The notes beneath the pieces were generated by a model, which was given only the letters and a program-made list of their open reading frames with translations, had not been told where the DNA came from and made no database searches. From an uncultured Bacteroidota bacterium (lineage in GTDB: Bacteria; Bacteroidota; Bacteroidia; Chitinophagales; Chitinophagaceae), in NCBI GenBank assembly GCA_903824665.1, contig CAIJXT010000033.1, positions 62,001-126,000 on the forward strand: a stretch of 64,000 bases of DNA, in the 5' to 3' direction. Shown here piece by piece: positions 1-64,000 of the stretch; position 1 is the stretch's first letter, and every line of letters begins with the position of its first letter. The translations under genes and the position numbers were made by a program.

Positions 1-2514
1 AAAGCAAAAACCCCGCCACCTCCTCCCAAACCTGAAGAAGTGGCCAAAGCCGCTCTCGAGCGCAAGCGTCAGATAAGGCTTGGAACGGGTATTTTCTTTC
101 TGCTTGCAGGCGTATTTACCTGTTTTTCTATCATCAGCTACTATTTCAGCTGGACAGCCGATCAGGATAAGTTCTTCAGCAGCGGTAACATGTGGGCCTT
201 TGTATTTAACCACGAAAGCGCATCTGTATCCAACTGGGGAGGGCGCTTTGGTGCTGCACTGTCGCATATTCTGGTATACAATGGAGCTGGCATAGCATCG
301 CTTGTTATCGGAATTGCTGTGGCCGGTATAGGGTTACATATTGTTTACGGCACGCGTGCGGTACCGGCATTGCGCTACATGCGCTGGGTGTCTATACTGC
401 TATTGCTTGTGGCACCTATACTTGCTTATTTGTTTCCACATAGCTCGTTTCCGCTGGGTGGTCGCCTGGGCAATGGTGCTGTTACCTATCTCAATGGATT
501 TCTGGGTTATGCCGGTACAGGGATGGTGCTCCTTTCTACTGTGCTGTTTTTTGTGTTTGTCATTTTCGCGCTGGATATAAGGCCAATTATCAACAAACTC
601 AGGCAACGTGCGGATACAGTGGCTGCCTCGCTTGCACCCGAGCCTGTGTTTAATGAACCGACTGCTGACCCGGAACCTAGTGCCGATGAGCTAGTACCAG
701 TAGTTGCAGGTACACCTGAAAACATACTGGCAACGGAGCCTCCCACAGACGAGGAGACAGGAAAATGGGACATTACGCTGCGGGAAGACCCAACAAACGA
801 AGAGCTGGAACCTGAAGTGATTGAAGAACAGGAGGAAAGCGAAGAATACCTGGAATACCAGAAATACCTCGAAGAAAAGGAAGCTGCAGTATTGGCTGCG
901 GCACCACCGCCCAAAAAAGACGACGAACCCGAATTCTCATTCGAAGTAATACAGCAGGAAGAAAAACCGGCTGTGCAGCATGGCGCACACATTACTATTG
1001 CCAGCAATGAACCTTATGCACCCGAACTGGACCTGGCCGACTATAAGTTTCCTACGATAGACCTGCTGGAAGACCGTGCAACAGAAACTATTTCGCTGGA
1101 CAAAGAAGAGCTGGAAAAAAACAAAAACCAGATCATCACTACCCTGCGTAGCTTCGGCATAGAAATTCAGCGCATCAGCGCAACTGTAGGGCCTACTGTG
1201 ACACTGTATGAGATTGTGCCAGCCGAGGGCGTGCGTATATCCAAGATCCGCAATCTGGAAGACGATATTGCTCTGAACCTCGCTGCACTTGGCATTCGTA
1301 TCATTGCCCCGATACCGGGCAGAGGCACTATAGGTATAGAGGTACCTAATACGAACAAGCAGATCGTGTCCATGCGCACACTGATCTCCAGCGACAAGTT
1401 TGTGAACAACAAAATGAGTTTGCCAATAGCGCTTGGCAAAAAAATAGATAATGAAAACTACATAGTCGACCTTGCTGCTATGCCTCACCTCCTAATGGCC
1501 GGTGCCACAGGGCAGGGCAAGTCGGTAGGTATCAATGCCTTGCTGGTATCGTTGTTGTATAAGAAACACCCGTCTCAACTGAAGTTTGTGATGGTAGACC
1601 CCAAAAAGGTAGAGCTTTCGATATACCGCACAATTGAAAAGCATTTTCTGGCAAAGTTGCCCAACGAAGAAGAGCCTATCATTACCGATACAAAAAAGGT
1701 GATCAACACTCTCAATGCGCTTTGTATAGAGATGGACAACCGGTACGAACTGCTGAAGGAAGCCGGAGCCCGTAACATTAAAGAGTACAACGAAAAATTC
1801 ATCAGCCGCAGACTGAACCCTGAGCGTGGCCATAAATACCTGCCTTTCATAGTGTTGGTAATTGATGAGTTTGCCGACCTGATCATGACAGCCGGTAAGG
1901 AAGTGGAAATGCCCATTGCACGTCTGGCGCAGTTGGCGCGTGCCATTGGTATACACCTCATCATTGCGACTCAACGACCATCTGTAAACGTAATCACTGG
2001 TACCATCAAGGCCAATTTCCCGGCACGTATCGCCTTCAAGGTGTCCGCCAAGGTCGACTCCCGCACAATTCTCGATGCCGGCGGCGCCGAGCAGCTGATA
2101 GGCCGCGGCGATATGCTGATCTCCTATGGCAGCGAACTGCTGCGCCTGCAGTGTGCATTTGTAGACACTCCGGAAGTAGAGGATGTAGTGAGCTTTATAG
2201 GCAAGCAACGCGGATATGCTTCAGCTTTTGAACTACCGGAATATGAAGGCGAAGAAGGTGAAGGTGCTAAGGAAATAGACCTCTCTAACCGCGACAAACT
2301 GTTTGAAGACTGCGCAAGGCTGGTGGTTCAGATGCAGTCTGGCTCAACCTCTAACCTGCAGCGTCGCCTGAATCTCGGCTACAACAGGGCTGGCCGTATC
2401 ATGGATCAACTGGAAGCAGCAGGTATCGTAGGACCCGCCGTAGGCAGCAAGCCAAGGGATGTGTATTTTAAAACCGATGCAGAACTGGAAGAGTTTCTCC
2501 ATTCGCTCGACTAA
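1..2514 (+). CDS. ftsK: DNA translocase FtsK/SpoIIIE (5' end outside window)
   Basis: Frame is open from base 1 (KAKTPPPPPKPEEVAKAALERK...), so the ORF-track GTG at 40 is probably not the real start. N-terminal TM helices, Walker A GATGQGKSVG, VDPKKVELS, IDEFADLIM, C-terminal winged-helix gamma domain. Confidence 0.96.
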   Translation, partial: KAKTPPPPPKPEEVAKAALERKRQIRLGTGIFFLLAGVFTCFSIISYYFSWTADQDKFFSSGNMWAFVFNHESASVSNWGGRFGAALSHILVYNGAGIASLVIGIAVAGIGLHIVYGTRAVPALRYMRWVSILLLLVAPILAYLFPHSSFPLGGRLGNGAVTYLNGFLGYAGTGMVLLSTVLFFVFVIFALDIRPIINKLRQRADTVAASLAPEPVFNEPTADPEPSADELVPVVAGTPENILATEPPTDEETGKWDITLREDPTNEELEPEVIEEQEESEEYLEYQKYLEEKEAAVLAAAPPPKKDDEPEFSFEVIQQEEKPAVQHGAHITIASNEPYAPELDLADYKFPTIDLLEDRATETISLDKEELEKNKNQIITTLRSFGIEIQRISATVGPTVTLYEIVPAEGVRISKIRNLEDDIALNLAALGIRIIAPIPGRGTIGIEVPNTNKQIVSMRTLISSDKFVNNKMSLPIALGKKIDNENYIVDLAAMPHLLMAGATGQGKSVGINALLVSLLYKKHPSQLKFVMVDPKKVELSIYRTIEKHFLAKLPNEEEPIITDTKKVINTLNALCIEMDNRYELLKEAGARNIKEYNEKFISRRLNPERGHKYLPFIVLVIDEFADLIMTAGKEVEMPIARLAQLARAIGIHLIIATQRPSVNVITGTIKANFPARIAFKVSAKVDSRTILDAGGAEQLIGRGDMLISYGSELLRLQCAFVDTPEVEDVVSFIGKQRGYASAFELPEYEGEEGEGAKEIDLSNRDKLFEDCARLVVQMQSGSTSNLQRRLNLGYNRAGRIMDQLEAAGIVGPAVGSKPRDVYFKTDAELEEFLHSLD

Positions 2515-2573
2515 TTGCACTTTATGCAACGCTTTGGCATGTTTATTGTATTCCCTGATACAATCCCTGCTTT

Positions 2574-3320
2574 ATGAGTATGCGTATACTGTTGTTTTTT
2601 GCTTCTCTTATTCTTTTTGCAACAATGTACAGTTGCAGGAAACAGAAGAATGTTGTGTCGGTTTCGCCAGAAGCAATGCCCGATTTTCCTACTGAAAATT
2701 TGGAAGACAGTTACTTATTGCATGGCAAAATATACATCTATCTGAACGGAAATTATACTTTAGTAGATGGGATCACTACTGATGAAATAAACGTAATAAA
2801 TGATACGACAATTGCCGCCTTTAGCGAGATAAATTACAATAGTAACGAGCAATTGGAATACAAGTTAGCTGCTTACAACGATTCTGAATTGATTTTCAGC
2901 CGATCAAAAATTACTATTACCTATAAGCTCAAACGCAACCTAATTGTCTGGAAGAGTGGCTTGTCAGTATTATACGGCGTGCCGGGACAAACGGATAAAT
3001 GGAAGTTTTTGCATGATGCAAAGCTAAATGAAGCAAGGCTCTGGAACCGTACCAAAACTGACTATTACGGTAATAAGGAAATATTGCCTGATACAATTGC
3101 AAGCGCAATCCTCTTATTCAAAACTGTTTCGGGCCAGTCGCTTTGGTTGGCCGGCGCAGATTCGACAGGTGTCGTCTATTGTACCAGCCATTATAATGCT
3201 GGCCCGAATGAGTTTTCTATAAATGGAAACATCAGTTATTTTGGTTCGAACGACAGCATAAGCATGCGTAGTTCGCCTGTTTCACCTTTTCAAAACAGTT
3301 GTACTTTCGATACAAAATAA
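2574..3320 (+). CDS. hypothetical lipoprotein
   Basis: N-terminal signal with lipobox-like ATMYSC; no recognised domain. Confidence 0.65.
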   Translation: MSMRILLFFASLILFATMYSCRKQKNVVSVSPEAMPDFPTENLEDSYLLHGKIYIYLNGNYTLVDGITTDEINVINDTTIAAFSEINYNSNEQLEYKLAAYNDSELIFSRSKITITYKLKRNLIVWKSGLSVLYGVPGQTDKWKFLHDAKLNEARLWNRTKTDYYGNKEILPDTIASAILLFKTVSGQSLWLAGADSTGVVYCTSHYNAGPNEFSINGNISYFGSNDSISMRSSPVSPFQNSCTFDTK

Positions 3321-3488
3321 TCTCCATTATTAGTATTTCTGTGTGCTGCTTCTGAGCTACAGTTCTCCTTCCAAAAAGTGTGTATTTAGGTATATTATTT
3401 CATTTTTAACATAATGAGCCTTGGCGTTCTAGCCAATTTGGACATTAAAATCCATACCTTTGACGCCTCAAAAAATATACAATTCACA

Positions 3489-4145
3489 ATGAAGTTTTTT
3501 TTCTCAATTGCTATTTTATCTGTTCTGTTAACTACTCAGTCTGCAACTGCCCAAAATGACCCCAAGGCCAAGGCTGTACTGGATGGTGTAAGTAAAAAAG
3601 TCAGTACACTCAAGACCCTCAAAGCCAACTTTGTACTGAAACTGACCGGCGGTAAAGGTGGTAGTGTTACTGATACCCGTAAGGGCAGCTTGTCGCTGAA
3701 GGGACAAAAATACCATGTGTTGCTGGGTGCACAGGAGATCATCTGCGACAATGCCACCGTGTGGACGCACAACATAGAAGCCAAAGAAGTTCAGGTATCG
3801 AAATACAACCCCGGAGAGCAATCCATGTCGCCTGCAAAGTTGTTTACACCCAGCTTTTTTGACAAAGAATACAGCTATACCTACAAGGGCGAACGTAAAG
3901 AACAAGGCAAAAACTGTGATATTATAGAGTTGACACCACACGACAAAAGCAAGCAGCTTGCCAAAATTGAACTTATGGTAGACAAAGCCACATCGATGAT
4001 CGCCGGTGGCAACTATTGGGAGAAAAACGGCAACAAATATGCTGTTACTGTGAGTAACGTAGGACAGAACTCAGATATACCAGACAGCTACTTTACCTGG
4101 AATGCCAAAGAGCATCCGGGTGTGGAAGTCGTAGACCTCAGGTAA
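3489..4145 (+). CDS. LolA-like outer membrane lipoprotein carrier protein
   Basis: Signal peptide MKFFFSIAILSVLLTTQSATAQ; LolA-type fold cues (LKTLKANFVLKLTGGKGG...GSLSLKGQKYHV). Start moved from 3414 to the in-frame ATG at 3489. Confidence 0.85.
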   Translation: MKFFFSIAILSVLLTTQSATAQNDPKAKAVLDGVSKKVSTLKTLKANFVLKLTGGKGGSVTDTRKGSLSLKGQKYHVLLGAQEIICDNATVWTHNIEAKEVQVSKYNPGEQSMSPAKLFTPSFFDKEYSYTYKGERKEQGKNCDIIELTPHDKSKQLAKIELMVDKATSMIAGGNYWEKNGNKYAVTVSNVGQNSDIPDSYFTWNAKEHPGVEVVDLR

Positions 4146-4247
4146 GTAATTCCTCATCACATCTGCACACCTGCCTAATTATTAGGCAATTACACTGCCA
4201 GTACTTTACTCAAAATAGTTTAGTTTTAACACCAAATTAAAACTAAA

Positions 4248-6233
4248 ATGAATTGTGTAAGTAAGGTAGCGGCCACCATATTGCTTTCGTCATTGTGTGT
4301 AAATACGTTTGCACAGCACAGCCGGCACTGGCAGTGCAGCTCTATGAAGGGTAAAATGGATGGAGCAAAAACCGGTGCGAAAACAACAGTAGCTCACCCC
4401 GACGAGGACAAATACGATGTAAAGTATGTGAAGCTGAATGTAGAGATGACAAACGTAGCCACAACACTGCGCGGCGATGTGACAACATTGGCCAAGGTGG
4501 TGGCACCAACAATGAATGCGTACGTTTTCGAACTAAGAGCGCCACTCGTAATTGACTCGGTACTGATAAATGGTATAAATACTGCCTTTACCACTGCCGG
4601 CGAAGTAAGAACTGCCACTTTTGCGGCACCCATGACCGCGGGCACTATATTTATCGCAAAGGTATTCTACAATGGCACTCCGGTTACGGGTACTACATTC
4701 ACATCTCAGGGCATCAGCACTGTACGCTCTCCCAGCTGGAACCGCTGGGCAACATTTACACTGAGCCAGCCCTATAGTGCAAAAAACTGGTGGCCATGCA
4801 AACAATCGCTGCGCGATAAAATAGATTCTGCAGATATCTGGATCACTGTAGATGATTCATTAAAGGCAGGCAGCAACGGTATTTTGCAGGCCATAACACC
4901 CATGGGCGGCTCCCGCAACAGGTTTGAATGGAAAGAGCGCTACCCAATCGACTACTACCTGATCTCTCTGGCAGCATCACGTTATGTGGACTACTCTTAC
5001 TACATGCATTTCAGCGGCAGTGCCGATTCTATGCTGGTGCAAAACTATATTTATGACAACCCCGGCACGCTAACCGCCTTCAAAAGTATCATTGACAGTA
5101 CAGCACAACAAATCGACTATTTCAGCACCCTGTTTGGCAGGTACCCGTTCTGGAAAGAGAAGTATGGCCATTGCATGGCGCCACTAAGCGGCGGTATGGA
5201 ACACCAGACTATGACCACTCTGGGCTTTTTTGAAAGCTGGCTGGTAGCACATGAGCTGGGCCATCAGTGGTTTGGTGATAATGTAACCTGCGGATCATGG
5301 GCCGATATTACCATGAACGAAGGCTTTGCGAGCTATACTGAATACCTGTATGCCGACCATTTTCGTGGTCATGCGGCCGCCATCGCCGACATACGCGACC
5401 GGCAAGATAATGTAATGAGCGAACCGGACGGTGTGCTCTTTGTTGATGACACTACTTCAGACACACGGATTTTCGATAGCCGCCTATCTTACGATAAAGG
5501 CGCATGCGTGATACACACCTTGCGTCAGGTCATTAACAATGACACCTATTTCTTCGATCTGCTACGGGGCTGGCAGACAGCGATGAAGGACAGTACCGGC
5601 ACTATAGACGAATTTAAAAATCTTGCTGCCACTATGATGGGACCTGTTGTCAACGGCATATCGCTTGATACGTTCTTCAAACAATGGTTCTACAAGGAAG
5701 GTTACCCGGCGTTCACAGCGCAGTGGAACCAATCGGGCAGTGATGTCTTTGTTCACCTTAGTCAAGCCACCACAGTACCCTCGTCGGTTTCATTGTTCAA
5801 AATTCCACTCGAGATCAGATTGCGTTCTCCCCTTGGCGATACTGTAATCAGAGTGCTGAACGATCAGTCATCGCAGGAATACCATTTTAACTGGAGCAAG
5901 GTTATGTCCAGCGTAACGCTGGACCCCAATCACTGGCTGATAGACAGTGTAACCAGCATCACCAAGGATGTGACCCTTGGTCTGCCGGGAACCATGCCTT
6001 CTGCGATAACGATAAGTCCCAACCCCACCACCGACAACTGGATAGCAACAGCGATACCGGCAAACAGCACATTGACACTTACTGATGTTACCGGCAAAGT
6101 GTTGTGGCAGGCTGTGAGCGGCCCCACCGGTATAATATCGGTACCCGCTCAGAAGCTCGCCCCTGGCATGTATTTGCTGCGCGTAAGTAATATAGGTTAT
6201 GGCGAGAAGGTATTTAAGTTATCTAGAGGATAG
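4248..6233 (+). CDS. M1 family metallopeptidase with C-terminal T9SS sorting domain
   Basis: GGMEHQ, HELGHQWFGDNVTCGSWADITMNEGFASY zinc-site motif; C-terminal ISPNPTTDNW...PGMYLLRV. Confidence 0.93.
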   Translation: MNCVSKVAATILLSSLCVNTFAQHSRHWQCSSMKGKMDGAKTGAKTTVAHPDEDKYDVKYVKLNVEMTNVATTLRGDVTTLAKVVAPTMNAYVFELRAPLVIDSVLINGINTAFTTAGEVRTATFAAPMTAGTIFIAKVFYNGTPVTGTTFTSQGISTVRSPSWNRWATFTLSQPYSAKNWWPCKQSLRDKIDSADIWITVDDSLKAGSNGILQAITPMGGSRNRFEWKERYPIDYYLISLAASRYVDYSYYMHFSGSADSMLVQNYIYDNPGTLTAFKSIIDSTAQQIDYFSTLFGRYPFWKEKYGHCMAPLSGGMEHQTMTTLGFFESWLVAHELGHQWFGDNVTCGSWADITMNEGFASYTEYLYADHFRGHAAAIADIRDRQDNVMSEPDGVLFVDDTTSDTRIFDSRLSYDKGACVIHTLRQVINNDTYFFDLLRGWQTAMKDSTGTIDEFKNLAATMMGPVVNGISLDTFFKQWFYKEGYPAFTAQWNQSGSDVFVHLSQATTVPSSVSLFKIPLEIRLRSPLGDTVIRVLNDQSSQEYHFNWSKVMSSVTLDPNHWLIDSVTSITKDVTLGLPGTMPSAITISPNPTTDNWIATAIPANSTLTLTDVTGKVLWQAVSGPTGIISVPAQKLAPGMYLLRVSNIGYGEKVFKLSRG

Positions 6234-6318
6234 GACAAAAACAGGTAAAACTAAAACAGGCAGCATCTATTGTTTTTAAAAATATTGAAAGACCTTTCTG
6301 CTGTAAATGTTTTTTACC

Positions 6319-6326
6319 TACCTTTG
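6319..6326 (+). promoter_or_regulatory. Bacteroidota -7 element TACCTTTG upstream of tRNA-His
   Basis: Exact match to TAnnTTTG, 17 bp before the mature tRNA. Confidence 0.6.
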
Positions 6327-6343
6327 CCGTCCGAATTCTACAC

Positions 6344-6421
6344 GGAGGTTGTAGCTCAGTTGGTTAGAGCATCAGATTGTGGTTCTGAGGGTCGAGGGTT
6401 CGAGCCCCTTTAGCCTCCCCA
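6344..6421 (+). tRNA. tRNA-His (GTG anticodon), CCA encoded
   Basis: Cloverleaf read by hand: G-1 opposite C73, acceptor GAGGTTG/TAGCCTC, anticodon arm TCAGA-TTGTGGT-TCTGA, T arm GAGGG-TTCGAGC-CCCTT, 3' CCA. Confidence 0.96.
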
Positions 6422-6437
6422 AAATTTTATTAAATAC

Positions 6438-6467
6438 AAAAAAAGTGCTTTGATAAGCGCTTTTTTT
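6438..6467 (+). terminator. Rho-independent terminator after tRNA-His
   Basis: AAGTGCTT-TGAT-AAGCGCTTTTTTT hairpin plus T tract. Confidence 0.75.
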
Positions 6468-6582
6468 GTTATTTTCCATCCCTGAAGTTTTGAAAGTGTA
6501 CAATTCATGCATAAGGCTGTTGTTAGGCCTGCTTTCAGTTCTTTCATCACAAACTCGTAACCAATAATAAAAAATATAAAAC

Positions 6583-7014
6583 ATGAGCTTAGAAGTAACA
6601 GGTAAATTGCTGGTAAAATATGATTCGCTTCAGGTAAGTGAAAAATTCAAGAAACGTGAGTTTGTAATTGAACTTGCAGAGGAAATAAACGGCAACATCT
6701 ATACCAATTTTGCAAAACTGCAACTCGTACAAAACAAGTGCGACATTATCGACCGCTTCAACACAGGAGATGTAGTTAAGGTGAGCTTCAACATCAAAGG
6801 CAACTCCTATGTTGATAAAAAAGATGGCCAGACAAAGTACATTACCAATCTCGATGCATGGCGTGTAGAAAGTGCTACCGCTGCTGCACCGGGCAACAGT
6901 GCTCCACAGCAGGCACCATCGTATGCCGCACAACCGGCAGCAGGTGGCAACAATTACAACGCTGCTCCGGCTTACAATCCTTCACCCGAAACGATAGATG
7001 ATTTGCCATTTTAA
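6583..7014 (+). CDS. DUF3127 domain-containing protein
   Basis: MSLEVTGKLLVKYDSLQVSEKFKKREFVIE...; Pro/Ala/Asn-rich tail ending DDLPF, like single-stranded-DNA-binding proteins. Confidence 0.85.
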   Translation: MSLEVTGKLLVKYDSLQVSEKFKKREFVIELAEEINGNIYTNFAKLQLVQNKCDIIDRFNTGDVVKVSFNIKGNSYVDKKDGQTKYITNLDAWRVESATAAAPGNSAPQQAPSYAAQPAAGGNNYNAAPAYNPSPETIDDLPF

Positions 7015-7023
7015 AAACGGCCT

Positions 7024-8667
7024 ATGATACGCCACTACCGCAACTACATAGTAATTTTCCTTGCGGCAGCAGTGATTGCCGGGTGTGGAAAGGTACCTGA
7101 CAATGCTCGTTATATACCTGCAGATGCTGTTGCGGTGGTTGGGCTCAACATCAGATCTCTGGGCAAAAAAATAGCCTGGAACCTGATAACAGGCAGCAAA
7201 CTTTTCAAAGAAATACAAAAGCGGATGCCCGAAAAAAATGCGGGCGATGCGATAGGAGGTATTGAGAACGCCGGCTTCGACGTTTCCAATACCTTCTATG
7301 TTTATACAAAACCCGACAGTCGTTTCGAAAACGGCAATCTCGTGGCTGGGCTGCTGCCTCTTTCAGATGCTGCGCAATGGGAGACCTACGTAAAAGGTGC
7401 TTTTCCCGGTGTACAGATCACTGAGCGCAGTGGCAGAAAAGAAGCTATACTGGGCAACGATATGTATGTTGCCTGGACCGATAAACTGCTTATAGTACTC
7501 AACGCCACCACTATAGCAGATGATGAACATCCCCGCGACACGGCAAGCGACCGGCAAATAATGCTTGCAGAGATGGACAAGGCTTTCACAGTATCGGTGC
7601 AAAAGAGCCTGGCAGACAATGAACGCTATAAAAAATTTGAAGGTCATGGATACGATCTCTCGTTCTGGCTCAACTATGGCAGCCTGGTAAGCTCCTACAC
7701 CGAAAATATGAATATGGACCTGAATGGCATATCATTGTCATCAGCAGTTTGGAAAGACGCTATTCTCACTACCGGGTTCAACTTCAACAAGGGCAAAATC
7801 AGTGGCGACATCAGCTACTACCTGCCCGCACAGGTTGAGGAGGCAGCAAAAGCATTTGGCGAGCAGCCAGCAGGAAAGGATATGCTGGACAAACTGCCGA
7901 AACAAAACCTGGATCTGCTGCTCTCTATGCACATCTCGCCCAAGGGCGTAAAGTCGCTGCTAGAGAAGATAGGATTGTTTGGCATCACAAATGTTGGTCT
8001 AACCGCACAGGGACTGGACGTTGACTATGTGCTCGATGCCTTTGACGGAGATATGGCCGTGCTTATCAATGACTTCAGCCTCGATGCAGAAACCGTAACA
8101 GACAGCTTTATGGGGCAAATGGTAGCACACAAGCAGCAGAAGGCTAATATGAGTATTACCTATGTGGTCAAGGCCAACAAACAGGCCAACTTCGATAAGT
8201 TGCTGCAAATGACAGCGGGAACACAAATGCTGAAAGCACCCAATGGCTATGTACTGCCTATCACAGCGCAAGACTCGGTGCACCTTGTGCAGGACGGATC
8301 TTATACTGTCATTTCCAACAAGAGGAACTATGCTTATGGATTTATTGACGGCAGGTTTGAAAAAGACAAAATGCCGCGCAAAATGGCCAATAAAGTGTAT
8401 GACCAGCCATTTGCTATGTGTCTGGATATCAGCCAGCTGTTTAAAGATGTTGATCCTGCAATATCGAGCGTACCTCGTGACTCAGCGATGATTTCCGAGG
8501 GCAAGAAACTCCTTGACAATATCACACTGCACGGAGGCAAATTCAAAGACAATGCCTACCAATTCAAAATGGAGGTAAATTTCCTTAATACAGACGAAAA
8601 CAGCATCCTGGAGCTCATTGATTTTGGTATGCGGATGAATGATATCGACAGGCGTCAGACACAGTAA
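7024..8667 (+). CDS. DUF4836 family lipoprotein
   Basis: Lipobox VIAGCGKVP; YIPADAVAVVGLNIRSLGKKIAW typical of DUF4836. Confidence 0.8.
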   Translation: MIRHYRNYIVIFLAAAVIAGCGKVPDNARYIPADAVAVVGLNIRSLGKKIAWNLITGSKLFKEIQKRMPEKNAGDAIGGIENAGFDVSNTFYVYTKPDSRFENGNLVAGLLPLSDAAQWETYVKGAFPGVQITERSGRKEAILGNDMYVAWTDKLLIVLNATTIADDEHPRDTASDRQIMLAEMDKAFTVSVQKSLADNERYKKFEGHGYDLSFWLNYGSLVSSYTENMNMDLNGISLSSAVWKDAILTTGFNFNKGKISGDISYYLPAQVEEAAKAFGEQPAGKDMLDKLPKQNLDLLLSMHISPKGVKSLLEKIGLFGITNVGLTAQGLDVDYVLDAFDGDMAVLINDFSLDAETVTDSFMGQMVAHKQQKANMSITYVVKANKQANFDKLLQMTAGTQMLKAPNGYVLPITAQDSVHLVQDGSYTVISNKRNYAYGFIDGRFEKDKMPRKMANKVYDQPFAMCLDISQLFKDVDPAISSVPRDSAMISEGKKLLDNITLHGGKFKDNAYQFKMEVNFLNTDENSILELIDFGMRMNDIDRRQTQ

Positions 8668-8750
8668 GTTTATTCTTACACCTTTATAAAATCTGACTTT
8701 TATACTTATCTTTGTTAACTTGGTTCATTAATCTCAGCAAACAATATCCG

Positions 8751-9941
8751 ATGCGTAAATCATCCCTATTTTATCTATGTGGCCTCGTGGCAGCGATCAC
8801 CGTTGGGGTATATAGCTGCAAGAAATCAAATGGCATTGACAACAACAATGTAGTAAAGACCCCATACAGTCTGTTTTTTTCTGATACAGCAGGCGCTTTA
8901 TATGTTACCAATGACGGAAGAACCTATAGCGGTTTTTTGTTTCCACCAGACGGCAAATCATGCAGGGCTCTTGCGGTTTCCAGCAATAACATTCTCTGGG
9001 GCAAAACACATCTGTACTATAGCAACAATAATGGCAGAAACTTCAACCTTACATACGATACTGTTTCTTCATTCCCCGAGCTAAGCTGTAACGGCAGTGA
9101 GCTGAATACCAATCAGTCCATGCTCATTAATATTCCCGAGTGGAACAATAGGGTGTATACACTTTCCAACTCACCCAACGCATCAAGAAACTGGCTGGGT
9201 ATCATCTACAGCGATGCCAATGGCAATCCGCGCTCGTGGAACATGGAGGGATCTTATGATACTATGGGTGTAGGCAGGCTGCCTGTGCGTATGAAATCAT
9301 TCACAATGCTTGCCAATGGTACACTTTGTGGTTTGGCGTACTCTGGACCTGCCGACAACGACATGATCCACCACCGCAATTTTGTAAAAGCAGGCAAGGA
9401 TGAGAATGTGTACGCCAACAGGTGGAAAGAAGTTACTGCAAACCCTGACGGCATACCTTATATCCACTCTGGAAACCCTGGTGGAACACCATTGCCACCA
9501 TTTGGTTCAGCACTTACAGATACAGCGTACTGGTACCTTGGCCACTTCAATAACAGGCTCATCGCTATCGATGGAAAATGCAAGTATGGTGCCTACTATA
9601 GTGATGACCTCGGTGCGAACTGGAAAAGTTATTCTTCAGGTTTGCCTGCCAATACATCAATGCTTTGTATAGAGTCTCCATTCGAAGAGGTGTGTTTGTT
9701 GGGCACCTCCGGCAAAGGACTTTATATTCTCAACATTCATACCGGTGTCTGGGAGCCTAACAATAAAGGCCTCGGCAGCAACCTTATAGTACGCAGCATT
9801 ATAGGCAAGAGAAATGTGTACAAGAATGGTACGATCCGCAAGTTCATTTACATCGCTACCAATCAGGGTATCTATGAAAGTGCAGATGGTGGCCGTAACT
9901 GGACCAAAACAATTCAGGGCAATTTTGTAGCGGTATATTAA
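8751..9941 (+). CDS. secreted lipoprotein with BNR/YCF48-like repeats
   Basis: Signal MRKSSLFYLCGLVAAITVGVYSC; repeated YYSDDLGANWKSY, YESADGGRNWTKT. Start moved to 8751. Confidence 0.75.
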   Translation: MRKSSLFYLCGLVAAITVGVYSCKKSNGIDNNNVVKTPYSLFFSDTAGALYVTNDGRTYSGFLFPPDGKSCRALAVSSNNILWGKTHLYYSNNNGRNFNLTYDTVSSFPELSCNGSELNTNQSMLINIPEWNNRVYTLSNSPNASRNWLGIIYSDANGNPRSWNMEGSYDTMGVGRLPVRMKSFTMLANGTLCGLAYSGPADNDMIHHRNFVKAGKDENVYANRWKEVTANPDGIPYIHSGNPGGTPLPPFGSALTDTAYWYLGHFNNRLIAIDGKCKYGAYYSDDLGANWKSYSSGLPANTSMLCIESPFEEVCLLGTSGKGLYILNIHTGVWEPNNKGLGSNLIVRSIIGKRNVYKNGTIRKFIYIATNQGIYESADGGRNWTKTIQGNFVAVY

Positions 9942-9947
9942 TCGCAG

Positions 9948-10334
9948 CTATCCTCCGGTTTCCTCCAGAAAATCTTCAAGGTCCCTCCTTTGTTTTTTAG
10001 TAGGATGGCCTGTTTTGCTCAGGCGCTTGCCAGTATAAAAGGTTGGCGCCAGTGCATTTATCGGTATTTTGTCTTCTTCCGGTGTGATGTCCAGGTAGTA
10101 CTTAATTGCCTCTTCATACCCCAGCCGGTTGTGTAGTAAGCCGGTTACCTGTATTGTTTTACGCCCTGCTGGTGTCTTTATTGTATATTGGTCTGCAATA
10201 TTTACGCTGCGCGATGGCTTCACCGCGGCATTGTTCATCTTCACCTTTCCGCTGTCTATCGCATCTGTAGCCTGGGTACGTGTTTTGAACTGGCGTATCG
10301 CCCACAGATATTTGTCTAATCTCGGCTTTTCCAT
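9948..10334 (-). CDS. S4-domain RNA-binding protein (Hsp15-like)
   Basis: RLDKYLWAIRQFKTRTQATDAIDSGKVKMNNAAVKPSRSV. Confidence 0.88.
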   Translation of the reverse strand: MEKPRLDKYLWAIRQFKTRTQATDAIDSGKVKMNNAAVKPSRSVNIADQYTIKTPAGRKTIQVTGLLHNRLGYEEAIKYYLDITPEEDKIPINALAPTFYTGKRLSKTGHPTKKQRRDLEDFLEETGG

Positions 10335-10495
10335 GTTGTAGTAAAATTAAGAGAATTCCGGCTAACACCTGCAAACTCAGCAAACACGAAAATCCATGTA
10401 AATATTTACACCGAAACACGCCGCTACTTTCTACTTTTGCACAAGTCTCTGCCGGTAGCATTTCGCACAGCTGACCGCAAAGTACATTGGCTATC

Positions 10496-11149
10496 ATGAA
10501 GGAAATATCTGTGCTCATAGAATGGCTGCGGCAACGACTCGGCGAGCCACTACCCGGATTGCGGGCTCAGGAGCTGATGATGGGGCGTGTGATTCCGCTG
10601 CCACGAACGGTGCCCGACAATGCGCGCCTCAGTGCGGTGCTGTGCCTGTTGTACCCGGAAAATGATGAGCTGCACATGCTGCTTATGAAGCGTATGGAAG
10701 ACCGCACCGCCCATAGCGGGCAGGTTAGTTTCCCCGGTGGCCGCTTTGAAGCCGGGGATGGCGATATGCAAACAACAGCACTCCGCGAAGCACATGAGGA
10801 AGTGGGCGTGCACCCTGCAATAGTAGATGTGGTAGGTGCACTCACCCCGTTGTACATACCCGTCAGCAACTTTAACGTGTTTCCCTATGTGGGCTTTGTC
10901 AATCATCGGCCCGATCTGAACCTGAACAGGCATGAGGTATCTCACGTTATAGCTGCACCACTCAGCGATCTGCTGCACGACGGCCGCAAAACTGTAGCCG
11001 ATGTTTCCTCCCCCATTATGCCCGGGCTGATACGGAATGTACGCGCCTATCGCCTCGACGACGGCACCATAATCTGGGGTGCAACAGCCATGATCATCAG
11101 CGAGCTGGAAACAATACTGAAGGAATTTGCAGGGAACGGCACCTCATAA
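10496..11149 (+). CDS. NUDIX hydrolase (CoA pyrophosphatase-like)
   Basis: Nudix box GGRFEAGDGDMQTTALREAHEEVGV; QVSFPGG. Confidence 0.9.
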   Translation: MKEISVLIEWLRQRLGEPLPGLRAQELMMGRVIPLPRTVPDNARLSAVLCLLYPENDELHMLLMKRMEDRTAHSGQVSFPGGRFEAGDGDMQTTALREAHEEVGVHPAIVDVVGALTPLYIPVSNFNVFPYVGFVNHRPDLNLNRHEVSHVIAAPLSDLLHDGRKTVADVSSPIMPGLIRNVRAYRLDDGTIIWGATAMIISELETILKEFAGNGTS

Positions 11150-11233
11150 TTAAAAAATGACCCTAATTCAGGAAAAGCGCATTTCGGGCGTGTTTTCCTT
11201 TTTCTTTTTAACTTTTTAGCTTTTTCTTTTTAA

Positions 11234-11241
11234 TACCTTTG
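11234..11241 (+). promoter_or_regulatory. Bacteroidota -7 element TACCTTTG upstream of dxr
   Basis: Exact TAnnTTTG match, 30 bp before the ATG. Confidence 0.5.
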
Positions 11242-11271
11242 GGGTTCTGTAAATTTTTTTAAAAGAGGGGC

Positions 11272-12441
11272 ATGAAGCGTATAGCGATATTGGGGTCAAC
11301 GGGTTCGATCGGCACACAGGCTTTGGAAGTGGTGTCGGCAAATCCGGGGCTGTTGCAGGTAGAGGTGCTGAGCGCCCACCGCAACAGTGCATTGCTCATA
11401 GAGCAGGCCAAAAAATTTAAGCCCAATGCGGTTGTAGTAACCGATGAAACCAAGTACAAGGAAGTAAAGGACGCATTGCTTATGCTGCCCATAAAGGTAT
11501 TTTCGGGTCACCAGGCCCTTGCCGATGTGGTACAATGGGACACTGTAGATATAGTACTGGGAGCCATAGTGGGCTTTGCTGGCCTGCACTCTATACTTGC
11601 AGCCATTGATGCGGGCAAACGAATAGCGCTCGCCAACAAAGAAACACTGGTTGTAGCCGGCGAGCTGGTGATGAAACGCGCAACAGAAAAAAGAGCTGCT
11701 ATCATTCCGGTTGACAGCGAACACTCGGCCATATTTCAGTGCCTGGTGGGTGAAGATCTGAATACCGTAGACAAAGTAATACTTACGGCTTCAGGCGGGC
11801 CATTTCTGGGTCGCAAACCTAACTACCTGGTGAATGTAAAGGCATCGCACGCACTGCAGCACCCCAACTGGTCTATGGGTGCCAAAATATCGATAGATAG
11901 TGCGACATTGATGAATAAGGGACTGGAGATGATAGAGGCCAAATGGCTCTTTGGCCTGCGCAATGAGCAGGTTGATGTGATAGTACATCCGCAATCTGTG
12001 ATACACAGCATGGTACAGTTTACTGATGGGTCTGTAAAATCGCAGATGGGCTTGCCCGATATGAAATTGCCCATACAATATGCGCTGGCATACCCTGTGC
12101 GCCTGCCCAACAATTACAAGCGTGTAGACTTCAGAGAACATAACAAGCTCACCTTTGAGCCGGCAGACTACAAAACATTCCGCAACCTGGCCATCGCAAA
12201 AGACGCAATGTACCGTGGCGGTAATGCGCCCTGCGTGCTCAATGCAGCCAACGAAGTGATGGTACATGCTTTCCTGCAAAACAAAGTAGGCTTTCTGGAA
12301 ATGAGTGATATGATAGAGAAAACGCTTGAAAGCGTTTCCTTCATTGAACATCCCGAACTGGACGACTACCACAACAGCGATACCGAAGCCAGAGAATATG
12401 CTGCCGAATTTGTGAAGAAAAGCCAGCTGTCTATGTACTAA
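11272..12441 (+). CDS. dxr: 1-deoxy-D-xylulose-5-phosphate reductoisomerase
   Basis: IAILGSTGSIGTQALEV; IPVDSEHSAIFQCL; MNKGLEMIEAKWLF. Confidence 0.97.
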   Translation: MKRIAILGSTGSIGTQALEVVSANPGLLQVEVLSAHRNSALLIEQAKKFKPNAVVVTDETKYKEVKDALLMLPIKVFSGHQALADVVQWDTVDIVLGAIVGFAGLHSILAAIDAGKRIALANKETLVVAGELVMKRATEKRAAIIPVDSEHSAIFQCLVGEDLNTVDKVILTASGGPFLGRKPNYLVNVKASHALQHPNWSMGAKISIDSATLMNKGLEMIEAKWLFGLRNEQVDVIVHPQSVIHSMVQFTDGSVKSQMGLPDMKLPIQYALAYPVRLPNNYKRVDFREHNKLTFEPADYKTFRNLAIAKDAMYRGGNAPCVLNAANEVMVHAFLQNKVGFLEMSDMIEKTLESVSFIEHPELDDYHNSDTEAREYAAEFVKKSQLSMY

Positions 12442-12587
12442 CGGTACTGCCGCACTATACTGGCAGCCAAATACAACATCAATTACAAAAAAACCGCCGG
12501 TCGCTTTCAACCATCAATCCGACACTATCTACTAACGACTATCTACTTTTTACTTTCGACTAACGACTTTATACTATCTACTAAAAA

Positions 12588-13970
12588 ATGCATTTAGACA
12601 CCATACTTTTAATGTCAGGCACCACTGTAAAGGTGTTGCAATTGTTCGTAGCCTTGTCATTGCTCATTGTACTGCATGAGTTCGGGCATTACTTTTTTGC
12701 CCGCCTTTTCAAAACGAGGGTTGAGAAGTTCTACCTCTTTTTCGACTTTCTTTTTCCGTTCTCCGGTCTGCTCAATTTTTCATTGTTCAAAAAGACAAAA
12801 GGCGATACAGAATATGGCATAGGATGGTTTCCGCTGGGTGGTTACGTGAAAATAGCCGGAATGGTTGATGAAAGCATGGACAAGGAGCAGATGGCATTGC
12901 CACCTCAGCCATGGGAGTACCGCAGCAAGAAGCCATACCAGCGCCTGTTTATCATGCTGGGTGGTATTATCGTAAACGTACTGCTGGCCATAGTGATCTA
13001 TATTGCCGTGTTCAGTATTTATGGAGAGGAATACCTGCCCGCACAGGCCGCAAAATACGGTATTGCAGTAGATAGCTCGGCAAAAGTGATGGGTCTGCGT
13101 AATGGCGATATGATCAAGGCTATAGACGGCGTACCGGTTACCCGTTTCGAGCGCATTGTATCGGCAATAGTACTCGACGAAGCAAAAGTGATACAGGTAG
13201 AGCGCGACGGTCAGAATGTAAATGTTCCTGTTACAGAAGGCACCGTTCATTCTATTGTCACAGGCACTAAGGGTTCATTCATTACCCCGCGTATGCCTAT
13301 CGTAGTTGATGATGTGACGAAAGGCACACAAGCATTCACCATGGGCCTGAAAAAGGGTGATAGTGTTATTGCTATGAATGGCATTCCTACTCCCTTCTAT
13401 GATCAGTACGATAGTATAAAACGCACTATTGCCGGCCAACCGGTAACGCTTACCGTGATCAGGAACAACCAACCAATGGAGCTGAAAGGCACCATGCCCG
13501 CCGATAAGATATTGGGCTTCTACCGTGTGATGGATGTCGACAGGTTCTTTGCACTGGAACAGATCAAGTATGGCCCTATACAGGCAATAGGCAAGGGTGT
13601 AACTTACACCTACGACCAGTTTGGCAATTACATCCGTCAGTTCAAGCTGATGTTTACCTCTAAGGAGATTAAGACCAGCGAAAGTCTGGGTGGCATCATC
13701 AGCTTTGGCAAAATATTCCCTGCTGAGTTCGATATGCAGCGGTTCCTGATGCTTACCGCATTCGTTTCCATTATCCTCGCTTTCATGAATCTGCTACCCA
13801 TTCCCGGTCTCGATGGCGGGTATGTGATCTTCCTGCTTTGGGAAATGATCACCGGCAAGCAGGTGAGTGAAAAAGTGATGGAACGCGCTACAACCGTGGG
13901 TCTCATTCTGCTCCTTACACTGATGGTGTACGCCAACGGCCTGGATATCTTCAGGCTGTTCAAGAACTAA
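12588..13970 (+). CDS. rseP: RIP metalloprotease RseP (site-2 protease)
   Basis: HEFGHYFFARLF zinc site, PDZ region, LLPIPGLDGGYV. Confidence 0.94.
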   Translation: MHLDTILLMSGTTVKVLQLFVALSLLIVLHEFGHYFFARLFKTRVEKFYLFFDFLFPFSGLLNFSLFKKTKGDTEYGIGWFPLGGYVKIAGMVDESMDKEQMALPPQPWEYRSKKPYQRLFIMLGGIIVNVLLAIVIYIAVFSIYGEEYLPAQAAKYGIAVDSSAKVMGLRNGDMIKAIDGVPVTRFERIVSAIVLDEAKVIQVERDGQNVNVPVTEGTVHSIVTGTKGSFITPRMPIVVDDVTKGTQAFTMGLKKGDSVIAMNGIPTPFYDQYDSIKRTIAGQPVTLTVIRNNQPMELKGTMPADKILGFYRVMDVDRFFALEQIKYGPIQAIGKGVTYTYDQFGNYIRQFKLMFTSKEIKTSESLGGIISFGKIFPAEFDMQRFLMLTAFVSIILAFMNLLPIPGLDGGYVIFLLWEMITGKQVSEKVMERATTVGLILLLTLMVYANGLDIFRLFKN

Positions 13971-14056
13971 GGCAGCAGGTACTATAGTCATTTGGTGTCC
14001 GATACCGGGGCAGTAACGCAGATGCACCAGATTGGCTTTTTTGTATATTGCGGTTC

Positions 14057-15199
14057 ATGCAACTCCCACAAAAACACTCGAACACCGGCACCAGCATTTT
14101 TGCTGTAATGAGCGGTCTGGCAACGCAGCACAATGCCATAAACCTGTCGCAGGGATTTCCGGATTTCAATATCGACGACCGCCTCGCAGCCGCACTGAGC
14201 GAGGCTGCAATGAAGGGATACAACCAGTACGCGCCAATGCCAGGGCTACCCATGTTCAGAAACGCCATTTGCGCCGATCTCAAAACACGATATGGTGTTA
14301 GTGTAGACCCTGATACAGAGCTGACCATAACCCCGGGAGCTACATACGGGATCTTTACTGCATTCACAGCAATACTTGTACCCGGCGACGAAGTGATAGT
14401 GCTGGAACCTGCCTATGACAGCTATGTTCCCAATATAGAAACCAATGGCGCCAGGGCTGTGGTTGTGCCGCTAATGGCACCAGGCTTTGGAGTAGATTGG
14501 GACAGGGTAAAAGCAACGGTATCCCCACGAACCAAAGCCATTATTGTAAACACGCCACACAATCCCACAGGGGCTGTGTGGAGCATGGACGATTGGAACC
14601 AACTGGCTGCCATAGTGCGTGATACCGATATTTTCATTCTGTCTGACGAGGTGTATGAGCAGCTCATCTTCGACGGTGGCCGCCACTACAGTGTACTGCA
14701 GCACGATGAGTTGCGGGCCCGTAGTTTTGCGCTATATTCATTTGGCAAAGTATTCAACAACACCGGCTGGAAAATGGGTTATTGCGTTGCCCCACCAGCC
14801 TTCACACAGGCGTTCAGGCGCATACACCAGTTTCTGTGCTTCTCTGTAAACACCCCAGCTCAATATGCGCTTACACAGCACCTGGCAGACAAACTGCAAC
14901 CTATTCATGAGGTAATGCAGGCAAAACGCGACCTATTCCTTTCACTCCTATCTGACACCCCTTTTACCATTCACCAACCCGCTCGTGGCAGCTATTTTCA
15001 GGTAGCCAGCTATGAACGAATCAGTGATCTGCCTGACAAGGAGTTCGCCATCTGGCTGACCGAAAACTATGGTGTAGCCACCATACCGCTAAGTGCCTTT
15101 TATAGCAACGGTCATGATGATAAACTGATCCGGTTCTGCTTTGCCAAGAAGGAGGAAACACTCACAGAAGCCGCCGCCAGACTACGACAGGTGCGATAG
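14057..15199 (+). CDS. PLP-dependent methionine/kynurenine-type aminotransferase
   Basis: INLSQGFPDFNID, NTPHNPTGAVW, SDEVYEQLIFDG, SFGKVFNNTGWKMGY. ATG at 14057 preferred over the TTG at 14048. Confidence 0.92.
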   Translation: MQLPQKHSNTGTSIFAVMSGLATQHNAINLSQGFPDFNIDDRLAAALSEAAMKGYNQYAPMPGLPMFRNAICADLKTRYGVSVDPDTELTITPGATYGIFTAFTAILVPGDEVIVLEPAYDSYVPNIETNGARAVVVPLMAPGFGVDWDRVKATVSPRTKAIIVNTPHNPTGAVWSMDDWNQLAAIVRDTDIFILSDEVYEQLIFDGGRHYSVLQHDELRARSFALYSFGKVFNNTGWKMGYCVAPPAFTQAFRRIHQFLCFSVNTPAQYALTQHLADKLQPIHEVMQAKRDLFLSLLSDTPFTIHQPARGSYFQVASYERISDLPDKEFAIWLTENYGVATIPLSAFYSNGHDDKLIRFCFAKKEETLTEAAARLRQVR

Positions 15200-15229
15200 T
15201 TGAGGTAATCTACATTTCCTTAAAACAAC

Positions 15230-15259
15230 AAGGGCTGTCGCTTTGAAACGACAGCCCTT
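15230..15259. terminator. bidirectional terminator between convergent genes
   Basis: AAGGGCTGTCG-CTTTGAAA-CGACAGCCCTT, perfect 11-bp stem, followed by T's. Confidence 0.85.
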
Positions 15260-15280
15260 TTACAATTCGGTATTATTGAA

Positions 15281-17347
15281 CTATTTTTTTACCAGCACCA
15301 GCATTACATTGTTGAAATCGGCGGCGGTATTGTATACCTGGCGGAAACGTTCAAACTCGAACACCGGGAAGTGCAACTGAGCATAAGACTCATTGACTGT
15401 AATGATCATCTTGTCACCATTTTTATTATCCTTTACAAGTTGATAATCAGCATTGAAGCTGATCACATTGTCCAGATTGCCATTCAGATAATCTGCATTC
15501 AGCCTTACCGCATCAGGGTTGAGTATTTTGTATCCTTTGGGGATGTTTATAGTAATAGTGCGGCGGAATGAGTGCGGGTATTGCAGGTCTACCGGCATAA
15601 TCCGCTGGCGCTCTTCATAAATATCTTCCTGCTCACCTATCAGCGAACCTACTTTTACCAGATATCTATTGCCGGCCTTGTTGACCAGCGAAGACAATGT
15701 TGCGGATGCATACAGTGTAAGCGGCTTGCCAGTGTAGTAGTTAGACACATCGTCGTTAGAGAAAGTATAACTGGTGACTTCACCCGGGTTGCTCGTCAAC
15801 TCCAGGATACCATTTACATACTTCTTCATATTCTCCGGGCGTACAAATGGCAATTGAGTACGGATACCGGCCGAAGACATACCATACCACTCATGCGATA
15901 CATCGACCCTTGCGTCCATGTCCTTGGTAAACGATACCGAAGCATGCAGATCATGCCTGTTTTCGCTTGCCGGCAATGGCGTTATACGCCTTACTTTGTA
16001 AAGCGGTCCGTTGGGTTCACCCTTCTGCGGAATAGTACAGAAAATGCCCTTGCTCGCAGCTACTTCTTCAGGCACTATGGGGAAGCGCAGTGATATAGCC
16101 GTAGGGCTGAGGAATTTTTTCTGATTGGGGAAGTAGATCAGCGTATAGTTCAGTCCGCGCCAGCTTTCAAACGCAGCATCGATATGAATTTCGCTACGAT
16201 CCCATGCCCATCCTATTTCGTGTTTTACACCAGCTTGTGTTAAGCATGCCGCAAACAGGCGGATGTATCCTTTGTAGCTTGCGGCTCTTTTGGCGAGGAT
16301 GGTGTCTACAACATCGCGCATGTCTTCGTAACCGGCAGAATAAACAGACATGGAACGCCTCTCGCGCGCGGCGATTACTTCCTTACGCTCTTCATAGCCA
16401 ACATACGGATACAGTACGATCTTCTTCTTTATACCCTGCTCTATCTTGCGAATGTTCGTCATTTCGTCGCCATTGGCAAGTACACCCAACTCCGATAAAA
16501 ACTCATTTACAGCACCGCGCTCTTTGGCCGTCAACTTGTAATTTTCGTCGAACAGTTTGCGGGCAAGGTTGTTGTATGTATTCAGCTTTATCTTCTCCTC
16601 GTTGTCATTGTTATAATAGCTCACACGGTATTCAAACGCCATTGTGTGCAGATCGTAGAAACTGTTCTTCTCCTTAAGCAAAGCCGGTATGTCGTTGATC
16701 TCTGCCTTGTATTGCAGGCGATTGTTCATCAGCTCAGGCGTAAGGTCCGGAAAACCATTGTGAGCCTTACCTTCCACTACCATATTCTTGCGGTAAGAAA
16801 GCAGGAATCGTGTTTTCGCAACGGGAATATCAAACTGAAACTCCTCGTTACCAAAATTGTCATTCGGATTGATCTCTTTCACCAGATACTCGATCTCCGA
16901 ATTCTTTTCTACTCCCTCCATTGGCAATACAACCACATAATGCCCTTCGTCGTTCATGCCAATCAGGATTCGGTGCTTGTCAATAACACTGATTTTACCT
17001 GAAGGAGAAATGGTACGAGCCCTGATTGTTGGCACCTTGGTACCCAGCTTCAGCGGTATACCTACAGTGCTATAACGGGCAATACCACGGCTGTCGAGTA
17101 CCTTGATAAGCACATGTTTGGTAGAATGTTTTACGATATGTCCACCTTCAACCCGGTAATCGATTTTAACTTCATTGAGCAACATAACAGCGGGCTGTGT
17201 AGCATGCTCAGGAGGTACAGGGTGAACTATAGGCGTGTCGGCCCATTCCACCCATCTCGGGTTTTGCTGGAGGTATAGTTTTTTCTGAGCAGTAACCGTA
17301 AGTGCCACTACAGAAAACAGGATAACTAATGCAGAGATTTTTTTCAT
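15281..17347 (-). CDS. DUF3857/transglutaminase-like secreted protein
   Basis: Signal peptide; DUF3857-like N-terminus (HSTKHVLIKVLDSRGIARY); transglutaminase-like central region. Confidence 0.75.
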   Translation of the reverse strand: MKKISALVILFSVVALTVTAQKKLYLQQNPRWVEWADTPIVHPVPPEHATQPAVMLLNEVKIDYRVEGGHIVKHSTKHVLIKVLDSRGIARYSTVGIPLKLGTKVPTIRARTISPSGKISVIDKHRILIGMNDEGHYVVVLPMEGVEKNSEIEYLVKEINPNDNFGNEEFQFDIPVAKTRFLLSYRKNMVVEGKAHNGFPDLTPELMNNRLQYKAEINDIPALLKEKNSFYDLHTMAFEYRVSYYNNDNEEKIKLNTYNNLARKLFDENYKLTAKERGAVNEFLSELGVLANGDEMTNIRKIEQGIKKKIVLYPYVGYEERKEVIAARERRSMSVYSAGYEDMRDVVDTILAKRAASYKGYIRLFAACLTQAGVKHEIGWAWDRSEIHIDAAFESWRGLNYTLIYFPNQKKFLSPTAISLRFPIVPEEVAASKGIFCTIPQKGEPNGPLYKVRRITPLPASENRHDLHASVSFTKDMDARVDVSHEWYGMSSAGIRTQLPFVRPENMKKYVNGILELTSNPGEVTSYTFSNDDVSNYYTGKPLTLYASATLSSLVNKAGNRYLVKVGSLIGEQEDIYEERQRIMPVDLQYPHSFRRTITINIPKGYKILNPDAVRLNADYLNGNLDNVISFNADYQLVKDNKNGDKMIITVNESYAQLHFPVFEFERFRQVYNTAADFNNVMLVLVKK

Positions 17348-17356
17348 ATAGCCTTA

Positions 17357-19303
17357 TTATTTGGCAGTTAGCACTACAGTTTCTTTGTATTGTTCTTTCA
17401 GACCATCAACTAATTTGTTGTTTGCAGCAAACTGTGCAGGGTCTATCTTCATTGTCTTGAGCTCGTAAACCTTTTTGAGTGTAACGGTCTTGCTTTTAGG
17501 GTCGGATGTATAGGTAAAGCTGTAGTTCCACAATCCATCAACACTTCCTTTTGCTGCTTTGGGCAGGTAAGTAACACGGTATCCGTCGGGAATATTGAGT
17601 GTTACTGTCTCCCGGATGATTTCTTTGTGCGGATGGTAGGCTGCTACATTGCGGTCTTCCTCCGTAACACGCAGATCCAGGAACGGACGGTTTACATTCA
17701 TGTTTACAAAATAGTCTTTCTTCACCTGCTGTACATAACCACCCAGTGTATAATCAGCGTTAAGCGATACTTCTTTATCGCCCGATCCTGATGCATTGAT
17801 ATCATAGCGCTTCAAGAGGAACTTATGATTGCCAATAGCCGCCAGACTGCGTACAAGCTCGTCTTTTTCTTCCTTACGGCGAATGTAAGCCAGTGCATCG
17901 CCGATCTCCCATGCCGGGTAGCCCGTGTATTGCTTGCTGGTAGATCCGTTTACGTCGTTGTAAGAGAGGTTCATCGTTGTGTTCATTGTGGTCACACTGC
18001 GCGACGATGGCTCTTCTGGGATCTTCACAATTTTATAGTCCCTGTCATTCAGCATGATCATCGCTTCTTTACCTTGTATATCCCAGCGGTTGGTGCCCAA
18101 TGGCTGCACATGGCTGGTACCATCAGGAAACATCCACTCACCATCAATCTTTACCGCACAGATCATGTGATTATACAGGTTTTGCGTCTGTATTTCATCA
18201 TGAGTATATGGCTTGTCGTTAGTACCTATTACAGCAAAATATGCCGGAATGCCGGCCTTCTGACACATAGCCATTATGATGCTGGACATGTCTTTACAAT
18301 CTCCGTACATCCTTTTACACACTGTATCGGCCGGATTAGGTACAAAACCATCACGATCCTCGAGGTAAAGCATTTCGTAGTGAAAGTTATCCTGAACCCA
18401 GTCGTAAATGCGGGCTACTTTTTCACGGTCTGAGTAAGCATGGCGGGTAAGCTCAGCAGTCTTCCTGTTCAGGAACGAATCTGTTTTCAGGTTCATACCC
18501 CGCACGTAAGAGTATTTGTGCTTGTGGTGGGCATCCATACTGCCAGTCATCAGCGAGTCTTTTTTGGCACCGGGGAAGCGGAACGAAATAACGTAAGGAA
18601 TAACGTGCGTCATGTAATACAGCGGAGACGGTACATTGTCATATTCCTTTTCAGCAGGCAGGTTGGCGGCCGAGAATCGATAGGTAATCGTACCGCCATT
18701 ATCAGTAACAGATCTTTGGATTCTGCTGGTATCTGCGCCTTTTACCAGAAATCCCATCTTTACATACTTTGGTACAGTTACTTCGTATACCGAGTTGATT
18801 GTTGGCACGTCGTTGCCAAAATGAAAACCAGATAACATTCGCAACTCCTCATGCACCGTAGTAGAAGTAGTACGGGTAACTGTCTTGCGGGTGATACCAG
18901 TATAATTCAAACTCACTTTGCCATTCTTATCGAGATTCTTCACCACCCTGTAATCATTCTTTTCAGGTATATACGCAGTAGCATCGGCCTGAATCAGGTA
19001 GCTGAATGTACCACCGGGAATGCCTTCGCCATTGAATGTGTTGAGTGACTTTTCGCTGATGAACAATTTCTCTGCTACAGTGGTTGTAGAGGCTGTAAGT
19101 TGTCCGTCTTCCTCTTTAATAATCAGCGTGTGTTTGTCGTCGGTATATACGGCATGCTCGTTGCTGTACTTAGCCGCAATGCTGTCATATTTCTGACGTT
19201 TCAGCGACAACTGCGCCTGCACAGCACCCGACAGACCCATAGCCGCCATAAGCAGGCATAAAGTCTTGTGCTGCCATTGTATATGTATCCTGGCGTTACT
19301 CAT
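17357..19303 (-). CDS. DUF3857 + transglutaminase-like secreted protein
   Basis: Signal peptide; KRMYGDCKDMSSIIMAMCQKAGIPAYFAVIGT transglutaminase core. Confidence 0.85.
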   Translation of the reverse strand: MSNARIHIQWQHKTLCLLMAAMGLSGAVQAQLSLKRQKYDSIAAKYSNEHAVYTDDKHTLIIKEEDGQLTASTTTVAEKLFISEKSLNTFNGEGIPGGTFSYLIQADATAYIPEKNDYRVVKNLDKNGKVSLNYTGITRKTVTRTTSTTVHEELRMLSGFHFGNDVPTINSVYEVTVPKYVKMGFLVKGADTSRIQRSVTDNGGTITYRFSAANLPAEKEYDNVPSPLYYMTHVIPYVISFRFPGAKKDSLMTGSMDAHHKHKYSYVRGMNLKTDSFLNRKTAELTRHAYSDREKVARIYDWVQDNFHYEMLYLEDRDGFVPNPADTVCKRMYGDCKDMSSIIMAMCQKAGIPAYFAVIGTNDKPYTHDEIQTQNLYNHMICAVKIDGEWMFPDGTSHVQPLGTNRWDIQGKEAMIMLNDRDYKIVKIPEEPSSRSVTTMNTTMNLSYNDVNGSTSKQYTGYPAWEIGDALAYIRRKEEKDELVRSLAAIGNHKFLLKRYDINASGSGDKEVSLNADYTLGGYVQQVKKDYFVNMNVNRPFLDLRVTEEDRNVAAYHPHKEIIRETVTLNIPDGYRVTYLPKAAKGSVDGLWNYSFTYTSDPKSKTVTLKKVYELKTMKIDPAQFAANNKLVDGLKEQYKETVVLTAK

Positions 19304-19515
19304 TTTAGTAAAGTATTAATTCGTAAAACAGTCTCAGTATGAAACAGGGGTATAAATATAATGATAAAAAGACAGTAGTCAAGTTTTCTACGGAAAAAGA
19401 ACATGGAAGGGCATTCCCGGCCTGTTACATAGGTCATATAAAACATACATTTTATGTATTTTTTGACAGGGTTTTAGGTTGCTTTCTATCCAAAAACATA
19501 CCGGACATTCCAGCA

Positions 19516-21633
19516 TTATTGAGACAAAACAAAAGCTCCATTTCTGGCTACACTATGAAAATTTACCCTTGCCTGCTGCGCCATGGCTTCCAGCCTGCGC
19601 AACTGCGCATCCGAAAAACTGCCACCGGCTACTATTGTCCCCGGCGAGCATAAATGTAGTAGTTGCTCCGCATCGGCGTATTCATATTGGTTGAGTACCA
19701 GGTAATCGGCATGAAATGGTGCCGCGGGCACAACATCCCCATCCAATATCAAAACAGTTTTTCCTCCAACAACAAAAAGATCATGGTAATCAGATGGCGA
19801 TTGCTGCCACGCCCGCCAGAACGTATGTGCAGGCTTCGAGGCATAGTTTGCATCCTCGCAGTGCACAGTATCTGTTCTGATGACCCGGAAGCGCGCACCG
19901 GTAATCGATTCTATGTGGGTGAAATCTGAGGTATTATATATCACCAGTCGCTGTTGTTGCAACCGGGCCCACTCGCTCAGGCATAAAGAAAACATGAGTA
20001 TACACGCAGCCGACAAAGCCGTGAATAATGCCCGTTTGTATTGCCGCAGCCACCAGAATGAGACACCCGCCACGATTATATAGACCACAATGGTCTCGAA
20101 ACCACTCAGTACCAGGTACCCGAACGACTCAGGCCCGGCACCCTGCAGCATATCTACTATTCCGCCAAAAACATCGACCCCAAATCGTATAGCCGAGGCT
20201 ATCAGTTCCGCCACAGCTGGCAAACTACCCACCACAACCAGCACCATGCCCGCTATCAGTACCAACCCCATAAACACATAGGCTGCCACATTAGCTACGA
20301 TGAACATGACGGGGAAGGCGTGAAAATGAAAAATGACGAGGGGTGCCACCAGCAACTCCGCAGCAATACTCATCGCAACTACGCCCCACAACTTGCCGGT
20401 CAATGTGTACACAGCTCGCCGCACCCACCCCACTTTACTCCCACCCACAATGCTGACTCCCGTCGCAGGCAACAGATCGAAAATGGGTTTGTAGAATAGT
20501 AAAATAGAGAGCACTGCGATGCACGACAACTGAAAACCCACAGAAAACAACCATGCGGGCTGCACAAACAGCAAAATAAAGGCTGTCGCAAGGAGCTGAT
20601 TGATACTGTTTGAAGGTCTTTGAAGCATTATGCCAAATGCCAGAATGGAGAACATCATCGCCGCGCGCGTGGCCGAGGGCTGTGCTCCGGCCATCAGCAC
20701 ATAAAGCCACACAACCGGAAAAGCGATAGCATACTTCACCCACAAATACCTGCGGTGCCTGAGCCAGCGCAGCAAAAATGCGATGACCATAAAGAAAATG
20801 GCAACATTGCCACCGGAGATGGCTATTATATGTACAATACCCGTTTCTGAATAGGCATGACGCAGTTCTTCGTCCAGATTCACCTCGTCGCCCACAATCA
20901 TAGCCTGCAGCAAACCCATAGCTTTGTGGCCGCCCAGGTACCGGGCCAGTTGCAGCATGCACCAGTTGTGTGCCCGCTCTGTAAGCGGCTGCGCGTGTTC
21001 ATTCACCGGCCCAAAAACCAGTATGTCTGCTGCGGGGCACCACTGACGGTACCGAATGTTGTTTCGTGCGCAATAGGCAGCATAACTGAATTCAAACGGA
21101 TTACCGGCATCGGTCAGGGCTTCCCATCGTCCGGGCAGCAGCAGCGTATCGCCCCGGTGCACTACAGTGGAGGAGTCATTTTTTGCCACATATACAAATG
21201 CCTTACCAACAGTATACGCAACCCTCCCACCGTCAACACAGCCTATGATATCGACTGTCAGTTTCCACGAGTTGTCCTTTTCTGCTGGCGTAGCCGCTAC
21301 CCTGGCCAACCACTTTGCATTCGGCGAAAGGTGATAACCAAACCATTCAGGATCATTGCGCACATCGTTGGCTGCGCTGATTGAGCCGCCACAGCCAAAT
21401 AGGAAACCCACCATGCAGACCATTACCACCCCATCGCTATGCAGTGCCTGCTGCAGCAAAAGGGGAATCAGCAGTAGTACCGAAACCAATGCGACTCCTG
21501 CATAACAGTAAATAGTTGACAGATGCCAGGGGAGATAAAAATAGGCCAGAATACCCGCCAAAAAAGGCAGCAGCAGACGAAAAAAAGGCGCAGTTTCCCA
21601 GATATAGGCGTTATGGCGTGGCCAGCGATTCAT
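19516..21633 (-). CDS. comEC: ComEC/Rec2 family competence/internalisation protein
   Basis: SETGIVHIIAISGGNVAIFFMVIAFLLRW, AGAQPSATRAAMMFSI, multiple TM helices. Confidence 0.9.
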   Translation of the reverse strand: MNRWPRHNAYIWETAPFFRLLLPFLAGILAYFYLPWHLSTIYCYAGVALVSVLLLIPLLLQQALHSDGVVMVCMVGFLFGCGGSISAANDVRNDPEWFGYHLSPNAKWLARVAATPAEKDNSWKLTVDIIGCVDGGRVAYTVGKAFVYVAKNDSSTVVHRGDTLLLPGRWEALTDAGNPFEFSYAAYCARNNIRYRQWCPAADILVFGPVNEHAQPLTERAHNWCMLQLARYLGGHKAMGLLQAMIVGDEVNLDEELRHAYSETGIVHIIAISGGNVAIFFMVIAFLLRWLRHRRYLWVKYAIAFPVVWLYVLMAGAQPSATRAAMMFSILAFGIMLQRPSNSINQLLATAFILLFVQPAWLFSVGFQLSCIAVLSILLFYKPIFDLLPATGVSIVGGSKVGWVRRAVYTLTGKLWGVVAMSIAAELLVAPLVIFHFHAFPVMFIVANVAAYVFMGLVLIAGMVLVVVGSLPAVAELIASAIRFGVDVFGGIVDMLQGAGPESFGYLVLSGFETIVVYIIVAGVSFWWLRQYKRALFTALSAACILMFSLCLSEWARLQQQRLVIYNTSDFTHIESITGARFRVIRTDTVHCEDANYASKPAHTFWRAWQQSPSDYHDLFVVGGKTVLILDGDVVPAAPFHADYLVLNQYEYADAEQLLHLCSPGTIVAGGSFSDAQLRRLEAMAQQARVNFHSVARNGAFVLSQ

Positions 21634-21717
21634 GTATGGCTATTGCAGACAAGATATAGCTTTTCAAATAAAAGAAACAATCCATGAAATTCGGGAAAAT
21701 ATCGGAGATAACTCGCC

Positions 21718-22278
21718 TCACAAACCCGCCCAGTTGTTCAGCAGTTGCTGCCCATACTCCGTCCCAACCGATTCCGGATGAAACTGCACACCAATACAGG
21801 GAAACCTGCTGTGGGCCAATGCCATGACGGTACCATCGGCTGTATGTGCTAATGCCTGCAGTCCGGTATCAGATATGCCCTCTATGGCCAGCGAATGATA
21901 ACGCATTACATTGTAGGGCGAGGGAATACCTGCAAACAATGGATGATTATCGTGACTTATGGGGCTCACCTTGCCGTGCATAGGATAGGGCGCACGCACC
22001 AGCTTCCCACCAAAATACATCCCTAATGCCTGATGGCCCAGACACACACCCAGTATGGGTACACGGTTGTGAAAATGATCAATCAACTGCATGGTGATAC
22101 CTGCCTGCAGCGGTGTTTCAGGGCCGGGAGAAATAATGATCCGCTCGGGATGGATGTCGATAAGATTACTCAGTGAAATCTCATCATTGCGATACACAAC
22201 ACACTCATGCCCCGTCTGCAGCAGGTAGTGGTGCAGTATCCAGGTGAAGGAGTCGTAGTTGTCAATGAGTACCCACAT
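21718..22278 (-). CDS. pabA: glutamine amidotransferase, anthranilate/aminodeoxychorismate synthase component II
   Basis: IDNYDSFTW, ISPGPETP, GVCLGHQALG, GVQFHPESVGTEYG. pabA versus trpG cannot be settled here. Confidence 0.88.
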   Translation of the reverse strand: MWVLIDNYDSFTWILHHYLLQTGHECVVYRNDEISLSNLIDIHPERIIISPGPETPLQAGITMQLIDHFHNRVPILGVCLGHQALGMYFGGKLVRAPYPMHGKVSPISHDNHPLFAGIPSPYNVMRYHSLAIEGISDTGLQALAHTADGTVMALAHSRFPCIGVQFHPESVGTEYGQQLLNNWAGL

Positions 22279-22813
22279 CTGCCGGTTGGCTGTTTACAGA
22301 GTCGAAAAAGTGCTCCAGCTTGGAAAAAGTATCCTGTACGAATGGCATTAGTTTGCCAGCCTGATGAAAAAACCAAGGCGCCAGCTGCGACAGGCTGTTG
22401 TAAGTCTTCGATTGTGCAATGGTATCTGCAGAGATGATGTGCGCACGGGCGCCAATCCACAGCATCGAGCTCCAGATCACTGCTCCCAGAAATGCATACA
22501 ATAGTCCACCGCACAACTTATTGACAACGCCCAGCAATAAACCTTCTGCTGCCTTTTCAATCACCTTGCCTATAAGCCGCACCAGCAATACTACACCGAT
22601 GAACAATACTATATAACTGACGACTTGCGCCCATGGCGTCGATACATAATCATTGGCAAGCAGCCAGGCCGCAAAAGACTGGGAACACTTGAGTGCCACA
22701 AGCAACCCAATAAGAATGGCCACAACCGAAAATGCCGCCACAATAAGCCCCTTCATATAGCCGCGTATGAAGAAAAGCAGAATAATAACTAAGCCGGTAA
22801 TGTCGAGCGCCAT
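22262..22813 (-). CDS. CvpA family protein
   Basis: MALDITGLVIILLFFIRGYMKGLIVAAFSVVAILIGLLVALKCS. Confidence 0.85.
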   Translation of the reverse strand: MALDITGLVIILLFFIRGYMKGLIVAAFSVVAILIGLLVALKCSQSFAAWLLANDYVSTPWAQVVSYIVLFIGVVLLVRLIGKVIEKAAEGLLLGVVNKLCGGLLYAFLGAVIWSSMLWIGARAHIISADTIAQSKTYNSLSQLAPWFFHQAGKLMPFVQDTFSKLEHFFDSVNSQPADVGTH

Positions 22814-22851
22814 AGAGGAGATTCAAAACGTTGTACTACCTGTGGTATACC

Positions 22852-23304
22852 TCAGGAAGCCAGCAACTGCTTTACCGTTTCAGATATGGCTTTCCCATCG
22901 GCCTTGCCTGCAAGTTGTTTCGATGCCACACCCATTACCTTGCCCATATCGGCCGGCGATGTTGCACCTACCTGTTCTACTATGGCTTTTACAGCAGCTC
23001 TCAGTTCATCAGTACTCATCTGCTGTGGTAGAAACCTTTCTATAATAGCAAGCTCTTCGCGTTCTTTAGCTGCCAGGTCTTCACGGTTTTGCTTTTCAAA
23101 AATATCAAGCGAATCCCTGCGCTGCTTGGCAAGCTTTTGCAACATCTTCAATTCCGTAGCTTCACTTATTTCGCCATTGGCACCTTCAGCTGTTTTCTCT
23201 ATTATGATGGCTGCCTTTATTGCACGAAGTGTACGCAATGCCGCTTCATCCTTTGCGCGCATCGCATTCTTCAACTCGTCCATTATTCTAATTTCCAGAG
23301 ACAT
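22852..23304 (-). CDS. GatB/YqeY domain-containing protein
   Basis: IMDELKNAMRAKDEAALRTLRAIKAA...IERFLPQQMSTDELR...MGKVMGV. Confidence 0.92.
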   Translation of the reverse strand: MSLEIRIMDELKNAMRAKDEAALRTLRAIKAAIIIEKTAEGANGEISEATELKMLQKLAKQRRDSLDIFEKQNREDLAAKEREELAIIERFLPQQMSTDELRAAVKAIVEQVGATSPADMGKVMGVASKQLAGKADGKAISETVKQLLAS

Positions 23305-23500
23305 GATATAAAAATTGAAATGTTGAAAGTTTTTTTAGTAGAAAGTAGAGAGTATAAAGTCGAAAGTATAAAGAATAAAGTTCGGAGTTAGGGGTTTGTC
23401 TGATTATTGACCTTTCCCAGAATGTCCTTCAGCCCGATCAAAATCCCCGTTTCACGAAATCTCTCTTCACTAAATCCCGGTCCTGATTCCCAATTCCCCT

Positions 23501-23845
23501 TTATTTGTTGTCTGCTTTTTCGAGTGCGTCGCCGGCCTTTTTCAGAAAACTCTTTGCAAACTGCTTCATTTCGTTGGCCAGCTCGTCATTACGGGTTGCT
23601 CGCTGGTAGGTGTCTGCCATTCCAAAGAAAGTCTGGTAAAAGAAATCATTCATTTCATCCACCATCATTTTACTGGTCCAGAGGTCTATGCGCAATGCCG
23701 ACTTCTCTTCACCATCCCACAGGCCCAGCAGTATCGCTTTTGCCTTTTGCCATTCGGCCACGCCACCATCCGGTGCAGTCCACTGTATCGATTCCGGCAT
23801 CTTGTCTTCAGCCAGTTCTACTTGTATATTTATTGTTGAGGTCAT
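23501..23845 (-). CDS. gldC: gliding motility protein GldC
   Basis: MTSTINIQVELAEDKMPESIQWTAPDGG...KALLLGLWD-type context. Start moved to 23845. Confidence 0.88.
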   Translation of the reverse strand: MTSTINIQVELAEDKMPESIQWTAPDGGVAEWQKAKAILLGLWDGEEKSALRIDLWTSKMMVDEMNDFFYQTFFGMADTYQRATRNDELANEMKQFAKSFLKKAGDALEKADNK

Positions 23846-24038
23846 ACTTAGAATTTGTGATGGCGCAAAAGTACGTGTAAAATACAAAAGGTAGTACCCA
23901 TGTTAATCCACTATTAGATTCAATTGAACACTTTGTCTGTGAGTCGCAGAAATACCAACTTCAAAGTAAAAACAAAGTGAATCTGCCACAGTGAAGAACG
24001 GTAGCCATTGCTGACCACAAGAAACCCTGAAGGTGAAT

Positions 24039-24755
24039 TTACTGCTTTGCAAATCTGCGCGTTGCTATAGCATTACCATTAGCATTGAGTATCCGCACAG
24101 AGTACATACCAGGTGGCAGGTTTTCAATATTGAGTGTGGTACTGGTATCTTCTGTAACCCGGTAGGTACTCAGTTGCCTGCCAATAATGTTGTGAATAGA
24201 TATGCTTTTCACCCCAATACCAGAGCCATAGATTACACTGATTACGTTCGTTGCGGGATTTGGGTAAACAGATATCTCTTCCGGAGCCCTGCTGAATGCT
24301 TTGATTGATAGTGCAGTCTTGCAAATAATGAAAGTCGCTATCGCAGTATCTGCCGGTATTGTTGCGTTGTCCATTCTCACCTTCGCATAATAGCACCCTG
24401 TTGTAGTAGTCGCAGCAAAATCAACCGATAGGTAAAAGACTGAAGACCCTGGACCAATTCCAAAAGTTCTCGCCGATGGAGATGGCCATAAATCATGAAA
24501 GCTGAAGCACCCTGCAGGATCGCAGATACCGCTGGCCGCTTTCCAGTCGGCTGGAAAATCTGTTTCAATCACTTCCCAGTCAATATTGGCAGTACCCGTG
24601 GTAAGGTTGGTGACGCTGTCATCAAAAATCAACAATGATGTTCCTGCAGTTACTATCGAAACTGTATCATGAGCTAGTGCAAAAGACTGTGCAACGGCAC
24701 TCCGCCCTGCCATCAGAAAGGTAATCAACATGAATGATAGGCGTAGTTTATTCAT
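24039..24755 (-). CDS. secreted protein with T9SS type A sorting domain
   Basis: Signal MNKLRLSFMLITFLMAGRSAVAQ; C-terminal ISVYPNPATNVISV...PPGMYSVRILNANG. Confidence 0.85.
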   Translation of the reverse strand: MNKLRLSFMLITFLMAGRSAVAQSFALAHDTVSIVTAGTSLLIFDDSVTNLTTGTANIDWEVIETDFPADWKAASGICDPAGCFSFHDLWPSPSARTFGIGPGSSVFYLSVDFAATTTTGCYYAKVRMDNATIPADTAIATFIICKTALSIKAFSRAPEEISVYPNPATNVISVIYGSGIGVKSISIHNIIGRQLSTYRVTEDTSTTLNIENLPPGMYSVRILNANGNAIATRRFAKQ

Positions 24756-24810
24756 ACCGATCAATTTAATATGCAATATACAAAATGTTTCTGTGAAATA
24801 TAAAAAACAA

Positions 24811-24841
24811 AAATGGTTGCTTCAAAATGAAGCAACCATTT
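24811..24841 (-). terminator. Rho-independent terminator
   Basis: AAATGGTTGCTTCA-AAA-TGAAGCAACCATTT perfect 14-bp stem; minus-strand T-rich tail. Confidence 0.85.
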
Positions 24842-24863
24842 CTAAATTTTTTTTCAAACCTAA

Positions 24864-25589
24864 TTATTGCTTTGTAAACTTGCGTGTGGCAACCACATCA
24901 CCATTTACATTCAGCAAACGTGTAAAGTAAATGCCTGAAGGCAGGTTTTCAATGTTGAGACTTGCACTAGACTGATTAGAAACGCGATATACACCCACTT
25001 GTTTGCCTATGATGTTGTACACAGCAATATTGCGAACATCGCTAGACTGATCGAACAAAACATTCAGGGACGTTGTTGCCGGGTTAGGATAAATTGCAAC
25101 ATCTCCCGCCATTTTCACAACCGAAACCGATGTTGTAGACCTTGTCACAATGTATGTTTGAAACAACTCGTCTGAAGACAAACCAAACTTATTATTGAGC
25201 CGTACACGCATGTAATAGGTACCGTTTGTTGTTACGCCTGATGCCGTGGCCAGATCAATCTGCATTTTAAATGTTCCTGGAGTCGTAGAAACAGCATAAA
25301 GACATTCATAAGGCGAAGTCGCAGGCCACAAACCAGTGCCTGAAATGCAGGTGCAATTATCGCAAATTCCGGTATTTGCCAGCCAGTCGTTAGGGAAGTT
25401 TGTCGCAACTACTCTCCATTGTACCGTTAAGGGACTGGTAAGCAGATTGGTTAGATCATTATGAGCTTCATAATAACCACTTGTCGAAAATGAAACCGTA
25501 TCATGTGGTGACGACATTGACTGGGCAATAGACTTGTCGGCAGCAAAAAGCAAACCGACAAATGATAACATTATGAAAATTTTCTTCAT
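24864..25589 (-). CDS. secreted protein with T9SS type A sorting domain (paralogue of 24039-24755)
   Basis: Same architecture and similar core (FPNDWLANTGICD vs FPADWKAASGICD); C-terminal VAIYPNPATTSLNV. Confidence 0.85.
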   Translation of the reverse strand: MKKIFIMLSFVGLLFAADKSIAQSMSSPHDTVSFSTSGYYEAHNDLTNLLTSPLTVQWRVVATNFPNDWLANTGICDNCTCISGTGLWPATSPYECLYAVSTTPGTFKMQIDLATASGVTTNGTYYMRVRLNNKFGLSSDELFQTYIVTRSTTSVSVVKMAGDVAIYPNPATTSLNVLFDQSSDVRNIAVYNIIGKQVGVYRVSNQSSASLNIENLPSGIYFTRLLNVNGDVVATRKFTKQ

Positions 25590-25776
25590 GATTACACTAT
25601 TTTCTCTATGCAAATTATACAATTATTTTCTTACCGCAAAATAAAATGCTCCACAATGGGCGTTTTAAGAAGATTTTTGCAATATTCCCGCTCATTACCA
25701 GTAACTTATAGTACATCAAAAATGATGCCTAACCCAATTCAGGCTCTAGCATTTGATGACATCCAACCAATAAAAA

Positions 25777-25805
25777 CGGCCTGCTTCTGAAACAGAAGCA
25801 GGCCG
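25777..25805 (-). terminator. Rho-independent terminator
   Basis: CGGCCTGCTTCTG-AAA-CAGAAGCAGGCCG; minus-strand TTTTTATT tail. Confidence 0.88.
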
Positions 25806-25821
25806 CCTGATTGAAGTGTTA

Positions 25822-27723
25822 TTATTTAATTACAGAAAGGCGCTCAGTAGCGGTTCCTTCAGCTGTATTGATCATTACGTTGTACACACCGGCAGCCAAA
25901 GATGCAGTGCTGATCTGAAATGAATGCATACCTGATTTCAGATTTTCGTTGGTAACAACTGCAACAGTGCGACCAAGACCGTCAACCACCTTAACTTCTA
26001 CATTTGTTGCATTAGTCAGGTTGAAAGACAGCGTTGCATCGCCCTTGGCAGGGTTAGGATAAATAGCTGCATCCAGGCTGATAGTAGCCAGCTGGTTTAC
26101 TGAAGAAGTAGCATGGATATTGATATCATCAACCCAGATATTGTTTCCATAATCGCTGGTAGCGCGGAATCCCAACATAGCACCTGCAGGCACAGCACTG
26201 ATGTCAACTGTTTTCTGCTGGTACTGTGATGATGACGGTACGAAAGAGCTTGTTGAAATAGCAGATGTCGACAGTGTACTACCTGCTTTATCCCACAGTG
26301 ATGTCCAGTTCGCTCCACAGTCTGTAGAGTAAACTAATTCCAGGCGATCGTCTGTTGTCGCATCATACTGGCAGTATGCTACCCAGAAATCAATAGCGCT
26401 GTTTGTTGATGTGCTCACCATTGGCAATGTGATAAACTCAGACTCACCGGCCAGAAAGGAGTATGCTTCAAAACCGGCAGCATTCGTACCTGTGTGGCCG
26501 AGACCAGATGTGCTGGTATATGTGCTCCATGTTTCGCCATCGTTGTTGGCATCAGAAAAATAGAATTTGCCTGCATCAGCACTTTCGTAGCTGGTAGTGT
26601 AAGGCATTGCCAGAGCGTTGGTACTTTCAAAAAAGAAATTCTTCGCACCGGCATTATTATTTATCGATTGGTCAGCTACGCCATTAGGGTTAGCAACGGA
26701 ATCGTAAAAATAATGGTACATAGGGCCTGCAACAGTAACAGGTGTCATTGGCATGGTTACTACTGCAGTAGCGCCAGTTGCAAGACTACCAGTCCATGGT
26801 GTTGACATCATGGTACCGCCATCCAAATTGTAATAGACCGTAGCAGAAGTCAGTGTTGCAGATCCGGTGTTTTTCAGTGTTACACTGTGCGAAACTGTGG
26901 TGCTGCCATTTGGCAAACATACAAGACCTGGTGATGTTATAGCAGAAACTGATGCATCATTAGGAACAGGAGGCAACGGAGTTGCCTTACCCGCCTGTTT
27001 GATATTTTTATCCAGTTCGTCTTGCATCCAAACAACCATGAACGGAGACTTACCCTTTTCAACAAATGATGGAACCTTTCCGCGAATGGTGAAAGACTGA
27101 GACATACCTACAGTCCATGCTGTTGGCAAAGCTGTACCAGCTGCAGAAGGATACATATCTTGTACTACATTCTCAAAATGTGTTTCGCCGTTTGAACCCG
27201 GAGGAGCATTGAAGTCTACAGTCTGTACCAATGCAGCACGGAGATTGAATGTAGAAGAAGTTGTAAATGCTGTAACACAAGTGATTGTTACGTTGGTGAT
27301 CACACTATCATAAGTGGCATCCCAGGTATTGGTAACAGTGATATTGAAAGGTGAAGCAATTGCTGCCTCTGCGTCAATATGGGCCTGTGTAAAAGATCCC
27401 GGATGGCCGCTGCCTGTTGCTGTCCCATCATACTTTCCGCTCGGTGCAGAGTTGATCGCGTAATAACTGCGGCGCGCATCGTTAACCACCTTGCTGCGCA
27501 GGTAGAACCAACCCGAGGAAGGTATGGGAGACATATACGCAATGTGAATAAGCTTGGAGGGGTTAGTACCGCTATTGCACAACGTCCAAAAATCGGGGTT
27601 TGTGGCCGCACAAGGCCCACAATTTTCTCCCGTCACCTCTTCATGCAATGTCATTCTTGCCTGAGCAAACGACGACATTGAGATAGTGGAAACAGCCACT
27701 ACACCTAGTAACAATTTTTTCAT
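25822..27723 (-). CDS. Omp28-like/thioredoxin-like secreted protein with T9SS sorting domain
   Basis: Signal MKKLLLGVVAVSTISMSSFAQ; EEVTGENCGPCAATNP CxxC region; C-terminal AAIYPNPAKGDATLSF. Confidence 0.85.
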   Translation of the reverse strand: MKKLLLGVVAVSTISMSSFAQARMTLHEEVTGENCGPCAATNPDFWTLCNSGTNPSKLIHIAYMSPIPSSGWFYLRSKVVNDARRSYYAINSAPSGKYDGTATGSGHPGSFTQAHIDAEAAIASPFNITVTNTWDATYDSVITNVTITCVTAFTTSSTFNLRAALVQTVDFNAPPGSNGETHFENVVQDMYPSAAGTALPTAWTVGMSQSFTIRGKVPSFVEKGKSPFMVVWMQDELDKNIKQAGKATPLPPVPNDASVSAITSPGLVCLPNGSTTVSHSVTLKNTGSATLTSATVYYNLDGGTMMSTPWTGSLATGATAVVTMPMTPVTVAGPMYHYFYDSVANPNGVADQSINNNAGAKNFFFESTNALAMPYTTSYESADAGKFYFSDANNDGETWSTYTSTSGLGHTGTNAAGFEAYSFLAGESEFITLPMVSTSTNSAIDFWVAYCQYDATTDDRLELVYSTDCGANWTSLWDKAGSTLSTSAISTSSFVPSSSQYQQKTVDISAVPAGAMLGFRATSDYGNNIWVDDINIHATSSVNQLATISLDAAIYPNPAKGDATLSFNLTNATNVEVKVVDGLGRTVAVVTNENLKSGMHSFQISTASLAAGVYNVMINTAEGTATERLSVIK

Positions 27724-27860
27724 TTTTTTGATTTTTAAAATTTTTTTTGAAAATATCACTTAAAGTTAAAGAACTTATGCGTTAATAAAAAAAAATACGT
27801 TGATTTTTTTTGTAGATCAATATTATTATGTGCGCACATAATGTCCTCTTCTTACAAACA

Positions 27861-27892
27861 AAAGCGGCTCCCGGAAATCCGGAAGCCGCTTT
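27861..27892 (-). terminator. Rho-independent terminator
   Basis: AAAGCGGCTCCCGGA-AA-TCCGGAAGCCGCTTT (one wobble). Confidence 0.8.
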
Positions 27893-27913
27893 CAATAATT
27901 AACAAAAAATCAA

Positions 27914-29896
27914 TTACTCAACTGTAAGTCTTTCAGCCCTGTTGCCAGACTCTGTAGAGATCAGTATGATGTAGTTACCTGGAGTCATTCCTTTTGTAGA
28001 AATGTTCACCTGCTGCATACCAAGAGACATGTCCTGATTAGCAACTTCTTTGATAACCTTTCCAGTGTAATCCATAACAGCTACACGTACATTACCTGTT
28101 TCCTGGAGGTCGAATTTCAGATTAGACTCACCTTTAGAAGGGTTAGGATACAATGAAATGTTTTCAACTTTTGCAAGTGTACTTACATTCACCATACCTG
28201 CTGGCAAAGTCCAGATTGACTGAAGCACTGATTTGCTTGCATCTTCCTGTACCCAGGCTATAACCTCACTACCCAACATTGGGTTGTTCCACATCTTGTA
28301 GCTGCCCTGTGTAGGGTAGTTAGCTGATCCTGTTTCCCAACGATCTGAAGTATAAGCTACACCAGAATCAACAAAAGACTGTGCAACACCGTCTGTCCAG
28401 GAAGTCACGGCGTGACCACTTGCTGAAGGCAGCATTTTGCGCATAACGTGGTAATATTTCAACTGACCGGTAGTGTTTGTTGTGTTCTCATAATATTTGT
28501 CAACTACAGCAGTGTACACATGATAAGTGCCTGTTTTTGTGAAACGTGGAGTTACAGTCAGCAATACACCAAGTTTCTTACGGATAGTATCTACATTGTA
28601 AGTAACAGACATTTCCATAAAAGAAGCGTTTGCTTTTGAAGCATTCATTTCTGCAGTGTGGTCAGCAGCGTTAAATGTAGACAGTGTTGCTGGAACTTGA
28701 GCAGCCTGGCCATTTACAAAATGGTCTGGGATACCAGAAACACCATAATAACCTCTACGTGTGCTGCCATCAGGGTTGTAGCTGCGATCATTGCCTGGGC
28801 TAGGCCAGTTCATCTGGTACTTGATCACGTTGATGTTTGTACCTGCGGTATTTACACCATTCGTAACACATAATGGATCGTAGTTCTGATTGAACGATTT
28901 GCATGGAGGGCATGTTGAAGAAGAAAATTCTTCGATAAGACCCTGACGCTGTGTAGTTGCAGAAGCAAGTACAAACGTTGAAGTTTCAAGCGAATCAGCC
29001 TCAGCGTTAGCTACAGTATTTACATCAGTAATAACAACTTTCAGTGTGTTTGAACCAGCAACCGCGCCAGCCATAGCTGTTGTAAATGTATAAGCAGCAG
29101 AACCGTAAGGCGCAATGCTAAGACCAGTGAAATTCTGTATTACCGGTGCACCACCATTGATGGTGTACTTAGCAGTGAAGGATGTGATTGTCAAACCGCG
29201 GTTCTCCATCAGGAAAGATACAGTCTGTCCGTTTGCAGAAACACCATTAGAGATGCTATTGTATCCGAGCTGGGTAACAGCTGCACCATTTGAATTAAGG
29301 TTTGTAACTTCGATATTGTCAAGTGCAACGCCAAGAAGCGTATCCAGATCATCGGAATAAACAAAAGCCACTTTTACATTAGTACCAGTTCCGAGTGGAG
29401 TAAGGTTGGTATGACCAGTATGCCATGTTTCGTTGAACGCCCAACCTTCAAGTGTATCGAGCATCATCCATGTAGTACCGCCGTTGTTAGAGCCGATAAC
29501 ATAAGAAGTCTCCGTATTGCTGGTAGACGTTCTTGTAGCGTTATAGAAGTAGTATTCATAGTTGAGCCACGCTGAAGTTGAACCGGCAAGACTGAACACT
29601 GGAGATTTCAGTGTGTCATGCAGGTTTGAAGAAGTAGCGGCATCATTCCAATCGTCAACAACACCCACCTGCGTAGCATGTGCAGGTTCAGTAGTTCCGG
29701 TAGCAGCACCCCATCCGGCGAGTGGGAAGTTGCTTGTTTTCCAACCAACAGCACCTGTTGAATTCTGTGTCCAGGTCGAAGGCAATGCAGGCATGACGGT
29801 AGGGGCGTCAAAGTTCTGCGTGATAATGACCTGAGCATTTGTTCCGGTGGCAAACACCAGGCAAGCAAACGCAAAACCAAGTAAACTTTTTTTCAT
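27914..29896 (-). CDS. Omp28-like/thioredoxin-like secreted protein with T9SS sorting domain
   Basis: Signal MKKSLLGFAFACLVFATGTNAQ; IEEFSSSTCPPCKSFNQ; C-terminal ISLYPNPSKGESNLKF. Confidence 0.87.
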   Translation of the reverse strand: MKKSLLGFAFACLVFATGTNAQVIITQNFDAPTVMPALPSTWTQNSTGAVGWKTSNFPLAGWGAATGTTEPAHATQVGVVDDWNDAATSSNLHDTLKSPVFSLAGSTSAWLNYEYYFYNATRTSTSNTETSYVIGSNNGGTTWMMLDTLEGWAFNETWHTGHTNLTPLGTGTNVKVAFVYSDDLDTLLGVALDNIEVTNLNSNGAAVTQLGYNSISNGVSANGQTVSFLMENRGLTITSFTAKYTINGGAPVIQNFTGLSIAPYGSAAYTFTTAMAGAVAGSNTLKVVITDVNTVANAEADSLETSTFVLASATTQRQGLIEEFSSSTCPPCKSFNQNYDPLCVTNGVNTAGTNINVIKYQMNWPSPGNDRSYNPDGSTRRGYYGVSGIPDHFVNGQAAQVPATLSTFNAADHTAEMNASKANASFMEMSVTYNVDTIRKKLGVLLTVTPRFTKTGTYHVYTAVVDKYYENTTNTTGQLKYYHVMRKMLPSASGHAVTSWTDGVAQSFVDSGVAYTSDRWETGSANYPTQGSYKMWNNPMLGSEVIAWVQEDASKSVLQSIWTLPAGMVNVSTLAKVENISLYPNPSKGESNLKFDLQETGNVRVAVMDYTGKVIKEVANQDMSLGMQQVNISTKGMTPGNYIILISTESGNRAERLTVE

Positions 29897-30026
29897 TGTT
29901 TTTTGTTTTTTGTTTTTTGTTACGAAAGGGATTAAAAAGTAAAATTAAGGAAATACTATAAATAATACAAAAAAAACTAAGTGGTTGAAATGCAAATGAT
30001 TAAAACCTCAATTCCGCGTGGTGTTC

Positions 30027-31520
30027 TTATTCAATAGTATAGCTCATCGTCCCGTCCTTTTCGTCTTTCAATAGTACGCCTGTAGCTGCCAGCTGGTTGC
30101 GTATCAGATCGCTTGTAGCAAAATCTTTCCGTTTTTTAGCGTCCTTCCGCATTTCTATCAGCAATGCCAGCACTTTATCCAACTTATCTGTCTGTTGTAC
30201 CTGCAACGGCTGCATACCCAATATTTCTGTCAGGTACACGCTGAAAGTACGCTGCAACAAAGCAAAAGTATCAGCAGACAAAGCCCCGGCAGCTACCTGT
30301 CCGCCCTTCGTTCCGTTGACAACCGGCGCCAGCTCAAACAAATTGGCAATCACTTTTGCTGTATTCAGGTCATCATTCATAAAATCGGCACATTCATTGC
30401 TCCAGGCTATCACCTGCGCGTCCAGTGCAGTATCCAGCGCCACAGCATTTCCAGGATGGCTCAGCTTTTGCAACACCTCGTATGCTTCCCACAATCTGCG
30501 CAAAGCACGCTCTGATGCCTGCAGGGCTTCATTACCGAAATCAAGTGTACTGCGGTAATGCGTCTGCAATATGTAAAAACGCACCACCATCGGGTGGTAT
30601 GCCTGCTCCAGTATAGGGTGACTACCACTAAACAACTCCGAGAGTTTTATTACATTATTATAACTCTTGCCCATCTTTTTGCCGTTGATGGTGATCATAT
30701 TATTGTGCATCCAGTACCGCACCGGTGCATGTCCGTGGGCTATGGTACTCTGTGCAATTTCACTCTCATGATGTGGAAACTGCAGATCCATACCACCGCC
30801 ATGTATGTCGAACGACTCGCCCAGATACTTGCTGCTCATCGCCGAGCACTCTATGTGCCATCCTGGAAATCCCTCACCCCATGGGCTCACCCAACGCATG
30901 ATGTGCTCCGGTGGAGCGTTTTTCCACAGCGCAAAATCGGCTTTGTTCCGTTTTTCATCCTGCCCGTCCAGATCACGGGTTGTCTCGAGTTGATCTTCAA
31001 GCACCCTGCCCGATAGTTTTCCATACGGATACTCGGCGGCATATTTTGTTACATCAAAGTAAACTGAACCATTTACCTCATAAGCATAGCCTTTGGCGAT
31101 GATCGTTTTAATCATTTCTATCTGCTCGATGATGTGGCCGGTTGCCGTTGGCTCAATGGCTGGTTCTTCGCAATTGAACATGCGCATGCCCTGATGAAAC
31201 ATAGATGTGTACTTATGAACCATCTCCATGGGCTCCAGCTTCTCCAGTTTTGCCTTCTCCCCCACTTTGTCAATGGCGTCGCGCCCCTCTTCTTCAAAAT
31301 GCCCTGCATCGGTAATATTGCGGACGTAGCGCACCTTATACCCAAGATGGCGCAGGTAGCGCTGCACAATATCGAACGTGATGTAGGGCCGCGCATGACC
31401 CAGGTGCGACTCGCCCGATACTGTAGGACCGCACACATAAAGGCCCGCATAGCCGGGGGTAATTGATTCAAACCGCTCTTTCTGGCGGGTATAGGAATTG
31501 TAAATATGAAATTCAGACAT
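30027..31520 (-). CDS. cysS: cysteine--tRNA ligase
   Basis: [41 protein letters not shown]. Confidence 0.97.
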
Positions 31521-31861
31521 TAGTTAAATGTTGTGCTGCAAACAGGCTCACAATACATGGCATGCTACACGCGGTGACAAAAATAAGTGATGTGGAAATG
31601 AAAAAGGGATTTAGCCTGATACAGGATTGTCAGTGACAACATCGGCTGAACAAAACAATAACATATTGGCCGGAATGCGGGTGTTCCCGCTCTGGAATAA
31701 GATTCATTATGTATTGCGTCTGCCACATAATTAGGTGGCAAATGTAACGAATTATCATTTATAGAACTGCTGACTGCAATAAAATTCAATAGCGAAAACA
31801 GGTCAGATAGTCACTTTCGCCGGATGTATCCCTTATTTTTGCCAGAGCTACAATACTACCA

Positions 31862-33139
31862 ATGAACTTAATAGCCGACTTACAGGAACGAAATCTGCTG
31901 CAGGACATCATGCCGGGCACCGAAGAACAATTGCTTAAAGAGGTGACCTCGGCCTATATAGGCTTTGACCCTACTGCCGATAGCCTGCATGTGGGCAATC
32001 TGGTACCCATAACGCTGCTGATGCGCCTGCAGCGCGCCGGCCACAAGCCCTACGCACTGGTAGGCGGTGCTACTGGCATGATAGGCGATCCCAGTGGAAA
32101 ATCGGCTGAGCGCAACCTGCTGGATATTGAGACCATACAAGCCAACTGTGCGGGAATCCGCAAACAACTGGAGCACTTCATAGACTTTAGCGAAAACACC
32201 CCAAATGCCGCTGTGATGGTCAACAACTACGACTGGTTCAAAGACTTTTCATTTCTCGGCTTCATACGTGATATTGGCAAGCACATTTCTGTAAACTACA
32301 TGATGGCTAAAGACTCTGTGAAGAACAGGCTGGAAACAGGGATGTCTTTTACAGAGTTTACGTACCAGCTTATACAGGGCTACGACTTCTTTCACTTGTT
32401 CAGGAACCACAATGTGCGCCTGCAAATGGGTGGCGCAGACCAGTGGGGCAATATCGTTACCGGTACAGAGCTTATACGCCGCAAGGGTGGCGGCGATGCT
32501 TTCGCATTTACATGCAAGCTGATCACGAAGAGCGACGGCAGCAAATTCGGGAAGTCGGAGAGTGGCAATGTGTGGCTGGACCGCAACCGCACCTCTCCCT
32601 ATCTCTTCTACCAGTTCTGGCTCAACCTGCCTGATGCCGACGCTGCACGTATGGCGCTGGTGTTTTCTTTCAGGCCGGTGGCTGAAATAAAGGCTATGAT
32701 CGCTGAACACGAAACGGCAACACACCTGCGCAAATTACAGAAAGCACTTGCCGAAGAAATGACCATTATGGTGCATAGTGAGGCCGACCTTTTGTTTGCC
32801 CAGCAGGCATCCGATATTCTCTTTGGGCAATCATCGGTGGCGACGCTGCGCACACTCAATGAGCAGCAACTGCTGGAAGTAATGGATGGCGTGAGGCAGG
32901 CCAATGGTGCCGCTGACGCGCTGACCGATGGGCTGGACCTTGTGACCTTCCTTGCAGATAGCGGCATTTTTGCATCGAAAGGTGAAGCTCGCAAAATGGT
33001 GCAGGGTGGCGGCATAAGTGTCAATAAAGAAAAGGTGACTACGGCTGACTTTAAGCTGACCCGGGAACACCTGCTCAACGGTAAGTATGTGCTGGTGCAA
33101 AAGGGCAAGAAAGACTACACGCTGGCCATATTCGGGTAA
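31862..33139 (+). CDS. tyrS: tyrosine--tRNA ligase
   Basis: YIGFDPTADSLHVGNLVPI; GGADQWGNI; KFGKSESGNVWLD; C-terminal S4 domain. Confidence 0.97.
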   Translation: MNLIADLQERNLLQDIMPGTEEQLLKEVTSAYIGFDPTADSLHVGNLVPITLLMRLQRAGHKPYALVGGATGMIGDPSGKSAERNLLDIETIQANCAGIRKQLEHFIDFSENTPNAAVMVNNYDWFKDFSFLGFIRDIGKHISVNYMMAKDSVKNRLETGMSFTEFTYQLIQGYDFFHLFRNHNVRLQMGGADQWGNIVTGTELIRRKGGGDAFAFTCKLITKSDGSKFGKSESGNVWLDRNRTSPYLFYQFWLNLPDADAARMALVFSFRPVAEIKAMIAEHETATHLRKLQKALAEEMTIMVHSEADLLFAQQASDILFGQSSVATLRTLNEQQLLEVMDGVRQANGAADALTDGLDLVTFLADSGIFASKGEARKMVQGGGISVNKEKVTTADFKLTREHLLNGKYVLVQKGKKDYTLAIFG

Positions 33140-33267
33140 TGACCCTATTGTTGGCTGATGAAACTGGACGGCACCATATGCTTATCTTCTGCGTTGTAAA
33201 TCTTGGCATTTACCAAGTTTAGATTTGTTGCACGTAATGACCTTTGCGGTAACAAAATATCTAAACA

Positions 33268-33702
33268 ATGAAAAAGCAAAAACTGATTCTGAACCTCTCC
33301 CGGGGTTTCATGGGACTGTCAGCACTGAGTATGCTGTCTGTAAGCCTGATGGCATTCGCTAATCCGCAATCTGTAATGGACCTGGTGCAGGTAAAGCTCA
33401 ACAATGCAGATGCATTCAGCTCTATAAGGGGGGTGTATGGCGGTGTGGGGCTAACGCTGTTTGTAAGCATTACCTATATGATGGTGAAGGATGTGAAACG
33501 GGGCCTTCTGTTTCTCTGTATGCTTTGGGGACTGTATGCGTTGTCGCGGCTGATGACTATAGGTATGGAGGGTAGCCTGGGTGCCTTTGGTACACAATGG
33601 CTGGTTACCGAAAGTCTGTTTTTTATTATTGCCCTTTCGCTGAGCATGGCTTACCGACCTGCCAAAGCAGCCAAAACAACCGGCAGCCCGGCATTTGCAT
33701 AA
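33268..33702 (+). CDS. DUF4345-like membrane protein
   Basis: Four predicted TM helices; RGVYGGVGLTLFV motif. Confidence 0.7.
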   Translation: MKKQKLILNLSRGFMGLSALSMLSVSLMAFANPQSVMDLVQVKLNNADAFSSIRGVYGGVGLTLFVSITYMMVKDVKRGLLFLCMLWGLYALSRLMTIGMEGSLGAFGTQWLVTESLFFIIALSLSMAYRPAKAAKTTGSPAFA

Positions 33703-33766
33703 ACTACTCTTTTGCCCTGAACATCGCCATGGGTAAATACCTGTTCGCCCTACCTATTATAAACGC

Positions 33767-33805
33767 AAAAAGTAAAACCGCCTATACAGGGCGGTTTTAC
33801 TTTTT
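33767..33805 (-). terminator. terminator of the rpsF-rpsR-rplI operon
   Basis: AAAAAGTAAAACCGCC...GGCGGTTTTACTTTTT 16-bp stem. Confidence 0.88.
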
Positions 33806-33821
33806 ATCTGTTCGAGAGCGA

Positions 33822-34268
33822 CTATTCGCTAACTACTTCGAATTCAATTTCAACAACATTGTCTTTACCAAAGTCAATGCTTGCTTTGTGTGTACCTGCT
33901 TCCTTCACATCATCAACGATGGAGATACGGCGACGGTCGATCTCGTATCCTTTCTGCTCGCGGATAGCGCGTGCGATCTGGATAGCTGTAACCGAACCGA
34001 AGATCTTGCCACTGATACCGATCTTGGCGCCCACTTTGATAGGTGATGCTTTGAGTACTTCGGTAACATTTGCGATTTCAGCGAGGAGTTTGTTTTCTTT
34101 CTTAGCCAGCTGTTTGCGACGCTCTTCCATTATTTTGGTATTGGATGAGCTTGCTTCGATGGCGTATTTCTGAGGTATCAGGTAGTTGCGGGCATAGCCT
34201 GGCTTCACTGCTACCATTTCGTGGGCTGCGCCCAGATTGTCAACATCTTTTATGAGAATAACTTGCAT
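33822..34268 (-). CDS. rplI: 50S ribosomal protein L9
   Basis: MQVILIKDVDNLGAAHEMVAVKPGYARNYLIPQ. Confidence 0.97.
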   Translation of the reverse strand: MQVILIKDVDNLGAAHEMVAVKPGYARNYLIPQKYAIEASSSNTKIMEERRKQLAKKENKLLAEIANVTEVLKASPIKVGAKIGISGKIFGSVTAIQIARAIREQKGYEIDRRRISIVDDVKEAGTHKASIDFGKDNVVEIEFEVVSE

Positions 34269-34274
34269 GATTTT

Positions 34275-34541
34275 TTACTTTAGAAGGTCAGTAACATATG
34301 GTAAAATAGCCATCTGGCGTGCTTTCTTGATCGCCTGCGATACTTTGCGCTGAAACTTCAGTGAGTTACCGGTGATACGACGTGGGAGCATCTTGCCTTG
34401 CTCATTAAGGAATTTTTTCAGGAATTCGCCATCTTTATAATCGATGTAGCGGATGCCCATTTTCTTGAAACGGCAGTATTTCTTCTGGCGCTTTTCCACA
34501 CGCTGTGTGGTAAGGAATTTTATTTCGTTCTGTTTAGCCAT
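34275..34541 (-). CDS. rpsR: 30S ribosomal protein S18
   Basis: [50 protein letters not shown]. Confidence 0.97.
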
Positions 34542-34552
34542 TTTGCGTGTTT

Positions 34553-34915
34553 TTATGCGTTGTCAGCGGTTAAGTGTTTACTGCGCTTTCTGAGGTTGTA
34601 AGCAACCGCGAACTTGTCGAGGCTGGTAACCATGTGGCGCATAATGTTTTCGTCACGGTTCATCTGAACTTCAAGCTTTGCGTTGAGTTCTGAAGGAGCG
34701 AGAAATTCTACCACGAAATAAAGACCTGTGGTTTTCTTGGCTATTGGATAAGCCAGTGAGCGGAGCCCCCATACGTCTTCGTGAACGATCTGTGCGCCAT
34801 TTGATTTGAGGAAGTCTGTGTACTTCTTCTGAGCGTTCTTGTAGTCATCCTCGGCGAGCACCGGGGTGAAGATGACCATCAGCTCGTAATTCTGAAGGTT
34901 GTTTTCTGTTGCCAT
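34553..34915 (-). CDS. rpsF: 30S ribosomal protein S6
   Basis: [18 protein letters not shown]...[23 protein letters not shown]. Start moved to 34915. Confidence 0.96.
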
Positions 34916-35252
34916 AAATTTGTTTAAAATGTTAATCCCATCTCCCGGCAGGAACAATGGATACCAAAAAGACAGAATCAGGAACGAGTGTGAACGAATA
35001 ACGGCAAATGAGGCCTGTATTGCTTACATCCCATTCCATTTTCCGGTTTTTTGGCAGCCGGGAAATTTGGGAGTGCAAAGGTAAGGGATAGTTTTGTTTC
35101 GACCAAGAAAAATATAAACTTTTTATGCATCTTAATATCCTGTGGGTAACTTTATGATTGAATATCAGGCTTTTGCATTTTTCTAACATTGTGCATCATT
35201 AACTTTATAGAAGACTGGAAACCTAATCTAAATTTTTCATTAACATATTGTT

Positions 35253-35435
35253 ATGAATCGTAAGCCTGATCAACACAGCAAATCTACCATTATCAGTATT
35301 CCACTATTATTAAGGAAACTTGTGCGCAGTATTTCAGATCTGTTTCAGCCAGAGGAGGTAGAGGTGACTTTTAAGGTAGATGGAAAAAATACTACCTACA
35401 CCTATACCAAGGTACCGCAGAAACAGGTAGCCTGA
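35253..35435 (+). CDS. small hypothetical protein
   Basis: 60-aa ORF with acidic centre and no overlapping alternative; weak support. Confidence 0.4.
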   Translation: MNRKPDQHSKSTIISIPLLLRKLVRSISDLFQPEEVEVTFKVDGKNTTYTYTKVPQKQVA

Positions 35436-35626
35436 GTGGTACTAGCAAAACCGCGAGCCATGACACCTGCCAAATGGCCGTGGACAAACTGCCCGCTGCC
35501 TTGTGCGGCCTGACTGACAGCCGGCTGATGAATACAGAATTGCGCAATCCGGACAAAAAATTTGCTGTGTGCAATTTCGCACCTAACTAATTGATTTACA
35601 ACAATATAGTATTTTTACTGCTCCCC

Positions 35627-35954
35627 ATTTTTGCGCAAAAATTGCGCACTTGCTTCCCACTTTGCGCAGTGATTAGTACCTGCCTCGTCCTGAAATTGGT
35701 TTACACGTTTTGTCGTACGCCCGATAGAATTGCAGTCTATTTTTTGCTTGCTGGCAATGAAAGATATAAATATCTGCTGCCAAAAGACCTGCCGCCCAGC
35801 CAGCAAATGACAGTAACGGGATAGACAAAGGGTGCCATACAACCAAGCAACACAAAATTGCGCACCCGAACTGAAAATATTCTCAAAAACACAAACGGCT
35901 GATAATCAAATAGATAGCAAAATATTTTTGCGCACTTTTTGCGCACTTGCTGCC
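35627..35954. repeat. pair of 31-bp direct repeats, ATTTTTGCGCA-N5-TGCGCACTTGCTkCC (35627-35657 and 35924-35954)
   Basis: Copies match outside a 5-nt core and one T/G; offset 297 bp; further TGCGCA at 35541, 35663 and 35859. Confidence 0.75.
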
Positions 35955-36328
35955 ATGAGTTAAATTGAAATATATAGTTTTAGTACGGCAGATAATATGC
36001 CACAAAAACCGCGCCAAAAAAGTGACCTCTCCCTCGTATATGGAGAAGGTTTGGTCGAATGGGTACGGTGGGATAAAATTGCATCATCCGGGAAGTTACT
36101 ACTGCTGTTCCCTCATTGCGCGGGATTGCTTCTGCCCGCAGCTACGCGCAATGCCAGGCGCTGGGATCGCAATGACACGCAAGTATTGGGAGGGGCGGCA
36201 ATCCGAAGATTTGTTGGCGGTATGACGACGGCAGACGCCGGTCAAGCAAAAGTGTAGTTGGCGGGGACGCCAAAAATGGCAGAATTATGCGGCCACAAAT
36301 AGTAGCCGATAACAGACCTGGTATCCAT

Positions 36329-39100
36329 CTACCATTTTACAAACTTCCTTATTTCGCTACCCTGCTCTCCCTTCAACGTTACATAATACACGCCTTTGGG
36401 AAGATGATCTACATTCAATCTGAGCTGTGATTGCAACATTGATTGCTGCAGCACCTGCTGGCCGATCGTATTGGTGATAGTTAGCGCGTTGAAAATACCC
36501 GGCATAACTTTTATAGTCAGTTCGCTGGTAGTGGGGTTGGGAAAGATGGCTATCTCGTTGTATTTGGCAGAAGTTGCGATGTCTGCAGGTATGGGGCAGC
36601 CTTTTGTGTTTGCAACAGTGTTGGTCATGAGGACATCATTGTAGTCGAAATAAATACCAACGCGGCTATATGCAGCAACGCCAATTGCCATACCCGGTTT
36701 GTTCCTGATCGTGTACATAAATGCGCCGTCACGGTTTTCGTGGTCGGAGCTATCGGCGAGATTAATATCGGGGAAATCGAACTTCAGTATTGTTCTGCCG
36801 TTGGCTATGTGTTTTGAAATGAACATGGTATGTGTGCTCAATTCGATGTTGAATGTGGAAGGGTCAAGCCAGGACGATAGAGTATCCATCACATAGATAT
36901 TCTCTGCGGGCGCGCTGCCGATATTCTCGAAATGTACTGTGAAATGGAAGGTGGTATCGTTATCGAAACAGCGAGGCGATACCTCAATAGCGTTGGGGTC
37001 GCAAGAGGTGCGTACGGTATCGGTACGGATAATGACATTGTTAGTCATATTGACATCGATGGGGCCGCCGGTGGTGGCTACAGAAATGTGTTCATTCACA
37101 GTGTCACCATCGGTTGGGTAGGGCACCGCGGGGTTGTGCCACACTACAAAGTACAGACTTAACGGGGCTACATCGGTACTGTTCAGTGCCGAAAGGCTCC
37201 ATGTAAGGGACGTGGCAGTTGAAGATACCGGTGGCGGTTTTGCGCCCGTGGTATAGCGGTATTTGGGACTAAAATTTAAAGTAACCGATGCGTCTGAATT
37301 GAGGCAGCCATTGTTGCGCACATAAATTCGACCCCATTGGTCGTTGGGCCCGGTGACTGGTACATGAGCACTTACCTGCAGGTCTGATGCAGCAGGTGAA
37401 ATACAGTCAAGGGCAGCATAACGTACCGGATTTGCATTTAAACCAGCAACTAGTGTATCACGCAGGATACCCGTAGCCGGACAGGATGGATACAGGCCCG
37501 GCGGCGCTGATATAATCCTAAATGTATAGATATCACCCGGATTGCCATAGGCTAGGTAAGAGAATCCACTTGTGGTGACCATAGTATCGACCGGCACTCC
37601 ATTGGAATCTATTTCTGTTACGATAGACCTAGCGAGGAACTTATCGGTGCCGTCTTTTACACAATTAAGGTCGGCATCATTGTAGAATTTCACCGCCATT
37701 TGTGAACAATACACATGATTGTAGCTGTAACTGAAGGAATCGACGGGCACGCCCGAGTAGCATAAAACGTGCTTTATGGTGTATGTGCCAGAAACAGAAT
37801 ACGCACGACCGGCAAGCACATAGCCCCCAATGCCCGACCAGGAAGCGCCTACAACAAGTGTATCGCCTGTACCATCGCCATAGTATGTTCTGATGGTGGT
37901 GCCGGGTAGATAGCTATGCGTACGGACTGTAAGCCGGGGGCCGGAGCACTGTCTAAAAATATTGACATAAAAACTGTCGGAAGAATATGCCCCGGGGGAC
38001 CCACCACCGGAACCAGTAAGGGGCACCATTGGAGCGTAAGTAAATTTTTTGGCTCTCTCGCCGAAGTCAGAATAATAAACTGTGCTCGTTGCAGTATGCA
38101 ACCAAATCATGTACGGATCTACATTTGCAGAGAGTGCCGGAGCACCTTCGGCGGAACTCCCGCTGAAAGGAGCTCCCGCTATGGTATTTACTAGCCCCGT
38201 TACCGCGTCAACACGGCGAATACGGGTAAGAGCCTTGTCGGCAATAAAAATGTTTCCGGCTCCATCTACCCGGCATGAATGAAGGGTAATGATGTCCATG
38301 TTTGTTGCCGGTATACCATCGTCGTCTGAGCTGCCGCCCCCTGCTACCGTTGTAATAAGGCCGGTAGCAGCATCGATCTTTCTTATTTTTTCCGTCATGG
38401 CACCGCCGACTACGTATAAGTTTCCCGCATTGTCCATACATATGCTTTTTGCGCTACCGATAATTGAGGCATTGGTAGCAGGAACTCCATCTGCAGTAGA
38501 GGTACCACCACCCGCTATAGTAGTTATTAAACCCGTTGCCGCATCTACTTTTTTGATCCTGTCACCTGATCCTACGTAAATGTTACCCGCACTATCAACA
38601 AAAACATGATTTAAACTCAGTACTGCAATAGTGGCAGGTATTCCATCAGCAGGAGAAGTGCCGCCTCCAGCGACGGTAGTTATGATACCTGTAGCGCTAT
38701 TTACTCTACGCACCCGAGTATTGTCTGATATATAAATGTCACCCGTAGCCGTAACATGAATACCCCTGATATTGCTGCTTAACAATGCTGCAGAGGCAAG
38801 CCCGCCATCACCAGCAAAGCCCGAATAACCGGAAATGCCTGCCACAGTATATATAAGCCCGGAACCAGCATCTATCATCCTAATTACACTCCGACCTCTG
38901 TCTGCGACATAGAGATTCCCGGCAGCGTCTGTAGCAATTCCAGTTGTATAATCGAATAGCGCATTGGTGGCAGGTACACCTTCGACCGTAGATGAACCAC
39001 CACCGGCAGCAGTATATACCCCACCAGCCTGTGCAAAGGCGGAATGTGCATGAAACATAAGAAGTACGAAAAGCAGGATAATAGGGTAACTCTTTTTCAT
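36329..39100 (-). CDS. secreted NHL-repeat beta-propeller protein with T9SS sorting domain
   Basis: Signal peptide; repeated VDAATGLITTVAGGGxSxxDGxPATNA units; C-terminal IAIFPNPTTSELTIKV. Confidence 0.88.
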   Translation of the reverse strand: MKKSYPIILLFVLLMFHAHSAFAQAGGVYTAAGGGSSTVEGVPATNALFDYTTGIATDAAGNLYVADRGRSVIRMIDAGSGLIYTVAGISGYSGFAGDGGLASAALLSSNIRGIHVTATGDIYISDNTRVRRVNSATGIITTVAGGGTSPADGIPATIAVLSLNHVFVDSAGNIYVGSGDRIKKVDAATGLITTIAGGGTSTADGVPATNASIIGSAKSICMDNAGNLYVVGGAMTEKIRKIDAATGLITTVAGGGSSDDDGIPATNMDIITLHSCRVDGAGNIFIADKALTRIRRVDAVTGLVNTIAGAPFSGSSAEGAPALSANVDPYMIWLHTATSTVYYSDFGERAKKFTYAPMVPLTGSGGGSPGAYSSDSFYVNIFRQCSGPRLTVRTHSYLPGTTIRTYYGDGTGDTLVVGASWSGIGGYVLAGRAYSVSGTYTIKHVLCYSGVPVDSFSYSYNHVYCSQMAVKFYNDADLNCVKDGTDKFLARSIVTEIDSNGVPVDTMVTTSGFSYLAYGNPGDIYTFRIISAPPGLYPSCPATGILRDTLVAGLNANPVRYAALDCISPAASDLQVSAHVPVTGPNDQWGRIYVRNNGCLNSDASVTLNFSPKYRYTTGAKPPPVSSTATSLTWSLSALNSTDVAPLSLYFVVWHNPAVPYPTDGDTVNEHISVATTGGPIDVNMTNNVIIRTDTVRTSCDPNAIEVSPRCFDNDTTFHFTVHFENIGSAPAENIYVMDTLSSWLDPSTFNIELSTHTMFISKHIANGRTILKFDFPDINLADSSDHENRDGAFMYTIRNKPGMAIGVAAYSRVGIYFDYNDVLMTNTVANTKGCPIPADIATSAKYNEIAIFPNPTTSELTIKVMPGIFNALTITNTIGQQVLQQSMLQSQLRLNVDHLPKGVYYVTLKGEQGSEIRKFVKW

Positions 39101-39322
39101 AAATAATAGTGTTTATTCCTGATAGTCATATGAAGGTAAGAAAATAGTTGGATAAATACGAATATTTAGAAAGAACAATTGCTTATGGCAGCCTCTTACA
39201 AGGACAGACAACGACGAGATAAAGTGGGTGTACCAATTGTGTTGTAGATGCTGTTCAGGTTTTACTGAAACTATCAAAGGTGTTGGTGGTAGGAGTGTTG
39301 AAGCAGGATGGTAAAGAACAAA

Positions 39323-39361
39323 GGTGTTCCGGGTGCACCCAGAGGGCACAACCGGAACACC
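39323..39361 (-). terminator. long-loop terminator hairpin downstream of the lmo0937-like gene
   Basis: GGTGTTCCGG ... CCGGAACACC perfect 10-bp stem; minus-strand tail TTTGTTCTTT. Confidence 0.65.
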
Positions 39362-39405
39362 GTGCATGGCGTATAAAAACGTGGTACTGACCGCACAAGG
39401 CGGGG

Positions 39406-39561
39406 CTACACGATTCTGTTGCCTTTGAAGATACGGAGTATCACAGAGATGAGGGCGATGACAAGGAGTACGTGTATAACACCACCCACATTGTACCCGA
39501 TAAACCCAATGGCCCAGCCTATAACCAGGATAACAGCGATTACATACAGCAGATTTCCCAT
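39406..39561 (-). CDS. lmo0937-family (DUF5670-like) small membrane protein, 51 aa; absent from ORF track
   Basis: Hand translation MGNLLYVIAVILVIGWAIGFIGYNVGGVIHVLLVIALISVILRIFKGNRIV*. Confidence 0.85.
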   Translation of the reverse strand: MGNLLYVIAVILVIGWAIGFIGYNVGGVIHVLLVIALISVILRIFKGNRIV

Positions 39562-39602
39562 AAAATTTGAGTTGTTTTAGATCGGTTGGAACAAACCGGT
39601 GA

Positions 39603-40169
39603 TTAAAAATGGATAGCCAGACCGAGGGTAGATACCCCGGTAGAGAGATCGAGGAATATGCCGGCTTTGCGGCTAACATGGTATTCGGCACCGAGGTGCA
39701 GATCGAGATACAATGCTCCGGTACCACGGCGAATGGTGGTTTGTCCGTAGTAGCCATTTTCCCAGGTGGTTTTGCGGTACACAAACCCAACAGATCCGGC
39801 AGCATAGATATCCCACTTCTTGTTGAGCCCGAGGAGTTTGTCGAAATAGTAGGTGCCCTTGACGCCCAGCGGAATAACGGTTTCGCGGTACGAATAGTCG
39901 CGGTAAGGATTGGACGGATTGCCCCAGTAGTAGTAGTTGGAGTAAGAAAAGTAGTTGATAAACGGTGCCAGTGTAAAGCTGCGCACAACGGGAAACTCAT
40001 AGTCGGCATGGAGTACCGGTGTAGTAGACCCTACGTAGCTGTAATAACCGAGCCCTACCCCAAGATTGAGGGTATTGCCGTACCGTTCGTTGTTGTGCGC
40101 TGTCTGTGCGATGCCTGATGTACCTACCAGCAGAATGCTGGCTATGATCAGAAAGTTTGTAAGTTTCAT
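39603..40169 (-). CDS. outer-membrane beta-barrel protein
   Basis: Signal peptide; alternating aromatic strands (LNLGVGLGYYSYVGSTTPVLHADYEF...). Confidence 0.75.
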   Translation of the reverse strand: MKLTNFLIIASILLVGTSGIAQTAHNNERYGNTLNLGVGLGYYSYVGSTTPVLHADYEFPVVRSFTLAPFINYFSYSNYYYWGNPSNPYRDYSYRETVIPLGVKGTYYFDKLLGLNKKWDIYAAGSVGFVYRKTTWENGYYGQTTIRRGTGALYLDLHLGAEYHVSRKAGIFLDLSTGVSTLGLAIHF

Positions 40170-40397
40170 TGTAGTTGTTTGTAAAGGAATGATAAGAAAC
40201 TGCGGTGGTGCAGGTAGCGCCCCCCCGGATACGCAACGGGTAGAATAGCCATTGTGGCTACTCTGCCCGGTATGCTGTGCTATGGTCAGTGGCTGGTGGC
40301 ATAGACAACATCAGAAAGCGTAATCTGCATTTTCATGGTGCATGATAGATGAACTGCCTGCGTTAACCGGCTTATGAAACCGGCAGGCAGATCGGAT

Positions 40398-40838
40398 TTA
40401 TTTGTTGTTTTTCACGGTCATATCTCTGAACGCGTCACCCAGTCCATCCATATCATGACTGAATTCAGTTTTGTAATTTTCCCAGTTGTCCCGTCCATCG
40501 GCCTTATACTCTTCCATTTTCCTTTTCATTTCAGCATTCTTCAGCTCCAGTGCGGCGATCTTTTCGCGGTATTCGGCTTTAGATTTCACTTTGTCGGTTT
40601 CGAGGTCTGCCTTGAGTTCGGCAAGTGCTTTATCGTTGGCGGCAATGCGTTCGTTGGTAGCGATGCGGTATTTTTCAACATCGGCCAGGTAGGCGTCAGT
40701 AGCCTCATCGAGATGGGCATTGGCTTCTGCAACATTCTCCTGTGCGTCTACAACATTGTCTTTAGGACTGTCGCAAGCCACCAAAGATGCGCTGGCTATG
40801 AGTATAGCGGCGGCGGCGGTAATAATCGGATTTTTCAT
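40398..40838 (-). CDS. coiled-coil lipoprotein (stress-type)
   Basis: Lipobox ASLVACDS followed by charged coiled coil. Confidence 0.7.
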   Translation of the reverse strand: MKNPIITAAAAILIASASLVACDSPKDNVVDAQENVAEANAHLDEATDAYLADVEKYRIATNERIAANDKALAELKADLETDKVKSKAEYREKIAALELKNAEMKRKMEEYKADGRDNWENYKTEFSHDMDGLGDAFRDMTVKNNK

Positions 40839-40879
40839 TTTATGGTTTTTATCGGGTGATCAATAGATAATGTGTGTTA

Positions 40880-41068
40880 TTATAGCTGAGAGATGATCTT
40901 TCTGATCTCTTCTTTTGTTTTACCCAGCTTTATCTGCAGGCGGCCTATCAGCTCATCCTGCTTGCCTTCTACGAGCAGCAGGTCGTTATCGGTGAGCATA
41001 GCGAACTGTTGTTTCAGTTTTCCTTTTGCTTCATTCCAGTTGCCTTTGAATTCTGTTCCGTTTATCAT
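40880..41068 (-). CDS. CsbD family protein
   Basis: [55 protein letters not shown]. Confidence 0.93.
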
Positions 41069-41103
41069 TTTGATTGGTTTTTGATTTGTTTAAAAGTGAA
41101 AAT

Positions 41104-41120
41104 GTTGCAGGTGCTGCAAC
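41104..41120. repeat. inverted repeat GTTGCAG-GTG-CTGCAAC
   Basis: Perfect 7-bp arms between the 41126-41437 gene and csbD; possible attenuator or terminator. Confidence 0.5.
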
Positions 41121-41125
41121 CGGTT

Positions 41126-41437
41126 TTATAAGAAGATGATCAACAAAATAAGTATGAGGATAAGCGCGCCTGCAGAAATGTAAACACCACCACCGATGTC
41201 GCTCAACTGCTTCTTTATAGAACGAACCTCTTTTCTTACGGATTGCTTCTCGAGACGGGTCATCGAAGTTCTGTCCATGGATTTGATCACATTGAGCCGG
41301 GCAATGAGTGCGTTAGCAGCCGCAGATTCGGTAGCAGCCCCTGCCGTGGCAACCGCAACGGTTGCAGCTTTGGACTGAGTGGGTAAAAATGTCAATGACA
41401 TGCTGGCTATCATCATAAATACGAATATTCTTTTCAT
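41126..41437 (-). CDS. small secreted/membrane protein of unknown function
   Basis: Signal MKRIFVFMMIASMSLTFLPTQSKAA, C-terminal TM helix. Start moved to 41437. Confidence 0.65.
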   Translation of the reverse strand: MKRIFVFMMIASMSLTFLPTQSKAATVAVATAGAATESAAANALIARLNVIKSMDRTSMTRLEKQSVRKEVRSIKKQLSDIGGGVYISAGALILILILLIIFL

Positions 41438-41473
41438 TTTGTTTCTTTTTCGTGTGAAGGAATTATCACAACA

Positions 41474-41541
41474 CAAAGGTGAGACAGTGGGGGGCGATTT
41501 CTGTTACATGATGGAAGCAGATAGTTACATCTTTCACACCC
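41474..41541 (-). promoter_or_regulatory. shared regulatory module, site A
   Basis: Minus strand GTGTGAAAGATGTAAC (41541-41526), TGTAAC (41508-41503), CCTTTG (41479-41474). Confidence 0.6.
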
Positions 41542-41685
41542 TATACAGCTGCCGGTAGCAAATAAAAAGGAGCGGATGACTGGTGAAATAGGGTCCAACA
41601 ATATCATCCGCTCCCAACGGAAATTCTTGCCTGCATGATGTGGTGCCAGATACCGCGGCACAAATGCGATAACAGGCTACAGCTG

Positions 41686-42072
41686 CTAATGACTACCCGA
41701 ATAGAAGGCTCTGACAAAGGCGTGCCTCTGATTGTCTGTCATCTTGTCGGCATGCTGTACCTGGATCTTCACCTTCTCGAAATGCCGGTCAGCAGTTAGC
41801 AGATTGAAGAGTTCGTCTTTGGCATTAGTAGGGCCAAACAAGACAACCTTATCGTAGTTAATGATCTCGGCACCCAGCTTTTTGTAAAATTCACCTTGCT
41901 GCTGCTGTTCTTTGTTGTGCATCTGGTGTTCGCCCCTGCCTGCGGCATCGGCCTTTGTCTGGGTTGCATCGTCGGCAGCGATCTCTGTATTACCGGCCTC
42001 TTCGGGCTGGTAAGCTATGAGATGGGCAGTAGTATGATCCATCCAGATACCAAGCATTTTTTGTGTAGTCAT
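41686..42072 (-). CDS. conserved hypothetical protein (possible eRF1/attachment-protein-like fold)
   Basis: MLGIWMDHTTAHLIAYQPEE...INYDKVVLFGPTNAKDEL. Confidence 0.6.
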   Translation of the reverse strand: MTTQKMLGIWMDHTTAHLIAYQPEEAGNTEIAADDATQTKADAAGRGEHQMHNKEQQQQGEFYKKLGAEIINYDKVVLFGPTNAKDELFNLLTADRHFEKVKIQVQHADKMTDNQRHAFVRAFYSGSH

Positions 42073-42125
42073 TGTTGCTATTTTATTTTGTTAGAAATAT
42101 TGCACAGATAAACTGTACGCTGCGG

Positions 42126-42380
42126 CTAAGCAGTGAGTGCGCTATGCTTGAGTTGCTCCCGCTGATGATCGGCGGCAAGTGACTGATGTCCGAATGCCTT
42201 AATAGCACTCTGTGCGGCTTTTGCACCATCGCCAGCCTCGTGGTACCTGGCTGCAGCCTCGTGATGCCTGGCAGCCTCCAGGTAGTGTTTGGCAGCCTGC
42301 TTGTGCGATTCGACTTGTTTTGAGTTGTTTGTGACGGGCACATTCAAAGCTTTGTTGATTGACTCTTCGACGTTTGACAT
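42126..42380 (-). CDS. small helical Ala/His-rich protein
   Basis: MSNVEESINKALNVPVTNNSKQVESHKQAAKHYLEAARHHEAAARYHEAGDGAKAAQSA. Start moved to 42380. Confidence 0.65.
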   Translation of the reverse strand: MSNVEESINKALNVPVTNNSKQVESHKQAAKHYLEAARHHEAAARYHEAGDGAKAAQSAIKAFGHQSLAADHQREQLKHSALTA

Positions 42381-42417
42381 AAGTGATGGTTTTAGATGCA
42401 GAATGATCTCCGCAAGG

Positions 42418-42483
42418 CAAAGGTCTGTAGTATGCTGCGTGGCGGCGTTATACACTCCCTAAAGAATGTTGCAGCTTTCACAC
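42418..42483 (-). promoter_or_regulatory. shared regulatory module, site B
   Basis: Minus strand GTGTGAAAGCTGCAAC (42483-42468), TATAAC (42452-42447), CCTTTG (42423-42418). Confidence 0.6.
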
Positions 42484-42506
42484 CCCATGCATTGCAGCGA
42501 GCGTAA

Positions 42507-42731
42507 CTAAGACACTACGATCACCTCTTTCTGTAGTATCTGTATCACTTCCTCACGTGTTTTATTGAGCCGGGTCTCTATTCTGCACAACATCTCTGCC
42601 TCTTTTCCGGGCTCGTAATGCAGGTCATTGTCTGAAAGCAGGGGATAGTGCTCCCTGAGTCCTCTGGAATGAGCTGTCCAGTCTGATGTGATAACAATTC
42701 CCGGGCCGTCCTGACTTTCGATGATATTCAT
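42507..42731 (-). CDS. divergent CsbD-like protein
   Basis: LLSDNDLHYEPGKEAEMLCRIETRLNKTREEVIQIL aligns with CsbD at 40880 ([36 protein letters not shown]). Confidence 0.65.
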   Translation of the reverse strand: MNIIESQDGPGIVITSDWTAHSRGLREHYPLLSDNDLHYEPGKEAEMLCRIETRLNKTREEVIQILQKEVIVVS

Positions 42732-42788
42732 GGCAATTGAGATTTTAAACTGTTAAAAAAATGATTGTTGCCGCGGGCAATTCCGCCA

Positions 42789-43469
42789 TTAATCCTCCCG
42801 TTTCTTTTTCTTCTTCTTCAGGAAGCCCCGCAACAGAATGTTGTGACTGGCCGCATCCATATTTGTCTTGAAGCCCTTTGTACCCTGCTTCAGGTTAACG
42901 AGGGTATTGTCGATATTTTTGGCAAAAGAGCTGTCCATCATGATCTTACCCACAGTACCTTTTCCCTCCCTGATGTTGCGCATGACAAGCGCAAGATCTG
43001 CGGTGATCATAGATGCATTTTCGGCTGTCTCCTGCACCCTGATGAGGATATCGTCCATCCCTACAGGCTGCCTTGTGGCGATGACATCGTTGTCGGCTAT
43101 TGTTTGCTGACCGGGGGCGCCCGGCACCAGGATCAGTAACTTGCTACCCATGAGGCCGTCTGAGCCAATGATGGCCACAACATTCTTTTTGATGAACTTT
43201 CTGGTGTCATCATTGATCTGCATATCTACCCGCACAGAGGTGTCTGTGATCTGGGTAATGCTGCTAACCACGCCGACATTGATGCCGGAGAAACGAACGT
43301 TGTTGCCGATCTGCAGGCCATTGATATCGCTGAAAATACCCTTGATGGAGAAGGTGCCCGAGAATAGCTGCTGGCGCTGCCCTACAAGGTAGATGCCTGC
43401 TACAAACAGCAGCAGACCCACTGATACAAAAATACCCAGCTTCAGATTATTGACCGGTGTCTGATTCAT
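42789..43469 (-). CDS. mlaD: MlaD/MCE family lipid-transport protein
   Basis: N-terminal TM, GIFSDINGLQIGNNVRFSGINVGVVSSI MCE domain. Confidence 0.88.
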   Translation of the reverse strand: MNQTPVNNLKLGIFVSVGLLLFVAGIYLVGQRQQLFSGTFSIKGIFSDINGLQIGNNVRFSGINVGVVSSITQITDTSVRVDMQINDDTRKFIKKNVVAIIGSDGLMGSKLLILVPGAPGQQTIADNDVIATRQPVGMDDILIRVQETAENASMITADLALVMRNIREGKGTVGKIMMDSSFAKNIDNTLVNLKQGTKGFKTNMDAASHNILLRGFLKKKKKKRED

Positions 43470-43476
43470 AATGTTG

Positions 43477-44205
43477 TTATTTAAAGAATGATTTCACCCA
43501 GCTATCTGCTGCGTTTTCGAGCTCCTGAAATGTTCCCTCTGCTGCAGTAGCACCCTCCTTTATTGCCATCATTCTGTTGGCGGTAATGCGTGCACACTCC
43601 ACATCGTGTGTAATGATGATTGCGGCGGTGTTGTACTTTTTCTGCACATCGAGTATCAGCTGGCTTATTTCTTTTGAGGTGATGGGGTCGAGGCCAGTTG
43701 TTGGTTCGTCGTACAATATGATCTCAGGGCGCAGCATGAGCGAGCGGGCGAGCCCTACCCTCTTGCGCATGCCACCAGACAACTCTGAAGGCATTTTATT
43801 GAGCGCCTCTTCCAGCCCAACACTTGTGAGCACCTCCAAAACCTGTTGTGACAATTCGTCACGGTTTTTGTCTGTCTGATCGCGAAGCGGAAATGCGAGA
43901 TTTTCGGCAACCGTCATCGAATCGTACAAAGCAGCACTCTGAAACAGGAAACCGATTCTTTTCCGGATCTTATTGAGCGCTTCATCATTCAGCGCGGCTA
44001 TGTCCTCGCCAAACAAAAGAATAGTGCCTTCATCGGGTGTTATCAATCCTGCCAGGCATTTGATAAGCACCGACTTGCCGCTGCCTGACTTGCCAAATAT
44101 GACGAGGTTTTCGGCCTGGTGCAACTTCAGACTGATATCTACCAGTACATCGTTGGTACCAAAAGATTTTTTTAGATTGTCGGCCTGTGCTACTATCGTG
44201 TTCAT
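43477..44205 (-). CDS. mlaF: ABC transporter ATP-binding protein, MlaF-like
   Basis: GKSGSGKSVLIKCLAGL, ELSGGMRKRVGLARSL, ILYDEPTTGLDP. Confidence 0.92.
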   Translation of the reverse strand: MNTIVAQADNLKKSFGTNDVLVDISLKLHQAENLVIFGKSGSGKSVLIKCLAGLITPDEGTILLFGEDIAALNDEALNKIRKRIGFLFQSAALYDSMTVAENLAFPLRDQTDKNRDELSQQVLEVLTSVGLEEALNKMPSELSGGMRKRVGLARSLMLRPEIILYDEPTTGLDPITSKEISQLILDVQKKYNTAAIIITHDVECARITANRMMAIKEGATAAEGTFQELENAADSWVKSFFK

Positions 44206-44207
44206 GG

Positions 44208-45065
44208 CTATTGTATATACAGGCTTGTGATCTGCACAGCGATCATATCTATAATGAAAATGAGCAGCGACCCGATGACCACCGATGAGTTGGCGGCAGC
44301 ACCCACACCCTCTGTACCCTTGTTGGAATTATACCCTTTAAAACAACCGATGATACCCACTGCGAAACCAAAAAAGACCGTTTTGATACAAGCCGGGAAA
44401 ATGTCTGAGAAGTCGAGCTTTTCGAAAACCTGTATCAGAAACAAGCGCGCATTTACATCTGCCTTCAGATTGACCCCGACATAAGCACCATACAACGACA
44501 CTGCGTCGGCAAGGATGACCAGGAGTGGCAACGTGAGGGTGGCTGCGGCTACACGTGTGACCACTATGTACCTGAAAGGGTTGTTGCCGGCAACCTCCAT
44601 AGCATCTATCTGCTCTGTCACCTTCATAGACGCCAGCTCGGCACCGATACCGGAGCCTACTTTGCCCGCGAAAATAAGTGCAATGATAACGGGACCTATC
44701 TCGCGGATAATGGATATTGCAACCATAGATGGCAGCCACGACTCAGCACCAAACTCTGCCAATGTGGGCCGTGACTGTATAGTAAGCACGAGGCCCATAA
44801 TAAAACCCGTGATGACCACCAAAGGAAATGACCTGTAACCCATTGTGTAACACTGCCTCAGCAGCTCTGCAAACTCGTACCGGGGGCGGAATACTGTTTT
44901 GAAAAAACGAGCGGTGAATCTGGTCAGCAGTCCGACCTCTTCGATAGTAGATCTGGCACTGCTTAGTACTGCAGATAGTGGTGCGGAGGTGGTATGTGAT
45001 GACCTGTTCAGTGCTGTGCTTTTTACAAAGCAGTGCGATTGCGCATGCTCATTGTAAAGTTGCAC
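44208..45065 (-). CDS. mlaE: MlaE family ABC transporter permease (start uncertain)
   Basis: GFIMGLVLTIQSRPTLAEFGAESWLPSMVAISIIREIGPVIIALIFAGKVGSGIGAELASMKVTEQIDAMEV. Confidence 0.92.
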   Translation of the reverse strand: MQLYNEHAQSHCFVKSTALNRSSHTTSAPLSAVLSSARSTIEEVGLLTRFTARFFKTVFRPRYEFAELLRQCYTMGYRSFPLVVITGFIMGLVLTIQSRPTLAEFGAESWLPSMVAISIIREIGPVIIALIFAGKVGSGIGAELASMKVTEQIDAMEVAGNNPFRYIVVTRVAAATLTLPLLVILADAVSLYGAYVGVNLKADVNARLFLIQVFEKLDFSDIFPACIKTVFFGFAVGIIGCFKGYNSNKGTEGVGAAANSSVVIGSLLIFIIDMIAVQITSLYIQ

Positions 45066-45120
45066 CGGAATGCCTGTTAATGCATTATACAGTTACATCG
45101 GGTAATTACAAGATTCACAC
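45055..45120 (-). promoter_or_regulatory. shared regulatory module, site C (upstream of mlaE)
   Basis: Minus strand GTGTGAATCTTGTAAT (45120-45105), TATAAT (45089-45084), ACTTTA (45060-45055). Confidence 0.5.
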
Positions 45121-45675
45121 ATGCTCCAGGGCTATGCGTTTCTTATGCTTGAGTTGCTTGAAGTAGGATGGTGTGAGCCCGGTAACTTTTTTGAACTGGT
45201 TGGACAGGTGGGCTACGCTGCTGTAGTTGAGCGCATAGGAAATCTCTGTGAGGTTAAGCTCGCCATACAGCAACAACTCTTTAACCCGCTCAATTTTATT
45301 GACGATGATATACTGCTGTATAGTAGTACCCTGCACCTCTGAGAAAATATTGGCCAGGTAGGTATAGTCGTACCCCAGTTTTTCACTGATAAAGGTTGAG
45401 TAGTTGACCTCTGGCAGCTCTCCGGTATAGTGCACCATCTCGATGATGAGGTTCTTGATTTTTTCGATCAGGATGCTCTTCTTATCATCCAGCAGCTCCA
45501 GACCTGAGAGCAGCAGATTCTCCTTGAGCTGATTCCAAACTACTGCGTCGATATCTTCCATAATATCCACAGCGCCCAGCTCTACCACTACATAGTGCAG
45601 ACCCAGCTTCCTGAGCTCCTCGCCCACCATCATTTTGCAACGCTGGCTTACCATGAATTTTATATATAGTGTCAT
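45115..45675 (-). CDS. AraC family transcriptional regulator
   Basis: C-terminal HTH: LNLTEISYALNYSSVAHLSNQFKKVTGLTPSYFKQL. Confidence 0.93.
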   Translation of the reverse strand: MTLYIKFMVSQRCKMMVGEELRKLGLHYVVVELGAVDIMEDIDAVVWNQLKENLLLSGLELLDDKKSILIEKIKNLIIEMVHYTGELPEVNYSTFISEKLGYDYTYLANIFSEVQGTTIQQYIIVNKIERVKELLLYGELNLTEISYALNYSSVAHLSNQFKKVTGLTPSYFKQLKHKKRIALEHV

Positions 45676-45706
45676 ACTGCTGATTTAAACCGGCAGTCAG
45701 TTGCCG

Positions 45707-45722
45707 GTTACACTCTTCACCC
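45707..45722 (-). promoter_or_regulatory. partial copy of the shared motif upstream of the AraC gene (site E)
   Basis: Minus strand GGGTGAAGAGTGTAAC; lacks the spaced TRTAAY and CTTTG partners. Confidence 0.35.
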
Positions 45723-45879
45723 GATGCCGTGAAGACAAAGTTGTGTGTGGACTGCGGAAAGAAACGAGTGAGTTGCCTTTCCGTGAGGGGGGTATGCAGT
45801 TGTGAATGTTATGCAGTACAATGTAAGTTAAGCATAAAAAGTGACTGTACGTTGTTTGTCGGCCAACACTCTGTGTCCA

Positions 45880-46311
45880 CTACATTCTGTCCATGTACCA
45901 ATTCAGTTGCTTTTCCATGCGCCTGTATTGAAATAATGTGGTAATAATTTTCTGCAGCCTGGTAAATGCTGTTTCGCTCTTGACCACATAATCATATGCC
46001 CGGTGATGCATGCAGGTAATAGCAACATCTATTTTGTCTTGCGAAGACAACATAATTACTGCAATATCCGGACTGTATGCTTTGATCTTGTCAAGGGTTT
46101 CAATCCCGTTCATGGCTGTGTTGTCTATTCCGTCGAGGTGGTAATCGAGTATAATGACATCCGGGTTGTGCTGCAGGTTTTCCATGCAGCTTTCCCCGGT
46201 TGCATAGGTCTCTACAGCAAAATCAGCATGGTGTTTAAATTCAATCTCCAGAGACTTCAGGAATAGTGCATCATCATCTACAAGGAACAGCTTAATCTTC
46301 TCTTTGTTCAT
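45880..46311 (-). CDS. stand-alone response regulator receiver protein
   Basis: LFLVDDDALFLKSLE, VIILDYHLDG, VIMLSSQDKIDVA, YVVKSE; no output domain. Confidence 0.92.
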   Translation of the reverse strand: MNKEKIKLFLVDDDALFLKSLEIEFKHHADFAVETYATGESCMENLQHNPDVIILDYHLDGIDNTAMNGIETLDKIKAYSPDIAVIMLSSQDKIDVAITCMHHRAYDYVVKSETAFTRLQKIITTLFQYRRMEKQLNWYMDRM

Positions 46312-49178
46312 TTTTTTGTGTTTTTAATCGAATTGTATTCTTCTTTTAGTTCCTCACATGCCTGCAGGCAGATCAGCTCGAGCTGGGATACAAGATGCGG
46401 TATCGCGTCGGTCTCTTCCTGGCTTTTGGCATATTCCTGCACTCTTTTGGCAATTACTTCAAAATCGGGTGCAATGCCCATAATGGAGAATGATGGAATA
46501 ATCTTGTGTACAGCTGCATAGAGCCCGTGCCAGTTTTTTTCGGCCATTGCTTGCTTTATATTGCTGATGAGCGGTGGTATCTGCTCCAGATAGAGCGATA
46601 TCATCTCCATCATCAACTCCGGGTCAGACTTTGTACGTCTGATCAAATAGCCGAGATCTGTACATTTTTGCTTCTGAACTTCGACTATCATCGTGGGTGA
46701 AATTTTGGGCTTTTTCACAAGACTCACAATTTTACTATACAGCAATCGTTCATCTATAGGCTTGGCCAGATAGTCATTCATACCCACTGCCCTGCACTTG
46801 GCAAGGTCTACGGTAGTCACATCGGCAGTGAGTGCAATTATGGGAATCCGGGAGTTCATGGTTTTACGTATGTACTCAGTGGCTTCGAACCCATTCATTT
46901 CGGGCATCTGAAGATCCATCAGAATAATGTCGTAGGATTTGTTTTTCAGTTTTTCGATCGCGATTTTACCATTGGCAGCAATATCGCGTTCAAAACCAAA
47001 ATCGTCGAGAACAGTTTTCATCAACAGCTGGTTGAGCGGCATGTCTTCCACTACCAGTACTTTTATGTTTTTTGCCTGGGCGTCCAGTTCTATGACCTCA
47101 TTCTCCATTTCTGCTTTAGCCGTAGTTTTTTCGAAGCTGAGTGCAAAGCTGAACGTGGTGCCTATGCCAATAGTGCTCTCCACACTTATGTTGCCGTCCT
47201 GGGCTTCTACCAGTTGTTTTGCAATTGCCAGACCGAGGCCAGTGCCGCCAAACAGCCTGGATGTGCCACTGGAAGCCTGCTGGAAGTTTTCAAAAATGCT
47301 CTGGATGTTATCTTCTGATATGCCAATACCGGTGTCTGTGACTGAAAAAGTGATGGTGGCTGAGTGCTCATCCTGACGCAACAATTTCACGCTCACGGTA
47401 ATAGATCCTGCTGATGTGAATTTAACTGCATTGCTCACCAGATTCAGAATAATCTGATGTAAACGTACAGGATCTCCCACCAGCACCTCTGGTATGCGCT
47501 CGTCATATTCTTTTACCAGCTGGAGATTTTTTTCCTGAATTTTTGTTTCGAATAAATGCAGCATTGCTGACAGCGAGTGTGCCATCTTGAACGGCACTTT
47601 TTCAAAGGTCATCTTTCCGGCATCTACCTTAGCCAGATCAAGGATATCATTGATAAGTACGATCAGTGCATCGCCGCTTATTTTTATTGCCGCAAGGTAT
47701 TCCCGTTGTTTTTCAGTCAGCGCTGTTTTCATGACCACCTTTGTAAAGCCTATAATGGCATTCATAGGTGTACGGATCTCGTGGCTCATGTTGGAAAGAA
47801 ACTGTTGCTTTGCCTTGACTGCCTCCTCTGCAATCTGTGTAGCCATTTCAGCTTTCCGTTTAGCTTCTTCAGCCAGCACCGTAGCCATCTCTGCAAATAC
47901 TTTGGCCTCTATCAGCTCCTGTTCCGTTCTTTTCTGATCTGTAATGTCTCTTGCGACAACCACTGCGCCCAGCACGTTTCCTTTTTCGTCTTTGTAAACC
48001 GATCCGTTAAACAGTACATTGGTTTGCTTGTGATCTCTTATGATGAGTGGATAGTCTGTTACAAATCCTTTCTCAAAAACCTCCTGATATACTTTGCGGG
48101 CCTTCTGTGGATCTGTGAAATAGTTGGCAAAATCAGTGCCGGTGAGCTTTGCCCTGGACAAGCCGGTAATGTTGGCAAGTGCCTCATTCATGTCGGTGAT
48201 CTTACCCTTGGTACTGATGGTCACCAACGGGTCGAGACTGGCCTCTATAAGACTTCTGGCATAGTGAGCCGCCTGCCTTGCCGAATAACTGAATTCTTCC
48301 AGTTCGGTATTTTCAATCTCCCGCTTTTCCTTTTCATTGTTCTGAAACGCCAGTTCTATGTCTGCTATAACCAACTCTGCAGCACGTTTTTCCTTTTCAC
48401 TATTCTGAAAATGCAGTTCCTTGTTGGCAATGGCGAGCTCGGCAGCACGTTTCTCCTTTTCTTCATTCTGAAAAATGAGTTCTTTATTGGCAATAACGAG
48501 CTCTGCAGCACGCATCTCTTTCTCATTGTTCTGAAAGACGAGCTCCATATTAGCTATAGCGAGCTCTGCGGCACGCTTTTCCTTTTCATCATTCTGAAAA
48601 ATGAGTTCCTTATTGGCGACAACCAGCTCTGCTGCGCGTTTTTCTTTTTCATCATTCTGAAAAGCAAGTTCATTATTTGCAATAACGAGTTCTGCTGCGC
48701 GCTTTTCCTTTTCGGCGTTCTGAAACAGCAGTTCTTTATTGGCAGCCATAAGTTCTACTGCCCATTCCTGTCCGGCTATTGCACGTGCTACCATAACTAC
48801 ACCTACTATGTTACCGTATTCGTCTTTGTAGACCGATCCGTTGCACAAAGCATTTGTAAGTCTGCCGTCCTTGTGTCTGAGTGTTAGTGGTGCATCGATA
48901 ATGCTACCGGCGGTCAGAACGTTGGAGAACACGTCGCTTGCTGTCTGCGGATCAATGAAATATTTGACAAAATCTGTACCGGTCAGCTGGGCGCGTGCAA
49001 TACCTGTAACATTGGCCAGCGCCTCATTCATATCAGCTATCTTGCCGTCGGCACTGATCGTGATCATTGGATCCTGACTGGCCTCAATGAGACTTCTGGT
49101 ATAAAGGTATTCCTGTTTTCGTATTGCTTCCAACATTAGCGGTTTGTGACGCGCCTGCAGCATGGCTGTAGCAGTCAT
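46308..49178 (-). CDS. hybrid sensor histidine kinase (PAS-coiled coil-PAS-HisKA-HATPase-REC-HPt)
   Basis: Two PAS domains, FLSNMSHEIRTPMNAI, GGTGLGLAIAKQLVE, IILMDLQMPEMNG, AVHKIIPSFSIMG. Confidence 0.95.
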   Translation of the reverse strand: MTATAMLQARHKPLMLEAIRKQEYLYTRSLIEASQDPMITISADGKIADMNEALANVTGIARAQLTGTDFVKYFIDPQTASDVFSNVLTAGSIIDAPLTLRHKDGRLTNALCNGSVYKDEYGNIVGVVMVARAIAGQEWAVELMAANKELLFQNAEKEKRAAELVIANNELAFQNDEKEKRAAELVVANKELIFQNDEKEKRAAELAIANMELVFQNNEKEMRAAELVIANKELIFQNEEKEKRAAELAIANKELHFQNSEKEKRAAELVIADIELAFQNNEKEKREIENTELEEFSYSARQAAHYARSLIEASLDPLVTISTKGKITDMNEALANITGLSRAKLTGTDFANYFTDPQKARKVYQEVFEKGFVTDYPLIIRDHKQTNVLFNGSVYKDEKGNVLGAVVVARDITDQKRTEQELIEAKVFAEMATVLAEEAKRKAEMATQIAEEAVKAKQQFLSNMSHEIRTPMNAIIGFTKVVMKTALTEKQREYLAAIKISGDALIVLINDILDLAKVDAGKMTFEKVPFKMAHSLSAMLHLFETKIQEKNLQLVKEYDERIPEVLVGDPVRLHQIILNLVSNAVKFTSAGSITVSVKLLRQDEHSATITFSVTDTGIGISEDNIQSIFENFQQASSGTSRLFGGTGLGLAIAKQLVEAQDGNISVESTIGIGTTFSFALSFEKTTAKAEMENEVIELDAQAKNIKVLVVEDMPLNQLLMKTVLDDFGFERDIAANGKIAIEKLKNKSYDIILMDLQMPEMNGFEATEYIRKTMNSRIPIIALTADVTTVDLAKCRAVGMNDYLAKPIDERLLYSKIVSLVKKPKISPTMIVEVQKQKCTDLGYLIRRTKSDPELMMEMISLYLEQIPPLISNIKQAMAEKNWHGLYAAVHKIIPSFSIMGIAPDFEVIAKRVQEYAKSQEETDAIPHLVSQLELICLQACEELKEEYNSIKNTKK
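48321..48761 (-). repeat. seven tandem 63-bp (21-aa) repeats inside the histidine kinase
   Basis: Units AAELVIANKELIFQNDEKEKR x7, aa 140-286. Confidence 0.92.
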
Positions 49179-49239
49179 TTGAATTTTTACTGAAAGGCGC
49201 TACTACTGCAGTTGCTACCTGTTTTGGATCCGGGCACAA

Positions 49240-49305
49240 CAAAGTTCCCGCTTCGTGCCCCTCAAAATGTTACACAAAACAGGTTAAAAGTTACACTATT
49301 CACAC
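49240..49305 (-). promoter_or_regulatory. shared regulatory module, site D (upstream of hybrid histidine kinase)
   Basis: Minus strand GTGTGAATAGTGTAAC (49305-49290), TGTAAC (49274-49269), ACTTTG (49245-49240). Confidence 0.6.
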
Positions 49306-49364
49306 ATTGAGTGCGATGCAGCGAACATTGAATTAGGGAAAATGAACTCGGCACACCATAAATT

Positions 49365-49919
49365 CTATGGTTGATGTCTGGTTGCATTCCAATTGGTGAA
49401 CAGAGAAAGAAAGGAGACGAAAGGGCCGGAATGCTGCTTTTGCTGCATGGCCATGATTCTGGCGATCTGTACAATATGCGACAGATCGTGGGCGGTCCAG
49501 GCTGCAATAAGTTGCTGTAAGGTTACACGACCGATTTTGGGGTGACCGGCGGATTTTTGCAAATCTGATTCACTAATGTTCAATCGCTTCAGTTCGGCTA
49601 TGCCGGATTTACGCAAGCTCTTAAAGCAGTCTATCAGCGCGGGCAGTGACCTGCCGGCTGCCAGTTCAAAATGCGCATTCATATCCACTGCAGCAAATGT
49701 ACCATCGGCTGCATCAGACAAAATGGTCCTTGCCCTCGGCAGCCAGTTGGTTTCTTCGCAAACGATCAGGTGTGCAACTACTTCTTTCGCTGTCCATGTG
49801 TCTTTGCCTTCGTTTGCGTTTGTCCAGCAGGGACTCAGGTTGTGCAGCAATGCCGCAACAGTGGCAGGCGTATTTTCCAGTACTTCGATAGAACTGCTAA
49901 TTGAAAATTCCATAGTCAA
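49365..49919 (-). CDS. DinB family protein
   Basis: WTAKEVVAHLIVCEETNWLPR...LIAAWTAHDLSHIVQIARIM. Confidence 0.85.
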   Translation of the reverse strand: MTMEFSISSSIEVLENTPATVAALLHNLSPCWTNANEGKDTWTAKEVVAHLIVCEETNWLPRARTILSDAADGTFAAVDMNAHFELAAGRSLPALIDCFKSLRKSGIAELKRLNISESDLQKSAGHPKIGRVTLQQLIAAWTAHDLSHIVQIARIMAMQQKQHSGPFVSFLSLFTNWNATRHQP

Positions 49920-49955
49920 TCTCAGTTTACTCTATGTTGTAGTGCCGCTGATGTA

Positions 49956-50534
49956 TCATTTTGCATCGTTCGGTTCTTTGTTCAGAAACTCATCGGTGAA
50001 ATGCCCTCTTTCCTTTGGCTTCGAGAACTTTCCGGCATTGTATTGGTTTGAATTGCCTCTGGGGATAGACAGTGAGTCCCAATGTTCAGCACACATCTTT
50101 CCTATAAAAACGATTTGCCCGATATGGTAGGGATAGTGTGCCAACTGCCGGTTGATGGCCTCCATCACGGTATGACCCTGGTTGCGGATATAGACGATTT
50201 TGTCAAGGTCTTCCTCCTTCAGGGAATTCAGCGTGGTTAGGAGCACATTCCATCCCTCATTCCAATTGTTGGTCAGTGTCTGTTTGGTTAATACCTCTTC
50301 CTCAAATTCATTATCACGATTGCGCCATTCTTTTTCCCCGTCTGTAGTCAGGAAATCGGTCCAGCGGCTGAGCATATTGCCCCGAAGGTGCTTCACAATA
50401 GTGGCGATGCTATTGCTTTCTTCATTGTACTGCCAGAAAAGTTTGTCATCCGCAATCTGAGCCATTGTCTTTTCGCCCAGCATTTTGTAGTATTCAAATT
50501 GTTTGATGGCACTGTCGAGATAGTTCGTATTCAT
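49956..50534 (-). CDS. DUF1572 (DinB-like) protein
   Basis: SIATIVKHLRGNMLSRWTDFLTTDGEKEWRNRD...HYPYHIGQIVFIGKM. Confidence 0.85.
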   Translation of the reverse strand: MNTNYLDSAIKQFEYYKMLGEKTMAQIADDKLFWQYNEESNSIATIVKHLRGNMLSRWTDFLTTDGEKEWRNRDNEFEEEVLTKQTLTNNWNEGWNVLLTTLNSLKEEDLDKIVYIRNQGHTVMEAINRQLAHYPYHIGQIVFIGKMCAEHWDSLSIPRGNSNQYNAGKFSKPKERGHFTDEFLNKEPNDAK

Positions 50535-50647
50535 TGTTGTTTGCTTTTTAATGAAAGTTAACGATGATTTTCAAAAATTGTCTGTTTCCAGTTTGTGAGC
50601 CATGGTACGCCTATTCTACTCCTGCAACACGATTGTGCACCGTATTG

Positions 50648-51142
50648 CTATTTGCCGGTTTGCTTTAATGATTTCACCCGTTCCTCGAATGAAGGGTCAT
50701 TGCTAAGCGGTTCGCATATTTCATCGAAAAGCGCCATCAGTGTCGATGAATGCTCCTGACTTCTTCTTGTTCGCAAATCATAGTAAGCCAGCTTAATCCA
50801 CATTACTGCCTTCAGTTGTGTTTTATTCTCGTCAAACATCAGTGCCTCTACCTGCAGGCTGCGCCCTGAGCAGGCTATCATTCTGGTCTGTATTGTCAGT
50901 ACTTCCATTAGCTCTGCCGAAGACAGATAGGCGATCTGAGTCTGCGCTACAACCCAGGTATTTCCGGTTTCCCGGGCCATCTTGTATACATCAAAGTCGT
51001 AGAATTGCATTAGCTGGTCTTCGCGAGCATTGATGATGTAGTCTATGTACTTTGAGTTGTTCAGGTGATTGAACGGATCGCAATCGGGGAAACGAACTTT
51101 TGTTTTACTCTCGACAATGCGGGGAAGTGTTTTAGTGTTCAT
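50648..51142 (-). CDS. hotdog-fold acyl-CoA thioesterase
   Basis: TKVRFPDCDPFNHLNNSKYIDYIINAREDQL. Confidence 0.85.
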   Translation of the reverse strand: MNTKTLPRIVESKTKVRFPDCDPFNHLNNSKYIDYIINAREDQLMQFYDFDVYKMARETGNTWVVAQTQIAYLSSAELMEVLTIQTRMIACSGRSLQVEALMFDENKTQLKAVMWIKLAYYDLRTRRSQEHSSTLMALFDEICEPLSNDPSFEERVKSLKQTGK

Positions 51143-51147
51143 TGTTT

Positions 51148-52320
51148 CTATTTTTTAAGGTTTTCTATTACCATTGCTGTTGCACCGCCGCCGCCATTGC
51201 ATATAGCAGCCACTCCATACCTGCCGCCTTCCTGCTGCAATACAGACAAAAGCGTGCACAGTATACGAGCACCAGAGGCTCCCAGAGGATGCCCCATAGC
51301 TACTGCGCCCCCATATACATTTGTTTTGCTGTTGGGTATGCGCAATATCAGCTGATTGGCAAGCACTACAGCCGCATATGCTTCATTGATCTCAAAGTAA
51401 TCTATATCGGTTACACGCAGGCCGGCATACTGGAGAGCTTTTGTTATTGCCATCGCGGGCGAGGTAGTAAACCACTCAGGTGCCTGCGACGCATCGGCAT
51501 AGGCCACCACGCGCGCAAGTGGCTGCAATCCATACTTTTCAACAGCCTCTGCTGATGCCAGAATTATGGCAGCAGCACCATCGCTTAGATTACTGGCATT
51601 TGCGGCTGTGATCGTCCCATCGGTTACAAAAACAGGCTTGAGTCTGGGCACTTTTTCCACTATTACTTTTGTTACATCTTCATCCTCAACAAAATTTCTC
51701 TCCCCAAGTTTGCTTATCACCGGAACAATCTCTCTATTAAAATTTCCGCTACTGAACGCTGCCGCTGCTCTGGCATAAGATTGCAGGGCAAATTCATCTT
51801 GCTGCGCCCGCGACAAACTGTATTTTTCCACACACATTTCAGCCGCCTTGCCCATGTGGTAATTGTTGTACGCATCAGTCAATCCATCTTTAAGCAGGCC
51901 ATCAGTTATATGCTCGTTGCCCAGCTTAGCAGGTTTCCGGAGGTTGATGTAGTGCGGTACATTGCTCATACTTTCCATGCCGCCGGCAACAACAAGGTTT
52001 TGCTGTCCCAGTTGTATCTGTTGTGCGCCTATCGTTGCCGCTTTCAGTCCCGACGAGCAGACTTTGTTGATCGTAGTGCAGTCTGTTTCGTCGGCAATGC
52101 CGGCGAACCGGGCTGCCTGCCGTGCCGGTGCCTGTCCCAGGCCTGCCGAGAGTACATTGCCCATGTATACGGAATCTATGGTATCAGGTTCGAGGTTGCA
52201 GGAAGAGAGGGCACTTTTGATAACGATTGCGCCGAGCTCTGTGGCCGAATGGTTGGTGAGCATACCCAGGAATCCACCTATGGGTGTCCGCCGTGCGGAT
52301 ACTATAAATACTTCTTTCAT
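51148..52320 (-). CDS. acetyl-CoA acetyltransferase (thiolase)
   Basis: NKVCSSGLKA, VVAGGMESMSNVP, GGAVAMGHPLGASGARI, CNGGGGATAMV. Confidence 0.95.
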   Translation of the reverse strand: MKEVFIVSARRTPIGGFLGMLTNHSATELGAIVIKSALSSCNLEPDTIDSVYMGNVLSAGLGQAPARQAARFAGIADETDCTTINKVCSSGLKAATIGAQQIQLGQQNLVVAGGMESMSNVPHYINLRKPAKLGNEHITDGLLKDGLTDAYNNYHMGKAAEMCVEKYSLSRAQQDEFALQSYARAAAAFSSGNFNREIVPVISKLGERNFVEDEDVTKVIVEKVPRLKPVFVTDGTITAANASNLSDGAAAIILASAEAVEKYGLQPLARVVAYADASQAPEWFTTSPAMAITKALQYAGLRVTDIDYFEINEAYAAVVLANQLILRIPNSKTNVYGGAVAMGHPLGASGARILCTLLSVLQQEGGRYGVAAICNGGGGATAMVIENLKK

Positions 52321-52332
52321 TTTTTGCTGTTT

Positions 52333-52830
52333 TTATTTGCTGAGCTGAATAACCTGTTCTTCCATAAGGCCAATAATGGGAGGCGTTGTAACGCCCAGCA
52401 GGTTGAGGTAGATGCATAGCGCCGCCCGGTGGTGGATCTCGTGCAATACCAGTGCACGAAGGAAGGAGCCCAATTCTATGTCCTTGCCATCGAGCGACTT
52501 GATTGTATTTCGTAGTGCATCGTCGCTAATTGATTGAAAAATGAGTACTGACTGCCGGTGCATTTCATTAAAATAGCTCACCACATTATCGTAGCCATCT
52601 GCCAGGTCCTTTCTGCAACCTTTATAACAAGGTCTGTTGCCCAAAGCCACCTCGGCAAACACATTTCGCTCAATGGCAGCTATATGTCGTACCTGGTCGC
52701 CGATAGAGAACTTGCCTGGCATATAAGCCCAGTCCAAATGATCAGGTGGTATCACGTTTATGACCCTGATTGTAGCCTCCCGCGTCTTTTCGTAATAAGC
52801 AAGAAAGGCATTGATACTTGATATTTCCAT
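52333..52830 (-). CDS. DinB family protein
   Basis: SIGDQVRHIAAIERNVFAEVAL...FLRALVLHEIHHRAALCIYL. Start moved to 52830. Confidence 0.8.
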   Translation of the reverse strand: MEISSINAFLAYYEKTREATIRVINVIPPDHLDWAYMPGKFSIGDQVRHIAAIERNVFAEVALGNRPCYKGCRKDLADGYDNVVSYFNEMHRQSVLIFQSISDDALRNTIKSLDGKDIELGSFLRALVLHEIHHRAALCIYLNLLGVTTPPIIGLMEEQVIQLSK

Positions 52831-52846
52831 TTTGCCGGTTTTAGAT

Positions 52847-52866
52847 AATATACCGTTCGGTATATT
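52847..52866. promoter_or_regulatory. putative TetR operator AATATACCG-TT-CGGTATATT
   Basis: Perfect 9-bp inverted repeat 17 bp upstream of the DinB start. Confidence 0.75.
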
Positions 52867-52883
52867 TATTGTCAAAAAAAAGG

Positions 52884-53474
52884 TTACGCTTTCAAGTCAG
52901 TAATATATTGTTCCAGAAAATTCATGGTCATATTGAGGTCAGCTTTTTTGCCAGTGACCTTTGCCATCATTACCGCACCTTCTATCAGCGACATCAGCAC
53001 CAGCGCTACAGTAGCAGGGTTGGTACCATTTTTTATCTCTCCTCTGTGCATACCTCTTTCTATCTGGTTTTGCAAAGAAGTCTTCCAGAAAGCGAGCGCA
53101 TTCGCTGCCCGTGCTTTCAACTCAGGGTGTGTATCATCTGCCTCAGTAGCGGTGTTCAGAATAGGGCAACCTGATTTCAGAAAAGGAATCTTCAAAATAT
53201 CGCGATACACTGCTGGGTATACCAGCAACCGGTCTATTGCATTTTCGTGTTCCAGTATTTTGCCCTTTATGAAATGTGTAACACGACCAAAATTATAGTC
53301 GAAAGCAGCAAGTGCAACTTCGTCCTTGTTGTTGAAGTTGCCATAGATACTTCCCTTAGTGAGCCGGGTAGCATTGGTAAGGTCTGTTATAGATGTACCT
53401 GCATACCCCTTTTCATTAAAAACAGGTGCCGTCTGCTCTACGATAAACTGCCTTGTACGCTCAGATTTTGACAT
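52884..53474 (-). CDS. TetR/AcrR family transcriptional regulator
   Basis: TRQFIVEQTAPVFNEKGYAGTSITDLTNATRLTKGSIYGNFNNKDEVALAAF. Start moved to 53474. Confidence 0.94.
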   Translation of the reverse strand: MSKSERTRQFIVEQTAPVFNEKGYAGTSITDLTNATRLTKGSIYGNFNNKDEVALAAFDYNFGRVTHFIKGKILEHENAIDRLLVYPAVYRDILKIPFLKSGCPILNTATEADDTHPELKARAANALAFWKTSLQNQIERGMHRGEIKNGTNPATVALVLMSLIEGAVMMAKVTGKKADLNMTMNFLEQYITDLKA

Positions 53475-53506
53475 TGCTTCGCCCATACGCGATACAAAAA
53501 TACACA

Positions 53507-53526
53507 AATATACCGAACGGTATAAT
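53507..53526. promoter_or_regulatory. putative TetR operator AATATACCG-AA-CGGTATAAT
   Basis: Near-perfect inverted repeat 32 bp upstream of the tetR start; same sequence as the 52847 operator. Confidence 0.75.
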
Positions 53527-53579
53527 TATTTCGTAGAATTTTTTCAGATCATGCACTGGCGGCTTCATGCATTTTGGAA

Positions 53580-54191
53580 TTATACTTCCGGTTCACCAAT
53601 CTTCAACAGCCTGAAAAACTGTGCCTCTTCAATTTCCCTCACACCGCCCGGGGTAAGATCTTCGAGTGTGATATCTTCGATGGCTATGCGTATGAGCCGC
53701 CGGCACTGATGACCAACCGCGGCAACCATATTGCGGATCTGGTGAAACTTGCCCTCGTAAAGCGTTATGTGCAACCATGAATGAGCAATATAGGGATTGA
53801 GTTCCAACTGATAGTCTGGTAGGTCTGGTGGCGCATCCAGTAGCCTTACTTCGCAGGGCTGGGTTGTGTAGTCGCCCTTTCCCCTAACACGTATGGTCAC
53901 TCCTTCGCTCAATTGCTGCACTGTTTGAGGGGATACCAGTTTGTTGACCCGCACCAGGTAGGTGCGTTTGTGCGGTATGGCCGACTGAAAAAGCAGGTGC
54001 ACAACCTTAGTATTGGTTGTGAGTAACAGCAGCCCTTCAGACAAACTGTCGAGCCTGCCTACAGTAATGGTGCCATCGGGAAATTTATAATCGAGATGGC
54101 TGAGTAGCCGCACATCTTCTACACTCACAAACTGTGAGACCATACTGAACGGCTTGTAGAGTACAAAATAACGATGGGGAGTGGCGGCCAT
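53580..54191 (-). CDS. pseudouridine synthase (RsuA/RluE type)
   Basis: YFVLYKPFSMVSQF, GRLDSLSEGLLLLTTN, EGKFHQIRNMVAAVGH. Confidence 0.92.
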   Translation of the reverse strand: MAATPHRYFVLYKPFSMVSQFVSVEDVRLLSHLDYKFPDGTITVGRLDSLSEGLLLLTTNTKVVHLLFQSAIPHKRTYLVRVNKLVSPQTVQQLSEGVTIRVRGKGDYTTQPCEVRLLDAPPDLPDYQLELNPYIAHSWLHITLYEGKFHQIRNMVAAVGHQCRRLIRIAIEDITLEDLTPGGVREIEEAQFFRLLKIGEPEV

Positions 54192-54272
54192 GATACTGTG
54201 CAAAGGTACCTAACCGACACCTACCTGAGCCACCCCCCGAAAATGAGCAAAACAACAAAAACGCAGAATGGT

Positions 54273-55256
54273 TTAGAATAATGTCAAGGCAGCATCCATT
54301 TCGTCTTTTGATGCCTTGATAAGCGTGGCGTTGACGGTCATGCCATCTGTGAGCAATTGTTCTGTTTTGTAGTAGTACCAGGTGCTTTTGTCGCGGGGAA
54401 TAAGGAACATCAATCGCTGAACAGTACCTGTAGGGGCCCATCCTTTGTATACACCGGTTTGCGTGCTGCGGTCGAAAGATTCCTGATACAGCACAGTGGC
54501 TACCCTTTCGGAAGGAAGTGTAATACCCACTACGCTCCACACATTTCCGGCAAACATTTCATTGGCCAGCTTCACTTTGATTGTTATGTTCTGGAACGTG
54601 CCACTATAAAGGTCGTAACAGCCAACCCAATTGAAGGATGTGCAGGAATCGAACATAAAATAGCTGCCGGATACGGAAGATGTGGTGGCTGCAGATACCG
54701 GACCAGCACCGGTGGTGGTGGTGCCGGTGGCTCCACTACCAGGTGCCCATGTTACAATGTTGCCGGCAGCATAGGTATTGCCGGTGTACAATGCTCTGGG
54801 GCCGCTTGCCGGAGTTCTCAGAGCATTGAAACCTATGCCGTATTTGTTAGCGTAAACCTCTTCTCCGCCCACTGTTGCTTTAATAAAGACCTGGCCACCA
54901 CTGGTGAGCACACCGGTGCCGGTATTGGTTGATGAATAGTTTTTCAGCATATCACCGGCCGAATACATCTCGCTGAGTTGTACGTTAACGGTTTCGCCAT
55001 TGATGGTAGAGCCATCGCTGCGTCGGAAAGAGTTGGGATAAAAGCGCAGAAATGTGCCATCAGGACCTACCAACTCTTTTGTGGTGCCTGCTACCAGCGA
55101 AAAAGAAGCCGGCGTAGTGTGGAACTCTTTGAGTAGTGTGGCTGTATTGTTGGCAAGGATGGTATTGTTGTTGCCGTCGTAATCGCTTTTATTGCAAGAG
55201 GTGGACAACAAAAGAACAGATGATATTGCAAAAATGCTTTTAGTTATATAGTTCAT
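54273..55256 (-). CDS. hypothetical lipoprotein
   Basis: Lipobox SSVLLLSTSCNKSD. Start moved to 55256. Confidence 0.7.
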   Translation of the reverse strand: MNYITKSIFAISSVLLLSTSCNKSDYDGNNNTILANNTATLLKEFHTTPASFSLVAGTTKELVGPDGTFLRFYPNSFRRSDGSTINGETVNVQLSEMYSAGDMLKNYSSTNTGTGVLTSGGQVFIKATVGGEEVYANKYGIGFNALRTPASGPRALYTGNTYAAGNIVTWAPGSGATGTTTTGAGPVSAATTSSVSGSYFMFDSCTSFNWVGCYDLYSGTFQNITIKVKLANEMFAGNVWSVVGITLPSERVATVLYQESFDRSTQTGVYKGWAPTGTVQRLMFLIPRDKSTWYYYKTEQLLTDGMTVNATLIKASKDEMDAALTLF

Positions 55257-55486
55257 AAAGTGGGTATTTGTGTAGTAACCAAGACATCGGTTCTGTGATT
55301 GATGGTTGGGCAACTTCGTGAAATAAGCAACAAAAAGGCAAAATAATCGCGCAAGATATTACGCTGAAAATACAGCCGAAAAAAAGAATGGGTGGCATCG
55401 CTCTCGCGCTGCACACCCTATTTCGTAGTTGTGGCCGGTCCAAAGGAATTGCCGAACCGGCTAGTAGAGTTCTCAGACAGAATAAT

Positions 55487-55502
55487 GTATTGAATTCAAT
55501 AC
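55487..55502. promoter_or_regulatory. 16-bp perfect palindrome GTATTGAATTCAATAC
   Basis: Direct sequence reading; intergenic. Confidence 0.45.
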
Positions 55503-55627
55503 CTGTTGCACAAAGCGTTTAACAGAAAACTGATTGCCACAGAACACATGCAAGAGTTTCTACTACCTCATGTTCGGGCGTTGATATTCCACGCTTGAGC
55601 AAATGCCGTTTTCCGGATATGCATTAT

Positions 55628-57076
55628 TTAAAGTGAATGTTTTGCAAGGTAAACATCCAGAATTTTCTTTCTGAGCACAAGGTCATAGCGAGCAGTTATG
55701 AGCTGGCTCATGGCCCTGTCAGCATTATTCTTTGCTGTGGTATAGTCAACTGTTGTGCCGGAACCATTTTTGAATCTTGTTTCCGCTGCCTGAAATGACG
55801 CGCTGAAGTCAGTTACCTGGGAAGACAATAAAAGGTACCTTTCGCGGGCAGATTGCAGGTTAATATACGCGAGGTCTATTGCCTGCCTGTATTGAATGCG
55901 GGAAACATTTGCCTGGAATATTTCCTGCCGCTCGCTTATCTGTGCCAATTCAACTTTTCTTTTTGCCTGCAGGCTATTCATTATCGGTATTTGCAACCCT
56001 ATCCCCACCAGCGAATTGAAGTTGTTTTGCCATTGATCCCTGTAGGATATTTTTGAAAAAAAGTACTCTGTTTGCGGCGCATATACTGTCGACTTGTCTG
56101 ATCCTGTCAGGATGTAGCTTTTCGTAGCGGCGTCGACCGTATTCCCTGCTTTTGCAAAACTAGCGGCGCTTGAATAGTTGGTGCCCAGTGAGCCCGAGAA
56201 ATACAGCGAAGGCATGCGGCTGCCTATAGCAGACCTAAGTCGCTTCTTTGAACTTTGCAGCCTTAGGTCAGTTGCTTTCACCATCGGTGAATTTGCTACG
56301 GCATCCTCGATGTAGTCTCCCGGCATCCCGTCGGTGTTTTCAGGTATTGGAAGGTCACTGAGTTTCTTCACCCTGATATTAGGGCTGTAGTTGGTGTTGA
56401 TCAACTGGCACAAATTTACCCGGGCCGTTTCCAGGCTGTTCTTTATATTTACCTCATTCAATTTGTCGTTAGCCAACTGGCCTTTTAGGTCATGTAGTAC
56501 CGCCGGTGCAACTGCGCCATTGTTGAGCATTAGTTGCAGTCTTTCTACTTCTTTTTCTGTTACTTCAGTTTGGTGTCGCGCCTGGCTTAGCAGCTCTTCA
56601 ATATTCAGTATCTGGTAGTATGCTATTATCGCATTGATGGTGACGTTATCTATCATCTGTGCAATATCCATTTGGCTGGCCTCGTAAGTGAGCTTGTTTT
56701 GACTTGCCGCATTACTCATGCTCCCGCCATTCCAAAGTGTTGCATTTGTCCCAAGGCTGTAGTATGCCGATGTGAGCTCCTTATTTACATAGCTATTTGT
56801 ATAAGGGTCAATGCTGCGGCCCTGTTTCAATCCATGAAAAATGTCGCCACTAAGTGCCGGGAGCATACTGCCTTTCGACTGACTCCAGTTTGCTTTCTCA
56901 ATCTCAGCTTGCCATTGCTTTTGCTTTATCAGTACACTATTGCTTAGCGCCATTTCTATACATTGAGGCAATGTATATTCTGAAATGTCCTGTTGTCCCC
57001 GGGCTGATTTATTCAGGATGAGGTATGGCAGGAGAATGACAATAAGATACTTTAAGGATTTTTTCGGGCTGTTCAC
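55628..57076 (-). CDS. TolC family outer membrane efflux protein
   Basis: YTLPQCIEMALSNSVLIKQKQWQAEIEKANWSQSKGSMLPALSG. Confidence 0.92.
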   Translation of the reverse strand: MNSPKKSLKYLIVILLPYLILNKSARGQQDISEYTLPQCIEMALSNSVLIKQKQWQAEIEKANWSQSKGSMLPALSGDIFHGLKQGRSIDPYTNSYVNKELTSAYYSLGTNATLWNGGSMSNAASQNKLTYEASQMDIAQMIDNVTINAIIAYYQILNIEELLSQARHQTEVTEKEVERLQLMLNNGAVAPAVLHDLKGQLANDKLNEVNIKNSLETARVNLCQLINTNYSPNIRVKKLSDLPIPENTDGMPGDYIEDAVANSPMVKATDLRLQSSKKRLRSAIGSRMPSLYFSGSLGTNYSSAASFAKAGNTVDAATKSYILTGSDKSTVYAPQTEYFFSKISYRDQWQNNFNSLVGIGLQIPIMNSLQAKRKVELAQISERQEIFQANVSRIQYRQAIDLAYINLQSARERYLLLSSQVTDFSASFQAAETRFKNGSGTTVDYTTAKNNADRAMSQLITARYDLVLRKKILDVYLAKHSL

Positions 57077-57087
57077 GGCAGATCGTT

Positions 57088-59472
57088 TTATTCGTATTTA
57101 AGGATTCCTGCGGGGTTTTTGTTCGCGGCCCTGATCGTGTGCAGGCTGATTGTAGCCAGCGCAATCAGCAACGCAATGACACCCGCCACAAGGAAAATTG
57201 CCCAGCCAATTTCAATATGATAGGCAAAATTCTGTAGCCACTTATTCATGGCGTAATACGCGATAGGAATGGCAATGATGATGGCTATAAGTACCAGCTT
57301 GACAAAGTCTTTGGAAATGAGAATAACAATGTCTGAAACAGAGGCTCCAGATATTTTCCGGATGCCAATCTCCTTTGTCCGTTGTTTGGTAGAAAAGGAT
57401 GCCAGCCCCATTAGCCCCAGGCACGAAATGAAGATGCATAGGCCTGCAAACCACTTGAATATTGTATGCTGGCGCTCATCCTTCGCGTATTGTTTATTGA
57501 AAGACTCATCGAGAAACGAGTATTCAAATGGATATCCCCGGGTAAAAGATTTCATTGTTTGCTCTACATAATTTATTGTGCCGGGAATATTGCCAGTGCT
57601 TATTTTGATAGAGAGGAAGTAAAAACCTTTTCTTGCCAATCGGAAAACCATGGGTGGTATCTCCTCGTGTAATGATGCAGTATGGAAATCCTTTATTACA
57701 CCAATACACTTGCCCTTGCGCAAGCCGCCTGAATTTCCGGTGCTCACGTTTTTGCCTATCGGGTCTTTCCAGCCAAGCATCTTAACTGCCGATTCGTTAA
57801 CTATGATAAACAAAGATGAGTCCAATTGAGGCATCATACTTTTTTCATAGGGTGTGCCTGCCACAAATTGAAACCCCATCAATCCATGATAGTCATAGTC
57901 TGTAAGCATGGTGGTTACCAGCCTGGCTTCCATATTGCCTTCCGGCGTTTCAAATTTGTGATAGAATTTATACATCTCGCTACCGGGAACATTGTGCGAC
58001 GCCGAAACCATGCGGATGCTGGGGTTCTTTAAAAGCTCTGTTTTGATCAGCTCTGTTTTGCTTCTTATTGCCGGATCATTGAGGCTTATCAGCAACACCT
58101 GCTCTCTGCTAAATCCAAGATCCTTATTTTTCACAAAAGATAGTTGCCTTGTTACCACTATTGTTGCTATAAGCATGACAATGGAAACGGAAAACTGAAC
58201 TACTACCAGTGCTTTCCTCAATGTGGGTTTGTTTTTTGTGGTATCCATTGTGCCTTTCAGCGCCTTTATGGGCGCAAAAGATGACACAAAGAATGCTGGG
58301 TATGCTCCCGACAGTAATCCCAGCAAAATTGTAAGGCCGAGCACTGATATAGCGGTCAAAGGTTGAAGTAGATTCAGCGACATATTTTTTTCAGACAGCT
58401 TATTAAAAAAGGGTAGTGTCAGCTCCACAAAGGCCAGTGCCAGTACCAATGCCAACAGCGCCAGAGCGGTTGACTCCGTCAGGAACTGGATGACAATTTG
58501 CTTCCTTGTAGCGCCAAGTACTTTTCTTACACCCACTTCTCTTGATCTGTCGTATGACTTTGCCGTAGCAAGGTTCATGTAGTTTATAGCCGCGATCAAT
58601 AGTATGAGGAAAGCAATGATTGAAAACGTATACACTGTATAGATGTTTCCGTTGGGTTCCAGTTCATACAGCAGGTCAGATTGCAGGTGTATTTTCGTAA
58701 GTGGTTGCAAAGTCAGTGTTAGTCCCTGCGCATCTTCTGCATACTCCTTCTTGAAATGTTTGCCATATAATTCGGGCCATACATGGTTTACAAATCGCTG
58801 TGGGTCATAGTCCTTTTTAAACAAAGCATAAGTATGCTCGAACATGTCCATGTAGCGGAATTTTGACATTATGACCAGTGGGATAAAGTGGGCTTTATCT
58901 TTATTGTCTTTAATGACCCCCGTTACCAGGCGTGGTAGTTTCTCATTTTTTGTTTTTTCGTTCTTTACATAAATGGTTTTACCCATCGGGCTTTCTTTGC
59001 CAAATAGTTTGCGGGCTATGCTTTCGGTCAGCACTATTGCCTCCCTGGAGCGCAGTGCTGTCTGCGGGTTCCCCTCCACAAAATCGTAAGAGAAAATGTC
59101 GAAGAAGGTAGAATCAGCGTAAAAGGTCTTGGTCTCGAATAGCTCCTTCTCGTTTGCGGTGAGCATTGTGGGCACATTCAGCATACGCGCTACATTTTCC
59201 ACTTCCGGGTATTCTGCACGTATATGTTCGGTAATTCTCGGGTCTGCGGCTGCCATGGGGCTTGGTATGCCGTTTGTAAGCAGGTCATTGGCTATGCGGT
59301 AAATCCGATCCGATTTTGTAAAGTGTTTATCATAGCTAAGCTCATCCTGCACCCACATGCCTATCATGATAAAGCATGCAATGCCAATTGCCAGGCCAAC
59401 TATATTGATTATAGAATAAAACCGATGGCGCAGTATATTCCTGATGGCAATTTTCAGATAGTTTTTAAACAT
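57088..59472 (-). CDS. ABC transporter permease, MacB/FtsX type
   Basis: MFKNYLKIAIRNILRHRFYSIINIVGLAIGIACFIMI; RSREVGVRKVLGATRKQIVIQFLTES; RTKEIGIRKISGAS. Confidence 0.94.
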   Translation of the reverse strand: MFKNYLKIAIRNILRHRFYSIINIVGLAIGIACFIMIGMWVQDELSYDKHFTKSDRIYRIANDLLTNGIPSPMAAADPRITEHIRAEYPEVENVARMLNVPTMLTANEKELFETKTFYADSTFFDIFSYDFVEGNPQTALRSREAIVLTESIARKLFGKESPMGKTIYVKNEKTKNEKLPRLVTGVIKDNKDKAHFIPLVIMSKFRYMDMFEHTYALFKKDYDPQRFVNHVWPELYGKHFKKEYAEDAQGLTLTLQPLTKIHLQSDLLYELEPNGNIYTVYTFSIIAFLILLIAAINYMNLATAKSYDRSREVGVRKVLGATRKQIVIQFLTESTALALLALVLALAFVELTLPFFNKLSEKNMSLNLLQPLTAISVLGLTILLGLLSGAYPAFFVSSFAPIKALKGTMDTTKNKPTLRKALVVVQFSVSIVMLIATIVVTRQLSFVKNKDLGFSREQVLLISLNDPAIRSKTELIKTELLKNPSIRMVSASHNVPGSEMYKFYHKFETPEGNMEARLVTTMLTDYDYHGLMGFQFVAGTPYEKSMMPQLDSSLFIIVNESAVKMLGWKDPIGKNVSTGNSGGLRKGKCIGVIKDFHTASLHEEIPPMVFRLARKGFYFLSIKISTGNIPGTINYVEQTMKSFTRGYPFEYSFLDESFNKQYAKDERQHTIFKWFAGLCIFISCLGLMGLASFSTKQRTKEIGIRKISGASVSDIVILISKDFVKLVLIAIIIAIPIAYYAMNKWLQNFAYHIEIGWAIFLVAGVIALLIALATISLHTIRAANKNPAGILKYE

Positions 59473-60154
59473 AGAATTCGTTTTTTAGGTTTTCGGTTAC
59501 GATTTTACCGTCAAACAGGCGGATCATTCTCCTACAGAATTGTGAGTAGTGCGGCGAATGTGTTACCATAATCACTGTTGTACCTGCTTCATTCAGTTCC
59601 ATCAGCAATCTCATTACCTCATCGCCGTGTTTGGTATCCAGGTTGCCGGTGGGCTCATCGGCCAGTATTACTTTAGGACTATTGCAGATCGCCCTGGCCA
59701 CAGCCACCCTTTGTTGTTGCCCACCTGAAAGCTGCTGTGGGTAATGGTCTCTGCGATGGGCCATTTTCATTTGTTCCAGCAATGTTTCCACTTTTTGTTT
59801 CCTTTCCGCGGCACCTGTGCCGGTATATAATAGGGGAAGCTCTACGTTTTCAAATACGGTGAGCTCGTTGACCAGGTTGAAACTCTGGAAAATGAAACCG
59901 ATGTTGTTTTTACGAAGGTTGGCGCGTTGCTTTTCTGAATAACCGGCGATCTGGGTACCGTTAAACCAGTATTCGCCTCCGTCCGGTTTGTCTATCATGC
60001 CTATTATATTCAGCAAAGTCGATTTGCCGCAGCCCGATGGACCGGTAATAGCTACCAGCTCGCCCTGGCTGATCTCCAGGTCTACTTCCGACAACGCAGT
60101 AGTTTCAATTTCATCGGTTTTGTAGATTTTTTTAAGGCCTGTTATTTTTATCAT
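59465..60154 (-). CDS. ABC transporter ATP-binding protein (MacB/LolD-like)
   Basis: GPSGCGKSTLLNIIGMI, LSGGQQQRVAVARAI, LADEPTGNLDT. Confidence 0.95.
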   Translation of the reverse strand: MIKITGLKKIYKTDEIETTALSEVDLEISQGELVAITGPSGCGKSTLLNIIGMIDKPDGGEYWFNGTQIAGYSEKQRANLRKNNIGFIFQSFNLVNELTVFENVELPLLYTGTGAAERKQKVETLLEQMKMAHRRDHYPQQLSGGQQQRVAVARAICNSPKVILADEPTGNLDTKHGDEVMRLLMELNEAGTTVIMVTHSPHYSQFCRRMIRLFDGKIVTENLKNEFYV

Positions 60155-60158
60155 TGGT

Positions 60159-61417
60159 CTATTTTTTAGTATTTAAGATGAGTTCGTCTTTGTCGTTGAA
60201 AGATTTATAAGTAGATACAATCACCTTTTCTCCTTCCTCCAGCCCTTCCAGCACCTCGTATGCTTCCGCATTCTGTCTGCCTATCCTTATGTTTCTTTTT
60301 ACAGCCTTTTGCTGCTTGTCGTCCAGCACATATATCCAGTTTCCGCCGGACGATTGATAGAATGCACCTCTCGGTATCATCAGCGCTTCCGATATGCCGC
60401 CAAACTTTACTTTTACCGGAAGGTTCTGCCCCCTTTTTATTCCCTCAGGCACAGCGCGGCCAAACAATAGGTTAATGACGAAAGTCCCTTCTTTTACCTC
60501 CGGTAGTATTCTGGATACCTTTAGTTCGTAGTTTTTACCCATGTACTCCACAATGGCTTCCTGGCCGGCATATACTTTGGCTACATAGCGTTCATCAATA
60601 TTCACCCGTATTTTGTAATAGTCCTGCACATCTATCTGTCCCATTTTATCCCCGGGCTTTTTCAGTTCGCCCGCCGTTGCATTTAGTGACGATAGCTGTC
60701 CACTTACTGGTGCCGTAATATATAGCTGGTCCAGTATTTTGTGTATGGCACTAAGATTGTTTCTCATTCTTAGTATGCCTGAATTTAGTGTCTGCATTTG
60801 GGTAGCAATAAAAACAGAATCAAGGGCATAGGCCGAGATAGTCAGCTTTTTTTGATTCATCAGGTAGTCGTATTCCCGTTTTGATTCGGCATATTCATTC
60901 TCAGAAATCGCGCCTCCTTTTACAAGTTCTTTATTCACATCATACCTTCTTTTTAATACCTCTATTTTGTAGTTTACTTCCATCAGTTGCTTCTGCAGCT
61001 CTATTCGGTTTTTATCCAGTGTAGCTTTAGAATTCTGAAGGTTGTTCATTATGTCAAACATCTGGGTTTCCCGGTTGATGTATTCAAGTTCAAGGTTGGT
61101 GTTGGATAATTTGGCAAGTGTATCTCCTTTCTTAACTTCCGTGCCATCCTCCACAAACACCCTTTCTACCATGCCGCCCTGTATGATGTCAAGATAGATG
61201 GTTTCTCCGGGTGACACTATACCATCTACCGGCACGTACTCCTGAAAGTCGCCTTTCTGTACACTGGCTATCGATATCCGTTCACTATCCACCTTCAGTG
61301 TCGACTTATTGCCTGTAAACGCAAAGCGGTAACTAACAAGAATCAGCATTACTGCTAAAGAGATAAGGGTGTATACCCTCGTTTTTGTCCATTTCTTTTT
61401 TTCAATTCTCCTATCCA
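60159..61417 (-). CDS. HlyD/MacA-type periplasmic adaptor subunit
   Basis: Adaptor architecture (TM, lipoyl, coiled coil, beta barrel). Proposed TTG start at 61417 (LDRRIEKKKWTKTR read as MDRR...); the ORF-track start at 61532 lies upstream of the putative promoter. Confidence 0.9.
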
Positions 61418-61440
61418 ATATTGTTGTGATTGTCACTACC

Positions 61441-61462
61441 CTATATCCAAATGCGTGCCAAA
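61441..61462 (-). promoter_or_regulatory. sigma-54-like -24 element (TTTGGCACG) with weak -12
   Basis: Minus strand TTTGGCACGCATTTGGATATAG; GG dinucleotide at the correct spacing, but GA instead of GC at -12. Confidence 0.4.
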
Positions 61463-61513
61463 CTTTTATGTAATTGATTATCAGCCGTTTATATACATTT
61501 AGATGAAATGCAG

Positions 61514-61552
61514 ATCGTCCGAAGGAGGACAATTAGTGTTCATAATCGGACA
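61514..61552. promoter_or_regulatory. candidate enhancer site: ATCGTCC-N6-GGACAAT plus GGACA 21 bp away
   Basis: Inverted repeat 61514-61533; GGACA at 61527 and 61548. Confidence 0.4.
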
Positions 61553-61588
61553 GTTTTTTAATGTTTTTAGATTACATGTTGAAGGCTA

Positions 61589-61596
61589 TACCTTTG
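61589..61596 (+). promoter_or_regulatory. Bacteroidota -7 element TACCTTTG for the NtrC-family gene
   Basis: Exact TAnnTTTG, 22 bp before the ATG. Confidence 0.5.
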
Positions 61597-61618
61597 GGAA
61601 ATATTCAATCTCTTCTGA

Positions 61619-62992
61619 ATGAAAACAAAGGATGGTAGCATACTGATAGTAGACGATGATGCGGATGTATTGTTCTCTGCAAAAATGCTGCTGAAAGATT
61701 ATTTCAGGAAAGTACAGATCGTTAATGACCCAGACGACATGATTGGCTGGATGGATAGGGAGAGTTTTGATGTTGTGCTGCTCGACATGAATTATTCAGG
61801 AAGTGATACTACCGGAAAAGAGGGTATCCGGTGGCTGAGAAAAATAATGCAGTTGGAGCATCCACCGGTAGTAGTAATGATGACCGCCTATGGCAGTGTA
61901 GACCTGGCAATACAGGCAATCAAGGAAGGTGCAGTAGATTTCGTGATCAAGCCCTGGCAAAACGAGAAACTACTGGCTACTCTGTCGTCGGCATACAAAC
62001 TGAAAAGCTCAAAAAAAGAAGTGTACCAGCTTCAGATCGCTCAAAAAACGCTGGGTGAAGACATTGACAAAAAATTTGGTGAATTTGTAGGACAATCTCC
62101 TTTGATGAGGGAGATATACACTATTATAGACAAGGTAGCGAAAACCGATGCAAACGTGCTGATATTGGGGGAGAATGGCACAGGCAAAGAACTGGTAGCC
62201 CGTTCTATTCACCGTCAGTCATTGCGGGCCGCTAAAGCGCTTATCAGTGTAGACCTTGGGGCTTTAACCGGAAATTTGTTTGAGAGTGAATTGTTCGGAC
62301 ATGTGAAAGGGGCATATACCGATGCCCGGGAAGATAGGGCAGGGCGATTTGAAATCGCTTCAGGCAGTACACTGTTTCTGGATGAGATAGGAAATGTTCC
62401 TTTGCCACTGCAGGCGAAACTACTGACGGCGCTGCAAAACCGCCAGATCACAAGGCTGGGTGCTAACAAGGCTATACCCGTAGACATAAGGCTTATATGC
62501 GCTACCAATATGCAGATCGGCGAAAAAGTGGATAGTGGGGAATTCAGGGAAGACCTTTTATACCGTATAAAAACGATAGAGGTAAATCTACCACCATTAA
62601 GGGAGCGGGAGGGCGATATCCCGCTGCTGGCAGATTATTTTCTGGATGTCTATTGCAGAAAATACAGGAAGCCCGGTATGAAAATGAGCGCTGATACCCT
62701 GAAGAAACTGGAGCAGTATTCGTGGCCAGGAAATGTACGCGAGTTGCAGCACGCTATAGAGCGGGCAGTAATAATGAGCGATGCAAGAATTTTAAAACCA
62801 CATGATTTCTTTTTCAAAGAGTCAGTGAAAGGCAAGAATGCAAAAGAGATTTTAAAGCTGGACGACCTCGAAATGACTGCTGTGCAGAAAGCGCTGGAGA
62901 AGAATGACAGGAATATCAGTAAAGCAGCAAAAGAACTTGGACTAAGCCGGGCCGCATTGTACAGAAAAATGGAAAAGTATGGGGTTAAATAA
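61619..62992 (+). CDS. sigma-54-dependent response regulator (NtrC family)
   Basis: REC domain; GENGTGKELVARSIHRQS, ELFGHVKGAYTDA (GAFTGA-like, here GAYTDA), C-terminal Fis-type HTH. Confidence 0.95.
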   Translation: MKTKDGSILIVDDDADVLFSAKMLLKDYFRKVQIVNDPDDMIGWMDRESFDVVLLDMNYSGSDTTGKEGIRWLRKIMQLEHPPVVVMMTAYGSVDLAIQAIKEGAVDFVIKPWQNEKLLATLSSAYKLKSSKKEVYQLQIAQKTLGEDIDKKFGEFVGQSPLMREIYTIIDKVAKTDANVLILGENGTGKELVARSIHRQSLRAAKALISVDLGALTGNLFESELFGHVKGAYTDAREDRAGRFEIASGSTLFLDEIGNVPLPLQAKLLTALQNRQITRLGANKAIPVDIRLICATNMQIGEKVDSGEFREDLLYRIKTIEVNLPPLREREGDIPLLADYFLDVYCRKYRKPGMKMSADTLKKLEQYSWPGNVRELQHAIERAVIMSDARILKPHDFFFKESVKGKNAKEILKLDDLEMTAVQKALEKNDRNISKAAKELGLSRAALYRKMEKYGVK

Positions 62993-64000
62993 TTTTCGCA
63001 TTAATGTTGTGTTCCGCATTTTGCTGTTGGCTGCCGCTATCGGTGGGTTCTTGTTTTGTTTCCATAGGGCTGGCCTTGTGGTCACTCCGGTCATTTTGTT
63101 CGTAGTCATAATTGCTTCAATTACCGAACTCGTTTTCTATGTAGAGCGTACAAACAGAGAGTTCACTAATTTCCTGCTGTCTGTAAAGAGCTCAGATTTT
63201 TCAAAATATGGAAAGGAAGATACACGGGGGAAATCATTTGCCGGCTTTAGAAAGGCGCTCAATCTTATTACAGAAGAATTCCAACTGGCCAGGATAGGTA
63301 AAGAGGCTAACTACCAGTTCATGCAGGCCGTTGTTGAGCACATGGATACGGCGATTATATCCTTTGATAAAGCGGGAGAAGTAAAACTGATCAACGAGAC
63401 CGCGAAGACGCTGCTGCATATGCCCTATCTCAAAAATATTTACTCGCTGCAAAAGACAGACCCTGAATTGTGTAGCTACCTGTTGGGATTACAAAATGGT
63501 AATAAAACCATCCTCGACATCTCTATCGGCGGGGAGAAGCTCAAGCTCTCTTTTCGCTCTGCTACGTTCATAATGCAGGGTACGGAACATACGCTTATAT
63601 CGGTGCAGAATATAAAAACAGAAATAGAGCATACTGAGCTTGAGGCCTGGGAGCAACTGCTGCATGTACTCACGCACGAGATCATGAATTCTATAACGCC
63701 ATTATCTTCACTGTCTGCAACACTAAAAACGAAAGCTATTCATTTGATGGACACCAGGACGTTTGATGAGGAAGCAATCGACGACTTGTCGCAGGGCCTG
63801 AGTGTTATTGAGCGGAGAAGTATTGGCCTCGTAAATTTCGTAAATCATTACCGCAGCCTCATTACTTTACCAGAGCCCGAATTCAGGGTAGCAAAGGTTT
63901 CTGAGTTGTTTGAAAACATAAAACTGCTTAAAGGAGATGTGCTTCAGCGGAAAGGGATTAGCCTGAAAATGGATGTAAAGAATACATCCATGACGGTGCG
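62979..64000 (+). CDS. sensor histidine kinase (3' end outside window); absent from ORF track
   Basis: Open frame from ATG 62979 to window end: MGLNNFRINVVFRILLLAAAIGG...WEQLLHVLTHEIMNSITPLSSL; overlaps the regulator by 14 nt. Confidence 0.93.
   Translation, partial: MGLNNFRINVVFRILLLAAAIGGFLFCFHRAGLVVTPVILFVVIIASITELVFYVERTNREFTNFLLSVKSSDFSKYGKEDTRGKSFAGFRKALNLITEEFQLARIGKEANYQFMQAVVEHMDTAIISFDKAGEVKLINETAKTLLHMPYLKNIYSLQKTDPELCSYLLGLQNGNKTILDISIGGEKLKLSFRSATFIMQGTEHTLISVQNIKTEIEHTELEAWEQLLHVLTHEIMNSITPLSSLSATLKTKAIHLMDTRTFDEEAIDDLSQGLSVIERRSIGLVNFVNHYRSLITLPEPEFRVAKVSELFENIKLLKGDVLQRKGISLKMDVKNTSMTV

Follow-up and report, generated by a model that had tools for sequence, protein, structure and literature searches.

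A cupin-type N-terminal domain is typical of many AraC/XylS members, but not of MarA/SoxS. The activators of this family (AraC, MelR, RhaS, MarA/SoxS) combine a C-terminal double helix-turn-helix (HTH) domain with a class II layout, in which direct half-sites stand in tandem beside the promoter at a spacing of about 21 bp, and both features recur at the locus described here; direct repeats of 21 bp that extend into the -33 region are classical for AraC-type promoters. By name, the putative targets also recall those of the sigma-B regulon of Bacillus and the EcfG/PhyR regulons of alphaproteobacteria, with CsbD-like proteins and other small proteins of stress type alongside receivers and sensor kinases. 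To our knowledge, no master regulator of the general stress response has been established in Bacteroidota, and a literature search outside subscription journals and preprints found nothing relevant on the present regulator, its motif or an AraC-HMA fusion. Here we analysed a 64,000-nucleotide stretch of DNA from an uncultured Bacteroidota bacterium of the Chitinophagaceae (the window), which, judged from its sequence, carries one instance of a putative AraC-type regulator/operator pair conserved across Bacteroidota and with stress-type targets.

The open reading frame of the AraC-type regulator (45115-45675, minus strand) was confirmed to lie within the block of putative target genes, as proposed earlier, with four sites within 6 kb. 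The 186-aa protein carries the AraC HTH domain at its C-terminus (residues 97-173; HTH_18 match, E 1e-16), and a C-terminal AraC-type double HTH domain was present in 53 of 53 homologues. AlphaFold2, given these 53 sequences, returned a model with a pLDDT of 91.6, whose C-domain resembled MarA, SoxS and AraC in structure comparison. The domain search revealed no N-terminal cupin-type ligand-binding domain, the AraC_binding profile giving no match. Instead, residues 1-62 were predicted to adopt a CopZ-like fold with the order beta-alpha-beta-beta-alpha-beta. When this predicted domain was searched alone, it matched TTHA1718, CopZ and Atx1 (TM about 0.65-0.71, probability 0.99-1.0, E from about 0.01), the structures 2qif and 2roe aligning at TM 0.65-0.71. 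The HMA profile did not match the protein of the window, and matched four of the 53 members (best E 0.0038). Cys13 is kept in all 53 family sequences. The window protein reads MVSQRC, with Ser10 ahead of Cys13, and its subfamily MVSxRC (SxxC), other cysteines being usually absent; the CxxC pair is confined to a sister subfamily with MVCxRC. The N-terminal domain, with its predicted CopZ-like fold and one invariant cysteine, is likely the input (sensor) domain. Members of this regulator's family are also found on plasmids, among them those of Hymenobacter, Runella and Mucilaginibacter, which suggests that the gene may be mobile; a search for viral copies of the gene found none.

Four full sites are present in the window, all on the minus strand and each upstream of a gene. 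They follow the consensus TGTGAA-N3-TGTAAC-N15-TRTAAY-N25-TTTG, which is stricter than the motif described earlier. The operator at 41503-41538, with its -7 box TTTG at 41474-41477, precedes the 103-aa/csbD unit; that at 42447-42482 (TTTG, 42418-42421) precedes an 84-aa gene; that at 45084-45119 (TTTA, 45055-45058) lies over the AraC stop codon and precedes the mlaE-mlaF-mlaD unit; and that at 49269-49304 (TTTG, 49240-49243) precedes the hybrid kinase unit. The TGTAAC-type half-sites form a direct repeat of 21 bp, start to start, in all four, which bears out the half-site spacing proposed earlier. We then searched the genome by pattern. The 36-bp operator alone, with at most one mismatch, gave seven sites, and TTTG or TTTA, which was not part of the query, stood exactly 25 bp past the operator in all seven. 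The full pattern including TTTG, with up to three mismatches, gave 14 matches compared to none for the reversed pattern. We also trained a weight matrix solely on other lineages, using 82 sites next to their AraC homologues. In the window it placed exactly the four sites on top, with 51.3, 38.6, 34.9 and 30.0 bits, followed by -3.6 for the next-best score; the best score in 20 Markov windows was 1.5. These counts and scores greatly exceed chance expectation.

In Flavobacterium psychrophilum, the sigma-A -7 box has been mapped as TAnnTTTG at -12 to -5 (PMC9723704). The TTTG of our sites, with an A preceding it at the right distance (nAnnTTTG), corresponds to this -7 box of the phylum. The spacer to it is 25 bp, or 24 bp in some lineages such as Chryseobacterium, whose loci do carry sites. 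Since TTTG represents the sigma-A -7 box, the proximal half-site covers the -33 region, and with the site at a fixed distance from the -7 box the protein would thus act as a class II activator, a position assigned to it by analogy with established AraC-type promoters. The fixed distance to the start region is also what would be expected if an alternative sigma factor recognised the motif, which would then be no activator operator at all. We regard this as scarcely credible, given that nAnnTTTG is the sigma-A -7 box (PMC9723704) and that conserved letters, arranged as a tandem repeat, extend some 66 bp upstream of it, past the usual sigma contacts. A conserved AAA (up to 92% A) was also seen in all loci 5 to 3 bases ahead of the operator start; it perhaps represents a third contact or an UP-like element.

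Linkage of the operator to the AraC gene was assessed in 80 named AraC loci (67-84% identity) from a scan of a species-level genome collection, including Taibaiella, Dyadobacter, Chryseobacterium, Tenacibaculum, Echinicola, Reichenbachiella and other genera; Flavobacterium loci carry sites too. Within 6 kb of AraC, the strict pattern gave 102 sites compared to one for the reversed control. At a threshold of 15, a weight matrix for which a subset of the same 80 loci had served as training set gave 165 sites, with at least one in 79 of the 80 loci and none in the reversed control; among loci that had contributed no training site, 21 of 22 still had matches above 10 bits (control, 0). Conversely, 17 of 59 sites found independently of AraC lay within 10 kb of an AraC gene, as compared to 0.67 expected (25 times). 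In 37 of the 80 loci the operator (+540 to +575 relative to the AraC start) covers or directly adjoins the stop codon of AraC, like the mlaE site of the window, so that the stop TGA forms part of TGTGAA; the gene that follows varies among these 37 loci. A strict division of the motif between the SxxC and CxxC subfamilies was rejected, 16 sites being found in 17 SxxC loci and 6 in 16 CxxC loci.

The operator and the regulator also occur together in genomes. In a phylum sample of 297 genomes, the mean number of sites was 4.2 in genomes with a close family member (E <= 1e-65; control 0.56) and 0.18 in those without (control 0.14), and the number of sites was associated with presence of the AraC subfamily (Mann-Whitney p about 2e-11, uncorrected for relatedness). 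The same held within the window's own genus (p 0.001, likewise uncorrected), where genomes devoid of the subfamily had sites at background level, though other AraC-type HTH proteins were present. Three of the 25 sampled genomes with a close member had no site by the strict pattern, and two genomes with only distant family members (G071 and G076) had 8 and 7 sites. In G031, a 97% complete draft, 7 sites but no family gene were found, which reflects either a missed gene or a true exception; good sites lie, for instance, on its contig 9 (7327-10377), although no family member was detected. The motif, its spacing and conservation, its linkage to the AraC gene and its co-occurrence with it are established from sequence.

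The 79 of 80 linked loci, the co-occurrence in genomes, the clustering of the sites and the classical AraC-type layout make the AraC protein the best candidate to bind the operator, in agreement with the earlier note. That note had also preferred AraC to the stand-alone receiver (143 aa; 45880-46311, minus strand), and the latter could be rejected as the binder because the domain search found no DNA-binding domain in it. Since binding by AraC is read from sequence, and G031 has sites with no family member found, an unlinked and unrelated DNA-binding protein might bind the motif, with AraC merely a member of the regulon. Such a binder appears very improbable in view of the linkage, co-occurrence and clustering, and the 21-bp direct repeat fits AraC proteins. 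The genome has five family members, the window gene and four further ones, which could share the regulator job. It is conceivable, though unlikely, that the four promoters are regulated by a paralogue, and that the window gene acts as a co-regulator or has drifted. The prime candidate for such a paralogue would be the copy on contig C11 (65% identical), whose own start is preceded by a site some 280 bp away. However, the window gene has four sites within 6 kb and the C11 copy one nearby, and the window gene shows an ortholog-like match of 78-84% to same-genus genes that are flanked by sites. Elsewhere (G000 contig 19, 57000-67000), two further family members, with MVSRSC and MVCNRC, have no site in 10 kb and may read another operator.

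We therefore consider it highly probable that the operator-defined regulon is activated by the 186-aa AraC protein and its close paralogues, which would act as class II activators at sigma-A promoters; we infer binding, and activation rather than repression. Two AraC subunits would bind the two direct half-sites, which at 21 bp are two helical turns apart, and the proximal subunit would cover the -33 region, the fixed 25 bp to the sigma-A -7 box allowing class II activation. The CopZ-like N-domain with its invariant cysteine would take the input signal. The putative targets comprise the 84-aa gene, the 103-aa/csbD unit, the Mla transporter genes and the hybrid kinase-receiver pair, together with several unlinked genes.

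A fifth, partial copy of the motif upstream of AraC had been noted earlier as well suited for autoregulation. The letters GGGTGAAGAGTGTAAC are indeed present at 45722-45707 on the minus strand, 32 bp from the start codon, but we judged them a look-alike of the distal half-site and not a site. The copy possesses neither a second half-site nor a -7 box (matrix scores of -25.6 for the proximal half and -19.9 for the -7 box), its distal half comes only 10th in the window, amid background matches, and the -7 position expected from it falls inside the AraC coding sequence. It was not seen at this position in a syntenic relative with the same kinase-receiver-AraC order. The proposed autoregulation through this copy could not be upheld, the rest of a site being absent here and only one of the 80 loci having a same-strand site in the 300 bp ahead of AraC. 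The kinase and receiver genes overlap by 4 bp and are followed by 204 bp to AraC; read-through from the kinase promoter could provide feedback on AraC.

The genes downstream of the four sites all lie on the minus strand. The 103-aa protein (41126-41437, ATG start), with homologues behind the same site in other Bacteroidota, is followed by a CsbD-like protein of 62 aa (40880-41068). The 84-aa protein (42126-42380; 109 aa from an upstream GTG) has a homologue behind a site at another locus, L109. The domain search identified an MlaE permease (44208-45065), an MlaF-type ATPase (43477-44205), an MlaD protein (42789-43469), and a PAS hybrid histidine kinase of 956 aa (46308-49178). The GTG at 45065 is the sole early in-frame start of mlaE and lies upstream of the predicted transcription start; the MlaE start codon is therefore provisional. 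The two PAS domains of the kinase are separated by some seven nearly identical repeats of the AAELVIANKELIFQNEEKEKR type. Families recurring behind sites in unrelated Bacteroidota include CsbD-like, cupin, outer-membrane barrel, ice-binding and Ig-like surface proteins, as well as PAS/HisKA kinases, lone receivers, Band 7, DUF1611, GH130 and AraC paralogues; the 103-aa, 84-aa, 128-aa and 146-aa proteins of the window each have homologues among such families. Elsewhere in the genome, unlinked sites lie ahead of genes for an ice-binding protein, a GH130 enzyme, a DUF5723 protein and an AraC paralogue. From the names of the target genes we infer a stress role for the regulon, and the protein very probably switches on stress-type genes through one two-part DNA site. 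The pairing of AraC and operator throughout Bacteroidota suggests an undescribed control system of the phylum.

The regulator, its exact operator with -7 box and its recurrent targets make the question of a stress regulator directly testable in tractable genera (Chryseobacterium, Dyadobacter, Flavobacterium), and the operator matrix can be used to annotate promoters across a poorly mapped phylum. We offer, only tentatively, the possibility that metallochaperone-like AraC activators with an invariant cysteine, together with their conserved operator, run the core stress regulon of Bacteroidota in the role of sigma-B/EcfG, and that a former metal sensor became a thiol or general stress sensor when its CxxC pair was lost and SxxC took its place. 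The combination of AraC with a CopZ fold, if true, would be an unusual sensor. Compared to the AraC/XylS activators, the protein is short (186 aa), its N-domain is predicted to be CopZ-like and not cupin-type sugar-binding, and its operator is common to many genes across a phylum. With the CopZ/Atx1-type metallochaperones (HMA) it shares the predicted fold and a cysteine in the loop before helix 1, whereas the window subfamily has SxxC and not CxxC, and the domain is fused to an HTH domain. In contrast to sigma-B and EcfG/PhyR, a putative AraC activator would here work with sigma-A, the likeness in stress functions being drawn from gene names alone.
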